From an uncultured Pelagibacteraceae bacterium (GTDB lineage: Bacteria > Pseudomonadota > Alphaproteobacteria > Pelagibacterales > Pelagibacteraceae), in assembly GCA_902584365.1 (NCBI GenBank), contig CACHZG010000001.1, forward strand, positions 62,001-126,000: 64,000 bases of DNA, given 5' to 3'. Of this stretch, positions 1 through 64,000 are shown piece by piece. The position numbers were made by a program, and so were the translations under genes. Positions within the stretch are counted from its first letter, which is position 1, and each line of letters starts with the position of its first letter. Under the pieces are notes generated by a model. It was given only the letters and a program-made list of their open reading frames with translations. It had not been told where the DNA came from and made no database searches.

Positions 1-841
1 CTATAGTTACACTTGATAAATAAAAATTTAAAAGATTTTTGTCATTAATCTTCTGAACGGTCTTCTCTTTAATACCCAGAAGATATTGAATTTTATCATC
101 AAAAAATTTATCAGATTGTTTTTCCTCTTTAAGAATATCGTATAGTAGTAGTGCTTTGTCATTTTTCTTATTGAATACATAGCAATATATTTTAAATTTT
201 TCTAAGTATGAGTCTTTAATATCTTTACTTAAAAAATTTATATCTTCGCAAGCTTTCTTTATATTTGCATTAGAAATACTTTTGTCCACTAAATATTTAA
301 TTGCCTTAGTTTGAAAATGAAAGTCTTGATTTTTTTCTAAAAACATTTTGAGTGCACTATCTTTTTCATTTTTAATCATCCAATTAATTTTAATTTCTAG
401 AAATTCTTCTTTGCTCATACCGTTAGGGGTATATGAATAAGTTAATAAAGTTTCTTGAAATATTTCTTCTGCTATTTTTGATAAATTTAATTTACTTATT
501 CTAGATATAGTATTTTTGATCTCTTTACTTTCAGAATTTTCCCATAACGAAAGCTTAAAATTATTTTTTTCAGGGTCATGGATGCCATAAATTTTTACAT
601 CTAATGTTTCTTGTGAAAGATTATTTTCTATTTCAACTTTTTCTACTGTTTTTATGTTTGTATTAAGCTTAATATTTTCATTTTCTTTTTTGATATTTTT
701 TTTTTCATCATTTGCACTCTGAGTATTAATTTTATCTTTCTTCCATAGATCTATTTGTTGCTCTGCTTTTAAATCTAAAAAAAAGAGAGAGAGAAAAGAT
801 ACTGTTAAAATAGAAATTTTATTTAATTTTGATAATCTCAT
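1..841 (-). CDS. Hypothetical secreted/periplasmic protein, C-terminus truncated by the window edge
   Basis: Own reading of the minus strand: ATG at 841..839 gives MRLSKLNKISILTVSFLSLFFLDLKAEQQIDLWKK..., open to position 1 with no stop seen. N-terminus looks like a signal peptide. Absent from the ORF track because it runs off the window. Confidence 0.75.
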   Translation of the reverse strand, partial: MRLSKLNKISILTVSFLSLFFLDLKAEQQIDLWKKDKINTQSANDEKKNIKKENENIKLNTNIKTVEKVEIENNLSQETLDVKIYGIHDPEKNNFKLSLWENSESKEIKNTISRISKLNLSKIAEEIFQETLLTYSYTPNGMSKEEFLEIKINWMIKNEKDSALKMFLEKNQDFHFQTKAIKYLVDKSISNANIKKACEDINFLSKDIKDSYLEKFKIYCYVFNKKNDKALLLYDILKEEKQSDKFFDDKIQYLLGIKEKTVQKINDKNLLNFYLSSVTI

Positions 842-1001
842 TAGAAATATCAATTTCAAATTTATTTTTAGGAGCGGGAAAGTTTATTTTCTCAATAAAA
901 AATAGTAATACAAAAATTAAAGCTAGACCTATTACAGACTTTAATAAAGTTTTAAATAAGGATTGCCCTAATGATTTTGATCTATTTATTTTAAGTTGCA
1001 T
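819..1001 (-). CDS. Small single-TM membrane protein, hypothetical
   Basis: 60 aa ORF with basic N-terminus and one hydrophobic helix (SVIGLALIFVLLFFIE). Overlaps the start of the next minus-strand gene by 23 nt; more protein-like than the antisense + ORF 829..1020. Confidence 0.55.
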   Translation of the reverse strand: MQLKINRSKSLGQSLFKTLLKSVIGLALIFVLLFFIEKINFPAPKNKFEIDISNEIIKIK

Positions 1002-1072
1002 AGTTTTAAAATATATTTAAACTCGTTAAATAAGACAAATTTGTGATAAAATAAACTCTATTAGGAATTTAA

Positions 1073-1585
1073 TTGAAAAAAAGCCTTGTTTTAACCGGAA
1101 TGATGGGTGTGGGTAAATCCACAATAGGTAGGATCTTAAGTAAAAAGTTAAAATTTAAATTCTTCGATATAGATAAGATTATTGAAAAAAATCAGAAAAT
1201 GAAAATCTATGAAATATTTGAAATTAAAGGAGAAAGTTTTTTTAGGAATGTTGAAGAAAAGTTTACTTTAAAATTTGTAAAAAAGAAAAATTCGGTTATT
1301 GCTTTGGGTGGAGGAGCTTTTGTTAACCTTAGAATAAGAGAGGCAATACTTAGAAATAACAAAAGTTTTTGGCTTGATGCCCCAATAGATGCTTTGAAAA
1401 CTAGAGTACAAAGAAAAAAGACTCGGCCTCTTTTGTTCGATAATTCCTCTAGAAATTTAAAAAAAATTTATTCTGAGAGAAAAAAAATATACAAATTGGC
1501 AAACTTTAAAATAAACTGTGATAACTTACATAAAAATAAAATTGTAAAAAAAATAATTAATTTATATGAAAAAGATAAATATTAA
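1073..1585 (+). CDS. aroK: Shikimate kinase
   Basis: GMMGVGKSTIGRILSKKL P-loop, FFDID, ALGGGAF; TTG start; overlaps aroB by 20 nt. Confidence 0.95.
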   Translation: MKKSLVLTGMMGVGKSTIGRILSKKLKFKFFDIDKIIEKNQKMKIYEIFEIKGESFFRNVEEKFTLKFVKKKNSVIALGGGAFVNLRIREAILRNNKSFWLDAPIDALKTRVQRKKTRPLLFDNSSRNLKKIYSERKKIYKLANFKINCDNLHKNKIVKKIINLYEKDKY

Positions 1586-2687
1586 GATAAATAAAAAAAA
1601 TTATAGTTACGATCTTTTAATAGGGACAAACCTTTTAAACATTCTGCCAAAAAAACTAAAAGCTATATCTCCTAAAGGTCAAAATGTAGCTTTAGTTTTT
1701 GATAAAAAAATTCCTAATAGTTTAAAGACAAAAACTTTTAATGTTTTAAAAAAGTTTAAGAGAGTAAAAATCATAATTAATCCAAGTGAAAAAACAAAAA
1801 ATATAGGCTCAGTTAATACAATTTTAAATTTATTATTGAAAAATAATTTCAATAGAAACGATTTTATAATAAATGTCGGAGGCGGAATTACGGGTGACAT
1901 GGTGGCATTTACAGCAAGCATATATAAAAGAGGAATAAATTTTATTAATGTACCCACTACACTCTTAGCACAAGTTGACTCATCAATAGGTGGTAAAACG
2001 GGGGTTAATAACCAATTTGGTAAAAATTTAATTGGTACTTTCTATCAGCCTAAAATTGTATTAATAGATACTGATTATTTAAAAAGTTTGAAAAAAAAAG
2101 AATTTTTGTGTGGTTATGCTGAAATACTTAAACATGCAATTATTCATGATAAAAAATTTTTTAATTGGTTAGAGAAAAATACAGAAAAAATTATTAATTT
2201 TGAGAGTCAATCTATTGTTGCAAAAGCAATTTCTTGGAGCTGTAAGATTAAAAAATATTTTATCGATAGAGATCCAAATGAAAAAAATTTAAGGAAAATA
2301 TTAAATTTTGGACATACTATTGCACATGCAATTGAAGCAGATAGTAATTACTCAAAAAATATTAATCACGGAGAAGCTGTATTAATTGGAATGTTATTAG
2401 AAACACAATTATCATGTAACAAGAAAATTTGTAGAATTGAAACTTATAAAAAAATAGAAAACATATATTCTAAAAATAATATTTTTAGATACTTAAAAAT
2501 TAAATTTAATTTCAGTAACTTAAAAAGAATTGTTAAATTTATGGAAAATGACAAAAAAAATGATGATAATAAGATAAATTTTATTTTACTAAAAAAAATT
2601 GGCAAAACAACTATTCCAGGTGAAATAAAATTTCAAAAAGATAATCTTCTAAAGGAACTTAATAAGCTAAGAAATTTTAATCTCTAG
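1566..2687 (+). CDS. aroB: 3-dehydroquinate synthase
   Basis: NVGGGITGDMVAFTASIYKRGINFINVPTTLLAQVDSSIGGKTGVN; LNFGHTIAHAIE. Confidence 0.97.
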   Translation: MKKINIKINKKNYSYDLLIGTNLLNILPKKLKAISPKGQNVALVFDKKIPNSLKTKTFNVLKKFKRVKIIINPSEKTKNIGSVNTILNLLLKNNFNRNDFIINVGGGITGDMVAFTASIYKRGINFINVPTTLLAQVDSSIGGKTGVNNQFGKNLIGTFYQPKIVLIDTDYLKSLKKKEFLCGYAEILKHAIIHDKKFFNWLEKNTEKIINFESQSIVAKAISWSCKIKKYFIDRDPNEKNLRKILNFGHTIAHAIEADSNYSKNINHGEAVLIGMLLETQLSCNKKICRIETYKKIENIYSKNNIFRYLKIKFNFSNLKRIVKFMENDKKNDDNKINFILLKKIGKTTIPGEIKFQKDNLLKELNKLRNFNL

Positions 2688-2921
2688 TGCATGAATTTTT
2701 TCTCTAAGGTCGTCTTTTAAAATTTCCATTATTTTTTTATGTCCTTCTATTTTGTTAAGATTTTTTAAAAAACTTGATTTGATAATTATCTTAAGATGTT
2801 TTTTATTTTTATCAAAAGATTTATGTTTTGAATGTAAATGAGAGTTGTCAACAATGTCTATTTTCTCAATTTTAATATTTTTTTTTAATTTGATTTTAAT
2901 TTCCTCTAAATAATTTTCCAT
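2667..2921 (-). CDS. BolA family protein
   Basis: BolA-like: VDNSHLHSKHK, HLKIIIKSSFLKNLNKIEGHKKIMEILKDDLREKIHALEIKIS. Confidence 0.85.
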   Translation of the reverse strand: MENYLEEIKIKLKKNIKIEKIDIVDNSHLHSKHKSFDKNKKHLKIIIKSSFLKNLNKIEGHKKIMEILKDDLREKIHALEIKIS

Positions 2922-2953
2922 TTTATAATAGATATCATATATTGTAGGTAATT

Positions 2954-3469
2954 ATGAAAATAATTTGTGATTGGGAAAACTGTAAAGAAGTTGGAAAATA
3001 TAAAGCTCCAATAGAAAAGGATAATAGTAAAAATTTTAGACTGTTGTGTTTAGAACATATAAAAATATTTAATAAAAATTGGAATTATTTTGAGAATATG
3101 AACTCAGAGGAAATAGAATTTTTTATAAAATCTGATGCTACTTGGCATAAATCAACCAAAAGTTTCGGCTCATCAGATAATTTTTTTAATATTTTATGGA
3201 ACAATGCTTTAGAAGAAAAGTTGAATATTTTTAGTACTTCAAATTTTAAAAATTTTAAAAAGAACCAATTATCCGATAAAGATCGAGATGCTTTAGAGCT
3301 GATGGACCTAAAATTGTCCTCAAATTGGACTGAAATACACAAACAATTTAGATCACTTGTAAAAAAATATCATCCTGATAAAAATCATGGTAATAAAAAA
3401 TATGAGGATAAACTTAAGACAATAACTTTGGCTTATACTCAATTAAAAAAAAAATTTGGAAAAAAGTAA
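2954..3469 (+). CDS. J-domain (DnaJ-like) protein with N-terminal Cys-containing region
   Basis: C-terminal J domain with HPD motif (VKKYHPDKNHGNKKYEDKLKTITLAYTQLKKK); N-terminal CDWENC...LLCLEH. Confidence 0.9.
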   Translation: MKIICDWENCKEVGKYKAPIEKDNSKNFRLLCLEHIKIFNKNWNYFENMNSEEIEFFIKSDATWHKSTKSFGSSDNFFNILWNNALEEKLNIFSTSNFKNFKKNQLSDKDRDALELMDLKLSSNWTEIHKQFRSLVKKYHPDKNHGNKKYEDKLKTITLAYTQLKKKFGKK

Positions 3470-4447
3470 ATGACAACCAATCAATTCTTATCAAAACCAG
3501 ATATCAAAATATCGGTAAACCAATCTTTTAATATTGATAGTAATATGGAAATTGATGGCTTCTCAAAAAAAAACGAGTTTGTTCCAAAGATAGATCCAGA
3601 TTATAAATTTGATAGGGATACGACACTAGCGATTCTATCTGGTTTTGCTTTTAATAAAAGAGTTTTAATTCAAGGGTACCATGGAACAGGGAAGTCAACT
3701 CACATAGAACAGGTAGCAGCTAGACTTAATTGGCCTTGTGTTAGGGTAAACCTAGATAGTCATATCAGTAGAATCGACTTAATTGGAAAAGATGCAATTG
3801 TTTTAAAAGACAGTAAGCAAGTTACTGAATTTAAAGAGGGTATTTTGCCATGGTCTATTCAAAATCCTGTAGCGCTTGTTTTTGATGAATATGATGCTGG
3901 CAGACCAGATGTAATGTTTGTTATTCAAAGAGTGCTGGAAAGTGAGGGAAACTTTACTTTACTCGATAAAAACAAAGTACTTAATCAACATAATTTTTTT
4001 AGAATGTTCGCTACAACAAATACTATCGGTCTGGGGGACACGACAGGTTTGTATCATGGAACGCAACAAATAAATCAAGGACAGATGGACAGATGGAATA
4101 TTGTTACTACTTTGAATTACCTAGCTTTTGAAAAAGAGTTTGAGATAATTCTTTCGAAAAATAAAAAATTAAATAATAAAGATGGTAAAGAAAAGATATC
4201 GAATATGATTAAAGTTGCTGATTTAACTAGGAAAGGATTTATAAATGGTGATATTTCAACTGTAATGAGTCCTAGAACTGTAATTCACTGGGCTGAGAAT
4301 TTCATTATTTTTAAAGATGTTGGTTATTCATTTAGAGTTACATTTTTGAATAAATGTGATGAAATGGAAAAAAAAATAATTTCAGAATATTATCAAAGAT
4401 GCTTTGGGGAAGATTTACCAGAGTCATCAGCTAATATAACAATTTAG
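3470..4447 (+). CDS. cobS: Cobaltochelatase CobS-like AAA+ ATPase
   Basis: Walker [10 protein letters not shown], Walker [41 protein letters not shown] typical of CobS; directly precedes cobT. Confidence 0.92.
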
Positions 4448-4448
4448 T

Positions 4449-6236
4449 TTGGAAAAGAAACAACAGATTATTGAAAATTTTAAAAGTGCGATTAAATCTA
4501 CAGCTCGCTCAGTATCAAATATTGAAAATTTAGAAGTTAATTTTGGAGGTAAAACAGATCAAAATAAAGACTTGATCACTATACCTGAAATAAATGATCT
4601 GAGTGAATCAGAGGTTACAAAAACACGAGCAATAGCTGATGCACTATCCTTAAAGCTTAGATACAGTGATTTTGATATACTTAAAAATTTTGAGCCCAAA
4701 GGGGAAACCGCAAAAAAACTTTATGAAATTGCGGAAAAAATAAGGTGCGAAAAAATTGGTTCAGATGAGTTTTTAGGGGTAAAGAAAAACTTGAAAAATT
4801 TTTATAATAAAACACAGAGTCAAAATATAAATTCACAGCTAGAAAAAATCTCATTATTTTTTGAAAATTATCTAAAAAAAAGTATTCTTAATTTAAACAC
4901 GTTAGATAATTTAAAAGATTTACAAGGTATTAAAGATAAATATGAAAAAAAAATCAAAAAAAAAATAAATCTTTTAAATGAAAATATACATAATCAAAAA
5001 ATTTATAATTCACTTGTATCAGAATTGCTTGAAAATTTTAAATTAGAAGAGGATCTTAACCCAGATAAAAATCAAAAAGACGATAAGGAAAAAAAAGGAG
5101 ATAATAACAAAGAAAATGATCTTCAAACGAAAACAGAAAAAGAGGATAAAAAAATTGAAGAAATGGCGATAGAAGCACAAATTCCTGATGCTGAGAGCCT
5201 TTCGAAGAAATCAGATGATCAAGAACCTTTGGAACTTGAAGATGCAAAGACTAAATCTAAAGGCGATGAAAGATTAAGTTTAAATTTTGATGATAGTAAA
5301 TACAAAGTTTTTACTAAAGAATTCGATGAGGTAGTTAAGGCAGAAGAGCTCGAGTCCTCAATAGAGCTTACAAGATTGAGAGAAAATTTAGATCAACAAT
5401 TACAGCAGCTGAAGTTTTTTATCTCTAAATTAGCAAACAAATTACAAAGAAAATTACTTGCAAAACAAAATAGATCTTGGAATTTTGATTTAGAGGAAGG
5501 TCTTTTAGATACATCTAAATTAACCAGAATAATAATCGATCCTTTGAATTCACTATCATTTAAAAAGGAAAGCGATGTTGAGTTTAAAGATACTTTAGTC
5601 ACTCTTTTGATTGATAATTCCGGTTCTATGAGAGGAAAACCGATATCTGTAGCAGCTATTTGTGCTGACATATTATCAAGAACATTAGAGAGGTGTGGAG
5701 TGAAAGTGGAAATTTTAGGGTTCACCACATGTCATTGGAAGGGCGGACAAAGTAGAGAAAAATGGATGAAAAACAACAAACCCAACTTTCCAGGTAGGCT
5801 CAATGATTTAAGACATATAATATATAAGTCTGCTGATATACCCTGGAGACAATCAAAAAAAAATTTAGGGTTAATGCTTAAAGAAGGAATACTTAAAGAG
5901 AATATAGATGGAGAGGCTCTAAAGTGGGCTTTTAATAAAATGATTAAAAGAAGAGAAGAAAGAAAAATTTTAATGGTCATTTCAGATGGCGCACCAGTGG
6001 ACGACTCGACTTTATCATCTAATACAACTGATTATTTGGAAAATAATTTAAAAAATACAGTCAAATTAATTGAAAATAAATCTGAAATAGAGCTTCTAGC
6101 TATAGGTATTGGTCATGATGTCACTAGATATTATAAAAATGCAATTAAAATTACAGATATTCAAGATTTAGGTGATGTTATGATTAATCAACTCTCGGAG
6201 TTATTTACTGAGAAAAAAAATAAAGTTTTACATTAA
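4449..6236 (+). CDS. cobT: Cobaltochelatase CobT-like protein with VWA domain
   Basis: C-terminal VWA with MIDAS-like [27 protein letters not shown]; acidic/lysine-rich middle; TTG start. Confidence 0.92.
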
Positions 6237-6829
6237 GAGTTGTTTGCAAGTCCAAATTTTTTTTCGTTAGTGAATTCTTTTACGTATATAATTAAAACTC
6301 TAAAAGGAATGAGCATTAAAAGTGCGATTAATAATTTCACAGATAAATCTCCTAAGGATAAAGTGAACCAAGGTGTTTGTGTTCCATAAAATGAGATCAT
6401 AAAGAATAAAAATGTATCAATCACTGATCCGATAGTTGATGAAATTAATGGTGCAATATACCAAGATTTATTTCTTCGTAATCTATCGAAAATGTTTATG
6501 TCAATTAATTGAGCTGTTAAAAAAGCAATTCCAGAGCCGAATGCAATTCTAATAGAAATGATATCAGAAAAATTTGTGGAAACGAGAAGAGTTAAAGAAA
6601 CACCAATCAAAAAACCAAAGTAAACTACTTTTTTTGCAATAAATTTTCCAAAAGCTCGATTTGCTACATCTGTAACTAAGAATGATATTGGATATGTGAA
6701 AGCTCCATAAGTAAGAATATTTTCTAGTCCGAAACTATTAACAGGAAATTGAACTAAATAATTCGAACTTATTATAACTATACCCATTATTGCTAGAAGC
6801 AAAATAAATAAATTTTTTTTTTTACTCAT
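6233..6829 (-). CDS. VUT-family membrane transporter (queuosine precursor transporter-like)
   Basis: [17 protein letters not shown] and [22 protein letters not shown] match the VUT/YhhQ family; multiple TM segments. Confidence 0.85.
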
Positions 6830-6830
6830 T

Positions 6831-7109
6831 TTAAGATTTTTGGGCTATCGAAAATTTGAGTTTTTTTGCTTTTCTGGATAAGTTTTTATTTTTTGCTGAC
6901 TTTAAGAAATCATCTAAGCCGCCCTTGAAGTCTACAGTTTTTAGAGCTGAATTACTTACATTTAATCTTATACTTTTTTTTAAGATATCGCTTTTAAACT
7001 TTACTTTTTTAAGATTTGGATAAAATTTTCTTTTAGTTTTATTGTTAGCATGGCTAACATTGTTACCCTTAAGAGGTTTTTTTCCAGTTAACTCACATTT
7101 TTTTGTCAT
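6831..7109 (-). CDS. rpmB: 50S ribosomal protein L28
   Basis: CELTGKKPLKGNNVSHANNKTKRKFYPNLKKV. Confidence 0.95.
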   Translation of the reverse strand: MTKKCELTGKKPLKGNNVSHANNKTKRKFYPNLKKVKFKSDILKKSIRLNVSNSALKTVDFKGGLDDFLKSAKNKNLSRKAKKLKFSIAQKS

Positions 7110-7147
7110 AATTAGTAATGGTTGTATAGTTGAGATCTATTATATGG

Positions 7148-8194
7148 TCAAGCATTAATTCCAATTGCTTCTCTAATATTTTTAATTCTATTTTTGCCTA
7201 AAATTGAAATCAACTGATTTTTAATTTCTTTAGCGATTGTGGGACCTCTATAAATCATGCCTGTATACAATTGAACAACACTCGCACCTAAACTAATTTT
7301 TTCAAAAGCGCTTTGACCTGTGTCAACACCTCCTACACCGATAATTGGGACTTTACCTTTTAATTCTTTATAGAAATTTTTTATTAATTTGTTTGATAAA
7401 TCAAATAAAGGTTTTCCCGAAAGCCCGCCCTTTTCATTTTTATTCGTGTCTAATAAGTCGTCTCTGTGCCTGTCAGTTGAGTTTGAAATAATTAAGCCAT
7501 CAATACTGTATTTATTTGTAATTTCGCAAACATTACTTATTTCACTTGAATTTATGTCCGGGGAGAGTTTAATTAAAATAGGTTTGTCAATTTTATTATT
7601 TTTTTTTATTTTATTAATCCTTGTTAACAGATCAGAAAGTGAATTTTTGTTGTGAAAATCTCTTAGCCCTTCTGTGTTAGGTGATGAAATATTTATGGTC
7701 AAATAGTCTGCGTTGTGATGTAATTTAGAAAGACAAATTTCAAAATCATCACCTTTATCTGAGGTTTCTTTATTCGGACCAATATTTACTCCTAAAATTC
7801 CCTCTGGAATATTTTCTGATATTCTTTTGGACACAACGTCAGCGCCATGATTATTAAAACCTAATCTGTTAATAAGAGCTTGGTCTTTTTCTAATCTGAA
7901 AACTCTAGGCTTTGGATTCCCAAATTGTGCGCGTGGCGTAACAGTTCCAACTTCAACAAAACCAAATCCAAATTTAAATAAAGAATTGTAAACTTCGGCA
8001 CTTTTATCAAACCCGGCAGCCAAACCTACTGGATTTCTAAATTTCTTATTAAATAATTCTAAATGAAGCATCTCCTCATTTTTAACGTAAAAAAAGTTTT
8101 CAGGAATTAAGTTTGTTTTTAATGATTTAATAGCTAAATCATGAGCTACTTCTGGATCCAGTGAAAAAATTAAAGGTCTTAAAAAGGAAAACAT
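7148..8194 (-). CDS. pyrD: Dihydroorotate dehydrogenase (quinone)
   Basis: NPVGLAAGFDKSAEVYNSLFKFGFGFVEVGTVTPRAQFGNPKPRVFRL; INISSPNTEGLRDF; IGVGGVDTGQSAFEKI. Confidence 0.97.
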   Translation of the reverse strand: MFSFLRPLIFSLDPEVAHDLAIKSLKTNLIPENFFYVKNEEMLHLELFNKKFRNPVGLAAGFDKSAEVYNSLFKFGFGFVEVGTVTPRAQFGNPKPRVFRLEKDQALINRLGFNNHGADVVSKRISENIPEGILGVNIGPNKETSDKGDDFEICLSKLHHNADYLTINISSPNTEGLRDFHNKNSLSDLLTRINKIKKNNKIDKPILIKLSPDINSSEISNVCEITNKYSIDGLIISNSTDRHRDDLLDTNKNEKGGLSGKPLFDLSNKLIKNFYKELKGKVPIIGVGGVDTGQSAFEKISLGASVVQLYTGMIYRGPTIAKEIKNQLISILGKNRIKNIREAIGINA

Positions 8195-8195
8195 G

Positions 8196-9764
8196 TTATT
8201 TTGTTTTATTATTTATTAATTCTATAGTTTCTTTTATCCCAAAAAAACTTATAAAAAAACCCATTCGAGGCCCATCTTCTTCCCCAAATAAAACTTGGTA
8301 AATAAGCTTAAACCAATCTCTTAAGTTTTGCGCGTAACCATTGCTTTTACCTACCGTATAAACCATTGTTTGTATTTCTTCTGGTTTCAAATTTTGACTC
8401 ATTTTTTCTAAATTTTTTACTAAGTTCTGTAATGCCTTTTTTTCTTTTTCGTTAGGAATTTTAAATTTCTTATTTGGTTCAACTTTATCTTTAAAATAAT
8501 TGATTGCATATTTTGTTAGTCCATCTAAAATTGGATACTCATTTGGATTAATATTTTTGTGAAATCTTTTAATAAATTTCCACAAAATTTCTTTATTATC
8601 TGCATTACTTGAGCCTGTCAGATTCAAAAGCATTGAAAATGGCATAACGACTTTTTCGTTAGGTGGACTGCCATTATGAACATGCCAAACAGGATTAGAT
8701 ATTTTTTCTTTAACATCTTGACCATGAAATTTTTCCATCAAAGAGAGGTATTCATCTACTGTTTTTGGTACTATCTCTGAATATAATTTTTTTGCTCTTT
8801 TCGGGTTAGGGTACATGTACAAAGATAAACTCTCAGGAGAAGCGTACCGAAGCCATTGCTCGATAGTGATACCATTACCTTTTGATTTAGAAATTTTCTC
8901 TCCTTTTTCATCTAAAAATAATTCATAGGCAAAACCGTTAGGTGGTTGTTTACCTAAAAGCTTACAAATTCTAGATGACAGGATGGCACTTTCTGTCAAA
9001 TCTTTTCCGTACATTTCAAAATCAACATCAAATGTAAACCATCTCATCGCCCAATCGACCTTCCATTGTAACTTACAGTTTCCATCTAATATGTTAGTCT
9101 CAATTTTTTTTCCAACATTATCGAAAATAACTCTACCACTTTTTTTATCAAAACTTATCAAGGGTATCTCTAAAACTTTTCCGGTCTCTGGACAGATTGG
9201 CAGAAAGGGGCAATAAGTTTTTCGCCTTTCCTCTCTTAAAGTAGGTAATATAATGTTCATTATTTCATCGTATTTTTCAAGCACTCTTAGAAGAGAGGCA
9301 TTGAATAATCCCTTTTTGTAATTTGCAGTAGAGCTTTTAAATGTAAATTTAAAATTAAATTTTTTTAGGAAATTTTTTAACATTTCGTTATTATGTTCGC
9401 CAAAACTTTTGAATTTTTTAAATGGATCTGGTATTTCTGTAAGAGGTTTTCCAAGATTTTCTTTGAGAATAAAGTCATTAGGAATATTTTCTGGAATTTT
9501 TCGAAGTGCGTCCATATCATCTGAAAATGTAATTAACTCGTTGTCAATTTTTTGGATATGGTTAAGAGCATTGATCATCATTGTTGTTCGCGCAACTTCT
9601 CCAAAGGTTCCAATGTGAGGTAAGCCACTTGGGCCATAACCTGTCTGAAAAATAATCTTTTTTTTATTTTTTATGATATTTTTTCTTTCTTTTAAAAGTT
9701 TACGGATCTCAACAAATGGCCAAGATGTGGTCGATTGAATTAGGTTTTTATCTAACATAATCAA
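8196..9764 (-). CDS. lysK: Lysyl-tRNA synthetase, class I
   Basis: HIGH-like GPSGLPHIGTFGEVARTTM and KMSKS-like EKISKSKGNG; class I LysRS architecture. Confidence 0.93.
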   Translation of the reverse strand: MIMLDKNLIQSTTSWPFVEIRKLLKERKNIIKNKKKIIFQTGYGPSGLPHIGTFGEVARTTMMINALNHIQKIDNELITFSDDMDALRKIPENIPNDFILKENLGKPLTEIPDPFKKFKSFGEHNNEMLKNFLKKFNFKFTFKSSTANYKKGLFNASLLRVLEKYDEIMNIILPTLREERRKTYCPFLPICPETGKVLEIPLISFDKKSGRVIFDNVGKKIETNILDGNCKLQWKVDWAMRWFTFDVDFEMYGKDLTESAILSSRICKLLGKQPPNGFAYELFLDEKGEKISKSKGNGITIEQWLRYASPESLSLYMYPNPKRAKKLYSEIVPKTVDEYLSLMEKFHGQDVKEKISNPVWHVHNGSPPNEKVVMPFSMLLNLTGSSNADNKEILWKFIKRFHKNINPNEYPILDGLTKYAINYFKDKVEPNKKFKIPNEKEKKALQNLVKNLEKMSQNLKPEEIQTMVYTVGKSNGYAQNLRDWFKLIYQVLFGEEDGPRMGFFISFFGIKETIELINNKTK

Positions 9765-9850
9765 GATTTATTTAATTTTATATACAAAATACACTTTAAA
9801 TAACATTATATACAGTTGAATTTTACAACTAATAAAATAATCTCATTCAT

Positions 9851-11299
9851 ATGCCGGCTAGTAAAACTGTTTTTTTCATTATTGGTATTCTTTTAACTAT
9901 TTTAGGAATATCGATGTTGGTACCATATACACTTCAAGTTTATTATGGCGAAGATAGTCATAGCTTTATTTCCTCCTCTTTTATCACTATTTTTTGTGGA
10001 GCTTTGCTATCGCTTTCAAATATTGAAAAAGAATATAAATTAAATTTACAGCAAACCTTTTTGTTCACATCAATGGCGTGGTTAATGATAGCGTTATTTG
10101 GATCTGTTCCATTTATGTTATCTCCTATATCTTTATCATTCAGTGATGCTTTCTTTGAGAGTATGTCTGGTATAACAACAACAGGCTCGACTACGATTAC
10201 AAACTTAGATAGTAGCCCTAAAAGTATTTTACTATGGAGATCAATAATGCAGTGGCTAGGGGGAATAGGTATAGTTGTTATGGCCATTACTGTCCTACCC
10301 CTTCTAAAAGTTGGAGGAATGCAATTATTTAAAATGGAGGGGCCAGACTCAACGGAAAAAATTCTTCCAAGAACTGTAGAAGTAGCAAGTACAATAATTT
10401 TAATTTATTTACTTCTGACTTTTCTTTGTGGTTTTTTTTATTGGATCTTTGGGATGACTTATTTTGATGCCCTTGCTCATTCAATGACAACAATTGCAAC
10501 GGGAGGATTTTCTACTCATAATGACTCTATAGGATTTTTTAAAAGTTCAAACATTGAAATCATAGCTTCTATATTTATAGTATTGGGGAGTGTGCCTTTC
10601 ATATCTTATTTAAAATTTTTAAAAGGAAATAGAAAAATTTTCATTAATGACGCTCAGATAAAAGGAATGGTTTATTTATTGATTTTTTCAAGTGTGATAA
10701 TGTTTATATATTTATTATTTTCAGATTTTGAAAACAACATTTATGAAAAAGTAAGGATTGCATCTTTTAACGTTATATCAATTTTATCTGGAACTGGATA
10801 TGTAACTGATGATTTCAGTTTGTGGGGAAAATTTTCTTTAATATTTTTTCTTTTTTTAATGTTCATTGGAGGATGTGCGGGATCGACAGCATGTGGTGTT
10901 AAAATATTTAGAGTGCAAATGTTATATATCTTTGTTAAAAATCAGATAAAAAAATTTATTTCACCTAACAGTATTAATTTAGCTAAATATAATAATCAAA
11001 AAATTTCTGAAGAATTTATCTATTCTGTGATTGTTTTTATTTTCTCGTTTCTTCTTATTTTTTTATTGATAACAATAATGTTATCAATTACAGGACTAGA
11101 TTTTATTACGTCGATATCAGGTGCAGCTAGTGCGATATCAAATGTTGGGCCGGGCCTTGGTGATGTAATTGGGCCTAATGGAAACTACAGTTCTTTGCCA
11201 AGTGTTTCAAAATTTATTTTGTCATTTGCAATGCTTCTTGGTAGGCTAGAACTGTTTGCAGTTCTAGTTTTGTTTTTACCTTCTTTTTGGAGAGATTAA
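9851..11299 (+). CDS. trkH: Trk-type potassium uptake protein TrkH
   Basis: SGITTTGSTTI, WLGGIGIVVMAITVLPLLKVGGMQLFKMEGPDST, TIATGGFSTHNDSIG, GGCAGSTACGVKIFR. Confidence 0.95.
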   Translation: MPASKTVFFIIGILLTILGISMLVPYTLQVYYGEDSHSFISSSFITIFCGALLSLSNIEKEYKLNLQQTFLFTSMAWLMIALFGSVPFMLSPISLSFSDAFFESMSGITTTGSTTITNLDSSPKSILLWRSIMQWLGGIGIVVMAITVLPLLKVGGMQLFKMEGPDSTEKILPRTVEVASTIILIYLLLTFLCGFFYWIFGMTYFDALAHSMTTIATGGFSTHNDSIGFFKSSNIEIIASIFIVLGSVPFISYLKFLKGNRKIFINDAQIKGMVYLLIFSSVIMFIYLLFSDFENNIYEKVRIASFNVISILSGTGYVTDDFSLWGKFSLIFFLFLMFIGGCAGSTACGVKIFRVQMLYIFVKNQIKKFISPNSINLAKYNNQKISEEFIYSVIVFIFSFLLIFLLITIMLSITGLDFITSISGAASAISNVGPGLGDVIGPNGNYSSLPSVSKFILSFAMLLGRLELFAVLVLFLPSFWRD

Positions 11300-11308
11300 T
11301 TATCTTTT

Positions 11309-12682
11309 ATGCAAATCGAAAAAAAATATTCCTTCTCAGACGCTTTTGCGATTTACATGGACACTCGAATGTTAAAGATTTTATTAATTGGTTCGATTAG
11401 TGGATTTCCATGGGTATTAATTGGAAGCAGTTTAAGCTTGTGGTTAAAAGAAGATGGTTTAAGCAGAAGTACAATTGGTTGGGCAGGATTAATATTTGCT
11501 GTGTATGCCTTTAATTACTTATGGGCTCCATTAATTGACAGAGTCAGAATTCCATTTCTTACAAGAAAAATAGGTCATAGGCGAGGTTGGATTGTCTTAA
11601 TGCAAATGTTTATAATTTTTTCTTTAATAGCTTGGAGTTTTATATCTCCGATTGAAAATCTATTTTCTGTTATTAGTATTGGTTTAATTATTGCAATTGC
11701 TTCAGCCACCCAAGATATAACTTTGGACGCTCTAAGGATTGAGCAAATTAACGAAAATGAGGGAAAGGTAATGCAAGCCGGTGCAGCTATTTCAGTTGTT
11801 GGATGGTGGACTGGATATAAGTTGGGAGGAGTTTTATCATTAGCAGTAGCCGATTATTTACAAGCTTTAGGATTTAATAATTATTGGCAAATAACTTTTT
11901 TAGTCTTATGTCTAGTAATTGTAATATTTAATATCCTTCTTCTATTAATAAATGAAAATAAATCGTCCGAGAGATTGGAGACACAAAAACGCAACGATTT
12001 AATAATAGAAAAAAAATTTGGTAAACAAAGTGTTTTTAAAAAACCTATTATATGGATAACTAGTACTGTAATAAGTCCGATTATAAGTTTTTTTAAGAAA
12101 AATGGTTTTAAAGTCGCATTGGCTATTTTAAGTTTCGTTTTCCTTTTTAAAATTGGAGAAGCTTTTTTGGGCAGAATGTCAGTAATATTTTATAAAGAAA
12201 TAGGTTTTACCAAATCAGATATTGCAATTTACTCAAAAGGCTTAGGGTGGATTTCTACTGTAATATTTACTCTTATTGGAGGATTATTCGCAATTAGATC
12301 AGGGGTTATTAAAGCGATGTTTGTTTCTGGTATTTTAATGGCTTCAACAAATCTTTTATTCTCTGTGTTAGCATGGTCAGAAAAATCAGAATTATTGTTC
12401 GCAATTGCGGTTATATTTGATGACATGGCTGCAGCTTTTGCTACTGTTGCTTTTGTAGCTTTTATTTCTATGTTAGTAGATAGAAATTATACAGCTACTC
12501 AATACGCTTTGTTAGCTTCAATAGGAACGGCTGGTAGAACATTGATGGCGTCATCATCTGGAGCTTTAGTTGATTGGTTGAACGGCGATTGGGGAATATT
12601 TTTTATATTAACTGCTTTAATGGTTATTCCGTCGCTTGTATTTCTGTATTTAATTAAAGAAAAAATCAAAATTTATGAGTAA
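11309..12682 (+). CDS. MFS transporter, AmpG-like
   Basis: GFPWVLIGSSLSLWLKEDGLSRSTIGWAGLIFAVYAFNYLWAPLIDR and SATQDITLDALRIEQI are AmpG-family-like. Confidence 0.85.
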   Translation: MQIEKKYSFSDAFAIYMDTRMLKILLIGSISGFPWVLIGSSLSLWLKEDGLSRSTIGWAGLIFAVYAFNYLWAPLIDRVRIPFLTRKIGHRRGWIVLMQMFIIFSLIAWSFISPIENLFSVISIGLIIAIASATQDITLDALRIEQINENEGKVMQAGAAISVVGWWTGYKLGGVLSLAVADYLQALGFNNYWQITFLVLCLVIVIFNILLLLINENKSSERLETQKRNDLIIEKKFGKQSVFKKPIIWITSTVISPIISFFKKNGFKVALAILSFVFLFKIGEAFLGRMSVIFYKEIGFTKSDIAIYSKGLGWISTVIFTLIGGLFAIRSGVIKAMFVSGILMASTNLLFSVLAWSEKSELLFAIAVIFDDMAAAFATVAFVAFISMLVDRNYTATQYALLASIGTAGRTLMASSSGALVDWLNGDWGIFFILTALMVIPSLVFLYLIKEKIKIYE

Positions 12683-13415
12683 AATTTACACTAATATTTA
12701 TCCGATTTGTAATCTTTATAAAAAAAATTCTAAAAAATCTCCACTGGTAACTCAAATTATTTATGGACAAAAATTTTCTATTAAAAAAAAAACTGATAAG
12801 TGGCTTAAAATAAAAATTTTAGACGATAACTATCATGGTTATATTGTAAGAAAAAAATTTCCATATTATTTTAAACCAACACATAAAGTGTTTAAATTGA
12901 AATCAAATGTTTATAAATTTCCGAATAATAAAAAAAAAATTAAGGAACTGCCTTTTGGATCAAGAATTAAAGAGATTAAAAGTAAATCAAATTTTATTCA
13001 ATTTAAGCTAGGTTGGATTAAAAAAAGTGATCTTAAGCCGGCCAAATTTAAACAAAAAAATATTTTTTCCAAAATAGAAATTTTTAAAAATATCAAATAT
13101 AAATGGGGTGGAAAGTCATATCTTGGCATTGATTGTTCGGGATTAATACAAATATTTTTTAATTTTAATAATAAGTTTTTTCCAAGAGATACTAAAGATC
13201 AGGTAAAGTTTTTAAAAAAAAGTATAAATTTCAAAAATATGAAAAAAAATGACATTATATTTTGGAAAGGCCATGTGGCTCTGGCATTGTCAAAAAATAA
13301 ACTTATACATGCTTATGGTCCTTTGAAGAAAACAGTTATAATGAACATCCCAAAAACTATTTCGAGAATTCAAAGGACAGCTAATTTAAAAGTGATAAGT
13401 ATAAAGAGAGTTTAG
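12675..13415 (+). CDS. NlpC/P60-family peptidase with SH3-like N-terminal region
   Basis: KYKWGGKSYLGIDCSGLIQIFF (catalytic Cys) and WKGHVALAL (His); SH3b-like N-terminus. Confidence 0.88.
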   Translation: MSKIYTNIYPICNLYKKNSKKSPLVTQIIYGQKFSIKKKTDKWLKIKILDDNYHGYIVRKKFPYYFKPTHKVFKLKSNVYKFPNNKKKIKELPFGSRIKEIKSKSNFIQFKLGWIKKSDLKPAKFKQKNIFSKIEIFKNIKYKWGGKSYLGIDCSGLIQIFFNFNNKFFPRDTKDQVKFLKKSINFKNMKKNDIIFWKGHVALALSKNKLIHAYGPLKKTVIMNIPKTISRIQRTANLKVISIKRV

Positions 13416-13450
13416 AAACCGAGGTGGTTTCAGTCTCCCTCCGCCACCTC
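13415..13450. other. GC-rich structured element with overlapping inverted repeats
   Basis: GAAACC/GGTTTC (13415-13420/13426-13431) and GAGGTGG/CCACCTC (13421-13427/13444-13450) overlap and are mutually exclusive; 13418-13450 is about 64% GC by count. Confidence 0.5.
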
Positions 13451-13504
13451 TTACATATAATTTATTTGATTCGGTAAGATTTAAAAAACTCTTTTTAGTT
13501 GTAT

Positions 13505-14254
13505 CTAATTTTTGTTTATAAGTATTAAACAATTATCAAAAATATTTTTATTATGTTTTAGATCAATAAATTGAAACTTTAAGTTAGTCCTAGATAAATA
13601 GGAATGAAACTTTTTGATAATTCTTGGCTGCCTTCTAACATCTTCAATAATATAATGTCCTCCATCATTTAGGTAGCTCAAAGAATTCTCAAGAAAATTT
13701 ATATTTGCATCAAATCTATGAAAACCATCATCGATTATTACATCCATTTTTACACCAATATTTTCCCACATTGCATAAATTGAATTAGAATTTAGCATGT
13801 CAACATAGAAAGTTTGAATTCTGTCTTCATTTTTTAAAATCTTCTTATCAATATCAGCTCCAAAAATATTTGAATTTCTAAAATATTCTTTCCATCCTCT
13901 TAGAGAAGAAAGTGGCTTGTAAGATTCCATAGGAGTCATGTTCCAAGGTACATTTTCATCAACTGATCCTATTCCAACTTCAAAAACATTTAATTTATCA
14001 TCTTTAATATCTTTAAACAAAAAATGGTAAAAATCAGTATAGTTATGCATTTGAGTTTTATTCCCTTTGTCGCTCCCATGTTTATTCATCATATTAGTGA
14101 GATCGTTATTTGCTCCAAAATACTCTTTATTAAAAACATTCAAATCAACAATCTCATTTGTTTTTTGGAAAGTTTTAAACTTTATATAATTTGAGTATCT
14201 GATATCCCTGAAAATTCTGTTAGTATTTTGTATTATATTTTTAAACAATCTCAT
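13505..14254 (-). CDS. Class I SAM-dependent methyltransferase (macrolide/sugar O-methyltransferase-like)
   Basis: [89 protein letters not shown]. Confidence 0.75.
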
Positions 14255-14287
14255 TACTTATAATAGGTTACACAAATTTACTGTCAA

Positions 14288-14377
14288 TGGCGGAGAGAGA
14301 GGGATTCGAACCCTCGAAACGGTTTCCCGTTTACACGCTTTCCAAGCGTGCGCCTTCAACCACTCGGCCACCTCTCC
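14288..14377 (-). tRNA. tRNA-Ser(GGA), CCA encoded
   Basis: Reverse complement GGAGAGGTGGCCGAGTGGTTGAAGGCGCACGCTTGGAAAGCGTGTAAACGGGAAACCGTTTCGAGGGTTCGAATCCCTCTCTCTCCGCCA; anticodon stem CACGC/GCGTG, loop TTGGAAA, long variable arm. Confidence 0.97.
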
Positions 14378-14447
14378 CTTGAAAATAGTTATACTCTTAT
14401 ATAACAAAAATGTTCAATAAGAATTTATAATAGTATAAAAGAAAATA

Positions 14448-15218
14448 ATGCAGCTTTCACAAGAGTATAGACCTAGCTTTGTAAGTAATGAAGAACTAAT
14501 AAGATTAGGATCTCGTTTCGACGGTGGATATGTAGTATTAAAGAAACAAATAAAAGAAACAAATTGTTTAGTGAGTTTTGGGATATCAGATAATTGGGAC
14601 TTTGAAGAAGAGTTTCATAATTTAAGTAATTGTGAAGTAGATGCGTATGACTACTCTATTGATAAAAATTTTTGGTTAGACAGATTTAAAAAAGATTTGG
14701 TAAAATTTCTGTGTCTTAAAATATTTAAACCAAAGAAAATAAAAAATATGTTCAAATACTTTTTTTTTAAATCTTTTTTTAACAAGAAAACAAATTCTTT
14801 TAATAAGGAAAAAATTGGAAATAAAGATGGTGAACTAAGCTTTAATTCTATTATGCAAAAACATCGTGAAAAAAAAATATTTCTAAAATCTGACATAGAA
14901 GGTGGTGAATTTTCCTTTTACAAAGATATTGAAAAATTTGACAATATAATAGGTATAGCCATTGAATTTCATAATGTAATTGAAAAAAATGAATTGATTA
15001 AAAATTTTCTACAAAATTTAAAAAAATTTAAATTGATCCATATTCATGCTAATAATCTTGTACCAGTAAATAACAGCTCTCACTGTTTAGAAATGACATT
15101 TGCAAGAAATGAATATTTATATAATTCTGAAAAATTCAATGATAAAAAATACCCAATTAAAGGTCTTGATTATCCAAATGCAAAAAGAGGAAAGGATATA
15201 GAAATTAATTTTTTATGA
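14448..15218 (+). CDS. FkbM-like methyltransferase-domain protein
   Basis: GSRFDGGYVVLKKQIKETNCLVSFGISDNWDFE; IFLKSDIEGGEFSFYKDI resembles the FkbM family (LKIDIEGAE). Confidence 0.65.
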   Translation: MQLSQEYRPSFVSNEELIRLGSRFDGGYVVLKKQIKETNCLVSFGISDNWDFEEEFHNLSNCEVDAYDYSIDKNFWLDRFKKDLVKFLCLKIFKPKKIKNMFKYFFFKSFFNKKTNSFNKEKIGNKDGELSFNSIMQKHREKKIFLKSDIEGGEFSFYKDIEKFDNIIGIAIEFHNVIEKNELIKNFLQNLKKFKLIHIHANNLVPVNNSSHCLEMTFARNEYLYNSEKFNDKKYPIKGLDYPNAKRGKDIEINFL

Positions 15219-16432
15219 AAAATAAAATTTTATTTCCAGTCTTAATAGTTCTATGGGTTCTTTCTCTAATTTTTATAGCTAATAATGTTCACAAAAATTT
15301 TGATAAAATTTTAATTTTCAAAAATAATTTGAAAAAAAAAAGTTATGTTAATGCAAATGCTTATAAAGTAAATATTGATCGAGTATTAAAATTAAATAAA
15401 AAAACAGCTTATGTATTGTATGACGGTAAGGAAGAAAATTTCAACGCCCTTAATCTAGAAATTTTTACTCAAGATGGTTTTCTGATAACATCGGGACAAG
15501 AAAAACAGTTAAATATGCCAAGTGATTTTACCTTAGAAAAAAAAGGTGGCTTAAAGAATGTATTATTCTTAGGAAATAAAAGATTTGGCTTAATTTCTGC
15601 AAAAAAAAATAATTGCTATTATTCGAAAATTTTTAATTTTACAGATAACAAAAATTTTTTAAATTTTAATTGTCTACCAGATGAAGCTAATACAGATTAT
15701 AACGGGCTTGGGAGTAGCGTTGTATATTATAATGACAAATTATTAATTTCGTTAGGTACAGTAGATGCAAATTTGACATTAAATAGTGAGTTATCACAAA
15801 ATGATAATTCTCCTTATGGCAAAATCTTAAGCATAGATAATGACTCCTTGCTTGGAAAAAAGAGTCCACAAATAAATGTATTTTCAAAAGGTCACAGAAA
15901 CCCTCAAGGTATGACTAAAATAAACAATCAAACTTTTAGTGTAGAGCACGGTCCTAAAGGAGGTGATGAATTAAACAAAATTTTAAAAGATAGAAATTAT
16001 GGATGGCCTATAAGTTCATATGGAACGCGGTATATGGTTGACAATGATGGAAAACACTTGCCATTAAGTCACGAGAGACTTGGTTTTGAAGAACCGATGA
16101 TCGCTTTAGTACCTTCTGTTGGTATTTCTGCTTTGAATAAGTGTCCTTCAAAGCTCAAGCAATATTATAAAAAAAATTGTTTAATAGCTCTTTCTCTTTA
16201 CGGAAATAAATTAAGAAAAGGAAGATCTTTAATTATTTTTCTAATTGACGATAATCTTAATAAAGTAAATTCAGTTGAGCAGATTTATTTGGGTAGTTTG
16301 GGTGAGTTACGCTTAAGGCACTTTGTTACTAATTCAAAGAATGAAATATTTGAGGATAAAAATGGAAACATATATGTTTCTGCAGACAAAGAGGGTATTT
16401 ACAAGATTTCATTTAGTGATTTTAGACTATGA
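15215..16432 (+). CDS. Membrane-anchored PQQ-dependent sugar dehydrogenase-like (Asd/GSDH-type) protein
   Basis: N-terminal TM; KGHRNPQGMTKINNQTFSVEHGPKGGDELNKILKDRNYGWPISSYGTRY. Confidence 0.75.
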   Translation: MKNKILFPVLIVLWVLSLIFIANNVHKNFDKILIFKNNLKKKSYVNANAYKVNIDRVLKLNKKTAYVLYDGKEENFNALNLEIFTQDGFLITSGQEKQLNMPSDFTLEKKGGLKNVLFLGNKRFGLISAKKNNCYYSKIFNFTDNKNFLNFNCLPDEANTDYNGLGSSVVYYNDKLLISLGTVDANLTLNSELSQNDNSPYGKILSIDNDSLLGKKSPQINVFSKGHRNPQGMTKINNQTFSVEHGPKGGDELNKILKDRNYGWPISSYGTRYMVDNDGKHLPLSHERLGFEEPMIALVPSVGISALNKCPSKLKQYYKKNCLIALSLYGNKLRKGRSLIIFLIDDNLNKVNSVEQIYLGSLGELRLRHFVTNSKNEIFEDKNGNIYVSADKEGIYKISFSDFRL

Positions 16433-17689
16433 TAAGTAATTAGTAATTTTGTATGTATCATTAATTAAAGCCGCAAATAAGTAAGCTAAAAAATATAGAT
16501 TGAAAATATATAGAGACTTCGTATTTCGCAAAAATTCATCTTTTATTTTTGATTTAATCATAAAAAGATAAATAAATAAAAACATGGGCTCAAAATATTT
16601 CTGAAAAATCATATGATAACTGAAGCCAAGTAAAAGAATAAAAATTAAGAAGATATTATCTTTATCTTCTCTGATTAAATCATAGACCATAAAAAGACCA
16701 ATCACAGAAGTAGCGAAGAATAAAAAATTATTATCAAAAATCAGTCTAGATAATTTAAGAAAGAAACCTCCACCAATTTTATAATTGTAGTCAAAAAATA
16801 TAAACATAAGAATGGCTATTAAAGAGATAATTAAATGTGGAATTAATTCCTTATAACTAATGTTTTTGAAAATTGAATTTAATTTTTGATTGTTAAATAT
16901 ATGTAGTAAATAAACTGGAATAAGATAGAACGAAATAATGGAAGAACTTACCAAAATTGTATTATTAAAATTAAAATCAAAATTAACAATTATTTTCGGA
17001 TTAAATAGAACAAGGTAAAAACCAGGTAAGGATAAACCAAAAACAAAGAGAGATATAAAAATAAAATTTTTAAATTTTAAATTTTTAAGATAGACCATCA
17101 TTAAAAATAGATAAATGTATGCATAATACTGTCTTGTGTATACTGCTAAGGAAAGATAAAAAGATTGAAAAAAAATTTCCTTGCTAAGTGAAGATTTATA
17201 AAATTTATCTTTTTTATTCCAAGAAATAAAATAATATAAAAAAATTAAAAAGAATATTAGAGCAGTTGTGGAGGAGTTCGCCCAAATTGCAGAAGATCGA
17301 AAAGATGGTAGGAAAAATACCATTGATACAATCAAAATTAAATTGGTTTTGCTAAGTTGTGAGAATTGTAATTTTAGACATTTATAAAATAAGTAAGGAG
17401 TTAAAAAACAGATCAAAAAATAAAATAATCTCGTAAAATTTTGAGATCCAGTAATTGATAATAATTGAGAGAGTACTAGATAATGTAAAGGAGTGTGGGA
17501 AGAGTACTCATCTTGTAAAAAATTCATCTCATTTTTTAAAGAGATTACAAAATTCCAGGTTTTATTGAAGTCTAATATAAATCCACCACTTCCCGCTGAG
17601 TCCTCATCAATATAAAACCCGAGGCAAAAGCTTATTATTGCAAAAAGAAGCAGAAAATAACTAAGTTTTAAATCTTTGGTAGTATTCAT
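16427..17689 (-). CDS. Polytopic membrane protein, glycosyltransferase-like (GT39/GT83-type topology)
   Basis: Many TM segments; early lumenal acidic stretch and QDEYSSHTPLHYLVLSQLLS typical of polyprenyl-P-sugar-using transferases. Confidence 0.6.
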   Translation of the reverse strand: MNTTKDLKLSYFLLLFAIISFCLGFYIDEDSAGSGGFILDFNKTWNFVISLKNEMNFLQDEYSSHTPLHYLVLSQLLSITGSQNFTRLFYFLICFLTPYLFYKCLKLQFSQLSKTNLILIVSMVFFLPSFRSSAIWANSSTTALIFFLIFLYYFISWNKKDKFYKSSLSKEIFFQSFYLSLAVYTRQYYAYIYLFLMMVYLKNLKFKNFIFISLFVFGLSLPGFYLVLFNPKIIVNFDFNFNNTILVSSSIISFYLIPVYLLHIFNNQKLNSIFKNISYKELIPHLIISLIAILMFIFFDYNYKIGGGFFLKLSRLIFDNNFLFFATSVIGLFMVYDLIREDKDNIFLIFILLLGFSYHMIFQKYFEPMFLFIYLFMIKSKIKDEFLRNTKSLYIFNLYFLAYLFAALINDTYKITNYLS

Positions 17690-18705
17690 TAATTGGATAT
17701 CGCTTTGTCTAAATCGTTAATAAAATCTCTATTTGTTGGAAGTCTATTACTTTTAATTAATTCAATTATACTATCATAATTTAATTTAATATGGTTTATG
17801 CACTTTTTTAATGAACTTAAATTTCTCTCACACAAAAATACCCCTTTATATAACCCAATCAAATAATTAAGTTCTTTAAAAACAATTACTGGTTTCCCTC
17901 TTGCCAAAGCCTCTAACAGCACCATTGGATGCCCTTCGGTGAAAGAAGGAAGTATAAAAATTGAGTGATTATCATAGAGCTTTATGAGTTTTTTGGTATC
18001 GGTCTCAATATTTAAAATTTTAATATTTTTAGCTTCCGAAAGAATTTCTTTTTCTGCTGCTGCACCCACTATTGTGAGCGAAATATTCTCATCATTTTTG
18101 ATAATATCTATCAAAGAAAAAACTCCTTTTTCTTTTTTTAACCTTCCAACATAAATTAGTTTTGGTACAAATGTTGAATTTAAATTATTTTCACTAAACC
18201 ACTCTGGATTGAGTTGAGAGGGCGAAACTATTTTTCCGTCATTTCCTCTAAGTATTTTTTTTGAGCAGCTAATTGTATCTGTTAAAGTTTTAGAGATATT
18301 AAACATTATACCATAAATTATTTTACCGATAAATCCAAATTTCGCTTGATACTCATCAAATCCATCACTTCTCAAATAGACAAATACTTTTCTTCTAAAA
18401 ATAGATAGGAACAAAGTTGCTAAAAAAGTATATGGGGTAATAGAAAATACAAGATATTTTGTTTTGAGTTTTAAAGTTTTGAGTATTGATAAAAGATAAC
18501 TAATAACATTAGTATTTAAACTTACATTGAATCTAGACCTGTCTACTTCAAATGCTCTTTTGATATTAAATTTTCTTGCAATCAATAAAACTTCATAAAT
18601 ATTAGACAACTCTTCTGGTGTAGATTTCATGTCAATATTATCACAATAACATGCCTTCTCATCCATATAAAATTTTTCATTAGAGATAATAATAAGGCTG
18701 TTCAT
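17689..18705 (-). CDS. Glycosyltransferase, GT4-like
   Basis: LIYVGRLKKEKGVFSLIDIIK and ILPSFTEGHPMVLLEALARGKPVIVF. Start overlaps the lepA stop by 1 nt (TAATG). Confidence 0.85.
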   Translation of the reverse strand: MNSLIIISNEKFYMDEKACYCDNIDMKSTPEELSNIYEVLLIARKFNIKRAFEVDRSRFNVSLNTNVISYLLSILKTLKLKTKYLVFSITPYTFLATLFLSIFRRKVFVYLRSDGFDEYQAKFGFIGKIIYGIMFNISKTLTDTISCSKKILRGNDGKIVSPSQLNPEWFSENNLNSTFVPKLIYVGRLKKEKGVFSLIDIIKNDENISLTIVGAAAEKEILSEAKNIKILNIETDTKKLIKLYDNHSIFILPSFTEGHPMVLLEALARGKPVIVFKELNYLIGLYKGVFLCERNLSSLKKCINHIKLNYDSIIELIKSNRLPTNRDFINDLDKAISN

Positions 18706-20513
18706 TATTTTTCTTTGTTGATTTTAAGCACTCCTATAAATGCCTCTTGGGGAATTTCAACCTTTCCAAATTGCTTTGATCTTGCTTTTCCTTTTTTTTG
18801 TTTTTCTAATAATTTTCTCTTACGATCGGTAGCTCCACCTCCATGAATTTTTGTTAAAACATCTTTCTTAAAACCTTTAATAGACTCTCGAGCAACAATT
18901 TTTCCACCAATTGCTGCTTGAACAGGGATCATAAAATTGTGCCTTGGAATTAAATCTTTTAGTTTTTCGCATACCTGACGTCCTGTTTTCTGGGCAAAAT
19001 CTTTATGAATGATCATTGCTAACGCGTCAACAGGCTCTGAATTTACCAAAATTCCTAATTTTACAAGCTCTCCCTCTCTATATCCAGATATCTCATAATC
19101 AAAACTGGCGTAACCACTCGAAACAGATTTTAATCGATCATTAAAATCGAAAACAACTTCATTTAAAGGCAAATCATAGGTAAGCACTGCTCTGTTTCCT
19201 GAGTAAGAAAGATTTGTTTGAACGCCTCTTTTATCTTGGCAGATTTTTATTATCGAACCTAAATATTCATCAGGAGTTATTATAGTAGATTTTATCCAAG
19301 GTTCTTCAATTTTATCTATTTGAGATGGATCGGGCATATTGGTAGGATTTTGTAAGTCGAGAACTTTTCCCTTCGTATTATGAACTTTATATATTACCCC
19401 AGGAGTTGTGGTAATTAGACTTACATCGAATTCTCTTTCCAATCTTTCAGTTATTATCTCTAAATGTAAAAGTCCAAGAAAGCCACATCGAAAACCCAAA
19501 CCTAGAGCGCTGGAAGACTCTGGATCATAAGAAAAACTAGCATCATTTAATTTTAATTTGGCTAAACCATCTTTTAGTTTCTGATATTCAGAACTATCAA
19601 CTGGAAATAAGCCACAAAAAACTACTGGCTTGCTAGGTTTAAAACCTGGTAAAGGATTAGAAATTGGATTAATTGCATCACATATGGTATCACCAACTTT
19701 TGTTTCTGATAATGATTTAATACCAGTAATTATAAAACCTATTTCACCGGAATTTAATTCATCAATATCTATTGGTTTTGGAGTAAAAACACCAACTTTT
19801 TCAATAACATACTCTTGATCACTCGACATTAATTTGACTTTCATATCTTTTTTTAATTTCCCATTAATTACTCGAACAAGAATAACAACACCTAAATAGC
19901 TATCGTACCAACTATCAACTAATAAACATTTTAGTTTCTCATTTAAAATGCCCTTTGGGGCTGGAAGTTTTTTAATTATACCCTCTAAAATTTCATCAAT
20001 CCCCTCACCAGTCTTACCTGAGCAAGGAATAGCATTAGAGGTTTCTATACCAACAACATCTTCAATTTCTTTTTTAGTTTTTTCAATATCAGAAGCGGGT
20101 AAATCTATCTTATTTAATACAGGTATTACCTCATGATTTATCTCAAGAGCTTGATAAACATTCGCTAAGGTTTGAGCTTCAACACCCTGGGTACTATCAA
20201 CTATTAATAATGAACCCTCACATGCTGACAATGATCGACTAACTTCGTATCCAAAATCGACATGACCAGGTGTATCTATAATATTTAAAACATAGTTCTT
20301 ACCATCTTTAGCTTTATAATTTAATTTAACAGTTTGAGCTTTAATTGTGATACCTCTCTCTCTTTCGATGTCCATAGAGTCTAAAACTTGCTGTTTCATT
20401 TCACGATCAGATAAACCACCACATTTATGTATAATCCTGTCAGCAATTGTTGATTTACCATGATCAATATGCGCAATTATTGAAAAATTACGAATTCTAT
20501 CGATATCTGACAT
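18705..20513 (-). CDS. lepA: Elongation factor 4 (LepA)
   Basis: [52 protein letters not shown]. Confidence 0.98.
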
Positions 20514-22912
20514 TATGACCTGATGTTCCCGCCTGTTTTGTTTTCAACTTCTTTGATAATTTTATCACTAATTTGATTTAGATCATTATCAGAAAGAGTC
20601 CTGTCATCTGCTTGGATAGAAATATTAATAGCTACTGATTTTTTATCTGCTGGTAAATTTCCACCTTCAAAAACATCAAAAATATTTACTGATCTTATAT
20701 TGCTATCTAAATCTTTGATAATCTTATTTAACCTACCTACCTGATAATTTTTATCAATTAAAAAGGCAAAATCTCTCTCAGATGCTTGGAAGTCAGAAAA
20801 TTTGAAGTTTTCTTTTGATACTCTCATCTTTTTATTTGGTTTTGGAATATTGTCTAAAAAAACTTCAAATCCACAAATATTTTTTTCTTTATAATTTAAT
20901 TTAGAAATAATTGATGGGTGAATTTCCCCAAATTGTGCTAGTAATGGTCCATTAGTTGTTTTGAAGTTTATTGAACCTGACCTTCCAGGATGGTAACAGT
21001 TTTTTGATTTGTCATTAACTATTAAATGGTCTTCGTTAATTCCCATTTCAATTAAAGTTTTAATTACATCTGTCTTCATATCAAAAATATCTACACTTCT
21101 AGTTTTTTCAGACCAACTTTTTTTATTTATTTGTCCAGATTTTACTGCTCCAATCACAATTTGCTGTTCTCCAGGTTTTTTTCCATAAAAAACTGGTCCA
21201 ATTTCAAATAAAGCAATATCTTGAAATCCTCTGTCATGGTTTTTCTTCAAATATAAAAGTAAATTTGAAAATATCGATCTTCTTAATACATTTAATTCCT
21301 TCGAAATCGGATTTACTATAAAGATTGAACTACTACTATCGTTGATTAAATTGTCAATTTTTTGATCTGTAAATGACCAGGTAACAGCTTCATAATAGCC
21401 TTTATATGAAATAGATCGTTGACCAAGGTGAAACAATTTTTGTTGAAAGTTGAGTGTCTCCCTATTTCTTATTTTTTCAGGTTCTATAAGATTAATTTTA
21501 TCAAATCCTTTTATTCTAATGAGCTCTTCTATTAGATCTATTTCTTGATTTATGTCCGGTCTCCATGTTGGAATGAAGACTGTAAGTTTTTTTTTTACTT
21601 TTTTAGTAGAAAATCCGAGAGAATTTAGTATTTTTTTTATTTCACTCTCAGAAATTGAAAAGCCAATTATTTTTTTAAATTTACTAGTTTCAAATTCAAT
21701 TGATTTACTTTTATATTCTTTTTTTCCTGAAATATTAAACTTGCTTGCCTCACCTCCACAAATTTTTAAAATTAAATCAGCGGCAATTTTTAAGCCATCG
21801 ATCATTGAATTAGGATCTATACCTCTTTCAAATCTATATTTAGCGTCAGTATCGAGGCCCAGCTGTTTTGATGTTTTTCTTATTGATGCTGGTAGAAAAT
21901 ATGCTGACTCTAAAAGAATATTTTTTGTATCTATTTTTGTCGCAGATTTTGTTCCACCAATAATACCTCCTAAACCTAGAACTCCGCTTTTATCCGCTAT
22001 AACACACATATCCTTTTGAAGTGTGTATTTTTTATCATCAAGAGCTGTAAAACTCTCACCCTTTTTCGAATTTCTTACAATAATTTCTTTATCAATCTTA
22101 TCAGCGTTATAGGCGTGTAGAGGTCTGTTTAAATCGAACATAACATAATTAGTAATATCTACCACTGCCGAAATAGGTTTAAGACCTAAAGAATTAATTT
22201 TATCTTTCAACCATTTAGGACTTTCTTGATTTTTTATTCCTGTAATTAAACAACTGCCAAACGCTAGACATCCTTGGTTTTTTTCTTTTGTTATTGAAAC
22301 TTTGATATTCTGATTTTTTTTCTGATTAATCTTATCTTTTTTTAAATTTAATAATTTTCCGACCCCTGCAGCTGCAAGATCTCTTGCTATTCCTCTGACT
22401 CCTAAACAATCAGGGCGGTTAGGTGTTATCGACAAGTCAATAACTTTTTCACCCGAGCTTTTAAAAAAACTTTTGCCTATTTTGTTAGTCATGTTTTTAA
22501 GCTCAATAATACCAGCGCTTTCCTCCGATATGTTAAGTTCACTCTCAGAGCAAAGCATACCCCTTGACTCAACCCCTCTGATCTTAGCTATTTTTAATTT
22601 CATTTTTGTTTTAGGTATTGTAGCTCCAGGAGGGGCATACACTGTGACCAAACCCTCTCTTGCGTTATCTGCACCACAGACAACTTTAACAACAGAGGTT
22701 CCACCAATACTTACATCACAAAGTTTAAGCTTATCAGCGTTTGGGTGCTTTTCGGTTTTTAATATTTTCACAATCTTGAATTCAGACATATTTCCAGAAC
22801 TTTCTTTAATGCCCTCAACTTCAAGTCCAATGTTTGTTAATTTTTCTATTATTTCATTTATACTGGTTTTTGTATTTAAATGATTTTTTAGCCAAGATAA
22901 TGTTAAAATCAT
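20513..22912 (-). CDS. pheT: Phenylalanyl-tRNA synthetase beta subunit
   Basis: [31 protein letters not shown]; overlaps pheS by 4 nt. Confidence 0.98.
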
Positions 22913-23976
22913 CTGCTCAATCCCCTATAGTTAGTTGGAACATCTAATGGATCGAAACCAAAATGATTGAGCCACCTGTAATCGGTTTCAAAAAATGCTC
23001 TTAAATCGTTTATTCCATATTTTAGCATTGCAAGACGATCGATTCCCATTCCAAAAGCAAAACCTTGGTATTTTTTTGGATCTACTTTAGTGTTTTTTAA
23101 AACATTAGGGTGAACCATACCGCAACCTAAAATCTCCAACCATTTATCACCATCTCCGATTATAATTTTACCGTTTTCAATTTTGTAACCAATGTCTACC
23201 TCAGCAGATGGCTCTGTGAATGGAAAATGGCTAGGTCTAAATCTCATTTTAATTTTCTTCACTTCAAAAAACTCTCTTATGAAATAATTTAGACATCCCT
23301 TAAGGTGACCCATGGTAATATTTTTATCTATGTGTAAGCCCTCTAGTTGATGAAACATGGGTGCGTGAGTTTGATCACTATCACATCTATAGGTTCTACC
23401 GGGTACTATAATTTTAAATGGTGGCTGTCCATTAAGCATAGTTCTTATTTGAACGGGTGAAGTGTGAGTTCTTAGAAGTGTTTTTTTATCTTTATCAAGG
23501 TAAAAGGTATCGTGCATATCTCTTGCGGGATGATCTTCTGGAGTGTTTAAAGCTGTAAAATTATTATATTCCGACTCTACATCTGGACCTTCAGCAACTG
23601 AAAAACCTACCTCAGAAAAAATAGAAGATATTTCATCAATTACTTGAGAGACAGGATGAATTTTTCCATTTTGAACAGATCTAATTGGTAAAGTTATATC
23701 TATTTTTTCGTCTTTAAGTTTCTGATTTATCTCAAGATTTTCAAAATCTTTAAATTTTTTTTCTATTTTAGATGTGAGTTGATCTTTAATTGAATTTAAT
23801 TCTTTAGCAAAATTTTTCCTTTCTTCGGAATTAAGTGAACCCATTTTTTTAAATTGAAGAGAAATAGAGCCATTTTTTCCAAAAAATTCTGACTTTAAAT
23901 TTTGAAGATCTTCCTTATTTTTAATTTGAGAAAATTTGGTCTCAAAGCTATTTAAAATATTATTTAGATCACTCAT
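22909..23976 (-). CDS. pheS: Phenylalanyl-tRNA synthetase alpha subunit
   Basis: [56 protein letters not shown]. Confidence 0.98.
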
Positions 23977-24022
23977 AAATTTTGATTCTTTTATAATTTA
24001 TAAGATAAATCAAAGACCTTAA

Positions 24023-24379
24023 TTAGTTAAGGGATGATTGAACTTTTTTTACAATAGTTTTGAATACTTCAGGGTTATTATAAGCTAATTCCGCCAACAC
24101 TTTTCTATCAAGTTTAATTTTAGATTTAGCTAATCCATTTATAAACCGTGAATAAGTCATGCCTTCGTCTCGTACTCCGGCGTTTATTCTTTGAATCCAT
24201 AATGATCTAAATTCTCTTTTTTTAGCTTTTCTGTCTCTGTAAGCATACTGCATAGCTTTTTCCATAGCTTGGCGAGCAACTCTAATTGTATTTTTTCTTC
24301 TACCGTACTGACCTTTGACAGCCTTAAAAACTTTTTTATGTTTAGCTCTACTTACAACACCTCTTTTTGTTCTAGCCAT
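24023..24379 (-). CDS. rplT: 50S ribosomal protein L20
   Basis: [39 protein letters not shown]. Confidence 0.98.
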
Positions 24380-24380
24380 T

Positions 24381-24587
24381 TTATCCTCTTAGATTGTAGG
24401 GCATGTACGACTTCACAATCTTAGCATCTTGTGGGGACATAATAGTTGTACCCCTTTGCTTTCGAATTTGTGAATTAGTCCGCTTAATCATCCCGTGTCT
24501 TTTATTTGCTTGAGGCATTTTTACTTTACCTTTTGCAGTTAGTCTAAATCTTTTTTTTGCTGAGCTTTTTGTTTTTAGTTTAGGCAT
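24381..24587 (-). CDS. rpmI: 50S ribosomal protein L35
   Basis: [24 protein letters not shown]. Confidence 0.97.
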
Positions 24588-24643
24588 AATAATTCGGTTT
24601 TATATATATATAATTTGACCTTTACAAGTTATTATTAACTATT

Positions 24644-25189
24644 CTAATTGGGCTGAATTATCATAATCATCTGCCTTCCTTCAAATTTAGCATGAGTTTC
24701 AACCTTGGCAATATCTTTTGTATCTTCGACAATTCTTTGCATTAAATTTTTACCCAATTCTACATGTTGCATTTCCCTACCTTTAAATTTTACTGTAAAT
24801 TTCACTTTATCTCCTTTTGAAATAAACTTCCTGGCATTCTTTAATTTAAAATTATAATCATGTATTTCTGTTCCTGGTCTAAGCTTTATCTCTTTAATTG
24901 AAACTACTCTTTGTTTTTTTTTTGCTAAGTTGGCTTTCTTTTGTAAATCATATTTATACTTCCCTATATCCATAATTTTACAAACAGGAGGATTTGCATT
25001 TGGTGATATTTCAATAAGATCTAGATCTTCTGATTTGGCTGTTTCAATAGCTTTTTTTAAAGGTAAAACTCCTAAATTATTTCCACTACTATCAATAACT
25101 TGAACATCGAGAGCTCTAATTTTTTCATTGGCTCTAGGACCATACTTTTTTTCTCTTCTTTGAAAGTAATTTGGTTTAAAGTTTGACAC
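24644..25189 (-). CDS. infC: Translation initiation factor IF-3
   Basis: NEKIRALDVQVIDSSGNNLGVLPLKKAIETAKSEDLDLIEISPNANPPVCKIMDIGKYKY. Confidence 0.98.
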   Translation of the reverse strand: MSNFKPNYFQRREKKYGPRANEKIRALDVQVIDSSGNNLGVLPLKKAIETAKSEDLDLIEISPNANPPVCKIMDIGKYKYDLQKKANLAKKKQRVVSIKEIKLRPGTEIHDYNFKLKNARKFISKGDKVKFTVKFKGREMQHVELGKNLMQRIVEDTKDIAKVETHAKFEGRQMIMIIQPN

Positions 25190-25192
25190 TTA

Positions 25193-27109
25193 TTATAAAG
25201 GAAGCTTGTTCAAGGATAACATATTTTTAATTAAATCTTTTCTCTTAATAGACTCTTGTTTTTCAGAACCTAGTTTTCTTATTGAAATTGTGTCAGCTTC
25301 TTCCTCTTTTTTTCCACAAATAAGAAGATAAGGAACTTTAGCTAAAGAATGCTCTCTGATTTTGTAATTTATTTTTTGATTTTTTAAATCCACTTCACAT
25401 TTTATACCTTCTTTAAATAAATCTTCAAATAACTTTTTTGCATATTTATTGTTATCTTCTGATATCGGAAGCACTACAGCTTGTGTTGGTGATAACCAAA
25501 AAGGTAGTTTACCTGCATAATTTTCTATTAATATTCCAATAAACCTCTCAAGAGATCCAAATAATGCTCTGTGTAACATCACTGGTACTTTTTTTGCTCC
25601 ATCTCTATCAATAAAAGATGCGCCTAATCTTCCTGGAAGATTTAAGTCAACTTGTAAAGTACCACATTGCCAGTCTCTACCAATTGCGTCTCTAAGAACA
25701 AACTCAATTTTAGGACCATAAAAAGCTCCTTCGCCCTTATTGATTGAGTACTCAAGTTTTGATTTTTTTACTGCAGTGAGTAATGCTGCTTCTGATTTGT
25801 CCCAGATCTTATCATCGCCAACTCTTTTTTCAGGTCTATCTGAATATTTTAAAATGATATTATCAAAACCTAAACTCTTGTAAATATCAATAATAAGATT
25901 AGTTACTGTCAGACATTCTTCGGTTATTTGTTCTTCAGAACAAAAAATATGTGCATCATCTTGTGTGAATGCTCTTACTCTGAGCAATCCATGTAAAGCT
26001 CCTGAAGGTTCGTATCTGTGAACTTTTCCAAATTCAGATAACTTTAAAGGTAAATCTCTATAACTTTTTAAACCTTGATTAAATATTTGGACGCAGCCTG
26101 GACAATTCATCGGTTTTACTGCAAAAACTTTTTTGTCCGGTGTTTCTGATGTATACATATGTTCACCAAATTTTTCCCAGTGACCTGACTTTTCCCACAG
26201 GGACTTATCGAGTAACTCTGGAGTATTAATTTCCTTATAACCTGCAATTCTTTGCTTTGCTCTCATATAATCAATTAATCTTTGAAATAAATTCCAACCT
26301 CTTTCATGCCAGAAAACAGATCCTGGGCTCTCTTCCCTAAAATGGAATAAATCCATTTCTTTTCCTAATTTTCTATGATCTCTTTTTTCAGCCTCCTCAA
26401 GTCTATGTAAATAATCATCTAGATCTTTTTTATTACTCCAGCATGTTCCGTAAATTCTTTGAAGCATTTCATTATTTGAGTCCCCTCTCCAATAGGCACC
26501 AGATACCTTTGTTAATTTAAAAGCTTTCCCAATTTTCCCTGATGATGACAAATGAGGACCTCTGCACAAATCGTGCCAAGTATCACCGTGATGGTATATA
26601 GAAAGCTCTTCATTTTTTGGAATGCTTTCGATGATTTCTGCTTTATACTTTTCACCAATCTTTTCAAAATGCTCAATAGCCTTTTTTCTTTCCCATACCT
26701 CTCTTTTTGTTTTAACGTCTCTATCAATTATCTCAGACATTTTTTTTTCAATTTTTTTTAAGTCATCGCTAGTAAAAGGTTCTTTTCTTGCGAAGTCATA
26801 ATAAAAACCATTTTCTATAACCGGACCTATAGTCACTTGGGTTTTTGGATATAGTTCTTGAACTGCCATGGCCATTATGTGTGCAGCATCGTGTCTCAAA
26901 ACCTCTAAACCCTCTTTATCTTTGGACGTTATAATTTTTACTCTTGAGTTGACTGTAATTTTATGACTTAAATCTTTGAGCTGTCCATTTACCTCCATTA
27001 TAAGAGCAGATTTTTCTAGGGACTTACTTATATTTTTTGCTAACTCAAACCCGTCGATCGATTGATTAAATTTGATTTTTTTTCCATCTGTAAGTTGAAT
27101 TTCAGGCAT
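25193..27109 (-). CDS. thrS: Threonyl-tRNA synthetase
   Basis: VLRHDAAHIMAMAVQELYP; KPMNCPGCVQIF; SGALHGLLRVRAFTQDDAHIFC. Confidence 0.98.
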   Translation of the reverse strand: MPEIQLTDGKKIKFNQSIDGFELAKNISKSLEKSALIMEVNGQLKDLSHKITVNSRVKIITSKDKEGLEVLRHDAAHIMAMAVQELYPKTQVTIGPVIENGFYYDFARKEPFTSDDLKKIEKKMSEIIDRDVKTKREVWERKKAIEHFEKIGEKYKAEIIESIPKNEELSIYHHGDTWHDLCRGPHLSSSGKIGKAFKLTKVSGAYWRGDSNNEMLQRIYGTCWSNKKDLDDYLHRLEEAEKRDHRKLGKEMDLFHFREESPGSVFWHERGWNLFQRLIDYMRAKQRIAGYKEINTPELLDKSLWEKSGHWEKFGEHMYTSETPDKKVFAVKPMNCPGCVQIFNQGLKSYRDLPLKLSEFGKVHRYEPSGALHGLLRVRAFTQDDAHIFCSEEQITEECLTVTNLIIDIYKSLGFDNIILKYSDRPEKRVGDDKIWDKSEAALLTAVKKSKLEYSINKGEGAFYGPKIEFVLRDAIGRDWQCGTLQVDLNLPGRLGASFIDRDGAKKVPVMLHRALFGSLERFIGILIENYAGKLPFWLSPTQAVVLPISEDNNKYAKKLFEDLFKEGIKCEVDLKNQKINYKIREHSLAKVPYLLICGKKEEEADTISIRKLGSEKQESIKRKDLIKNMLSLNKLPL

Positions 27110-28268
27110 TTAAATATTTAAGATTTTTTTATATGCAACAAAAGTTGATCTACACATATTTTCAACGTCAAATTTTTTTACTATGTTTTTTCTACCTTCG
27201 TTTCCGATTGAATTCAACGTTTCTTTATCTTTCTCCATCAAATTGTTTAACAATTGACCTAATTCTCGTGGATCATCATGCTGGTACAAAAAACCTGACT
27301 TTCCATTTAAAATTGTTTCTTTTGAACCTCCTAAATTACTAGCTAATATTGGAATCTTCATCGCTTGAGCTTCAACTGAAACTCGACCGAAAGCCTCAGG
27401 TCTTACAGATGAAGAAACAACAACATCTGCTAATGAATATGCAGTAGGCATATCTTTACAATGATCAATAAAAGTAATTTTTTTGTTTAAATTATATCTT
27501 AAAATTAAGTCCTCAATTTTTTTTTGATATACATTTCTTCCTTGGTTTGAGCCCAAGATTATTGCTTGAAAATTAGATTTGTCATGATCCTCAACAAGAA
27601 TATTTAAAGCTTCTATAAATTTATCATGACCCTTCCAACTAGTAAGTCTACCTGGTAATAAAATAATAAATTTATTTTCATTTATTTTCCAATCAGAAAT
27701 AAGCTTATTTTTTTTAAATTCCGATATGTTTTTTGGATTAAAATAATCTAAATTTATTCCTCTAAAAATTACCATTAATTTATTCTTGGGATTCAAATAA
27801 TTTTTATAATTTTCATTTATATGATTGAAAATAAAATTTGATCCAGCAATTGTAAGTTTTGCTTTGAGCATAATACTGTTATAATATTTTTTTATCCCAT
27901 TTTTGAAGTCATAAGTCCCATGAAATGTTGTTATAAATTTTCTCCTAGTTATTAAACAACATAGATAGCACGACCAAGCCGGCGCTCTACTTCTTGCATG
28001 AACTATATTTATATTTAACAGCAAGACGATAAAAACCAACACAACTGCATTAAATAAAATAAGAATTGGATTTTTGGAATGAACTGGAAGTTTGATAATC
28101 GAAACTTTATCCTTTCTGACATATTTTGTTAATGAACCACCGCTTGTAACAATATAAGACTTACAATCATTTTCTGGCAAATAGTGTGCTAAATCGTAAC
28201 AACCAGTTTCGGCTCCACCAAATCCAAGTTTGGGTATTACTTGTAAAACTTTAATTTTTGATGTCATA
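27110..28268 (-). CDS. Glycosyltransferase, GT4-like
   Basis: VIPKLGFGGAETGCYDLA; LLPGRLTSWKGHDKFIEAL; VVSSSVRPEAFGRVSVEAQAMKIPILASNLGG. The track ORF starts at 28363, but the GT fold begins at MTSKIKVLQVIPKLG (ATG at 28268). Confidence 0.87.
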
Positions 28269-28304
28269 AAAATATAATATATAACAAATAAAATTGAGAA
28301 ATTT

Positions 28305-29081
28305 ATGAAAAAATATAAATATTTGAGATTGTCTAAAACAAAAAAGCTCAGGTATTTAAGCAATTATCTCAAAAAAAAACTATATATAATTTTTCTACCA
28401 GGTTTTATGTCTGATATCGAAGGGGAAAAACCAACGACTTTTCGAAGATACGCCATAAAAAAAAAATTGGGGTTTTTAACTTTAGAGTACTCTGGTCACG
28501 GAAAATCCTCGGGAGATTTTACAAAAGGAAATATCTCTGAATGGACTAGTGATACTAAAAACTTGATTAGAAAAATTGTAAAAAGGAATAGTTTTATTTT
28601 AGTAGGTTCAAGCATGGGGGCATGGATTGCACTGAATCAATTTAAGTATTTTAAAAAACAAATTAAAGGTTTTATTGGTATTGGTTCGGCTCCTGAATTT
28701 CTAGATAGGTTAATGTGGAGAAAATTTCCAAAAAAGATAAAAAAAGAAATAAGAGAAAAAGGTATGAGTATTATTAAGCACGGAAACTCAAAATTAAAAC
28801 AGCGACAATATGAATATCCTATAACTTATCAATTAATTAAAGATGGTAGAAAAAATAAAGTTTTATCTAAAAAGATAAATTTAAAGATCAGTCTAACGAT
28901 GTTTCATGGACAAAAAGATGAAGTAGTACCAACATCATTTTCAAAAAAAATAATCAAATTATTTACAAAAGCTGAAAAAAAATTAGTCATAATTAAAAAT
29001 GGTGATCATAGCTTGTCACAAAAAACAAATTTAAAAAAGATAACCAAAGAATTAGACAGATTAATTTCTCAAGTCTCTTAA
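28305..29081 (+). CDS. Alpha/beta hydrolase
   Basis: IIFLPGFMSD, LEYSGHGKSSGDF, ILVGSSMGAWIAL (GxSxG), GQKDEVVP, KNGDHSL. Confidence 0.87.
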   Translation: MKKYKYLRLSKTKKLRYLSNYLKKKLYIIFLPGFMSDIEGEKPTTFRRYAIKKKLGFLTLEYSGHGKSSGDFTKGNISEWTSDTKNLIRKIVKRNSFILVGSSMGAWIALNQFKYFKKQIKGFIGIGSAPEFLDRLMWRKFPKKIKKEIREKGMSIIKHGNSKLKQRQYEYPITYQLIKDGRKNKVLSKKINLKISLTMFHGQKDEVVPTSFSKKIIKLFTKAEKKLVIIKNGDHSLSQKTNLKKITKELDRLISQVS

Positions 29082-29924
29082 ACCCTCTTTATAAGAAGGA
29101 TATTTCAACTTTATTTTAAGTATTTTTTTCATCTTAAAATTATCTACTTTCTTTGAATCTTTATAAAAATCTTTAATTGAACCTTGAAGTTTATTAGAAT
29201 TTACTGAGCTTAAATCATTTATATTTAATAATTTTGCTGCATATTTCGTGATCTCTTCATTTGAAGCTGGAAAATCATCTGAAATATTAAATATTTCTCC
29301 TTTAATCTTGTTGTTATTTAGAACTTTATCTAAAACTCTTGCTATGTCTTCTACTCTTATTCTAGAAAAAAACTGATTATTTTTTTTAATATAAATTCTT
29401 GGACCATTTTTCAATCTTTTTAATGCATTATTCTCTTTTGAATATATGCCTGACAATCTAAGAATATTTAAATTTAATTTATATTTTGAAAAAAGTTTCA
29501 TCCAAGATTTTTCGGCACCCAAACGTCCTTTTCCCATATTTGTCCTTGTTTTTAATTTTGACTTTTCTGAAACCCATTTTCCACTATGATTCCCATACAC
29601 ACTTGTTGCAGACAAATAAACTATTTTCTTCTTGAAATCAAAACTAAGTAAAGGCCCAAAGTTTTCTACAACAAGATCTCTATGTTTCTTAGGAGGTATG
29701 GATACTATTATATAATCTGAACAAAGTATTTCATAATATATATTCTTATCAAATTCATAATCTTTAAACTTAAAAGATATATATTTCTTTTCTTTAAAAA
29801 ATTTTAATTTTGTTTTTGATGTTGAGGTTGCATTAAAACTAAATTTTTTTTTCTTTTTAATTAAATGCTCAATATAATATTTTGCAACTTGGCCAAACCC
29901 GAAGAAAAAGTATTTTTCTGTCAT
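29061..29924 (-). CDS. SDR/NAD(P)-dependent epimerase-like protein (YeeZ-like)
   Basis: FFGFGQVAKYYIEHL; YLSATSVYGNHSGKWVSE; LNILRLSGIYSKENNAL; EIFNISDDFPASNEEI. Confidence 0.8.
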   Translation of the reverse strand: MTEKYFFFGFGQVAKYYIEHLIKKKKKFSFNATSTSKTKLKFFKEKKYISFKFKDYEFDKNIYYEILCSDYIIVSIPPKKHRDLVVENFGPLLSFDFKKKIVYLSATSVYGNHSGKWVSEKSKLKTRTNMGKGRLGAEKSWMKLFSKYKLNLNILRLSGIYSKENNALKRLKNGPRIYIKKNNQFFSRIRVEDIARVLDKVLNNNKIKGEIFNISDDFPASNEEITKYAAKLLNINDLSSVNSNKLQGSIKDFYKDSKKVDNFKMKKILKIKLKYPSYKEGLRDLRN

Positions 29925-32900
29925 TAAGCGCTTATAGCTTTATTCTCTCTTAATGAAATTGGATTATCTAGTTTATCCAACATTTCTTTTGGACATACTT
30001 GTTTAAAATTACTTAACTCGCTTTCAAAATTATTCAAAATTTTCTCTGTGATTTTTGAACTTGTGTCCCTATGAAATTCATTAAGCAAATTTTTTAAATA
30101 TTCTTTCCAGAATTTAGTTTCAGGACTTAACCATACAACTGATTGAGGATTAACATAATTTTCAAAAATATTTTTAGGATCGTAAATAAATGCCATACCT
30201 CCTGTCATACCGGCAGCAAAATTATCCCCTACTTTACCAAGTATTACAGTGGTGCCTCCGGTCATGTATTCACATCCATTAGAACCACAGCCCTCAACTA
30301 TTCCAGTTGCTCCTGAGTTTCTCACGGCAAATCTCTCACCTGCTTTTCCTGAAGCAAACATTTTTCCCGAAGTTGCTCCATACATTACAGTGTTTCCAAT
30401 AATAACATTATCATTTGATATTAATTTACTTTTGGATGAGGGCCGTACAATAATTTTTCCACCCGATAATCCTTTACCAACATAATCATTTGAGTCTCCA
30501 TTTACTATTATTTTAATTCCTTTTGATAAAAAGGCACCTAAAGATTGACCTGCTGAACCATTTAAATTTATAGTAATAATATCGTCCTTGAGTGCATTAT
30601 TTCCAAATTTGCTATGAAGATAATGCGATAGCCTTGTACCAATAGCTCTTTGAGTATTCTTAACATCATAAGAAAGATTAATTTTTTTATCTAACTGAAA
30701 AGAATTTTTAATCTCATCCCAAATTTTCACATCCAAAGTATCAGGTACAGGGTTAATAGCCCTTTTTTCACAATATCTTGGATTTTTACCTGGGTCTGTT
30801 AGAACAAGTAAAGGATTAAGATCAAGGTCATCCAGATTTGGTGAGCCTCTGCTTACTTGGGTTAATAAATCCGTTCTTCCAATAATTTCATTTAAATTTT
30901 TGTAACCAAGTGAAGCTAATATTTCTCTTACTTCCTGAGCAACAAAGTTAAAAAAATTAACTACTTTTTCTGGAGTTCCAGTAAATTTTTTTCTAAGCTC
31001 GTCATCTTGCGTACAAACTCCAACGGGACAGGTGTTTGAATGACACTGCCTTACCATGATACATCCCATTGCAATCAATGATGAGGTTCCCATTCCAAAT
31101 TCTTCAGCACCCATCATTGCAGCTATAATTACATCTCTTCCAGTTTTCAAACCTCCATCTGTTCTTAGTGTAACCTTGTGCCTTAAATTATTTAGTGTTA
31201 GAATTTGGTGCGCTTCTGTTAGTCCCATTTCCCAGGGTATTCCCGCATACTTAACACTTGTTTGAGGGCTTGCTCCCGTGCCTCCGGAATGACCTGAGAT
31301 TAGAATTACATCAGCTTTTGCTTTAGCTACTCCAGCAGCAATAGTTCCAATCCCAGTAGAAGCAACTAACTTTACTCCAATTCTTGCTTTGGGATTAACT
31401 TGTTTAAGATCGTAAATAAGTTGTGCTAAGTCTTCAATAGAATAAATATCATGATGAGGTGGAGGTGAAATTAAAGTTACTCCAGGTGTTGAGTGTCTTA
31501 ATCTAGCAATATCTTTTGTAACTTTAAATCCAGGTAGCTGCCCCCCTTCGCCTGGCTTAGCGCCTTGAGCTATTTTGATTTCGATTTCATTGCAATTGTT
31601 TAAATAATTCACTGTGACGCCAAACCTTGCAGAAGCAACTTGTTTTACTCTTGAATTGGCAGAATCGCCATTGTTTAAAGTTTTAAATCTTCTTTCATCT
31701 TCACCGCCCTCCCCGCTGCATGACGCTCCTTTTACTCTATTCATACCGATTGCTAAAGTCTCGTGAGCTTCTTCTGAAAGTGCTCCATGAGACATGCTTC
31801 CACTTCCAAATCTTGTTGTTAGGGTCTCTTTAGGCTCGACTTCGTTAATATCGATTGGACTTTTGTCGCTCTTAAAATTAAGTAAATCTCTTAAATTAAT
31901 AGGTGGTAAGTTATGTATGCCATCAGAATATTTTTTGTAAGTTTCATAAGACCTGGTTCCAACGGCATGTTGAAGAGTATGAATTAATTTTCCTTGAAAT
32001 TGATGGTCCTCTCCAGTTTTTCTATATTTATATATACCTCCAATGGGGAGTATTATTACGTCCTTTTTATATGCTTTCTCATGTAAAGATTTAATTTTTT
32101 CCTCAATTCCCTTAATTCCAATACCTGAAATTCTTGAGACCATGCCTGGAAAATAATCTGAGACTAAAGCTCTACTTAAACCAACAGTTTCAAAATTACA
32201 TCCACCTCTATAAGCGCTAATAACTGAAATACCCATTTTAGACATAATTTTTAGAAGTCCATTTTCAATAGACTTTTTGAACCTATCAACACAAATATTA
32301 AATTCTAATTTTCCAAATAATTTTTTTTCATATCTTTGGTAGATACTATCTATTGTTAAATAAGGATTTATAGTTGTTGCTCCGACACCAATCAAAACTG
32401 CAAAAGAGTGGGTGTCAAGAGTCTCTGAAGTTTCAATATTTAAAGAACAATAACCTCTTAATCCCATATTAACTAAATGTGAATTTACTGCACCCACCGA
32501 TAAAGCCATGGGAATATTAGCTCTATTTTCAGATATATTTTTATCGCTTAAAATAAGAGCAGTAAAACCCTCACGTACTGAAGTTTCTGCTTCGTTTTTA
32601 ATTCTTTCTAAACTTTCTCTCAAACCTTCGTTTATGCTGAAAGTGCAATCAACCATTTTTATCTTTTTTGAAAAAATCTTTTTAAACTTTTTTAGTTGGG
32701 AGTTTGATAAAATCGGACTATCTAAAACATAAATATTTTCCTCTGTAAGATTATCAAAGTCTAGGATATTTCCTAAATTTCCGAAGCGAGTTTTTAAGCT
32801 CATTACCTTATTTTCTCTTAAAGAGTCTATAGGAGGATTTGTTACCTGGCTAAAATTTTGTCTAAAGTAATGTGACAAAGGTCTAAAATGACTTGACAGT

Positions 32901-34426
32901 ACAGCTACAGGAGTATCATCACCCATAGAACCGGTTGCTTCTTTTCCTTCTTCTACCATGGGATGTAAGATTAATTCTAGATCCTCAATACTATATCCTG
33001 AAAGGTATTGTCTTTTTCTTAATTCGCTTCCTTTAAAATTTATCTCTTCTGAGTCAGAAGATATTTTTTTATCAAGATCAACTATTTGGCTGTCAAATTT
33101 TTTATAATTTTTGGATAAGTAATCTTTTAACTCGCTATCTTTATAAAACTTTCCTTCTTTTAGGTCTACTGCAATAATTTCTCCAGGGCCAAGTCTTCCT
33201 TTTTTGATTATTTTCTCTTCAGGTAAGGTTATCATTCCTGTTTCTGAACCTGCGAATAATAGATTATCTGATGTGACTGTATATCTTAGAGGTCTTAAGC
33301 CATTTCTATCTACTGCGGCTAGAACCCATTTCGAGTCTGTTGCACAAATTGCTGCTGGTCCATCCCAAGGTTCGATGGCACTATTAAGAAAATTAAAGAG
33401 TTGTTGGTGATTTTTTGGAACTGTTTTACTTCTTTTGGACCAAGCATCTGGTATCATCATTAATTTTATTAAAGGAGCCAATTTTCCAGAATGTGTAAGT
33501 AACTCAAATACATTATCCAGTGAAGCCGAGTCGGAATTTCCAGGTATTATTACAGGTTTTAAGTCTTCAATATTTTTAAATAAGTGACTGGACATATCCT
33601 GCTCATGAACTCTCATCCAATTAACATTACCTTTTAAAGTATTAATTTCTCCATTATGAGCTAAAGTTCTAAATGGTTGAGCTAAATCCCAACTTGGGAA
33701 AGTATTTGTTGAGTATCTTTGATGAAATATTGCAAATCTTGACTTAAATTTTTTATCTTTTAGATCCGGGTAAAAGTCTGACAAAGCTTCAGCTAAAAAC
33801 ATCCCCTTATAAACGATTGATCTTGAACTCAAAGAACATATATAAAATTCATTTAGTTGATTTTCTCTTGCAATTTTTTCAATTTTTTTTCTAGCCTCAT
33901 AAAGGTCTCTTTCAAGATCATTTGTTTGTATTTTCTCTGTTTTTCTAAAAAGAACTTGAGCAATTTCAGGCCTGTTGGTTTCAGCAATTAATCCTAATAC
34001 TTTTGGGTTTACAGGCACTTGTCTCCAACCATAAATATAGTAGTTTTTGTTTAATAAAACCGTTTCTATTATTGATCTACATTTTTCTTGTTTCGAGTAG
34101 TCATTTCTTGGCATAAAGACCATGCCAACACAAATTCTTTTATCGTCATCATGTTTGTGGCCTGTCTTATTAATTTTGTCTTTAAAAAAATCCGGAGAAA
34201 TTTCCAACTTAATTCCAGCTCCATCACCAGACTTTCCATCTGCATCAACGGCTCCGCGGTGCCAAACAGCCTTTAAAGCATCAATACCAAATTCAACCAC
34301 TTTTCTACTTTTTTTACCATCCGTTGTTGCTATCAATCCGACACCACATGCTTCATGTTCCATTTCTGGAAAATAAGAGTTGTTTTTAATTAATTTTTTT
34401 TTGTTTGAAAAATACCTTTTCTTCAT
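29924..34426 (-). CDS. gltB: Glutamate synthase, large subunit
   Basis: [92 protein letters not shown]. Confidence 0.99.
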   Translation of the reverse strand: [1500 protein letters not shown]

Positions 34427-35871
34427 GCTGCAACAACACCAATTTTTTTATTTCTTTTAGATGAGAGGTAATTATCAATCTGTGTTGCTACGTCTCTACC
34501 ATCTCGAATTGCCCAAACGACAAGTGAAGCACCTCTTACTATATCACCTGCTGCAAAAACACCATCAAGATTAGTTTGCATAGTTTTGAGATCAATTTTT
34601 ATAGTCCCCCATTTTGACACGGCTAACTCTTCGACATTAAATAATTTTGGTAGATCCTCGGGATCAAATCCTAAAGATTTAATAACAAGATCAGCATCTA
34701 TTTTGAATTCAGATCCTTCTTTTAATATCGGCTTCCTTCTTCCAGACTGGTCTGGTTCTCCCAGCATCATTTTATTTACCTCAACTTGTCTTACTTTATT
34801 ATCTTGGCCGATAAATTTTTTTGGACTAGATAGCCATACAAACTCAACACCCTCTTCTTCTGCATTTCCAACTTCTCTTGCAGAGCCAGGCATATTTTCT
34901 TTATCCCTTCTATATAAACATTTTACTGACTTTGCTTCCTGCCTGATTGCAGTTCTAACGCAATCCATTGCAGTGTCTCCTCCACCTATAACTACTACGT
35001 TTTTTCCACTTGCATTTAAGGTTCCATTGTCAAAAAGTTCAACTTTATCGCCTAGCCCTTTTTTATTTGAGGTTGTTAAAAAATCCATTGCTGGAAATAT
35101 ATTTTTAAGACTTGAACCTGGTATGTCTATTTCTCTTGGCTTGTAAACTCCTGTAGCAATTAAAACTGCATCATGTTTTTCCTTAAGTTCCATTAAACTT
35201 TTATCTTTTCCAACCTCAAAGTTGAGTACAAATTTAATGCCAGAGTCTTTGAGCAGTTTTGTTCTTCTCTCAACAACCTTTTTTTCTAATTTAAAATTAG
35301 GAATTCCATAAATTAGTAAACCACCTGGTCGATCATAACGATCGTAGATTGTAATTTTGTAGCCAAATTTTCTTAATTCTTCCGCACAAGCTAGTCCTGC
35401 CGGACCTGATCCTATAATACCAATACTTTGTTTTTGCTCTTTCGTGATCTTAATTGGTTTCACCCAACCCTTTTCCCAAGCAGTGTCTGTAATATATTTT
35501 TCGATAGAACCAATAGTTACAGTTCCATGGCCTGATTGTTCTATGACGCAATTGCCCTCACATAATCTGTCTTGGGGACAAATTCTTCCGCAAACCTCGG
35601 GCATATTGTTCGTACTTTGTGAAAGTTTATAGGCCTCTTCAAGTCTACCCTCTGCGGTCAGTTTTAACCAATCTGGAATATTGTTACTGAGTGGACAGTG
35701 AATTTGACAAAATGGTACTCCACATTGAGAACACCTGCTAGACTGCTCTTTTGCTTTATCATTAATGTACTCATTATAAATCTCTTGAAAATCCTGCTTA
35801 CGTTTCTTTGTAAGTCTTTTCTCAGGAGTCTCTTGTTGAAGATCAGTAAATTTTAACATTTTATTTGTCAT
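34423..35871 (-). CDS. gltD: Glutamate synthase, small subunit
   Basis: SRCSQCGVPFCQIHCPLSNNIPDWL; VCGRICPQDRLCEGNC; IGSGPAGLACAEEL; VVIGGGDTAMDCVRTA. Confidence 0.98.
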   Translation of the reverse strand: MTNKMLKFTDLQQETPEKRLTKKRKQDFQEIYNEYINDKAKEQSSRCSQCGVPFCQIHCPLSNNIPDWLKLTAEGRLEEAYKLSQSTNNMPEVCGRICPQDRLCEGNCVIEQSGHGTVTIGSIEKYITDTAWEKGWVKPIKITKEQKQSIGIIGSGPAGLACAEELRKFGYKITIYDRYDRPGGLLIYGIPNFKLEKKVVERRTKLLKDSGIKFVLNFEVGKDKSLMELKEKHDAVLIATGVYKPREIDIPGSSLKNIFPAMDFLTTSNKKGLGDKVELFDNGTLNASGKNVVVIGGGDTAMDCVRTAIRQEAKSVKCLYRRDKENMPGSAREVGNAEEEGVEFVWLSSPKKFIGQDNKVRQVEVNKMMLGEPDQSGRRKPILKEGSEFKIDADLVIKSLGFDPEDLPKLFNVEELAVSKWGTIKIDLKTMQTNLDGVFAAGDIVRGASLVVWAIRDGRDVATQIDNYLSSKRNKKIGVVAA

Positions 35872-36043
35872 AAGTTTGAAGGGTATATTTGAAATGAGTA
35901 AAAATTTAAAGCTATTAAAGGTAACTAATATTGACCTAATTTCAAAAACCTTGAATTATATTGGGTTTTTTTTTACATATCAGGTATGCAAAAATCTAAT
36001 ATCATTGGTAATAAGTGGGAATTTTTTATAAATATAGATATTC

Positions 36044-36802
36044 ATGTTAGAAATATTCATTCTATCTATTGTCCAGGGTGTCACAGAATTTTTACCAATA
36101 AGTTCATCTGCACACATAAATTTAATTTCAAAATTCACTAATGTCTCCTTCTCAGGATTGTTATTAGATATTAGTTTGCATATCGGATCTTTTCTTGCAG
36201 TGATAATTTATTTTCGAAAAGATATTTTTGAAATATTCAAAGATTTCCGAAAGTTAAGTTATTTAGTCGTTGCTGTGACACCAATATTGGTCTTAGGATT
36301 TTTAATCGCAAAAATGGGCTTTGCAGACAATTTGCGTACTTTAAAATTGATAGGGTGGATGACAATAATTTTTGGTGTCTTATTATTTATGAGTGACAAA
36401 TCCAAAATAAAAAAAAACTATAAAAGTGGATTTAATTTCAAAGATGCTCTAATAATTGGTTTAATACATTCTATTGCATTAATACCTGGGGTTAGCAGAT
36501 CTGGGGTGGCAATTACTGCATGTAGGTTCTTATCTTATAGCAGAGTAGACTCAGCTAAAATCTCGTTTCTGATTTCAATCCCAACTCTTTTAGCAGTGAG
36601 TATTTACGGAATTTATACTTTAAATTTAAATAAAAATATTGATTTACAATCGATAAGCATTTTGTCAATCCTGGGCTCATTTTTCTTTTCATATATAACA
36701 ATTAAATACTTTTTAGAATTTTTAAAAAAATTTACGTTAAACTTTTTTGTTTACTATAGAATAATAATTGGAGTAATTATCTTATTTTATGCTTACAATT
36801 AA
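36044..36802 (+). CDS. uppP: Undecaprenyl-diphosphatase (UppP/BacA)
   Basis: LSIVQGVTEFLPISSSAHINL and IGLIHSIALIPGVSRSGVAITACRFL. Confidence 0.96.
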   Translation: MLEIFILSIVQGVTEFLPISSSAHINLISKFTNVSFSGLLLDISLHIGSFLAVIIYFRKDIFEIFKDFRKLSYLVVAVTPILVLGFLIAKMGFADNLRTLKLIGWMTIIFGVLLFMSDKSKIKKNYKSGFNFKDALIIGLIHSIALIPGVSRSGVAITACRFLSYSRVDSAKISFLISIPTLLAVSIYGIYTLNLNKNIDLQSISILSILGSFFFSYITIKYFLEFLKKFTLNFFVYYRIIIGVIILFYAYN

Positions 36803-38177
36803 AAAAAATATACAACCATTCTTTTTTTTAAATCTTTTATTAGCTTTATACCCTTTGGCTTACACTTTAGGTAATCTGGCGATAAATTTATTAACAGTTG
36901 TTATTATAATTTTTGCACTTTATAAATTTAGAGGGAAGATTATTCCCTCAGAAAATAAAAATTTATCAATATCTCTAATTTGTTTTTTCTTCTACTTAAT
37001 TTTAGTTACATTCTTAAGCTATTGGTTTGCAGAAAAAGAGACTGAAAATTTTTTGAATAATTTTTGGAAATCACTTTTATATCTGAGATATTTAATTTTA
37101 TTTTTTATAGTTTCAATTATGATAGAAAAAGGTTACTTGAATTTAAAATATTTTTTTATTTCAGCTGCTTCATTATCATTTATTTTGGGTATAGACTTAA
37201 TTGTGCAATACAATCTGGGTGTTGATTTATTTGGTTTTGAACAACCAGAACAACTAGGAAAAAGAAGATACTCAGGATTTTTTGGAGATGAATTAATAGC
37301 TGGTGGTTATTTATATAGGTTTTCTTTTTTTGCCATCTTCTTTTTTTGTTTTAAAAAACTTATAACAAAGAATCAGATTTATCTTTTTTTCTTAATTACT
37401 TTTATTTTTTTTTTAATTTCTATTTTTATCTCAGGAAATAGAATGCCATTAATGTTATTTATTTTTTCAATTTCTATTTTTTCAATTTTGGAGAGAAAAC
37501 TTAGATATATTTCCGTACCTATCGTTTTTTTATTAACTTTAATATCAATCTCAATAATTAAAACAGACTTTAAAATTTTACCAGGGGAGTATAAAAATAG
37601 TGTAAGTTCTTTTTATAATAAATCTAGTGAAATTATTTTAAGATCTAAAGATTTAGTCACTAACAATCCCATATATCAGCATGAGATGATTTATGAAGAT
37701 GAAAAAAAAGATGAATTTAAAGAAGCTACAAAAAATAAAATTGAATTTAAGTCTGGTCATCTAAAAATTTTTAATGCCGGCATCACAACTTGGAAACAAA
37801 ATAAAATATTCGGGGGTGGTTTAAGATCGTTTAGAATTAATTGCGAATTTAAATTTAACGTTTACTGTGCTCAGCATTCACATAATTATTACACAGAAAT
37901 TTTAATTAATACAGGTGTAGTCGGATTGTTTCTTTTTTTAATTATTGGTTTTTTCTCTTTAAAAAATTTTTTTAATTTATATTTTAATCAAAATTTAATA
38001 TTTAAACAGAGATGTATTTTAATACCATTTTTTTTAGTAATAATTTCAGAATTTATGCCTATTAGAAGTGCAGGAAATTTCTTTTCAACTTTTAATTCAA
38101 CTATCTTCTTTATTTTCCTAGCCGTGGTGGCTAATGCTAAAAAAGATAACACGATCATAGATCATATGAGGTTATAG
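36789..38177 (+). CDS. O-antigen ligase/polymerase family (Wzy/WaaL-like) membrane protein
   Basis: Multiple TM; SGNRMPLMLFIFSISIF and CAQHSHNYYTEILINTGVVGLFLFLII typical of Wzy_C/O-antigen ligase. Confidence 0.85.
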   Translation: MLTIKKNIQPFFFLNLLLALYPLAYTLGNLAINLLTVVIIIFALYKFRGKIIPSENKNLSISLICFFFYLILVTFLSYWFAEKETENFLNNFWKSLLYLRYLILFFIVSIMIEKGYLNLKYFFISAASLSFILGIDLIVQYNLGVDLFGFEQPEQLGKRRYSGFFGDELIAGGYLYRFSFFAIFFFCFKKLITKNQIYLFFLITFIFFLISIFISGNRMPLMLFIFSISIFSILERKLRYISVPIVFLLTLISISIIKTDFKILPGEYKNSVSSFYNKSSEIILRSKDLVTNNPIYQHEMIYEDEKKDEFKEATKNKIEFKSGHLKIFNAGITTWKQNKIFGGGLRSFRINCEFKFNVYCAQHSHNYYTEILINTGVVGLFLFLIIGFFSLKNFFNLYFNQNLIFKQRCILIPFFLVIISEFMPIRSAGNFFSTFNSTIFFIFLAVVANAKKDNTIIDHMRL

Positions 38178-38249
38178 TATTATCGAGAAGAGGTAGAGTA
38201 TTCCAAAAGTTACTAAAAAAAATATCAATACCGCGTTTTTTAAAGACAT
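38172..38249 (-). CDS. Candidate 25-aa single-TM microprotein
   Basis: Own reading: MSLKNAVLIFFLVTFGILYLFSIIL*. Below the ORF-track cutoff; fills the gap before tRNA-Arg. Confidence 0.3.
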   Translation of the reverse strand: MSLKNAVLIFFLVTFGILYLFSIIL

Positions 38250-38270
38250 AAATTATAATAACATATAAAT

Positions 38271-38347
38271 TGGTGCGCCTGCTAGGATTTGAACCCAGAA
38301 CCTCCTGGTCCGTAGCCAAGCGCTCTATCCAGTTGAGCTACAGGCGC
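38271..38347 (-). tRNA. tRNA-Arg(ACG), CCA encoded
   Basis: Reverse complement GCGCCTGTAGCTCAACTGGATAGAGCGCTTGGCTACGGACCAGGAGGTTCTGGGTTCAAATCCTAGCAGGCGCACCA; 7-bp acceptor stem GCGCCTG/CAGGCGC; anticodon loop CTACGGA. Confidence 0.97.
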
Positions 38348-38408
38348 ATAGTTACGAGATATCAAAGAAAGTATTGTATTTAAAGGTTTAACATCTATAT
38401 AATAAATT

Positions 38409-39587
38409 ATGTCAGTAAAATCTGTTGTAATAACGTCTGCAACGAGAACGGCTGTTGGGTCTCTCAATAGAAGTCTAAAAAATGTACCAGGTTTCGAACT
38501 TGGTTCTGCTGTTATTTCTGACTCAATTTCAAAGTCCAAATTAAAAAATGAGGAAGTTGATGAAGTAATAATGGGTCAGGTATTAACCGGTGGAGCTGGT
38601 CAAAATCCTGCTAGGCAAGCATCTATTCATTCTGGAGTTCCAAAAGAAAAACCCGCTTTCATAGTAAATCAGGTTTGTGGCTCAGGTATAAGATCAATTG
38701 CATCAGGATTTCAAAGTATTAAATCTGGAGACTCAAAAATAGTTATCGCCGGAGGTCAAGAAAATATGTCTCTGGCTCCACATGCAATTCATTTAAGAGA
38801 GGGAAAGAAACTTGGAGACACTGAAATGACTGATACAATGATTAAAGATGGTTTATGGGATGCTTTTCATGGTTATCATATGGGTATTACAGCCGAGAAT
38901 GTTGCAACTAAATTTCAAGTGACCAGAGATCAACAAGACAAGTTTGCATTAAGCTCCCAACAAAAAGCTTTAAAAGCTCAAAAAGAAAATAAATTTAAAA
39001 ATGAAATAGTTAATTTTAAAATTAAATCAAAAAAATCAGAAGTGAACTTTAATCAAGATGAACATCCTAGGGATGGTATAAACTTAGAGGCACTTAAAAG
39101 ATTAAAGCCAGTATTCAAAAAAGACGGGACTGTTACTGCTGGAAATGCTTCTGGAATTAATGATGGTGCCGCTGCTGTTACTTTAATGACAGAGGAAGAA
39201 GCTGAGAAAAGATCTTTAAGTAAATTAGTAACGATTAAATCTTGGGCTAGTTGTGGAGTTGATCCAGCATTAATGGGTACCGGTCCAATTCCATCTTCAA
39301 AAAAAGCTTTGGAATTGGCTGGTTGGTCAATCAAAGATTTGGATCTTTTAGAGGTGAACGAGGCTTTCGCAGCTCAAAGTCTAGCAGTTTTAAAAACTTT
39401 AGGGGTGCCAGAAGAAAAAGTAAATGTTAATGGAGGAGCAATCGCATTGGGCCATCCTATTGGAGCCTCTGGAACAAGAATACTTGTAACGCTTATTCAC
39501 GAAATGATCAGAAGAGACGTAAAAAAAGGTTTAGCGACTCTTTGCATCGGTGGGGGAATGGGTATTGCAATGTGTATTGAAAGATAA
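38409..39587 (+). CDS. Acetyl-CoA C-acetyltransferase (thiolase)
   Basis: [58 protein letters not shown]. Confidence 0.95.
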
Positions 39588-39601
39588 AATATTTTCCTTA
39601 A

Positions 39602-40495
39602 ATGGAACTTCCAATAGTAAATCATCCCGACTATGTTGCAAAAATAAATGATGACAATAAATTTCCTATTAAAAAATTTGGAGCATTAGCTAATCATCTT
39701 TTAGAGGAGAAGATAGTTCAAAAATTTCATATTCCCAAAGAGTGCTCTGTTGAAACTATGAAAACATCGCATTCCCTAAAATATATAAACGACATAAAAA
39801 ATAAAACACTAGACATTAAAGCCCAAAAAAAAATTGGTTTTCCCATTAATGATAGTGTTGTGAGGAGATCTTTTGTAGCTACAGGGGGAACAGTTTTAGC
39901 AAGTAAACTTGCTCTGGACTCTAAACTAGCTTGTAACACGGCAGGAGGGAGTCACCATGCAACATTTGATTACGGTGCAGGCTATTGTGTTTTTAATGAT
40001 ACCGCTGTTGCAGCAAATTATTTAAAAAAAAGGGGGTTTGCAAAAAAGATATTGATACTTGATTTAGATGTTCATCAGGGAAACGGCAATTCTGAAATAT
40101 ACCAAAACGACAGGGATGTGCTTACTTTTAGTATGCATTGTGCCTCAAATTATCCTGCTAAAAAATCTAGAAGTGATATAGACATTGAACTAAAAGATAA
40201 CATGGAAGACAGTGAATATCTGAAAGTTTTGACCAATAATCTTAAGAAATTAAATCAAAATATTTATGATTTTGTTTTCTACGTAGCAGGTGTTGATATT
40301 CATCACGAAGATAGGTTGGGTAAACTTAAAATAACTGATGAGGGTATTAATAAAAGAGATCAAATAGTAATTGATAACTTTTACTCAAAAAAAACTCCTT
40401 TATGTGGTGTGCTTGGTGGAGGATATAACAAAAGCTTCGATAAGCTTATTCAGCTTCATTCAATGTTGCATAAAAATTGTGCCGAATATTTTTGA
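39602..40495 (+). CDS. Histone deacetylase superfamily protein
   Basis: AGGSHHATFDYGAGYCVFNDTAVAANYL; ILDLDVHQGNGNSEIY; VAGVDIHHEDRLGKLKIT; GVLGGGYN. Confidence 0.93.
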   Translation: MELPIVNHPDYVAKINDDNKFPIKKFGALANHLLEEKIVQKFHIPKECSVETMKTSHSLKYINDIKNKTLDIKAQKKIGFPINDSVVRRSFVATGGTVLASKLALDSKLACNTAGGSHHATFDYGAGYCVFNDTAVAANYLKKRGFAKKILILDLDVHQGNGNSEIYQNDRDVLTFSMHCASNYPAKKSRSDIDIELKDNMEDSEYLKVLTNNLKKLNQNIYDFVFYVAGVDIHHEDRLGKLKITDEGINKRDQIVIDNFYSKKTPLCGVLGGGYNKSFDKLIQLHSMLHKNCAEYF

Positions 40496-40496
40496 T

Positions 40497-40544
40497 AAGT
40501 CCTGGCTTCAGATGGAATAAACTCAGGGACCAAAGCCAAGACTT
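40497..40544. terminator. Candidate bidirectional stem-loop between convergent genes
   Basis: AAGTCCTGGCTT (40497-40508) pairs with AAGCCAAGACTT (40533-40544): 11 of 12 pairs, one C/A mismatch. No clear U-tract. Confidence 0.5.
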
Positions 40545-40595
40545 AGGATAATTATAAACTTAGAAATTATTTAATTAACATATAATACTGACGCG

Positions 40596-42524
40596 CTACA
40601 ATTTTAGCTGCGACAGATTTTCAAAAAATTTTAAAGCTTCAGGATTTGCAATGGCTTCTTTATTATTTATTTTTTCGCCATTTATTATTTGTCTTACAGC
40701 TAACTCTACAATCTTCCCACTTTTTGTTCTTGGTATCTCAGGAACTTTTATGATTATTGCAGGCACATGCTTGGGGGAACAGTTTTTTCTGATTTTTGAT
40801 TTGATTAATTTAATTTTTTCTTGATCTATTTCTTGATTATTTTTTGTAGTTACAAATAAAACAATTCTTACATCATCATTAAAGTCTTGACCAACAACCA
40901 ATGCTTCAGTGATAAAATCTATATCCTCAACTTGCTGGTAAATTTCAGAGGTTCCAATTCTTACCCCACCTGGATTTAATGTAGCATCTGATCTTCCGCA
41001 CATAATAAAACCATTGTTGTTAGTTTTCTCAATAAAATCTCCATGATGCCAAATATTTTTAAATTTTGTAAAATAAGCTTTGTGATATTTTTGACCATCA
41101 CTGTCTCCCCAGAATTTTACTGGCATAGAGGGAAAAGGTTGTTTAACAACTAACTCTCCTTTATCTCCGTCTAATATACTTTTTCCGTCATCAGTAAAGA
41201 CGTCAACATTGATACCCAAACTTTGTCCTTGAATTTCTCCCTTATAAACATTTGAAAAAAGATTTCCAAGAACTAAACATCCAACTAAATCTGTTCCTCC
41301 AGCAATAGAAGCCAGGTGAACATCTTTCTTAATATTGTCATATACATATTTAAAACTCTCCTCTGCTAAAGGGGAACCAGTCGAAGTAATAATTTTTACA
41401 GAACTTAAATTTAAATTTTTACTATTATATTTTTCATTCTTTAAATGGTCTATATATTTTGCACTTACACCAAAAAGATTAATTTTTCTATTCTGACAAT
41501 ACTCAAGCAGAATATCTATCTTTGGATAAACTGGAGCTCCATCAAAAAGAAAAATTGATGATCCCGTTGCTAATCCGCCTACTAACCAGTTCCACATCAT
41601 CCAACCTGTTGTTGTATAATAAAATAATTTTTCGTTATCTCTTATATCGCAGTGGAGCATAAACTCTTTATTGTGTTCAATTAATACATTTCCCGTTCCA
41701 TGAGTAATACATTTTGGTTTTCCAGTCGTGCCGCTAGAAAAAAGAATATAGATAGGGTGATTAAATTCAAATCTTTCAAAATCCTCATCTAAATCACTCA
41801 TTAAAGTTTCTTCGAAATTAATAAAGTTTTTTAAGTTTTCTTTATCTTTTTTATAATAATTATATGAAATTACTTGTTTGATTGATGGTATCTGTTTAAG
41901 GATTTCTTCAACTTTGTTTAAAATATTTATTTTTTTTCCGTTGTAATAGTAGTAATCACAGGTAATAAAAACTTTTGGTTCAATCTGTTTAAACCTGTCC
42001 ACAACGCCTTGAACACCAAAATCTGGTGAGCAAGAAGACCATATAATTCCATTTTTTGCACAAGCTAAAAAACAAATAATAGACTCTATTTTATTAGGTA
42101 CATAAGCTGCAACCCTGTCTCCTTTCTGTAGATTTAGTTTTTTGAGATAAGATGAAAATTTACATACTTTTTCAAATAAGTCATTCCAAGTGATATTTTC
42201 TTCGAAGCCTCTTTCGGATAGAAAATTAATTGCTACTTCATCAGACTTTTTTCTTAGAATATTTTCTGTGTAGTTTAACTTTGAGTCGGAAAAAAATTTT
42301 GTTTTATTAAAAACTTTATCTTTTTTTATTACTTCAGACCCCTTATCACCAATAATTTTTGAATAATCCCAAAACTTTGACCAAAATTCATTTGGATTGT
42401 CAATCGACCATTGCCAAATTTCTTTAAAATTATTTGTTGATTTTAAATTAATAAATCTACAGAAATCTCTTAATAGAGAATTTTCTTTTAATTTTTTTGT
42501 AGGTTGCCAGAGTGGTTTTTTCAT
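40596..42524 (-). CDS. Acetoacetate-CoA ligase (acetoacetyl-CoA synthetase)
   Basis: PLWQPTKKLKENSLLRDFCRFI; WQWSIDNPNEFWSKFWDYSKI; ILFSSGTTGKPKCITHG; HVPAIIIKVPEIPRTKSGKIVELAVRQII. Confidence 0.92.
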   Translation of the reverse strand: MKKPLWQPTKKLKENSLLRDFCRFINLKSTNNFKEIWQWSIDNPNEFWSKFWDYSKIIGDKGSEVIKKDKVFNKTKFFSDSKLNYTENILRKKSDEVAINFLSERGFEENITWNDLFEKVCKFSSYLKKLNLQKGDRVAAYVPNKIESIICFLACAKNGIIWSSCSPDFGVQGVVDRFKQIEPKVFITCDYYYYNGKKINILNKVEEILKQIPSIKQVISYNYYKKDKENLKNFINFEETLMSDLDEDFERFEFNHPIYILFSSGTTGKPKCITHGTGNVLIEHNKEFMLHCDIRDNEKLFYYTTTGWMMWNWLVGGLATGSSIFLFDGAPVYPKIDILLEYCQNRKINLFGVSAKYIDHLKNEKYNSKNLNLSSVKIITSTGSPLAEESFKYVYDNIKKDVHLASIAGGTDLVGCLVLGNLFSNVYKGEIQGQSLGINVDVFTDDGKSILDGDKGELVVKQPFPSMPVKFWGDSDGQKYHKAYFTKFKNIWHHGDFIEKTNNNGFIMCGRSDATLNPGGVRIGTSEIYQQVEDIDFITEALVVGQDFNDDVRIVLFVTTKNNQEIDQEKIKLIKSKIRKNCSPKHVPAIIIKVPEIPRTKSGKIVELAVRQIINGEKINNKEAIANPEALKFFENLSQLKL

Positions 42525-42792
42525 AAAAGCTAATTTAGCTCCTATGAAATTATCTTAATAGATATTTTTTTAATAGAAATTTCTGAACAATTTGACCTTG
42601 ATTGCCTCTAATTTCTCTCTTTTTAAACAATAAATTGATTAACCATTTCATAACCTATAAAAACATGTATAGGTGACAAAAAATGGCAAAAAATGTGTCA
42701 AAATTTGAACTATTCAACTAATAAGCGTTATTCTTTCTAGTTTATTATTCAAAAACTTTTTTATATGTTGCAACCAGTTTATAATAAGAGAT

Positions 42793-45700
42793 ATGGCTCA
42801 AAATATTGAAGTTCCAGATATAGGTGATTTTAAAGACGTAGAGGTAATCGAAATACTAGTCAAACCTGGCGACCAAGTAAATAAAAATGATCCAATAGTA
42901 ACTATAGAGAGTGATAAGTCTAGTGTAGAAATTCCTTCTCCTTCAGCAGGTCAAATTAAAGATTTAAAAGTAAAAATTGGAGACAAAGTATCTGAAGGAA
43001 GTTTATTAGCGACTATTGAAAATGGTCAAGCAGCTTCTGCACCAAAACAAATAATTAAAAAAGAGGTTGTTAAAAAGGAACTAACTCAAGAAACTCCAAA
43101 AAAAAATGGAAACTTAAATCCTGTAAAACAAGTTAAAAAAGTTTTCGCAGAACCAGCTTCTAAAGATGACATCGACCCAGTTGAAACTAATGAATGGATA
43201 GACTCATTAAATTCTGTAATTGAAACTGATGGAGCACCACGAGCAAGCTACTTGCTAAATAAAGTTATTGATCAAGCTTACAAATCAGGATTAGTTTTAC
43301 CTGATACGAGAACAACTCCATATATAAATACTATTCCACCAGAAGCAGAAGCCAAATCTCCAGGCGACCAAAATATTGAAAAGAAATTAAGAGCAATCAT
43401 TAGATGGAATGCTGCTGCGATGGTTGTAAAAGCAAACAAAAAAAGCTCTGAACTAGGTGGACACATAGGGACTTTTGCATCAGCCGCAACATTATATGAC
43501 GTTGGTATGAATCATTTTTGGAGAGCTAAAAATAATAAATTCGGTGGGGATTTGGTATATTTTCAAGGTCATTCAGCTCCAGGTATGTACGCAAGAGCTT
43601 TTTTAGAGGGAAGACTCTCAGCAAAACAGTTAGACGGATTTAGACAAGAAGTTGGTAAAGATGGACTTTCTTCTTATCCTCACCCTTGGTTGATGCCTGA
43701 TTTTTGGCAGTTTCCAACAGTGTCTATGGGTCTTGGTCCTATAATGGCGATTTATCAAGCTAGGTTCTTAAAATATTTAATTAACAGAGGTTTAGTTAAA
43801 GACGAAGGTAGAAAAATTTGGGTATTCCTGGGAGATGGGGAAATGGATGAACCAGAGTCAATGGGGGCAATCGGTTTAGCTGCAAGGGAAAAATTAGATA
43901 ATTTAATATTTGTAATTAATTGTAATCTTCAAAGACTTGATGGGCCAGTTAGAGGTAATGGAAAAATTATTCAAGAACTCGAGGGAAGTTTTAGAGGAAC
44001 TGGCTGGAACGTTATCAAAGTTATTTGGGGATCATATTGGGATAAACTTCTTATGAAAGATAAGTCTGGCCTTCTAGTTAAAAGAATGAACGAATGTGTC
44101 GATGGAGAGTATCAAGCATTTAAAGCAAAGGATGGTTTATATGTAAGGGAAAAATTCTTTGGCAAGTATCCTGAATTAAAAGAAATGGTATCTACAATGA
44201 CAGATAAAGATATTTGGAGACTAAATAGAGGTGGTCACGATCCGCATAAAGTTTACGCTGCCTATCATTCGGCAATGCAACACACTGGCTCTCCAACTGT
44301 CATTCTTGCAAAAACAATAAAAGGTTACGGTATGGGAAAATCCGGTGAAAGTATAAATACGACCCATCAACAAAAAAAATTAGATGAAGAAGATTTGCTT
44401 TATTATAGAGATAGATTTGGTGTTCCTCTTACTGATAAGCAGGTTAAAAATATTGAGTATTACAAACCTGCCGAAAACTCTGAAGAAATAAAATATTTAA
44501 AAGATCGAAGGGTAAAGCTTGGTGGTTTTATTCCTGAAAGATCTTCATTTGCAAAACAAATTAAAGCTCCCCCAAAAGAAATTTTTGATAATTTTATGAA
44601 GTCTACAGGGGATAAAGAAATGTCAACTACAATGGCATTAGTCAGAATGCTCACGGCTTTATTGCGAGATAAAAATATATCACCAAGATTGGTTCCTATT
44701 ATTCCAGACGAAGCAAGGACTTTCGGGATGGAAGGTTTCTTCCAAAAGATAGGGATATATGCTCACGAAGGTCAAAAGTATGAGCCAGTGGACTCGGAGC
44801 AGTTAAGTTCTTACAGAGAAGATAAGAGCGGTCAAGTATTAGAGGAAGGTATAAATGAATCTGGAGCAATGTCATCTTGGATTGCCGCTGGAACTTCTTA
44901 CACCAATCATGATTTAGAGATGATACCAATTTATATTTTTTACTCTATGTTCGGTTTTCAAAGAGTTGGTGACTTGGCATGGGCTGCTGGGGACTCTCAA
45001 GCAAGAGGTTTTTTAATTGGAGCTACTGCTGGAAGAACGACTTTAGCAGGTGAAGGCCTCCAGCACCAAGATGGTCACAGCCATTTATTAGCATCCAATA
45101 TTCCAAACTGTATAAGTTATGATCCTACATTTGCGTACGAGATGGCTGTTATACTTAGAGATGGATTAAAACGAATGCATGAAAAAAAAGAAAACATTTT
45201 CTATTATATTACTGCAATGAATGAAAATTATTCTCACCCAGAAAAACCAGAGGGTTCGGATGCGGGTATTCTCAAAGGAATGTATTTGTTTAAAGAGAAT
45301 AACAATAGGAATAAAACCAAAGTACAGCTTTTAGGATCAGGAACTATTTTAAGAGAAATAATTGCTGCATCAGAAATTTTATCAAAAAGTTATGGTGTAG
45401 ACTCTGATATTTGGAGTGTTACAAGTTTTAACGAATTAAGAAAAGATGGTATGGAAACTGAAAGATGGAACCTTTTAAACCCTAATGAAAAAAGAAAAAA
45501 ATCTTATGTTCAAAAGTGTTTAGAAAAAAGAGATGGACCAATTATTGCAGCATCAGATTATACAAGATCATTTTCTGATCAAATAAGACCTTACACCGAA
45601 AAACCATTTTATTCACTTGGTACAGATGGATATGGAAGAAGTGATACAAGAAAAAATCTAAGGAAATTTTTTGAAGTCGATAAAGAACATATAGTCGCTT

Positions 45701-45810
45701 ATACTTTAAGTGCCTTGGCAAAAGAGCAATTGATTGAAACCAAGAAAGCTGAAAGTGCAATCAAAAAATTTAAGATTGATAAAGATAGAGATTTCCCAAC
45801 AAACTTATAA
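42793..45810 (+). CDS. aceE: Pyruvate dehydrogenase E1 (homodimeric type) with N-terminal lipoyl domain
   Basis: N-terminal lipoyl domain (MAQNIEVPDIGDFKDVEVIEILVKPGDQV...IESDKSSVEIPSPSAG) then AceE (SSYPHPWLMPDFWQFPTVSMGLGPIMAIYQARF; FLGDGEMDEPESMGAI). Confidence 0.96.
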   Translation: MAQNIEVPDIGDFKDVEVIEILVKPGDQVNKNDPIVTIESDKSSVEIPSPSAGQIKDLKVKIGDKVSEGSLLATIENGQAASAPKQIIKKEVVKKELTQETPKKNGNLNPVKQVKKVFAEPASKDDIDPVETNEWIDSLNSVIETDGAPRASYLLNKVIDQAYKSGLVLPDTRTTPYINTIPPEAEAKSPGDQNIEKKLRAIIRWNAAAMVVKANKKSSELGGHIGTFASAATLYDVGMNHFWRAKNNKFGGDLVYFQGHSAPGMYARAFLEGRLSAKQLDGFRQEVGKDGLSSYPHPWLMPDFWQFPTVSMGLGPIMAIYQARFLKYLINRGLVKDEGRKIWVFLGDGEMDEPESMGAIGLAAREKLDNLIFVINCNLQRLDGPVRGNGKIIQELEGSFRGTGWNVIKVIWGSYWDKLLMKDKSGLLVKRMNECVDGEYQAFKAKDGLYVREKFFGKYPELKEMVSTMTDKDIWRLNRGGHDPHKVYAAYHSAMQHTGSPTVILAKTIKGYGMGKSGESINTTHQQKKLDEEDLLYYRDRFGVPLTDKQVKNIEYYKPAENSEEIKYLKDRRVKLGGFIPERSSFAKQIKAPPKEIFDNFMKSTGDKEMSTTMALVRMLTALLRDKNISPRLVPIIPDEARTFGMEGFFQKIGIYAHEGQKYEPVDSEQLSSYREDKSGQVLEEGINESGAMSSWIAAGTSYTNHDLEMIPIYIFYSMFGFQRVGDLAWAAGDSQARGFLIGATAGRTTLAGEGLQHQDGHSHLLASNIPNCISYDPTFAYEMAVILRDGLKRMHEKKENIFYYITAMNENYSHPEKPEGSDAGILKGMYLFKENNNRNKTKVQLLGSGTILREIIAASEILSKSYGVDSDIWSVTSFNELRKDGMETERWNLLNPNEKRKKSYVQKCLEKRDGPIIAASDYTRSFSDQIRPYTEKPFYSLGTDGYGRSDTRKNLRKFFEVDKEHIVAYTLSALAKEQLIETKKAESAIKKFKIDKDRDFPTNL

Positions 45811-45813
45811 AAT

Positions 45814-47073
45814 ATGACTAGTACAAAAATTTTAGTTCCAGATATGGGTGACTTCAAGGATGTTGAGATTATTGAAGTTTTAGTCAAAGAAGGCCAGCAA
45901 ATAAAAAAAAATGATTCTCTTATCACTTTAGAAAGTGACAAATCAAGTGTTGAGGTGCCGTCCTTATACGAGGGAGTTATTGAAAAGATAAAAGTTAAAG
46001 TTGGTGATAAAGTTAACAAAGGAGACTTAATTCTTAGTCTGAAAGCAGAGAGTGCTACTAAGGAAAAAAAAGAAGCAGTCAGTGAGCAAAAAAAAGTTGA
46101 GAAGACAGAAATAAAAAAAACCAAAACTCAGAAACCAAAAGAAATTATTCCTGTAGTGCCTACATCACAATCAGGTAGTAAGTCTGCTAGTCCAAAAGTT
46201 AGAAAATTTGCAAGAGAGTTAGGTGCCAATGTAGTTGAAATACCGGGTTCTCAAAGGGGTGGTAGAGTTTCTGAGGAAGATGTTAAAAATTTTGTAAGAT
46301 CCCAAGTAACAGTCAGCGGTGGGAAAGTAGAAAAGAAAGTTCATAAAGAAGAGTACCCACACGAAGAGTTTGGTGAAATCGAATTAAAAGATATACCAAG
46401 AGTGAAAAGATTATCCGGTCCTCACTTAGTAAGATCTTGGACCGAAATTCCCCATGTAACACAGCATGATGAAATTGATATTACAGAAATGGAACAATTT
46501 AGATCCTCATTATATGACTATTATACTGGTGAAAAAATAAAAGTAACACCTCTCGCTTTTATAACAAAAGCACTTGTAAGTTCTTTAAAACAATTTCCAA
46601 ATTTTAATGCCTCAATTGACCCTATCAACGAGAAGATTATTTATAAAAAATATTTTCATGTGGGCTTTGCTGTTGATACTCCCCATGGATTAATGGTGCC
46701 AAAAATTAGAGATGTAGACAAAATGGGTATAAAGGAGATTGGTAACGCTCTTAGAAAAACAAGCAGACTATGTAGAGATCTTAAGATTGACAAGAAAGAA
46801 TTTTTTGGTGGCTCGATGACTATATCTAGCTTAGGAGGTATTGGAGGAACTTTTTTTACTCCGATTATAAATCCTCCTGAAGTAGCAATTTTAGGAGTTG
46901 GAAAAAGTTTTGATAGGTTGGTAAAAATCAAAGATAAGTTTGTTTCAAGAAAAATTTTACCTATTTCACTCTCATATGACCACAGGATAATTGATGGAGC
47001 TGAGGGTGCTAGGTTTTGTGTTTATCTTGGACAATGTCTGGGCAAAGACTTTGCTTTTAAACTTGCCGTTTAA
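45814..47073 (+). CDS. aceF: Pyruvate dehydrogenase E2, dihydrolipoamide acetyltransferase
   Basis: One lipoyl domain (ESDKSSVEVPS), subunit-binding domain (SPKVRKFARELGANVVEIPGSQRGGRVSEEDV), catalytic SYDHRIIDGAEGARF. Confidence 0.96.
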   Translation: MTSTKILVPDMGDFKDVEIIEVLVKEGQQIKKNDSLITLESDKSSVEVPSLYEGVIEKIKVKVGDKVNKGDLILSLKAESATKEKKEAVSEQKKVEKTEIKKTKTQKPKEIIPVVPTSQSGSKSASPKVRKFARELGANVVEIPGSQRGGRVSEEDVKNFVRSQVTVSGGKVEKKVHKEEYPHEEFGEIELKDIPRVKRLSGPHLVRSWTEIPHVTQHDEIDITEMEQFRSSLYDYYTGEKIKVTPLAFITKALVSSLKQFPNFNASIDPINEKIIYKKYFHVGFAVDTPHGLMVPKIRDVDKMGIKEIGNALRKTSRLCRDLKIDKKEFFGGSMTISSLGGIGGTFFTPIINPPEVAILGVGKSFDRLVKIKDKFVSRKILPISLSYDHRIIDGAEGARFCVYLGQCLGKDFAFKLAV

Positions 47074-47096
47074 TCAATTATAAAATAGTACATAGC

Positions 47097-47996
47097 ATGA
47101 ATAAAAAAGCTTTCTCTCTTATTTGTGCAGTAAGTTGTTCGTTAATTTGGGGATCAGCTTTTGTTGCTCAAGACATGGGTATGGATTATAATGGTCCATT
47201 CACTTTTACTTTCGGTAGACTATTTCTTGGATTTCTTACTCTAGTCCCATTTTTATTCATCTTTGAATATAAACAAGTTAATTCTATAATTTTTAAGAGG
47301 GTGAATATATTAAATCTTTTACTAATTGGATTTCTTCTTTCAATGGGGAATGTTTTGCAACAATACGCCCTTCTCTATACAGATGTAGCTAACACGGCAG
47401 TATTTACAATTTTTTATGTAATTTTAGTTCCATTTGTTGCCTACTACTTTTTTTCAAAAAATATTCATAAATCTGTTTGGCTATCTATTATTATTTGTTT
47501 ATTTGGAGGAATTCTTTTAACTGAGTTTGATAACATTCAAGTGAGAATAGGAGATAGTATTGCAGTTTTTAATGCATTGTTTTGGGCGTTTCATATTGTT
47601 TTTATTTCAAGATTTTTAAAAATATTTAATTATCCAATTACTATTGCATGCCTTCAATGTCTGATCGCATCAATATTTGCATTAATTCCAGCTTTTGTTT
47701 TCGAAAGTGTTAAGTTTTCGAATATGGTTCTGGATGGAAAAGAAATGTTATACGCTGGAGTACTATCAAGTGGTGTAGCCTTTCTTTTACAAATTTATGG
47801 TCAGCAAAACCTATCGCCTGCTCCTGTAGCTATTATTTTTTCACTTGAAGGTGTATTTGCTTCAATTTTTGGATGGATTATTTTAGGCCAGTTTTTAAAT
47901 GAAATAAAAATTGTCGGAATAATACTTATTTTATTTGCAGTTATTTTTTCACAATTAGCCCCTTTATATGATAAACAAAAGTATGGACGAGTCTAA
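47097..47996 (+). CDS. EamA/DMT-family transporter
   Basis: SLIWGSAFVAQDMGMDYNGPFTFTFGRLFLGFLTL; LSPAPVAIIFSLEGVFASIFGWIILGQFL. Confidence 0.88.
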   Translation: MNKKAFSLICAVSCSLIWGSAFVAQDMGMDYNGPFTFTFGRLFLGFLTLVPFLFIFEYKQVNSIIFKRVNILNLLLIGFLLSMGNVLQQYALLYTDVANTAVFTIFYVILVPFVAYYFFSKNIHKSVWLSIIICLFGGILLTEFDNIQVRIGDSIAVFNALFWAFHIVFISRFLKIFNYPITIACLQCLIASIFALIPAFVFESVKFSNMVLDGKEMLYAGVLSSGVAFLLQIYGQQNLSPAPVAIIFSLEGVFASIFGWIILGQFLNEIKIVGIILILFAVIFSQLAPLYDKQKYGRV

Positions 47997-48357
47997 TCAA
48001 GGGTTTATGAAACATCTTGGCGGTTTAGAGCTAAAAAAAATTAGCAACACTCAATATGAGTTTACGATAGAGGTGAAAGAAATACATTTAAACACTGGTA
48101 AAATTGCACACGGTGGATTCCTCTCTACTATTGCTGATACAGGGATGGGAACCGCAGCACATAGAGTTGCTGGTGACAAGAGATGTGTAACAATTAATTT
48201 AGATATGAAATTTATCTCAGTAGGCCAACTTGGTGATAAACTTATTGGGAAAGTGAAAATATTAAAGAAAACTAAAACGCTAGTTTTTATTATCTGTGAA
48301 ATTTCTAACAATAAAGAAATAGTAGCTTCTGCATCAGGGACTTGGAAAATCTTATAA
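47968..48357 (+). CDS. PaaI-like hotdog thioesterase
   Basis: HLNTGKIAHGGFLSTIADTGMGTAAHRVAGDKRCVTINLDMKFI. An internal ATG at 47983 is an alternative start. Confidence 0.85.
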   Translation: MINKSMDESNQGFMKHLGGLELKKISNTQYEFTIEVKEIHLNTGKIAHGGFLSTIADTGMGTAAHRVAGDKRCVTINLDMKFISVGQLGDKLIGKVKILKKTKTLVFIICEISNNKEIVASASGTWKIL

Positions 48358-48374
48358 ATAGGATATAAGGGTGT

Positions 48375-48704
48375 ATGGTAAAAAAAAGAAAAACTTCCAA
48401 AAAAAATAAAAACTATTTCATGAAATTTTTTGATGGTGAACTTTCTTTACCTCATTCTTATTGGTTAGTAGGTGTCTTATATTCAATCGGTGTGGCTCTA
48501 TTGGTTACAATGTTTTCTATAATGATGTCTCTACCTTCAAAAACTGATAATGTACTTTTATTACCTTGGGTAATTTTTACATCAATTGGTATTTGGCGAT
48601 CTTCTGACAATTACAAAGGTCCAAAATTTTGGTCCATATTAGCAAAGATAGCAGTTGTACTTGGACTTATACAAACTGTTGGCTACGTGCTAATAGGTGT
48701 TTAG
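48375..48704 (+). CDS. Hypothetical membrane protein
   Basis: 109 aa, basic N-terminus, about 3 hydrophobic segments; start 17 nt after the thioesterase stop. Confidence 0.65.
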   Translation: MVKKRKTSKKNKNYFMKFFDGELSLPHSYWLVGVLYSIGVALLVTMFSIMMSLPSKTDNVLLLPWVIFTSIGIWRSSDNYKGPKFWSILAKIAVVLGLIQTVGYVLIGV

Positions 48705-49075
48705 TCAGTAAAAAGTTTTTTAAACCAGCTTTTTTTTTTTGGTTTTTTCATCTTTTTTCTAATTTTGCTTTTTAGTGAATGTATACCGAACATATCTGCG
48801 TAATTTATTATTTCCTTTAAATCTCCTTTATTGGATTTCCTAGTTTGGAAATATTCTACACCTTTATAAGCTTTTCCTGAACTATTGAATGGATCACTTG
48901 CCCATTCTGTAACACTCCTACAAATAAAACAGTATAAAGGATAAATGTTTAATTTATCAGTTTGTCTAACTCTTGGATTAAATTCATTATACATTGCTAA
49001 TGATGACTCTTTTCTAATATTCATTTCATAAACTTTTTCGTCAACTTTACATTTTGGGCATCTTAAATATTTCAT
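48701..49075 (-). CDS. Hypothetical protein with zinc-ribbon-like cysteines
   Basis: MKYLRCPKCKVDEKVYEM ... IYPLYCFICRSVTEW: two CxxC pairs. Confidence 0.65.
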   Translation of the reverse strand: MKYLRCPKCKVDEKVYEMNIRKESSLAMYNEFNPRVRQTDKLNIYPLYCFICRSVTEWASDPFNSSGKAYKGVEYFQTRKSNKGDLKEIINYADMFGIHSLKSKIRKKMKKPKKKSWFKKLFTD

Positions 49076-49091
49076 AATTTCCTTTCTTTAA

Positions 49092-49116
49092 GCCTGGCCT
49101 TTATTTAAGGCCAGGC
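49092..49116. terminator. Perfect 10-bp hairpin between two minus-strand genes
   Basis: GCCTGGCCTT-TATTT-AAGGCCAGGC; + strand tail AGATTTTTTT. Confidence 0.55.
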
Positions 49117-49124
49117 AGATTTTT

Positions 49125-49484
49125 TTAGTTACCGAAATAACCTTTTCTGTTTCCCTTGTTGTCAAAAATATTTCCGTTATTGTGATAACCCCAGCTATTT
49201 CCTTTGTTGTCGTAAATGCCGTTATTTCTGTTAAAATTATACGGACTATTATTGAAATTATGTGGACTGTTATCAAAATTGTACGGACTATTTTTAAAGT
49301 TGTACGGACTATTATTGAAATTGTATGGACTATTATTAAAGTTTAATGATGAAGCCAATTTAACTTTTATCTCGTTATTTTGGTCAAGGGTATAGACTCC
49401 ATACCAGTTCATATAGTTAGTAGCTGCATGTGCACTTAGTTGTATACCTAGGCAAGCAACTATCATTATTATCATTTTTCTCAT
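49125..49484 (-). CDS. Secreted heptad-repeat protein (NNSPYNF repeats)
   Basis: Signal peptide MRKMIIMIVACLGIQLSAHA; repeats, then NNGIYDNKGNSWGYHNNGNIFDNKGNRKGYFGN. Confidence 0.75.
   Translation of the reverse strand: MRKMIIMIVACLGIQLSAHAATNYMNWYGVYTLDQNNEIKVKLASSLNFNNSPYNFNNSPYNFKNSPYNFDNSPHNFNNSPYNFNRNNGIYDNKGNSWGYHNNGNIFDNKGNRKGYFGN
49233..49337 (-). repeat. Five tandem 21-bp coding repeats ([N/K/D]NSP[Y/H]NF)
   Basis: NNSPYNF-NNSPYNF-KNSPYNF-DNSPHNF-NNSPYNF; the + strand shows recurring ttgtacggactattattgaaa-like units. Confidence 0.9.
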
Positions 49485-49580
49485 TTTTTCTCCTTTGTTG
49501 ATGATTTAAATATGGTAATTGCTAGTTTTTTTTATAGTGAAATGTGTTGAACCTTATTGGACAAAATAGTTTAATTAAAT

Positions 49581-50039
49581 ATGCCTAAACCAAGAGATAT
49601 ATCATCTGTCGAAGCTGGACTTTCACTAGCCATAAAAAATAACAAAGATAAAGTTATGATTGCTACTGGTAAAAGTGAGTCCTATCTAAGGAAGTGCAGC
49701 GATCCAAGCTTACCACAGCAGCTAGATCATAAAGATGCAATAAAAATCGACAGGGCTTGTATTGAAGCAGGTTTAATGCCTTATTTATTTGAGGCACATA
49801 GAGCAATTATAGTTTCAGAATTAAAGAAAATTAAGGGATCTAACGAAGATTTAAATGATCTCTTGATAAAATTTACCATTCTTCATGGAAGATTAATGGA
49901 CTCTATTAAATCAGCTAAATCTTCTAAGGGTGATCAAGGTATTAAAATTTCAGCAGCGGAGAAAAAAGATATTTTTGATGCATTTGAGAAGTTAGAAACA
50001 AAAATTCTCAAAATTAAAAAAACTATAGAGGACAAATAA
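49581..50039 (+). CDS. Hypothetical cytosolic protein, possibly regulatory
   Basis: MPKPRDISSVEAGLSLAIKNNKDKVMIATGKSESYLRKCSDPSLPQQLDHKDAIKIDRACIEAG...; no TM; stop overlaps the next ATG by 1 nt (TAATG). Confidence 0.7.
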   Translation: MPKPRDISSVEAGLSLAIKNNKDKVMIATGKSESYLRKCSDPSLPQQLDHKDAIKIDRACIEAGLMPYLFEAHRAIIVSELKKIKGSNEDLNDLLIKFTILHGRLMDSIKSAKSSKGDQGIKISAAEKKDIFDAFEKLETKILKIKKTIEDK

Positions 50040-50716
50040 TGTATTTGTTATTAGTAACGATCATCCCATCAATAATTATTTTATTATTTTTCATGTATTC
50101 AGATAGGTTTAGAGAACCAAGAAAATCAATATTAAAAGTATTTATCTATGGATGTTTAATTTGTATTCCTGCTTTTTTTGCAAATACAATTCTAGATAGT
50201 TTTTGGTTTTATCAAACCAAGGTTCCTGAAGAATTAATCGGTTCATTTCTCGCACCTGCTTTTGTGGAAGAAGCTTTAAAGTTTTTAGTTCTATATTACG
50301 TGGTTTACAAGATGAAAGACTTTAACGAACCTATAGATGGAATAGTTTACGGTGTTACTGTTTCGTTGGGCTTTGCAACGCTTGAGAATATTTATTATGT
50401 GTTTTTAGTTGGTTATGAAGATCCACTAGCTATAGCATACTTAAGAGCTTTCTCAGCTATACCAGGGCATGCGCTTGATGGTGTATTTATGGGATACTTT
50501 TTCATGAAGTATGTTTATGTCCAAAAAAGAAATAATTTAATGTTAACATTTTTAGTACCCTATTTTTTACATGCATACTATAATTACTTCGCAGTAATAA
50601 ATTATAAACTTATGTATTTAGAGTTAATTATAGGATGGGCAATTGCGCTAATATTATTTAAAAATCTTAAGGCTGATCAAAAACTCAAAAGAGAAGAATA
50701 TGAAAAAAAACTTTAA
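50039..50716 (+). CDS. PrsW-family intramembrane metalloprotease
   Basis: Polytopic; PrsW motifs VEEALKFLVLYY (EExxK), LGFATLENIYYV, IPGHALDGVFMGY. Confidence 0.88.
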   Translation: MYLLLVTIIPSIIILLFFMYSDRFREPRKSILKVFIYGCLICIPAFFANTILDSFWFYQTKVPEELIGSFLAPAFVEEALKFLVLYYVVYKMKDFNEPIDGIVYGVTVSLGFATLENIYYVFLVGYEDPLAIAYLRAFSAIPGHALDGVFMGYFFMKYVYVQKRNNLMLTFLVPYFLHAYYNYFAVINYKLMYLELIIGWAIALILFKNLKADQKLKREEYEKKL

Positions 50717-52226
50717 AAGTTTATTAAATACTTTAGTTAAGATTTGTTTTATTTTTCTTATTTCAAAAAATTTATATGCAAATGAAACTGATGATTTGTG
50801 TAAAAATTTAAAGTCTGATCTTTTAGCAAATGGCTCAAAATATCTTTTATCATATTTGCCAACTGGAATGAATTATAATGATTTAGGTTTTGATTTAAAA
50901 TTATTTTGGGATGAAAATAAAAATAACTGGGTAGTAACAAGAGATGAGAATAATTTCCTTATTATCGGCGATGTTCTTCATAATGAAAATTTAGATAAGT
51001 TTGAAAGTGGTAATGTAGTTTTAGAATTAAATAATATTAAGACATCGGAAATGAAAGACGGTGCTGAGTTTTATCAAATTCTCCTAGACAGCTATGACCA
51101 AGAACAAGAAGTTGAAATTGTAATTAAGGACAATAACAAAGAAATAAAAAAATATAAGCTACCAGTTCTTGATTATGTGGCATCAGCGACTATTTTAGAT
51201 ACAGAAATAAAATCAATTTCTAATATTGATGTAAAAAAAAATGAGTTCGAGGTATTTTTAAGAAGAAATTTAAAATATAATTATACGAAAGTTGATGGGC
51301 TATATAAAGCTGCAAAAAAACATTTGACTAAAGAAAATGTAGTATTAACAGAGTGTCAAGAAACTGAGGCAGATTGGAAGAAAGTTAGAAATTTTGATCC
51401 AGATTTTGTAGTCGATTACTATAACATAGTGGATTTTGACAAAACGAAAATTGATAAAAAATACATTCTTGAATTCAATGAAAATGTGTTGAATGATAAG
51501 TCAAAACTAATACTCACAGCTCAAGAGACCGGTCTTTACAAATTTTCGAATGATTTTAATTTAAGATCTTTCCCATTTGATAAACAAATTTTAAAAATTT
51601 CGGTCTTTAACTCTCAACATCCATTAGAAACTAATTATATAGCAAGAGGATTATATCAAAAAAGAAATACAGAATTTTTTAAAAATAATGCCAAGATCCC
51701 CGGTTGGAAAATAACAGGAGTTGAAACAAAAAGCTCTCCTTTGATAAGACCTACTTATTTTGAAGCTGGTTCTATTATGACTACTTCAATATTTGTGGAG
51801 AGAGAAATCGGGTATTACATATTCAAAGTAATCTTTCCAATTATTTTAATCTTAATGGTTTGTTGGTCGGTTTCATGGATTAATCCAAAAGAATTAGAGT
51901 CGAGACTTACCATAACAATTGTATGTTTGCTTTCTTTAATAGCTTATAATTTTGTAATTGACAGTGAATTACCCAAACTAAATTACCTAACAGTTTTAGA
52001 TTGGATCATTTTAATTTCATATATTTATGCAACAATACCTAATTTTTTAAGTATCGCTACATTTAGGTTAAATACTTCAAATCCTAAATTATGTTTGAAG
52101 GTTGAAAACTATAGTAAAAAATATGGAGCATTATCTTATATAGTTTTAGTTTTATTAATTATTATGATTAATATCAATATTAGTCCTATAAATACTGGAT
52201 CTTTTTTAAATTGGCTAACTTTTTAA
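50700..52226 (+). CDS. Pentameric ligand-gated ion channel (prokaryotic Cys-loop-type) with extra N-terminal PDZ-like domain
   Basis: Signal peptide; PDZ-like segment (~residues 60-155: FESGNVVLELNNIKTSEMKDGAEFYQILLDSYDQEQEVEIVIKDNNKEIKKYKL); pLGIC ECD (IDVKKNEFEVFLRRNLKYN, LRSFPFDKQILKISVFNS); M1 YYIFKVIFPIILILMVCWSVSWI; M2/M3 ESRLTITIVCLLSLIAYNFVIDSELPKLNYLTVLDWIILISYIYATI; M4 at C-terminus. Confidence 0.9.
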   Translation: MKKNFKSLLNTLVKICFIFLISKNLYANETDDLCKNLKSDLLANGSKYLLSYLPTGMNYNDLGFDLKLFWDENKNNWVVTRDENNFLIIGDVLHNENLDKFESGNVVLELNNIKTSEMKDGAEFYQILLDSYDQEQEVEIVIKDNNKEIKKYKLPVLDYVASATILDTEIKSISNIDVKKNEFEVFLRRNLKYNYTKVDGLYKAAKKHLTKENVVLTECQETEADWKKVRNFDPDFVVDYYNIVDFDKTKIDKKYILEFNENVLNDKSKLILTAQETGLYKFSNDFNLRSFPFDKQILKISVFNSQHPLETNYIARGLYQKRNTEFFKNNAKIPGWKITGVETKSSPLIRPTYFEAGSIMTTSIFVEREIGYYIFKVIFPIILILMVCWSVSWINPKELESRLTITIVCLLSLIAYNFVIDSELPKLNYLTVLDWIILISYIYATIPNFLSIATFRLNTSNPKLCLKVENYSKKYGALSYIVLVLLIIMININISPINTGSFLNWLTF

Positions 52227-52292
52227 ATATCAAATTGTCCAAAAGATTTAGATAGTTTTCACATTAAAAAAAATTAAAAGTAATTAAATACT

Positions 52293-52319
52293 AATTGTAA
52301 GGCATAAAGTCTTACAGTT
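52293..52319 (+). promoter_or_regulatory. 5' UTR hairpin immediately upstream of a Shine-Dalgarno
   Basis: AATTGTAAGGC-ATAAA-GTCTTACAGTT: 11-bp stem with two G-U pairs; ends 1 nt before GGAG of the gene at 52329. Confidence 0.5.
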
Positions 52320-52328
52320 AGGAGTAAA

Positions 52329-52532
52329 ATGAAAAGAAGTAAAACTTTAACAAGTGCACCAAATAAATTTGGTCTTATGTTTGGTTACATCTTAGTTGCA
52401 TTCGCAATGCTTGATTTCGTATTGTCTTATGCTGGCGTAAACCTTACGCCATTTTTAGGAGCTTTTTCTAGATACTCGCCAATACTTATTGGTGGACTAG
52501 GGTACCTCTTCATAAGTGGAAACAGCAGATAA
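52329..52532 (+). CDS. Small membrane protein (two TM), hypothetical
   Basis: 67 aa, GGAG SD, hydrophobic helices FGLMFGYILVAFAMLDFVLSYAG and YSPILIGGLGYLFI; followed by a strong terminator. Confidence 0.7.
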   Translation: MKRSKTLTSAPNKFGLMFGYILVAFAMLDFVLSYAGVNLTPFLGAFSRYSPILIGGLGYLFISGNSR

Positions 52533-52536
52533 AATT

Positions 52537-52569
52537 ATAGCCTTTATGTTAATCATAAAGGCTATTTTT
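52537..52569 (+). terminator. Rho-independent terminator
   Basis: TAGCCTTTATG-TTAAT-CATAAAGGCTA followed by TTTTT; 11-bp perfect stem plus one A-T. Confidence 0.93.
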
Positions 52570-52623
52570 AATTCAAGCGACATAGTTGCCTCTGCAAGTG
52601 GAACTTGGAAAATACTACAGTAG
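52561..52623 (+). pseudogene. Remnant of the 3' end of a second PaaI-like thioesterase gene
   Basis: In frame ending at TAG 52621-52623: AIFNSSDIVASASGTWKILQ*, versus the intact gene's ...ISNNKEIVASASGTWKIL* (stop at 48357). DNA is diverged at synonymous sites. Confidence 0.85.
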
Positions 52624-52629
52624 TATTTA

Positions 52630-54081
52630 ATGAAATTAAAAACTGTCTTCGTTACGATATTATTTATTTTTATTTCAATAAAAAGTGTATCGGCTAATTT
52701 TTTTAATAACATTACTGATTTAATAGAAAATAACTATGAAAGTCTTAGATATGGTATTTCTGTAGCTGATGTTAATAATGATGGGGCTTACGAGTTTATA
52801 GTAGCTGGTTTCGGAAGTGAAAATTTAGCATTAGCATACAAAAACAATAAAATAACAAATATCGTGGATGATACAAAATTCACAGATAGAAGTAGTTTTA
52901 CTATTGGTGTAGCCGCTTGCGATATCGACTCTGATGGATACGAAGAAATTTATTTTTTAAATACTGATACTTACAGTGGTGAAAAGAAATATTCAGATCG
53001 TTTAATAGATCTAAAAAATAATAAATTTTTTGATATTTTTGAACAAAAGAAAAATCAATTAGATCTTAACTTCACAGCAGGCCGTTCGGTGGTGTGTGTT
53101 GATAGGAAAGGAAATGGAAAATACGGAATTTATGTTGCTAATTATGGCGGTCCAACAAGGTTTTATGAAAAGTTCAAAGGAAAAATTAAGGATAAAGCGG
53201 CAGAATTAGGCTTGGATAAAATAACCGGAGGAAGAGCAGTCGTTGCTGGACATATATTATCAAACAATATTGATATTTTCGCGGCTAATGAGAGAGGTGT
53301 AAACTTTTTGTATAAAAATGTTGATGGTACTTTTTATGATGTAGCGTCAGGGTATAATGTTTTAGACCCTTATGAAAACGGAAGAGGAACTGCATTAAGT
53401 GATATTTTGTACAGAGGTCAATTAGATATTGTAAGTGGAAATTGGGATGGAGAACACCGTATTTTTGTAAAAAAAGAAGACTCTTTTGAAGATATTGCTA
53501 ATAGCGATTTTAAAAGGCCATCTAAAATTCGAACAGTCATCACAGCTGATTTTGATAATGATGGATATGATGAAATATTTCTTAACAATATTGGTGAACC
53601 AAATAAATTATTTAAAATTAAAGAAAATGGAAAACTAGAGGAAATCGATATCACCTCTAACTCTGAAGCAAATGGTCTTGGAACTGGTGCTGCTGTAGCG
53701 GACATTGATAAAGATGGTATCTTAGAATTGTTAATCGCACATGGAGAAACAGGAAATCAAATACTAACACTTTATAAAGCAAAGGTAAAAAAAGAGAAGA
53801 ATTACCTAAGAATAAAAGCTTTAAATAAAAATGGAGCTCCAGCAAGAGGAGCAACGGTAACACTAAGATCTAATTTGAGAAAACATTCCAAAACAATAGA
53901 CTCTGGTTCAGGATATCTGTGCCAAATGGAACCTGTTGCTCACTATGGAATTAGAAATGGTGAAAAAGACTTTGAAATCCAAATTAAATGGACAAACGGA
54001 AGTATAAATAATTATAAAATAACAGAAACGGGAAAGACTTATATTTTCAAACAAAACAAAATGGCTATCTCGCCATCTTAA
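52630..54081 (+). CDS. Secreted FG-GAP/VCBS-repeat protein with C-terminal ASPIC/UnbV-like domain
   Basis: Signal peptide; repeated DVNNDGAYEF, DIDSDGYEEIYF, DFDNDGYDEIFLNN, DIDKDGILELLIAHGE; C-terminal YLRIKALNKNGAPARGATVTLRSN... Confidence 0.85.
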   Translation: MKLKTVFVTILFIFISIKSVSANFFNNITDLIENNYESLRYGISVADVNNDGAYEFIVAGFGSENLALAYKNNKITNIVDDTKFTDRSSFTIGVAACDIDSDGYEEIYFLNTDTYSGEKKYSDRLIDLKNNKFFDIFEQKKNQLDLNFTAGRSVVCVDRKGNGKYGIYVANYGGPTRFYEKFKGKIKDKAAELGLDKITGGRAVVAGHILSNNIDIFAANERGVNFLYKNVDGTFYDVASGYNVLDPYENGRGTALSDILYRGQLDIVSGNWDGEHRIFVKKEDSFEDIANSDFKRPSKIRTVITADFDNDGYDEIFLNNIGEPNKLFKIKENGKLEEIDITSNSEANGLGTGAAVADIDKDGILELLIAHGETGNQILTLYKAKVKKEKNYLRIKALNKNGAPARGATVTLRSNLRKHSKTIDSGSGYLCQMEPVAHYGIRNGEKDFEIQIKWTNGSINNYKITETGKTYIFKQNKMAISPS

Positions 54082-54763
54082 TAAAAATATCACCCATACC
54101 AATATTCATATCTTCTAATGGGATATCATTTTTAAAAGCACAAAATCTTCCTGTAATTTCATTAGCTTCTATTTTTTCTATATCAGCTTTTTGACATTTT
54201 TTAGCCTCATAAAAAAGACCTATTACAAGTTTACCGTCAACTATAAATACTTCATCATCATTTAATCTTTGCTGTTTACAAAAATAATTTCTATTTACTT
54301 CCTTAGGAAAATCTTTTTTTGAGCAAGGATTATCAATTAACAAAACATCGATTTTTTTAAAACCATCTTTAAATTTATGTTTAATTTTTTTTACTTTTGT
54401 ATAATTCATGAGATCACAAGAACAAGGCCAACAACATCTATAAAGTTCACCACAAATATTCTTTCGTGTTTTTAATTCTTTAACAAAAATATAGTCGGGT
54501 TTTTCACCTGGATTTATTAATGAACCTGAAACAGGACAGTAGAGTTTATTATATTCTTTAAATTCCTCATAAGTTAGGTTTTGGTCTATTAAGTATTTAA
54601 AAAATCTTGGACCTGCAGCATTTCGATTACTATCTGGAAATATTTTAGACCAGTTTTTAACAAGGTTTTCATAATAAAATTTTTTTTGCTGAAAATTTAC
54701 TTCTGCGGTAGTTAATGAGAAATGAATTAGTATTAAAAATAATACTTTTAAAAAAAATTTCAT
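54065..54763 (-). CDS. Secreted Cys-rich hypothetical protein
   Basis: Signal peptide MKFFLKVLFLILIHFSLTTAE; YCPVSGS, CGELYRCCWPCSCDL. Confidence 0.72.
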   Translation of the reverse strand: MKFFLKVLFLILIHFSLTTAEVNFQQKKFYYENLVKNWSKIFPDSNRNAAGPRFFKYLIDQNLTYEEFKEYNKLYCPVSGSLINPGEKPDYIFVKELKTRKNICGELYRCCWPCSCDLMNYTKVKKIKHKFKDGFKKIDVLLIDNPCSKKDFPKEVNRNYFCKQQRLNDDEVFIVDGKLVIGLFYEAKKCQKADIEKIEANEITGRFCAFKNDIPLEDMNIGMGDIFIKMAR

Positions 54764-54821
54764 TAATAAAGCTAAATCAATTTCAAGTTGCTTTCACTGC
54801 GGTTTTCTTTCTTATCTGATA

Positions 54822-54971
54822 TCAATTTTTCTGTCTAATTTTTACAACTCCACAATCTTTACATTTTATCGTTTCAGTTGAGCTTGCAGGTCCAAAACCA
54901 TATTGGGTATCGATGATTTCGTATCTATGCCAGCCTATTTTGCACAATAATTTATACAACCGCTCAATCAT
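54822..54971 (-). CDS. Candidate 49-aa small protein with CxxC
   Basis: Own reading: MIERLYKLLCKIGWHRYEIIDTQYGFGPASSTETIKCKDCGVVKIRQKN*; below the ORF cutoff. Confidence 0.55.
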   Translation of the reverse strand: MIERLYKLLCKIGWHRYEIIDTQYGFGPASSTETIKCKDCGVVKIRQKN

Positions 54972-55016
54972 AATTTTGACAATAAATTAATTATCCTTAA
55001 ATCGGAGGTAATTAAT

Positions 55017-55076
55017 ATGACAGGTGTCGAAGTTATTGTTGTAACTTTTATTGTATTCGCATTTTTAAACCAATAA
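55017..55076 (+). CDS. Candidate 19-aa hydrophobic microprotein
   Basis: MTGVEVIVVTFIVFAFLNQ* preceded by a GGAGGT Shine-Dalgarno 7 nt upstream (55004-55009). Confidence 0.5.
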   Translation: MTGVEVIVVTFIVFAFLNQ

Positions 55077-55092
55077 AAGGTCAAAATTAATA

Positions 55093-56433
55093 TTATAGTT
55101 TTATCATCGCAATTGATGGTGTGAGTTCAAAAATTGCGATTAGAGACTTACTTTCTTTATCGTATTTTAAATCTCTAATTCTTTGATTTTTAAAATAGAT
55201 TCTGTCCTCAGCTAGAATTTTTTCATTTTGAAAATCTACCTCAAAAACATAAATTGACCCCGCTCTTAAAGAGGATGCATATAAAAAACTTTTTCCCTTA
55301 GTATCCTCAGTTGCATGGATAATCTCACTTATTCCAATAGATGGTGTAAAGTTTTTAAAAGGTTCAACAAATCCAAATTCTTTATGGGATTTTTTATAAG
55401 GATCTGTTCCATCATACTCGATACCATACGAAGAAACGTTCCATCCAAAATTTTGTAATTTTTTAAATGATTTATTTAAATTTATTTCGTCACCACCTTT
55501 TGGGCCATGTTCAGAGTTAAGAATAATATTTTTTTCAGGAATGTAAGCTAAACCTTGTGGGTTTCTGTGACCAAAAGATATAATTTTAGCATCACCATTT
55601 TTTTTATTTATAGATAGAATTTTTCCAAATGATGATTTTAAATCTTGAGCTTTTTCCTGATTAGTAAATGTCCCTACAGAGAATAAAATTTTATCATTTT
55701 CAAATTTTTCTATTCTACCTCCGGTTTGAACAGAGTAATTTTGGTGGTATTCATCCAAGTCAAATAATCTTTCAAAAGCAAGGTTATCTTTGTTAAATTT
55801 TGCTTTGAAAATATTAAGAGTAGTTCCTTTTGTATTTTTGATTACTGTCGTTATATAAATATGTCGGTCAAGTTTATCATAATATAAATCTCTAACTCCT
55901 AAAAATTTATTATTTAAACTTTCAATTTTTGTCACTAAGTTATTTGGGATAATTTTTTGATCTAGTTTTTTATTTTGCAAGTTATTTTTTTTAAAAATTA
56001 TAATTTCTCCCAATCCTGATAGAGCAATGATATTTTCTTCAATAATTTCAACATAATGTGCCCTTTTTGAGTTTTCATTAGCTTTCCAACCTAAATTTAC
56101 ATCCAATCTTTTAAATGGTAAAAAAAATTCTTTAGTTAAGTATGTGTGCCCTAAATCTTCAGACTTTATTTTTTTTTCTGAAATTAAAAGACCTTGATAC
56201 CCTTGAGACTCTTTTTTTTCAATTAGTCTATTATTTTTAATTTCATAATATTTTGAACGTAATTCACTCAAAAAATTATTTTTAATACCTTCTTTAATAT
56301 TTTGTGGAATTAGCTCTTTTACAAAAAGATAGAACTTATTTTGTTTATCATACTGATTTGTTAGTAAAGGCCATGATATAAATAAAATTAAAACAAAAAC
56401 TATTAAAACAACTATTGACCCTTTTTTTTTCAT
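55093..56433 (-). CDS. Membrane-anchored PQQ-dependent sugar dehydrogenase-like protein, paralog of 15215..16432
   Basis: N-terminal TM; FGHRNPQGLAYIPEKNIILNSEHGPKGGDEINLNKSFKKLQNFGWNVSSYGIEYDG. Confidence 0.78.
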   Translation of the reverse strand: MKKKGSIVVLIVFVLILFISWPLLTNQYDKQNKFYLFVKELIPQNIKEGIKNNFLSELRSKYYEIKNNRLIEKKESQGYQGLLISEKKIKSEDLGHTYLTKEFFLPFKRLDVNLGWKANENSKRAHYVEIIEENIIALSGLGEIIIFKKNNLQNKKLDQKIIPNNLVTKIESLNNKFLGVRDLYYDKLDRHIYITTVIKNTKGTTLNIFKAKFNKDNLAFERLFDLDEYHQNYSVQTGGRIEKFENDKILFSVGTFTNQEKAQDLKSSFGKILSINKKNGDAKIISFGHRNPQGLAYIPEKNIILNSEHGPKGGDEINLNKSFKKLQNFGWNVSSYGIEYDGTDPYKKSHKEFGFVEPFKNFTPSIGISEIIHATEDTKGKSFLYASSLRAGSIYVFEVDFQNEKILAEDRIYFKNQRIRDLKYDKESKSLIAIFELTPSIAMIKL

Positions 56434-56438
56434 TTTGA

Positions 56439-58784
56439 CTAGTTAGATTTTCTTTTATAATTCATAAAACCAAATAATATTAAAAGTATTACAGAAAAAG
56501 GGTAAATTATAGATTTATTTGGCCGCATCAAATTTTCTGTTTTAACCTCAGTTATAATATCCCCAGTTTCAAAACCACTTTTTTTTGCTAAACCATTCCA
56601 CTTAAGCGTATCTACTCTTAAGATTTTATCCTCTTGACTCAGATTGATTCCGTAATCTTCTAAATTAAACTCATTCTGAAATGATGATTTTTCGATAACA
56701 ATTAATTTATACCTGTCACCATATTCTGTTTGTCTTGTGATTTTTATATGAGTTTCTTTATCTGGATTAAATTTTGAGATTAAAAGCTCATTTTTAGCTA
56801 AGTTTATATTTTCAAATTCCGGGTAAAACTTATCTAAAATATATCCTGGTCTAAACAATGACATTGAGATAGCTAAAAATATAATTATCTCATACCATTT
56901 CAATTTATTAAATAACCAACCCTGCGTTGATGCAGTAAACACTAAAATTGCGATTAAAGATGTGATCACTACAGTTAAACCATGCCAGAAATTTTCTATA
57001 CCGATTAGCAGTAATTCTGGATTAAAAATAAAAACGATAGGTAATATCCCTGTTCTTAAACTATACCAGAAAGCTTGAACACCAGTTTTAATTGGATCTG
57101 CTTTTGATATCGCGGCTGCAGCATATGAGGCAAGGCCCACTGGTGGTGTAACATCTGCCATCAAACCATAGTAGAAAACATATAAATGTATGGCAATTAA
57201 GGGAAAAACATATCCAGACGCACTTCCTACCTCTACAACTACTTGAGCCATTAAAGCTGCAACTACTAAATAGTTAGCTGTTGTTGGTAAGCCCATTCCA
57301 AGAATGATACAGAGCACCGCCGTTAATAATAGTAGTGTAATTACATTTCCTCCAGAGATAGCTTCAACGATAACAATTAAATTATTACTCAAACCAGTTG
57401 ATGCTACTGCACCAACAATTATTCCAGCGGTAGCTATAGCGATTGCAACGCTAATCATATTCAAGGCACCTTTTTCTAAACCAGTAATGACTTTGTTATA
57501 ACCTTCTCGTAATCCGTTTAAAAATCCCTCATTTAATTGAATGGCTGTGAGAACTTCTTTGACAATTATGATAGCAAATAAAGATAAGATAGAATAAAAA
57601 ACTGCTGATGCTGCTGTCCAACGCTCAACTAATAATAAATAGACCAAAATAAAAATTGGAATTAAAAAATGAATACCACTTAAAAATGTTTTTCCTAGAG
57701 ATGGTATTTGATCGTCTGGCAATCCCTTTATATTTAATTTTACTGACTCTAGATGTGAAATGTAAAACAAAGCTATGTAAGAAATAACAGCAGGTAAAAA
57801 CGCGTGAGTAATAACTGTAAAATATGAGATACCAAGCAGTTCAGCCATTACAAACGCAGCAGCGCCCATAATTGGTGGCATAATCTGTCCATTAACTGAA
57901 GCCGCAACTTCAATGGCACCTGCTTTTGTAGATGTGAGACCAGTTCTTTTCATTATTGGAATCGTAAAAGTTCCAGTTGTAACAGTATTTGCAACTGATG
58001 ATCCAGATATCAATCCAGTCAATCCAGACGCTAAAATAGCAGCCTTTGCTGGGCCACCTCTCATTTTACCTACTAACGCAAAAGCCAGATTGAGAAAATA
58101 TTTACCACCACCTGCTGCATCTAATGTGGCTCCGAACAAAACAAATAGAAAAATAAAACTAACTGAAACACTAATAGGTATTCCAAAAATTGCTTCTCCA
58201 CCAAACCAATGATAACCAACCAGTCTTGTTATCGACAAACCTTGGTGAGATATTAAATCGGGCATTTTTTGACCAAAAATTGAAAACAGTAAAAATATTA
58301 AAGCTATAACTACCAATGGGATTCCTATAGCTCTTCTAGTTGCTTCTAAAAGAAGTAAAATACCTAAGCTTCCAAGAATTAACTCATAGGAAATCTTTAG
58401 GCCAAATAAATCAAATGAAGCTAGGATACCCTGCCTGTAAACTAAAGCTTCGTACTCCGTTACTAAATAGAGTGTAGCTAAAATTGAAATTAAAGCCAAA
58501 AAAAAGTCAAAAAAATTTATCGGCGAATTCCTTTTTGTTTTAAAGGCTGGGTACGCTAAAAAACAAAGGCCCATACCGAAAGCCAGATGAATTGCTCTTG
58601 CAGGTACGTCAATGAATTTGCCAAAATTTAATAAGAATGGAAGCGGTGATGCATACCACAATTGAAACAATGACCAGCTTATAGCTATAAATCCAACAAG
58701 TTTTAAATTCAAATTTTTAAGGATTCTTCTAGAGCCACCTTCCTCATCGTGTTGCTTAAAGAAATTTTCTTTTACTTCTGACAT
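56439..58784 (-). CDS. TRAP transporter fused permease (TAXI-associated 4TM/12TM)
   Basis: SGSSVANTVTTGTFTIPIMKRTGLTSTKAGAIEVAASVNGQIMPPIMGAAAFVMAE; GMGLPTTANYLVVAAL; DVTPPVGLASYAAAAISKADPIKTG; C-terminal AKKSGFETGDIITEV. Confidence 0.95.
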   Translation of the reverse strand: MSEVKENFFKQHDEEGGSRRILKNLNLKLVGFIAISWSLFQLWYASPLPFLLNFGKFIDVPARAIHLAFGMGLCFLAYPAFKTKRNSPINFFDFFLALISILATLYLVTEYEALVYRQGILASFDLFGLKISYELILGSLGILLLLEATRRAIGIPLVVIALIFLLFSIFGQKMPDLISHQGLSITRLVGYHWFGGEAIFGIPISVSVSFIFLFVLFGATLDAAGGGKYFLNLAFALVGKMRGGPAKAAILASGLTGLISGSSVANTVTTGTFTIPIMKRTGLTSTKAGAIEVAASVNGQIMPPIMGAAAFVMAELLGISYFTVITHAFLPAVISYIALFYISHLESVKLNIKGLPDDQIPSLGKTFLSGIHFLIPIFILVYLLLVERWTAASAVFYSILSLFAIIIVKEVLTAIQLNEGFLNGLREGYNKVITGLEKGALNMISVAIAIATAGIIVGAVASTGLSNNLIVIVEAISGGNVITLLLLTAVLCIILGMGLPTTANYLVVAALMAQVVVEVGSASGYVFPLIAIHLYVFYYGLMADVTPPVGLASYAAAAISKADPIKTGVQAFWYSLRTGILPIVFIFNPELLLIGIENFWHGLTVVITSLIAILVFTASTQGWLFNKLKWYEIIIFLAISMSLFRPGYILDKFYPEFENINLAKNELLISKFNPDKETHIKITRQTEYGDRYKLIVIEKSSFQNEFNLEDYGINLSQEDKILRVDTLKWNGLAKKSGFETGDIITEVKTENLMRPNKSIIYPFSVILLILFGFMNYKRKSN

Positions 58785-58795
58785 TTACATAGAAT

Positions 58796-58828
58796 AAAAA
58801 AAAAGGCCCAGTTTTTCAACTGGGCCTT
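58796..58828 (-). terminator. Rho-independent-type terminator between SBP and permease genes
   Basis: Minus-strand reading AAGGCCCAGTT-GAAA-AACTGGGCCTT followed by a T-tract (+ strand A-run 58796-58804). Confidence 0.9.
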
Positions 58829-58841
58829 AAGTTTTTTAGAC

Positions 58842-59840
58842 TTACATTAAGCCTTTTTCTTTATAGTATTTTACTGCACCAGGATGTAATGGGGCAGAAA
58901 GACCATCAACGATCATTTTCTTTGGATCTAAATTTGCAAAAGCTGGATGTTGTTTTCTAAAATCATCAAGATTTTCAAAAACAGCTTTTGTAACTGAATA
59001 TACTAGGTCCTCAGAAACATCTGCACTCGTCACAAATGATGCCATAACACCAAAAGTTGTTACATCTTTTTTAGAAGTTTTGTAAGTTCCTTTTGGAATA
59101 GTTGCAAATGCATAAAAAGGATTATCAGCTACTAGTTTTTTAACTGCGTCCGTATTTAAATTAATTATGCTTGCGCCACATCCATCTGTTGACTGTGCAA
59201 CACCTGCGTTTGGAACACCTACTGTGTAACCAAATGCATCGATTTTTTTATCACAAAGAGCTCCTGACTGTTCAGAAGAAGTAAGTTCAGAAGTAGCACC
59301 AAAATAACCAGTGTCTACACCGTGAGCTTCCATAAGAACTTCAAAAGTCCCTCTTTGACCAGAACCAGGATTACCTATGTTAACCTTTTTACCTTTTAAG
59401 GATTTCCAGTCTTTAATCTTTGAACCTTTTCTAGCTATTATTTGAAATGGCTCTGGATGAGCTGAAAAAACAGCTCTTAATTTGTCATATGGTTTTACTT
59501 TGTCAGGTCTTGTTCCATTATAAGCATGATATTGCCAATCTGATTGAGCTACTCCAAATTGTAACTCGCCTTGCATGATCTGACCTATGTTATAAGTTGA
59601 ACCACCTGTTGATGGAGCAGAGCATCTGTATGCTTTATCTGTTCCTTTTTTTCTACCATGTTCTGCAGACTGTATTTTTGCTACCATTTTGCAAACCGCA
59701 TTTCCTACTTGGAAATAAACTCCTGTAGGTCCGCCAGTTCCTATTGAGAAGAACTCAGCAGATTTAGCTATTGAGTTAAATGGGCTTGAAACCGCAAATA
59801 ATACTAATGCAGCAGAGATTGTTGTTATTATTTTTTTCAT
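58842..59840 (-). CDS. TAXI-family TRAP transporter solute-binding protein
   Basis: SIGTGGPTGVYFQVGNAVCKMV; AVFSAHPEPFQIIARKGSKIKDWKSLKGKKVNIGNPGSGQRGT. Start moved from 59894 to MKKIITTISAALVLF (59840), with signal peptide and GGGAGA SD. Confidence 0.95.
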   Translation of the reverse strand: MKKIITTISAALVLFAVSSPFNSIAKSAEFFSIGTGGPTGVYFQVGNAVCKMVAKIQSAEHGRKKGTDKAYRCSAPSTGGSTYNIGQIMQGELQFGVAQSDWQYHAYNGTRPDKVKPYDKLRAVFSAHPEPFQIIARKGSKIKDWKSLKGKKVNIGNPGSGQRGTFEVLMEAHGVDTGYFGATSELTSSEQSGALCDKKIDAFGYTVGVPNAGVAQSTDGCGASIINLNTDAVKKLVADNPFYAFATIPKGTYKTSKKDVTTFGVMASFVTSADVSEDLVYSVTKAVFENLDDFRKQHPAFANLDPKKMIVDGLSAPLHPGAVKYYKEKGLM

Positions 59841-59903
59841 TGTATCTCCCTTTGTTAGTTGAATGATTAAACTACTTTGCCACTGCAAGGTCAAAGAGAT
59901 TCT

Positions 59904-61142
59904 TTAAAATTTTTTTGCCCAATTTGATAGTTTTTGTACACCTTCAACTACATTTGGTGCATATTTTAAGATTAAGGCATCATCTATAATCGTGTTGTTT
60001 TGAATATTTCTTAAGAACAAAGAGCCGTCAAAATCTGTATAGCTTAATCTAACTATCATTTTTTTTGAATTAAAACCGAAATCACTTCCTGGCAACAAAG
60101 CCACACCTGTATCTTTCAAAATTGACTCACATAATTTTGCAGAATTAGTAAATTTAGTGTTTAGAAATTCGGGCATTAAGTAAAAGCCACCTTGAGGTTT
60201 ATTTAAGATTACATTATTAGATTTCAAATTTTTGTACACGTATTGTCCAACTGAGTTTAGAATATTTATCGTACTAATCAAATAATCATCGTAGTTTCCA
60301 CTATAAGCTTCGACAGCAGCAAATTGAGTTGGGGTATTTACTGTTGAAAATGTTTCACTTGCCAAAACTTTCATACTTTCTAGGAAATTTTTATGCTTTT
60401 TAGGGGCGGCTATAAAACCAATTCTCCATCCACCAGCACCACACCATTTACTTAGTCCACTACTTATAAATGTATTTTCTGGATAATACTTTGAAATAGA
60501 CTCGTACTTTTTATCGAATGACAACTCAGTATAAATTTCGTCTGATAATATTATAAGATTATTTTTTTTTGCCACATCTGCTAATTCTCTTAAATTATTA
60601 CACTTTGTACCGGAGGGATTATTTGGAGAGTTAATAATCAAAATATTATTTTTACTTTTTAACTTTTTGATTATTTTTTTGATTTGTAATGTTGTTGGAA
60701 ACCAATTCCCATCTCTAGAAGTCTTAATCCAGTATACTTTATTTTCTGCTATTTTTGCTTGAGGATTGTAAGAAACCCAGCTTGACTCAGGTAATAATAT
60801 ATTTCCCTTAAAGGCTAAATGCATTAAGTACATTGCTTCTTTCGATCCAGGAGTAATTAAAATATTTTCAGCAGGATATTCGTTCCCTGTTCTTTTTAAA
60901 AGATATCTTGATATAGCCTCTCTTAAATCTAATAGTCCTTTAACTGGTAGGTAATCTTTTTTTGCAGCATTCAATTTTAAACATTCTACAATTTTCTCTG
61001 GAACTGGAAATGGTGATTGTCCAAAACCAAATCTATAAATCTTTTTACCTTTTTTAATTAAATCTTTTGATTTCTCGTTAATAGCTAGAGTAGATGAAGG
61101 CTTTAAGTTTTTTATTTTATTTTTAATTGGGATTTTGCCCAT
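59904..61142 (-). CDS. Class I/II pyridoxal-phosphate aminotransferase
   Basis: ILITPGSKEAMYLMHLAF; ILIINSPNNPSGTKCN; LSDEIYTELSF; SSGLSKWCGAGGWRIGFIAAP. Confidence 0.92.
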   Translation of the reverse strand: MGKIPIKNKIKNLKPSSTLAINEKSKDLIKKGKKIYRFGFGQSPFPVPEKIVECLKLNAAKKDYLPVKGLLDLREAISRYLLKRTGNEYPAENILITPGSKEAMYLMHLAFKGNILLPESSWVSYNPQAKIAENKVYWIKTSRDGNWFPTTLQIKKIIKKLKSKNNILIINSPNNPSGTKCNNLRELADVAKKNNLIILSDEIYTELSFDKKYESISKYYPENTFISSGLSKWCGAGGWRIGFIAAPKKHKNFLESMKVLASETFSTVNTPTQFAAVEAYSGNYDDYLISTINILNSVGQYVYKNLKSNNVILNKPQGGFYLMPEFLNTKFTNSAKLCESILKDTGVALLPGSDFGFNSKKMIVRLSYTDFDGSLFLRNIQNNTIIDDALILKYAPNVVEGVQKLSNWAKKF

Positions 61143-61280
61143 GCACTAATTAAACGCTTTTTCTGTTATTTAAAATGATAAAATTAGAACATTTGACATA
61201 TTGATTCGGTCATGTTTTAATCATATTTTGTTCTCTAAACTAATCTATATATAGTGTTAAATTAAAATTCAGACATAATT

Positions 61281-63749
61281 ATGGAAAACATGAAAAATAG
61301 AATTGTAGCTCTTTTAGGTCCCACAAATACAGGTAAAACTCATGTAGCCATAGACAAAATGCTTACCTACGAGAGTGGTATATTTGGATTGCCTCTTAGA
61401 TTACTTGCAAGAGAAATTTATGATAAGTGTCTGAAAAGGGTTGGTTCTGACAAAGTTGCTCTAATTACAGGTGAAGAAAAAATTATCCCAAGCAACGCTC
61501 AGTACTTTATCTGCACGGTAGAGTCTATGCCGATAGATAAAGAAGTTGAATTTATAGCTATAGATGAAATTCAAATGTGTGCTGATAAGGAAAGAGGACA
61601 TGTATTTACAGACAGGCTTTTAAATTTAAGAGGGAAAAAATTAACAATGTTTCTCGGCTCACAAATAATGAAAAATATTATAAGTGACCTTATTGATAAT
61701 GTAGAATTTGAAAAAAAGGAAAGATTTTCAAAATTGAGCTATGGGGGTTATAAAAAAATCTCAAGACTAGATAGAAAAGTTGCAATTATAGCTTTTTCAA
61801 TTGAAGATGTTTACGCTTTAGCGGAGTTAATAAGAAGACAGAAAGGTGGAGCAGCTGTAATTATGGGATCTTTAAGTCCTAAAACAAGAAACTCCCAAGT
61901 AAATTTATACCAATCTGGTGATGTCGATTATTTAGTTGCTACTGATGCTATTGGAATGGGATTAAACATGGATATAAATGAGATATATTTTTCTAATCTC
62001 AAAAAATTTGACGGGAAAAAAACTAGAAGATTAAATACAATCGAAATCTCGCAAATTGCCGGCAGAGCAGGAAGATTTAAAAATGATGGTGTTTTTGGAA
62101 CTACTGGAGAGTGTAGCAACTTAAATTCTGATGAAATTGAAAATATAGAGAAGCACACGCTGCCGGACTGCAAAACAATTTATTGGAGAAATAATAATCT
62201 CGTATTTGAGAGCACCAGCAAATTAATAAATTCACTAGAGCAAAAGCCTAATAGACGATCACTTATCAGGACCCAAGACTCTTTGGATGAAACAGTCCTT
62301 AGATATTTTGTAAAAAAAAGTGACAATAATAATTTATATACAAAAAATTTAGAATTATTGTGGGAGTGTTGTCAAATACCAGACTTTGAAAAAAAAGCTT
62401 ATGGACAACATATTAATATAATTGATAAAGTTTTCAAATTTCTCTCTACAAGAAAAGGTAAAATACCTAATGAGTATATGAGAGAACAATTAAAAGGTTT
62501 AGAAAAGCAGCATGGTAATATCGATGTTTTGTCTCACAGAATATCCAACGTTAGAACTTGGTCATATGTTGCGAATAAAAAAAATTGGGTAGAAAACTCA
62601 GATTACTGGGTACAGCTTACAAAAAGTATTGAAGATCAATTGTCAGATAAACTCCATGATGAACTGACTAGAAGTTTTATTGACAAAAAAATTAGTGTTT
62701 TATCCAGAAGTTTAAAACAAGATTTACAACTAAAAACTACTATTGATGCAGAAAACAAAATCATTATTGATAACCATACGATTGGGGAACTTAAAGCTTT
62801 AAAATTTAATATAGCTCTAACGGCAAAAACATTAGACACTGATATTAAGTCAATAAAGAAAGCGGCAAGAAAAAGTATAGGAGAGGAATTATCAAAAAGA
62901 GTCGAGGAAATAATCGAAAAAAAAGAAATCCATATTAATGAAAAAAATTATATTGTTTGGAAAGATAATCCTATTGCTAGATTAAAAAAAGGGCATGATT
63001 ATCTTAACCCAATAGTTGAGTCTATTGCTGACGAAGCGATTAGTAATGATTTAAGACTAAAATTAGACAGTTTTTTAAAAGAATGGCTACATCATTATAT
63101 GAGAGAAATCTTGGGAGATTTAATTAATTTAACAGATGTAAAAATCAAAAATCAATATTTAAGAGCTCTAGCATTTCAACTTTTTGAAAAAAATGGTGTG
63201 ATAAAAAGAGATGAAATAAATAATATTATAAAAAAAATACCAGAAGCTGAAAGAAAAATGTTATGGGGAATGGGTATAAAGATTGGAAGATATCACGTTT
63301 ACTTACCAAAAATGTTAAAGCCTAAAGCAGTTACGTTTAGAGTATCTCTTTGGAATTTGTTTAATAATTTTCAAACAAACTTTGATATACCAAAGTTTGG
63401 ATTAAATTTTTTAGAAAAATCAAGAATTAATCAAGAATTATTACTTCTATGCGGTTTTGAAAAATTTAGAGAATTTTTTGTAAGAATAGATATATTAGAA
63501 AAATTATTCCTAAAAATTATTGAAAAAACAAAAGAAAATAAATTTCAAGTTGATTCCTCCATGATGAATTTACTTGGATGTTCAAAAGAAAATTTTTATA
63601 AATTAATGATTTTTATGAATTATAAAAAAGATAAAGACTTAGATACTTATAAATATATCGGATTAAGAAAAAATAAGTTGAAAAAAGATAAATTAGATAA
63701 TAAAGATAATCCCTTTAACAAGCTTCTTGAATTAAAGTTAGGTCACTAA
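61281..63749 (+). CDS. SUV3-like ATP-dependent RNA helicase
   Basis: ALLGPTNTGKTHVAIDKML; GIFGLPLRLLAREIYDK; IAIDEIQMCADKERGHVFTDRLL; VATDAIGMGLNMDINEIYFSNLKKFDG; QIAGRAGRF. Confidence 0.92.
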   Translation: MENMKNRIVALLGPTNTGKTHVAIDKMLTYESGIFGLPLRLLAREIYDKCLKRVGSDKVALITGEEKIIPSNAQYFICTVESMPIDKEVEFIAIDEIQMCADKERGHVFTDRLLNLRGKKLTMFLGSQIMKNIISDLIDNVEFEKKERFSKLSYGGYKKISRLDRKVAIIAFSIEDVYALAELIRRQKGGAAVIMGSLSPKTRNSQVNLYQSGDVDYLVATDAIGMGLNMDINEIYFSNLKKFDGKKTRRLNTIEISQIAGRAGRFKNDGVFGTTGECSNLNSDEIENIEKHTLPDCKTIYWRNNNLVFESTSKLINSLEQKPNRRSLIRTQDSLDETVLRYFVKKSDNNNLYTKNLELLWECCQIPDFEKKAYGQHINIIDKVFKFLSTRKGKIPNEYMREQLKGLEKQHGNIDVLSHRISNVRTWSYVANKKNWVENSDYWVQLTKSIEDQLSDKLHDELTRSFIDKKISVLSRSLKQDLQLKTTIDAENKIIIDNHTIGELKALKFNIALTAKTLDTDIKSIKKAARKSIGEELSKRVEEIIEKKEIHINEKNYIVWKDNPIARLKKGHDYLNPIVESIADEAISNDLRLKLDSFLKEWLHHYMREILGDLINLTDVKIKNQYLRALAFQLFEKNGVIKRDEINNIIKKIPEAERKMLWGMGIKIGRYHVYLPKMLKPKAVTFRVSLWNLFNNFQTNFDIPKFGLNFLEKSRINQELLLLCGFEKFREFFVRIDILEKLFLKIIEKTKENKFQVDSSMMNLLGCSKENFYKLMIFMNYKKDKDLDTYKYIGLRKNKLKKDKLDNKDNPFNKLLELKLGH

Positions 63750-63750
63750 T

Positions 63751-64000
63751 ATGTCAAAATTGAATAAAGAAGAAATAGTAAAAATAGCTGCTTTAATGAT
63801 TCATGCATCCAAATTAGATGAACATTTTACCGAAAAAGAAAAAAAACTTGTAATTAACTTTGTCAAAAATAATTGTTCTGAAAATAGTGATGAATTGAAT
63901 ATTTTTCAGGAAGCCGAGAAACTTGAGAATAATACAAATCAACTTTTAAATTACACGAGAATTATAAAAGAAAAATCAAATGAATTTAAAAGTGAAATAA
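63751..64000 (+). CDS. TerB-like protein, C-terminus beyond window
   Basis: MSKLNKEEIVKIAALMIHASKLDEHFTEKEKKLVINFVKNN..., open to the window end. Confidence 0.6.
   Translation, partial: MSKLNKEEIVKIAALMIHASKLDEHFTEKEKKLVINFVKNNCSENSDELNIFQEAEKLENNTNQLLNYTRIIKEKSNEFKSEI

Follow-up and report, generated by a model that had tools for sequence, protein, structure and literature searches.

The window, which is the whole stretch of 64,000 nucleotides that was analysed, contains on its forward strand a gene cluster in which a CP76/CII-like small protein (49581-50039), a PrsW-family intramembrane (glutamic) protease (50039-50716) and a PDZ-containing pentameric ligand-gated ion channel (pLGIC) subunit of 508 aa (50700-52226) are encoded in that order. 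The 3' end of the PrsW gene overlaps the start of the channel gene by 17 nt. The protease was recognised by PF13367 (3.2e-34), NF033739 (3.5e-42) and the glutamic/histidine active-site motifs EExxK, FxxxE and HxxxD, all of which are present in the window protein. The small protein matched PF06892 (8.2e-5 in the window, 3.4e-7 in a relative) and is probably a DNA-binding regulator of the cluster. Additionally, the gene-neighbour comparison identified a small membrane protein (cluster c3; 48375-48704, also on the forward strand) that recurs, in loose association, upstream of the PrsW-channel pair.

The channel subunit and its pore

The channel ORF is intact, with an ATG start, 508 codons and zero internal stops. 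It begins with a signal peptide (residues 1-27, 50700-50780; MKKNFKSLLNTLVKICFIFLISKNLYA), for which cleavage after LYA was placed by eye, followed by the N-terminal helix of the mature protein (50781-50843) with C34 (50799-50801), the PDZ domain (residues ~56-158, 50865-51173), the extracellular, ligand-binding beta-sandwich (ECD; residues ~163-368, 51186-51803), which holds C219 (51354-51356) and FPFDKQ (51570-51587), and the four-helix transmembrane domain (TMD) M1-M4 (51804-52223), in which M2 spans residues ~399-421 (51894-51962). The helix is seen in the AlphaFold (AF2) model, and the ECD and the TMD were delimited by PDB search, AF2 and alignment, with Foldseek in addition for the ECD.

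The pLGIC identity resides in the C-terminal two thirds of the protein. With phmmer against the PDB the window channel matched DeCLIC (3e-15) and ELIC (~4e-15), and Foldseek with the full-length AF2 model, which has a moderate mean pLDDT of 76.7, matched sTeLIC, GABA-A receptors and GLIC at ~1e-18; both the ECD beta-sandwich and the four transmembrane helices were found in this model. The NCBIfam models LGIC_1 (1.5e-24) and LIC (3.7e-14) were also matched, both under their curated cut-offs. Pfam Neur_chan_memb gave 0.012 only, so that routine annotation probably misses the channel, and a search of the source genome with Neur_chan_LBD had zero matches despite the channel being present there, which indicates that the Pfam models are too remote. 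The pro-loop FPFDKQ corresponds to residues 291-296, and its P292 is invariant across a 44-row alignment. As FPFDKQ has no flanking cysteines (the cysteines are residues 16, 34, 219, 388, 409 and 465), the protein is not a Cys-loop receptor in the strict sense. From its sequence and model the window channel belongs to the pLGIC or Pro-loop receptor superfamily, and it is predicted to form an ion-conducting pentamer. The first-pass annotation had read a signal peptide in the ORF and, from FPFDKQ, M1-M4 and LPKLNYLTVLD, a full pLGIC core, and the ORF, NCBIfam, PDB and Foldseek results agree with it. The channel shares the ECD, the four-helix TMD, the pro-loop FPFD and a homologous M2 with sTeLIC, ELIC and GLIC, with significant matches in sequence or fold, whereas these proteins have no PDZ domain and show ~15-20% identity to it in structural alignments.

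In an alignment of 95 relatives the M2 positions were E400 at -2', T404 at 2', V408 at 6' and L411 at 9', which reproduces the numbering that had earlier been obtained by hand. The -2' position is acidic (E or D) in 91 of the 95 relatives and the 9' position is Leu in 94, and LPKLNYLTVLD stands after M2. By analogy with characterised pLGICs, cation selectivity of the channel is a plausible prediction.

The PDZ domain and its insertion point

The window sequence by itself did not match Pfam PDZ, and its N-terminal domain (NTD), searched against Pfam as a single sequence, gave DUF7744 alone at 0.0032, under the cut-off. The PDZ identity was established by the family profile and the structure model, not by the window sequence alone. 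The profile was made from alignment A3, comprising 31 NTDs of the family, and was searched against PDB sequences. Its top match was the PDZ tandem of an Aquifex site-2 protease (1.4e-11), followed by the PDZ domains of HtrA/DegQ proteases, SpoIVB, syntenin and PSD-95, and Pfam PDZ was matched individually by 15 of the 31 family members. The first-pass annotation had set structure prediction of residues ~55-160 as a check that could refute it; AlphaFold of this region on A3 gave a PDZ fold with pLDDT 92.6 and pTM 0.82. The Foldseek matches listed for this model were PDZ domains or PDZ-bearing proteins (CtpA, EpsC, and DegS with its activating peptide bound), at modest E values (best 1.9e-3), with a probability of 1.00 at the top and TM scores of up to 0.63.

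The carboxylate-binding loop x-Phi-G-Phi, which is LGF in the window (residues 62-64, 50883-50891), was found with a permissive pattern in 59 of 61 nonredundant PDZ members, and its glycine is the sole nearly invariant NTD column of A3. The beta-4 motif GDxIxxING has its textbook form in many relatives, but the window (GNVVLELNN) and the HtrA-type loci described below show a degraded version; as it is eroded in the latter while the loop persists, the predicted peptide binding may be lost there. Modelled fold, sequence homology of the family profile and carboxylate-binding loop all agree with PDZ membership, and at the level of the family the domain call is well supported.

In PDZ-less paralogues of ~400 aa the alignment covers positions 1-39 and ~152-494 of the profile, and the junction of the two parts is the exact site where the PDZ domain is inserted. 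The mature order is thus helix, PDZ and ECD strand 1, and, as judged from this alignment, the PDZ domain is an insertion that separates the N-terminal helix from ECD strand beta-1, not an appended domain. The earlier claim of an N-terminal PDZ-like domain was therefore right about the domain but not about the extreme N terminus, since the C34 helix precedes it. This cysteine is retained in the PDZ-less paralogues. Among 95 channels, C34 and C219 are both present in 85, both absent in five and discordant in five, and their co-occurrence suggests a disulfide tether from the helix to the ECD.

DeCLIC, a pLGIC from Desulfofustis, resembles the window channel in having extra periplasmic N-terminal modules, and it is the top PDB sequence match of the channel core. 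However, the NTD lobes of DeCLIC are calcium-binding beta domains that are not reported as PDZ (PMC12664993), and the DeCLIC and window NTDs gave no meaningful alignment (~-2 bits), the window having a PDZ domain instead of a DeCLIC-type NTD. Fan et al. (PMC12664993) regard DeCLIC as the sole pLGIC whose NTD has been partly characterised. That pLGICs can have additional sensory domains at the N terminus, and partners in the operon, has a precedent in Tasneem et al. (PMC549065), who described prokaryotic pLGICs fused to, or in operons with, PBP-I, PBP-II, Cache and MCP-N domains; their text mentions neither PDZ nor protease. Jaiteh et al. (PMC4795631) found Pelagibacter among the holders of pLGICs and discarded the terminal parts of the sequences, and PDZ is unmentioned in that paper. 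Our full-text search of open-licence papers returned no PDZ-bearing pLGIC architecture and nothing relevant linking pLGICs to PDZ, SAR11 or PrsW. As far as searched, a pLGIC with a PDZ insertion in a protease-linked cluster is unreported, in keeping with the earlier suggestion that the architecture may be undescribed; as the search covered open-licence papers only, this novelty is provisional.

Distribution and protease linkage

Scanning genome contigs with the window protein alone gave zero matches, and with an alignment as the query 77 loci were then found. Channel relatives were not found in viral contigs with either query. The window is of SAR11 (Pelagibacterales) origin. The best-matching named records were, by label, overwhelmingly Pelagibacteraceae/Pelagibacterales (SAR11) single-cell genomes; a few carried the label Alphaproteobacteria and one the label SAR86. 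A channel match was present in 49 of 397 genomes of the order, and the SAR11 PDZ profile found no match among pLGICs at class and phylum level beyond the order. In a tree built on the ECD and TMD with the PDZ columns removed, the bulk of the PDZ channels, 57 rows that are nearly all from SAR11, formed one group with moderate support (SH-aLRT 90), and the PDZ-less SAR11 paralogues fell in separate groups; the outgroup rows L165 and L166 entered this tree as PDZ on the length of their insert alone and probably lack the domain. The channel and PrsW are both patchy in their distribution, and the loci are not independent of one another in phylogeny. In the related alphaproteobacterial channels L149 and L150 the NTD is, by eye, of the GDRILAVDQ type. 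One sister-family genome (L064) carries two channels of 598 and 692 aa (6690-8483 and 11049-13124), a few genes apart and with longer PDZ regions, and in a marine alphaproteobacterium (L107) the channel gene is found in two reading frames (5189-5704 and 5848-6711), owing to decay or an assembly error.

In 49 of 78 loci PrsW is no more than three genes away from the channel, and four of these also have HtrA; an HtrA-like trypsin protease without PrsW is found in 25 and neither protease in four. A CP76-like gene stands at most four genes from the channel in 58 of the 78. At loci with PrsW directly 5' of the channel, the stop-to-start spacing ranges from -74 to +3 nt and is most commonly -17. Among the 397 SAR11 genomes, 26 have PrsW and the channel, 23 the channel only, 21 PrsW only and 327 neither, which corresponds to an odds ratio of 17.6 (Fisher p 4.9e-15, with kinship ignored), and in 22 of the 26 genomes having both, the two genes are within 3 kb. 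The 21 PrsW-only genomes were searched for overlooked channels and none was found; at several inspected PrsW-only loci a recurrent pair of other membrane proteins stands beside PrsW. As PrsW is also found at channel-less loci, next to other membrane proteins, it does not serve the channel exclusively, and this fits a module with exchangeable membrane partners. The pair, of ~280 aa each (clusters c1 and c3 of the PrsW-only loci), adjoins channel-less PrsW in L193, L199-L202, L204, L205 and L209, and is possibly an alternative sensor.

The HtrA-type loci encode an apparently secreted HtrA-like protease (Trypsin_2, 1.7e-27) with a C-terminal run of DxDxDG-like repeats. In the HtrA-like proteases of the channel loci Pfam found trypsin-type matches only and no PDZ. 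At the two inspected HtrA-type loci, L114 and L147, a caspase is encoded in addition, which matched Peptidase_C14 at 2.5e-21 and 2.8e-23 and appears to have a signal peptide. The caspase-like and the PDZ-less HtrA-like protein, both apparently secreted, are encoded upstream of the channel (L114 2647-7341, L147 2644-4530) and have a WITKKSK-like motif in common. Tandem arrays of apparently secreted proteins of ~200 aa were seen downstream of the HtrA-type channels in L123, L128, L134 and L140, and two similar ~200-aa proteins of L114 had no Pfam match.

Proposed mechanism, alternatives and oxidase-linked channels

A PDZ-bearing pLGIC encoded beside protease genes suggests an unrecognised bacterial signalling module. 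Our preferred reading, which we put at an even chance, is a PDZ-regulated, probably cation-selective channel of the SAR11 inner membrane that acts in one pathway with the co-encoded protease. In the pentamer each subunit would contribute one PDZ domain, placed after the N-terminal helix and before ECD strand 1, and the five together would form a periplasmic crown on the channel, possibly held in place by a C34-C219 disulfide. The most likely ligands of the PDZ domain would be free C-termini, whether from a partner protein or from periplasmic or misfolded envelope proteins, and its ligand together with the classical ligand site would control the opening of the cation pore. The protease encoded alongside, which is PrsW in the window and HtrA-like in other lineages, may make or remove the ligand or partner, or act on the response. 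The earlier PDZ-pLGIC interpretation as a whole is supported, and its gating by peptides or protein termini is kept here as a working hypothesis; the protease partners, the PDZ-less paralogues and the SAR11 origin had escaped it.

RseP/site-2 protease, DegS/HtrA and CtpA have PDZ domains on the periplasmic side that resemble the channel PDZ in fold and sequence. In these proteins the PDZ domain is fused to the protease, whereas in the window it is fused to an ion channel and the protease is encoded by a separate adjoining gene. A stronger version of the proposal is envelope signalling, in which the PDZ-crowned channel would read peptide or protein C-termini and be obligately coupled to its cognate protease (PrsW, or PDZ-less HtrA plus caspase); this we consider rather unlikely. 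If true, a PDZ sensor that normally resides within an envelope-stress protease would reside on a channel, and proteolytic stress would be turned into an electrical or ionic signal.

PDZ domains frequently serve as tethers, which counts for a reading in which the domain is a scaffold only that holds a periplasmic partner, such as the neighbouring protease or the substrate of that protease, and a small molecule gates the channel at the classical site. That the HtrA-like proteases lack a PDZ domain of their own, next to a channel that bears one, also agrees with tethering. However, the position of the PDZ domain directly in series with the ECD and the possible disulfide fixation suit allosteric control, and by eye the C-termini of the neighbours have no obvious common hydrophobic PDZ ligand, and we regard a mere scaffold as possible though doubtful. 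The degraded beta-4 motif in many members, including the window, would be expected of a vestigial or structural PDZ domain that has kept its fold, leaves peptide unbound and has a role in assembly, stability or cation binding, like the DeCLIC NTD, a calcium-stabilised modulatory domain (PMC12664993). As the best-conserved feature of the NTD is precisely the carboxylate-binding loop, such a loss of binding appears distinctly unlikely for the family.

A role in defence or cell death, in which channel opening and protease activation would kill or arrest infected cells, could account for the patchy distribution, the exchangeable partners and the secreted caspase-like and trypsin-like proteases of the inspected HtrA-type loci, which showed a weak PADLOC resemblance to caspase/protease defence components. 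The channel, PrsW and the CP76-like protein were not matched by PADLOC, several loci share one genomic position and the same flanking genes, and viral relatives were not found, which makes this role improbable. The failure of the window sequence alone to match Pfam PDZ might point to an artefact, namely a chance PDZ-like pattern, an ORF or gene fusion error, or contamination. This was rejected, and its probability is negligible, given the intact ORF, the same architecture with the same neighbours in dozens of independent genomes and the structure model; chance in particular is excluded by the conservation across these genomes.

SAR11 are among the most abundant bacteria of the ocean, and little is yet understood of what the bacterial relatives of neurotransmitter receptors do physiologically. 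With its strongly conserved protease neighbours, the PDZ-bearing pLGIC of SAR11 offers a concrete, testable hypothesis for a role of these channels outside animals, and a natural system for the control of pLGICs by an accessory domain.

Some PrsW-type loci add a Tat-signal flavin amine oxidase (Pfam 6.8e-46), of which the closest PDB matches were lysine demethylase 1B and polyamine oxidase, and in 12 of 12 oxidase loci it adjoins a PDZ-less channel. The best PDB match of this oxidase-linked channel was sTeLIC, which has been solved with phenethylamine as the ligand, and from this analogy an amine agonist and heteropentamers are possible in the oxidase-linked loci. In L051 the PDZ-less paralogue and the Tat-type oxidase lie at 7925-9112 and 6587-7921, and the same pair was seen in L052, L053, L054, L055 and L058. 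Downstream of the channel, the window encodes a secreted FG-GAP repeat/ASPIC-UnbV protein (52630-54081), a relative of which is near the channel in L062. A small secreted protein with tandem NNSPYNFN repeats is encoded at 49125-49484 of the window, and its relatives were found near the channel in L055, L056 and L062.
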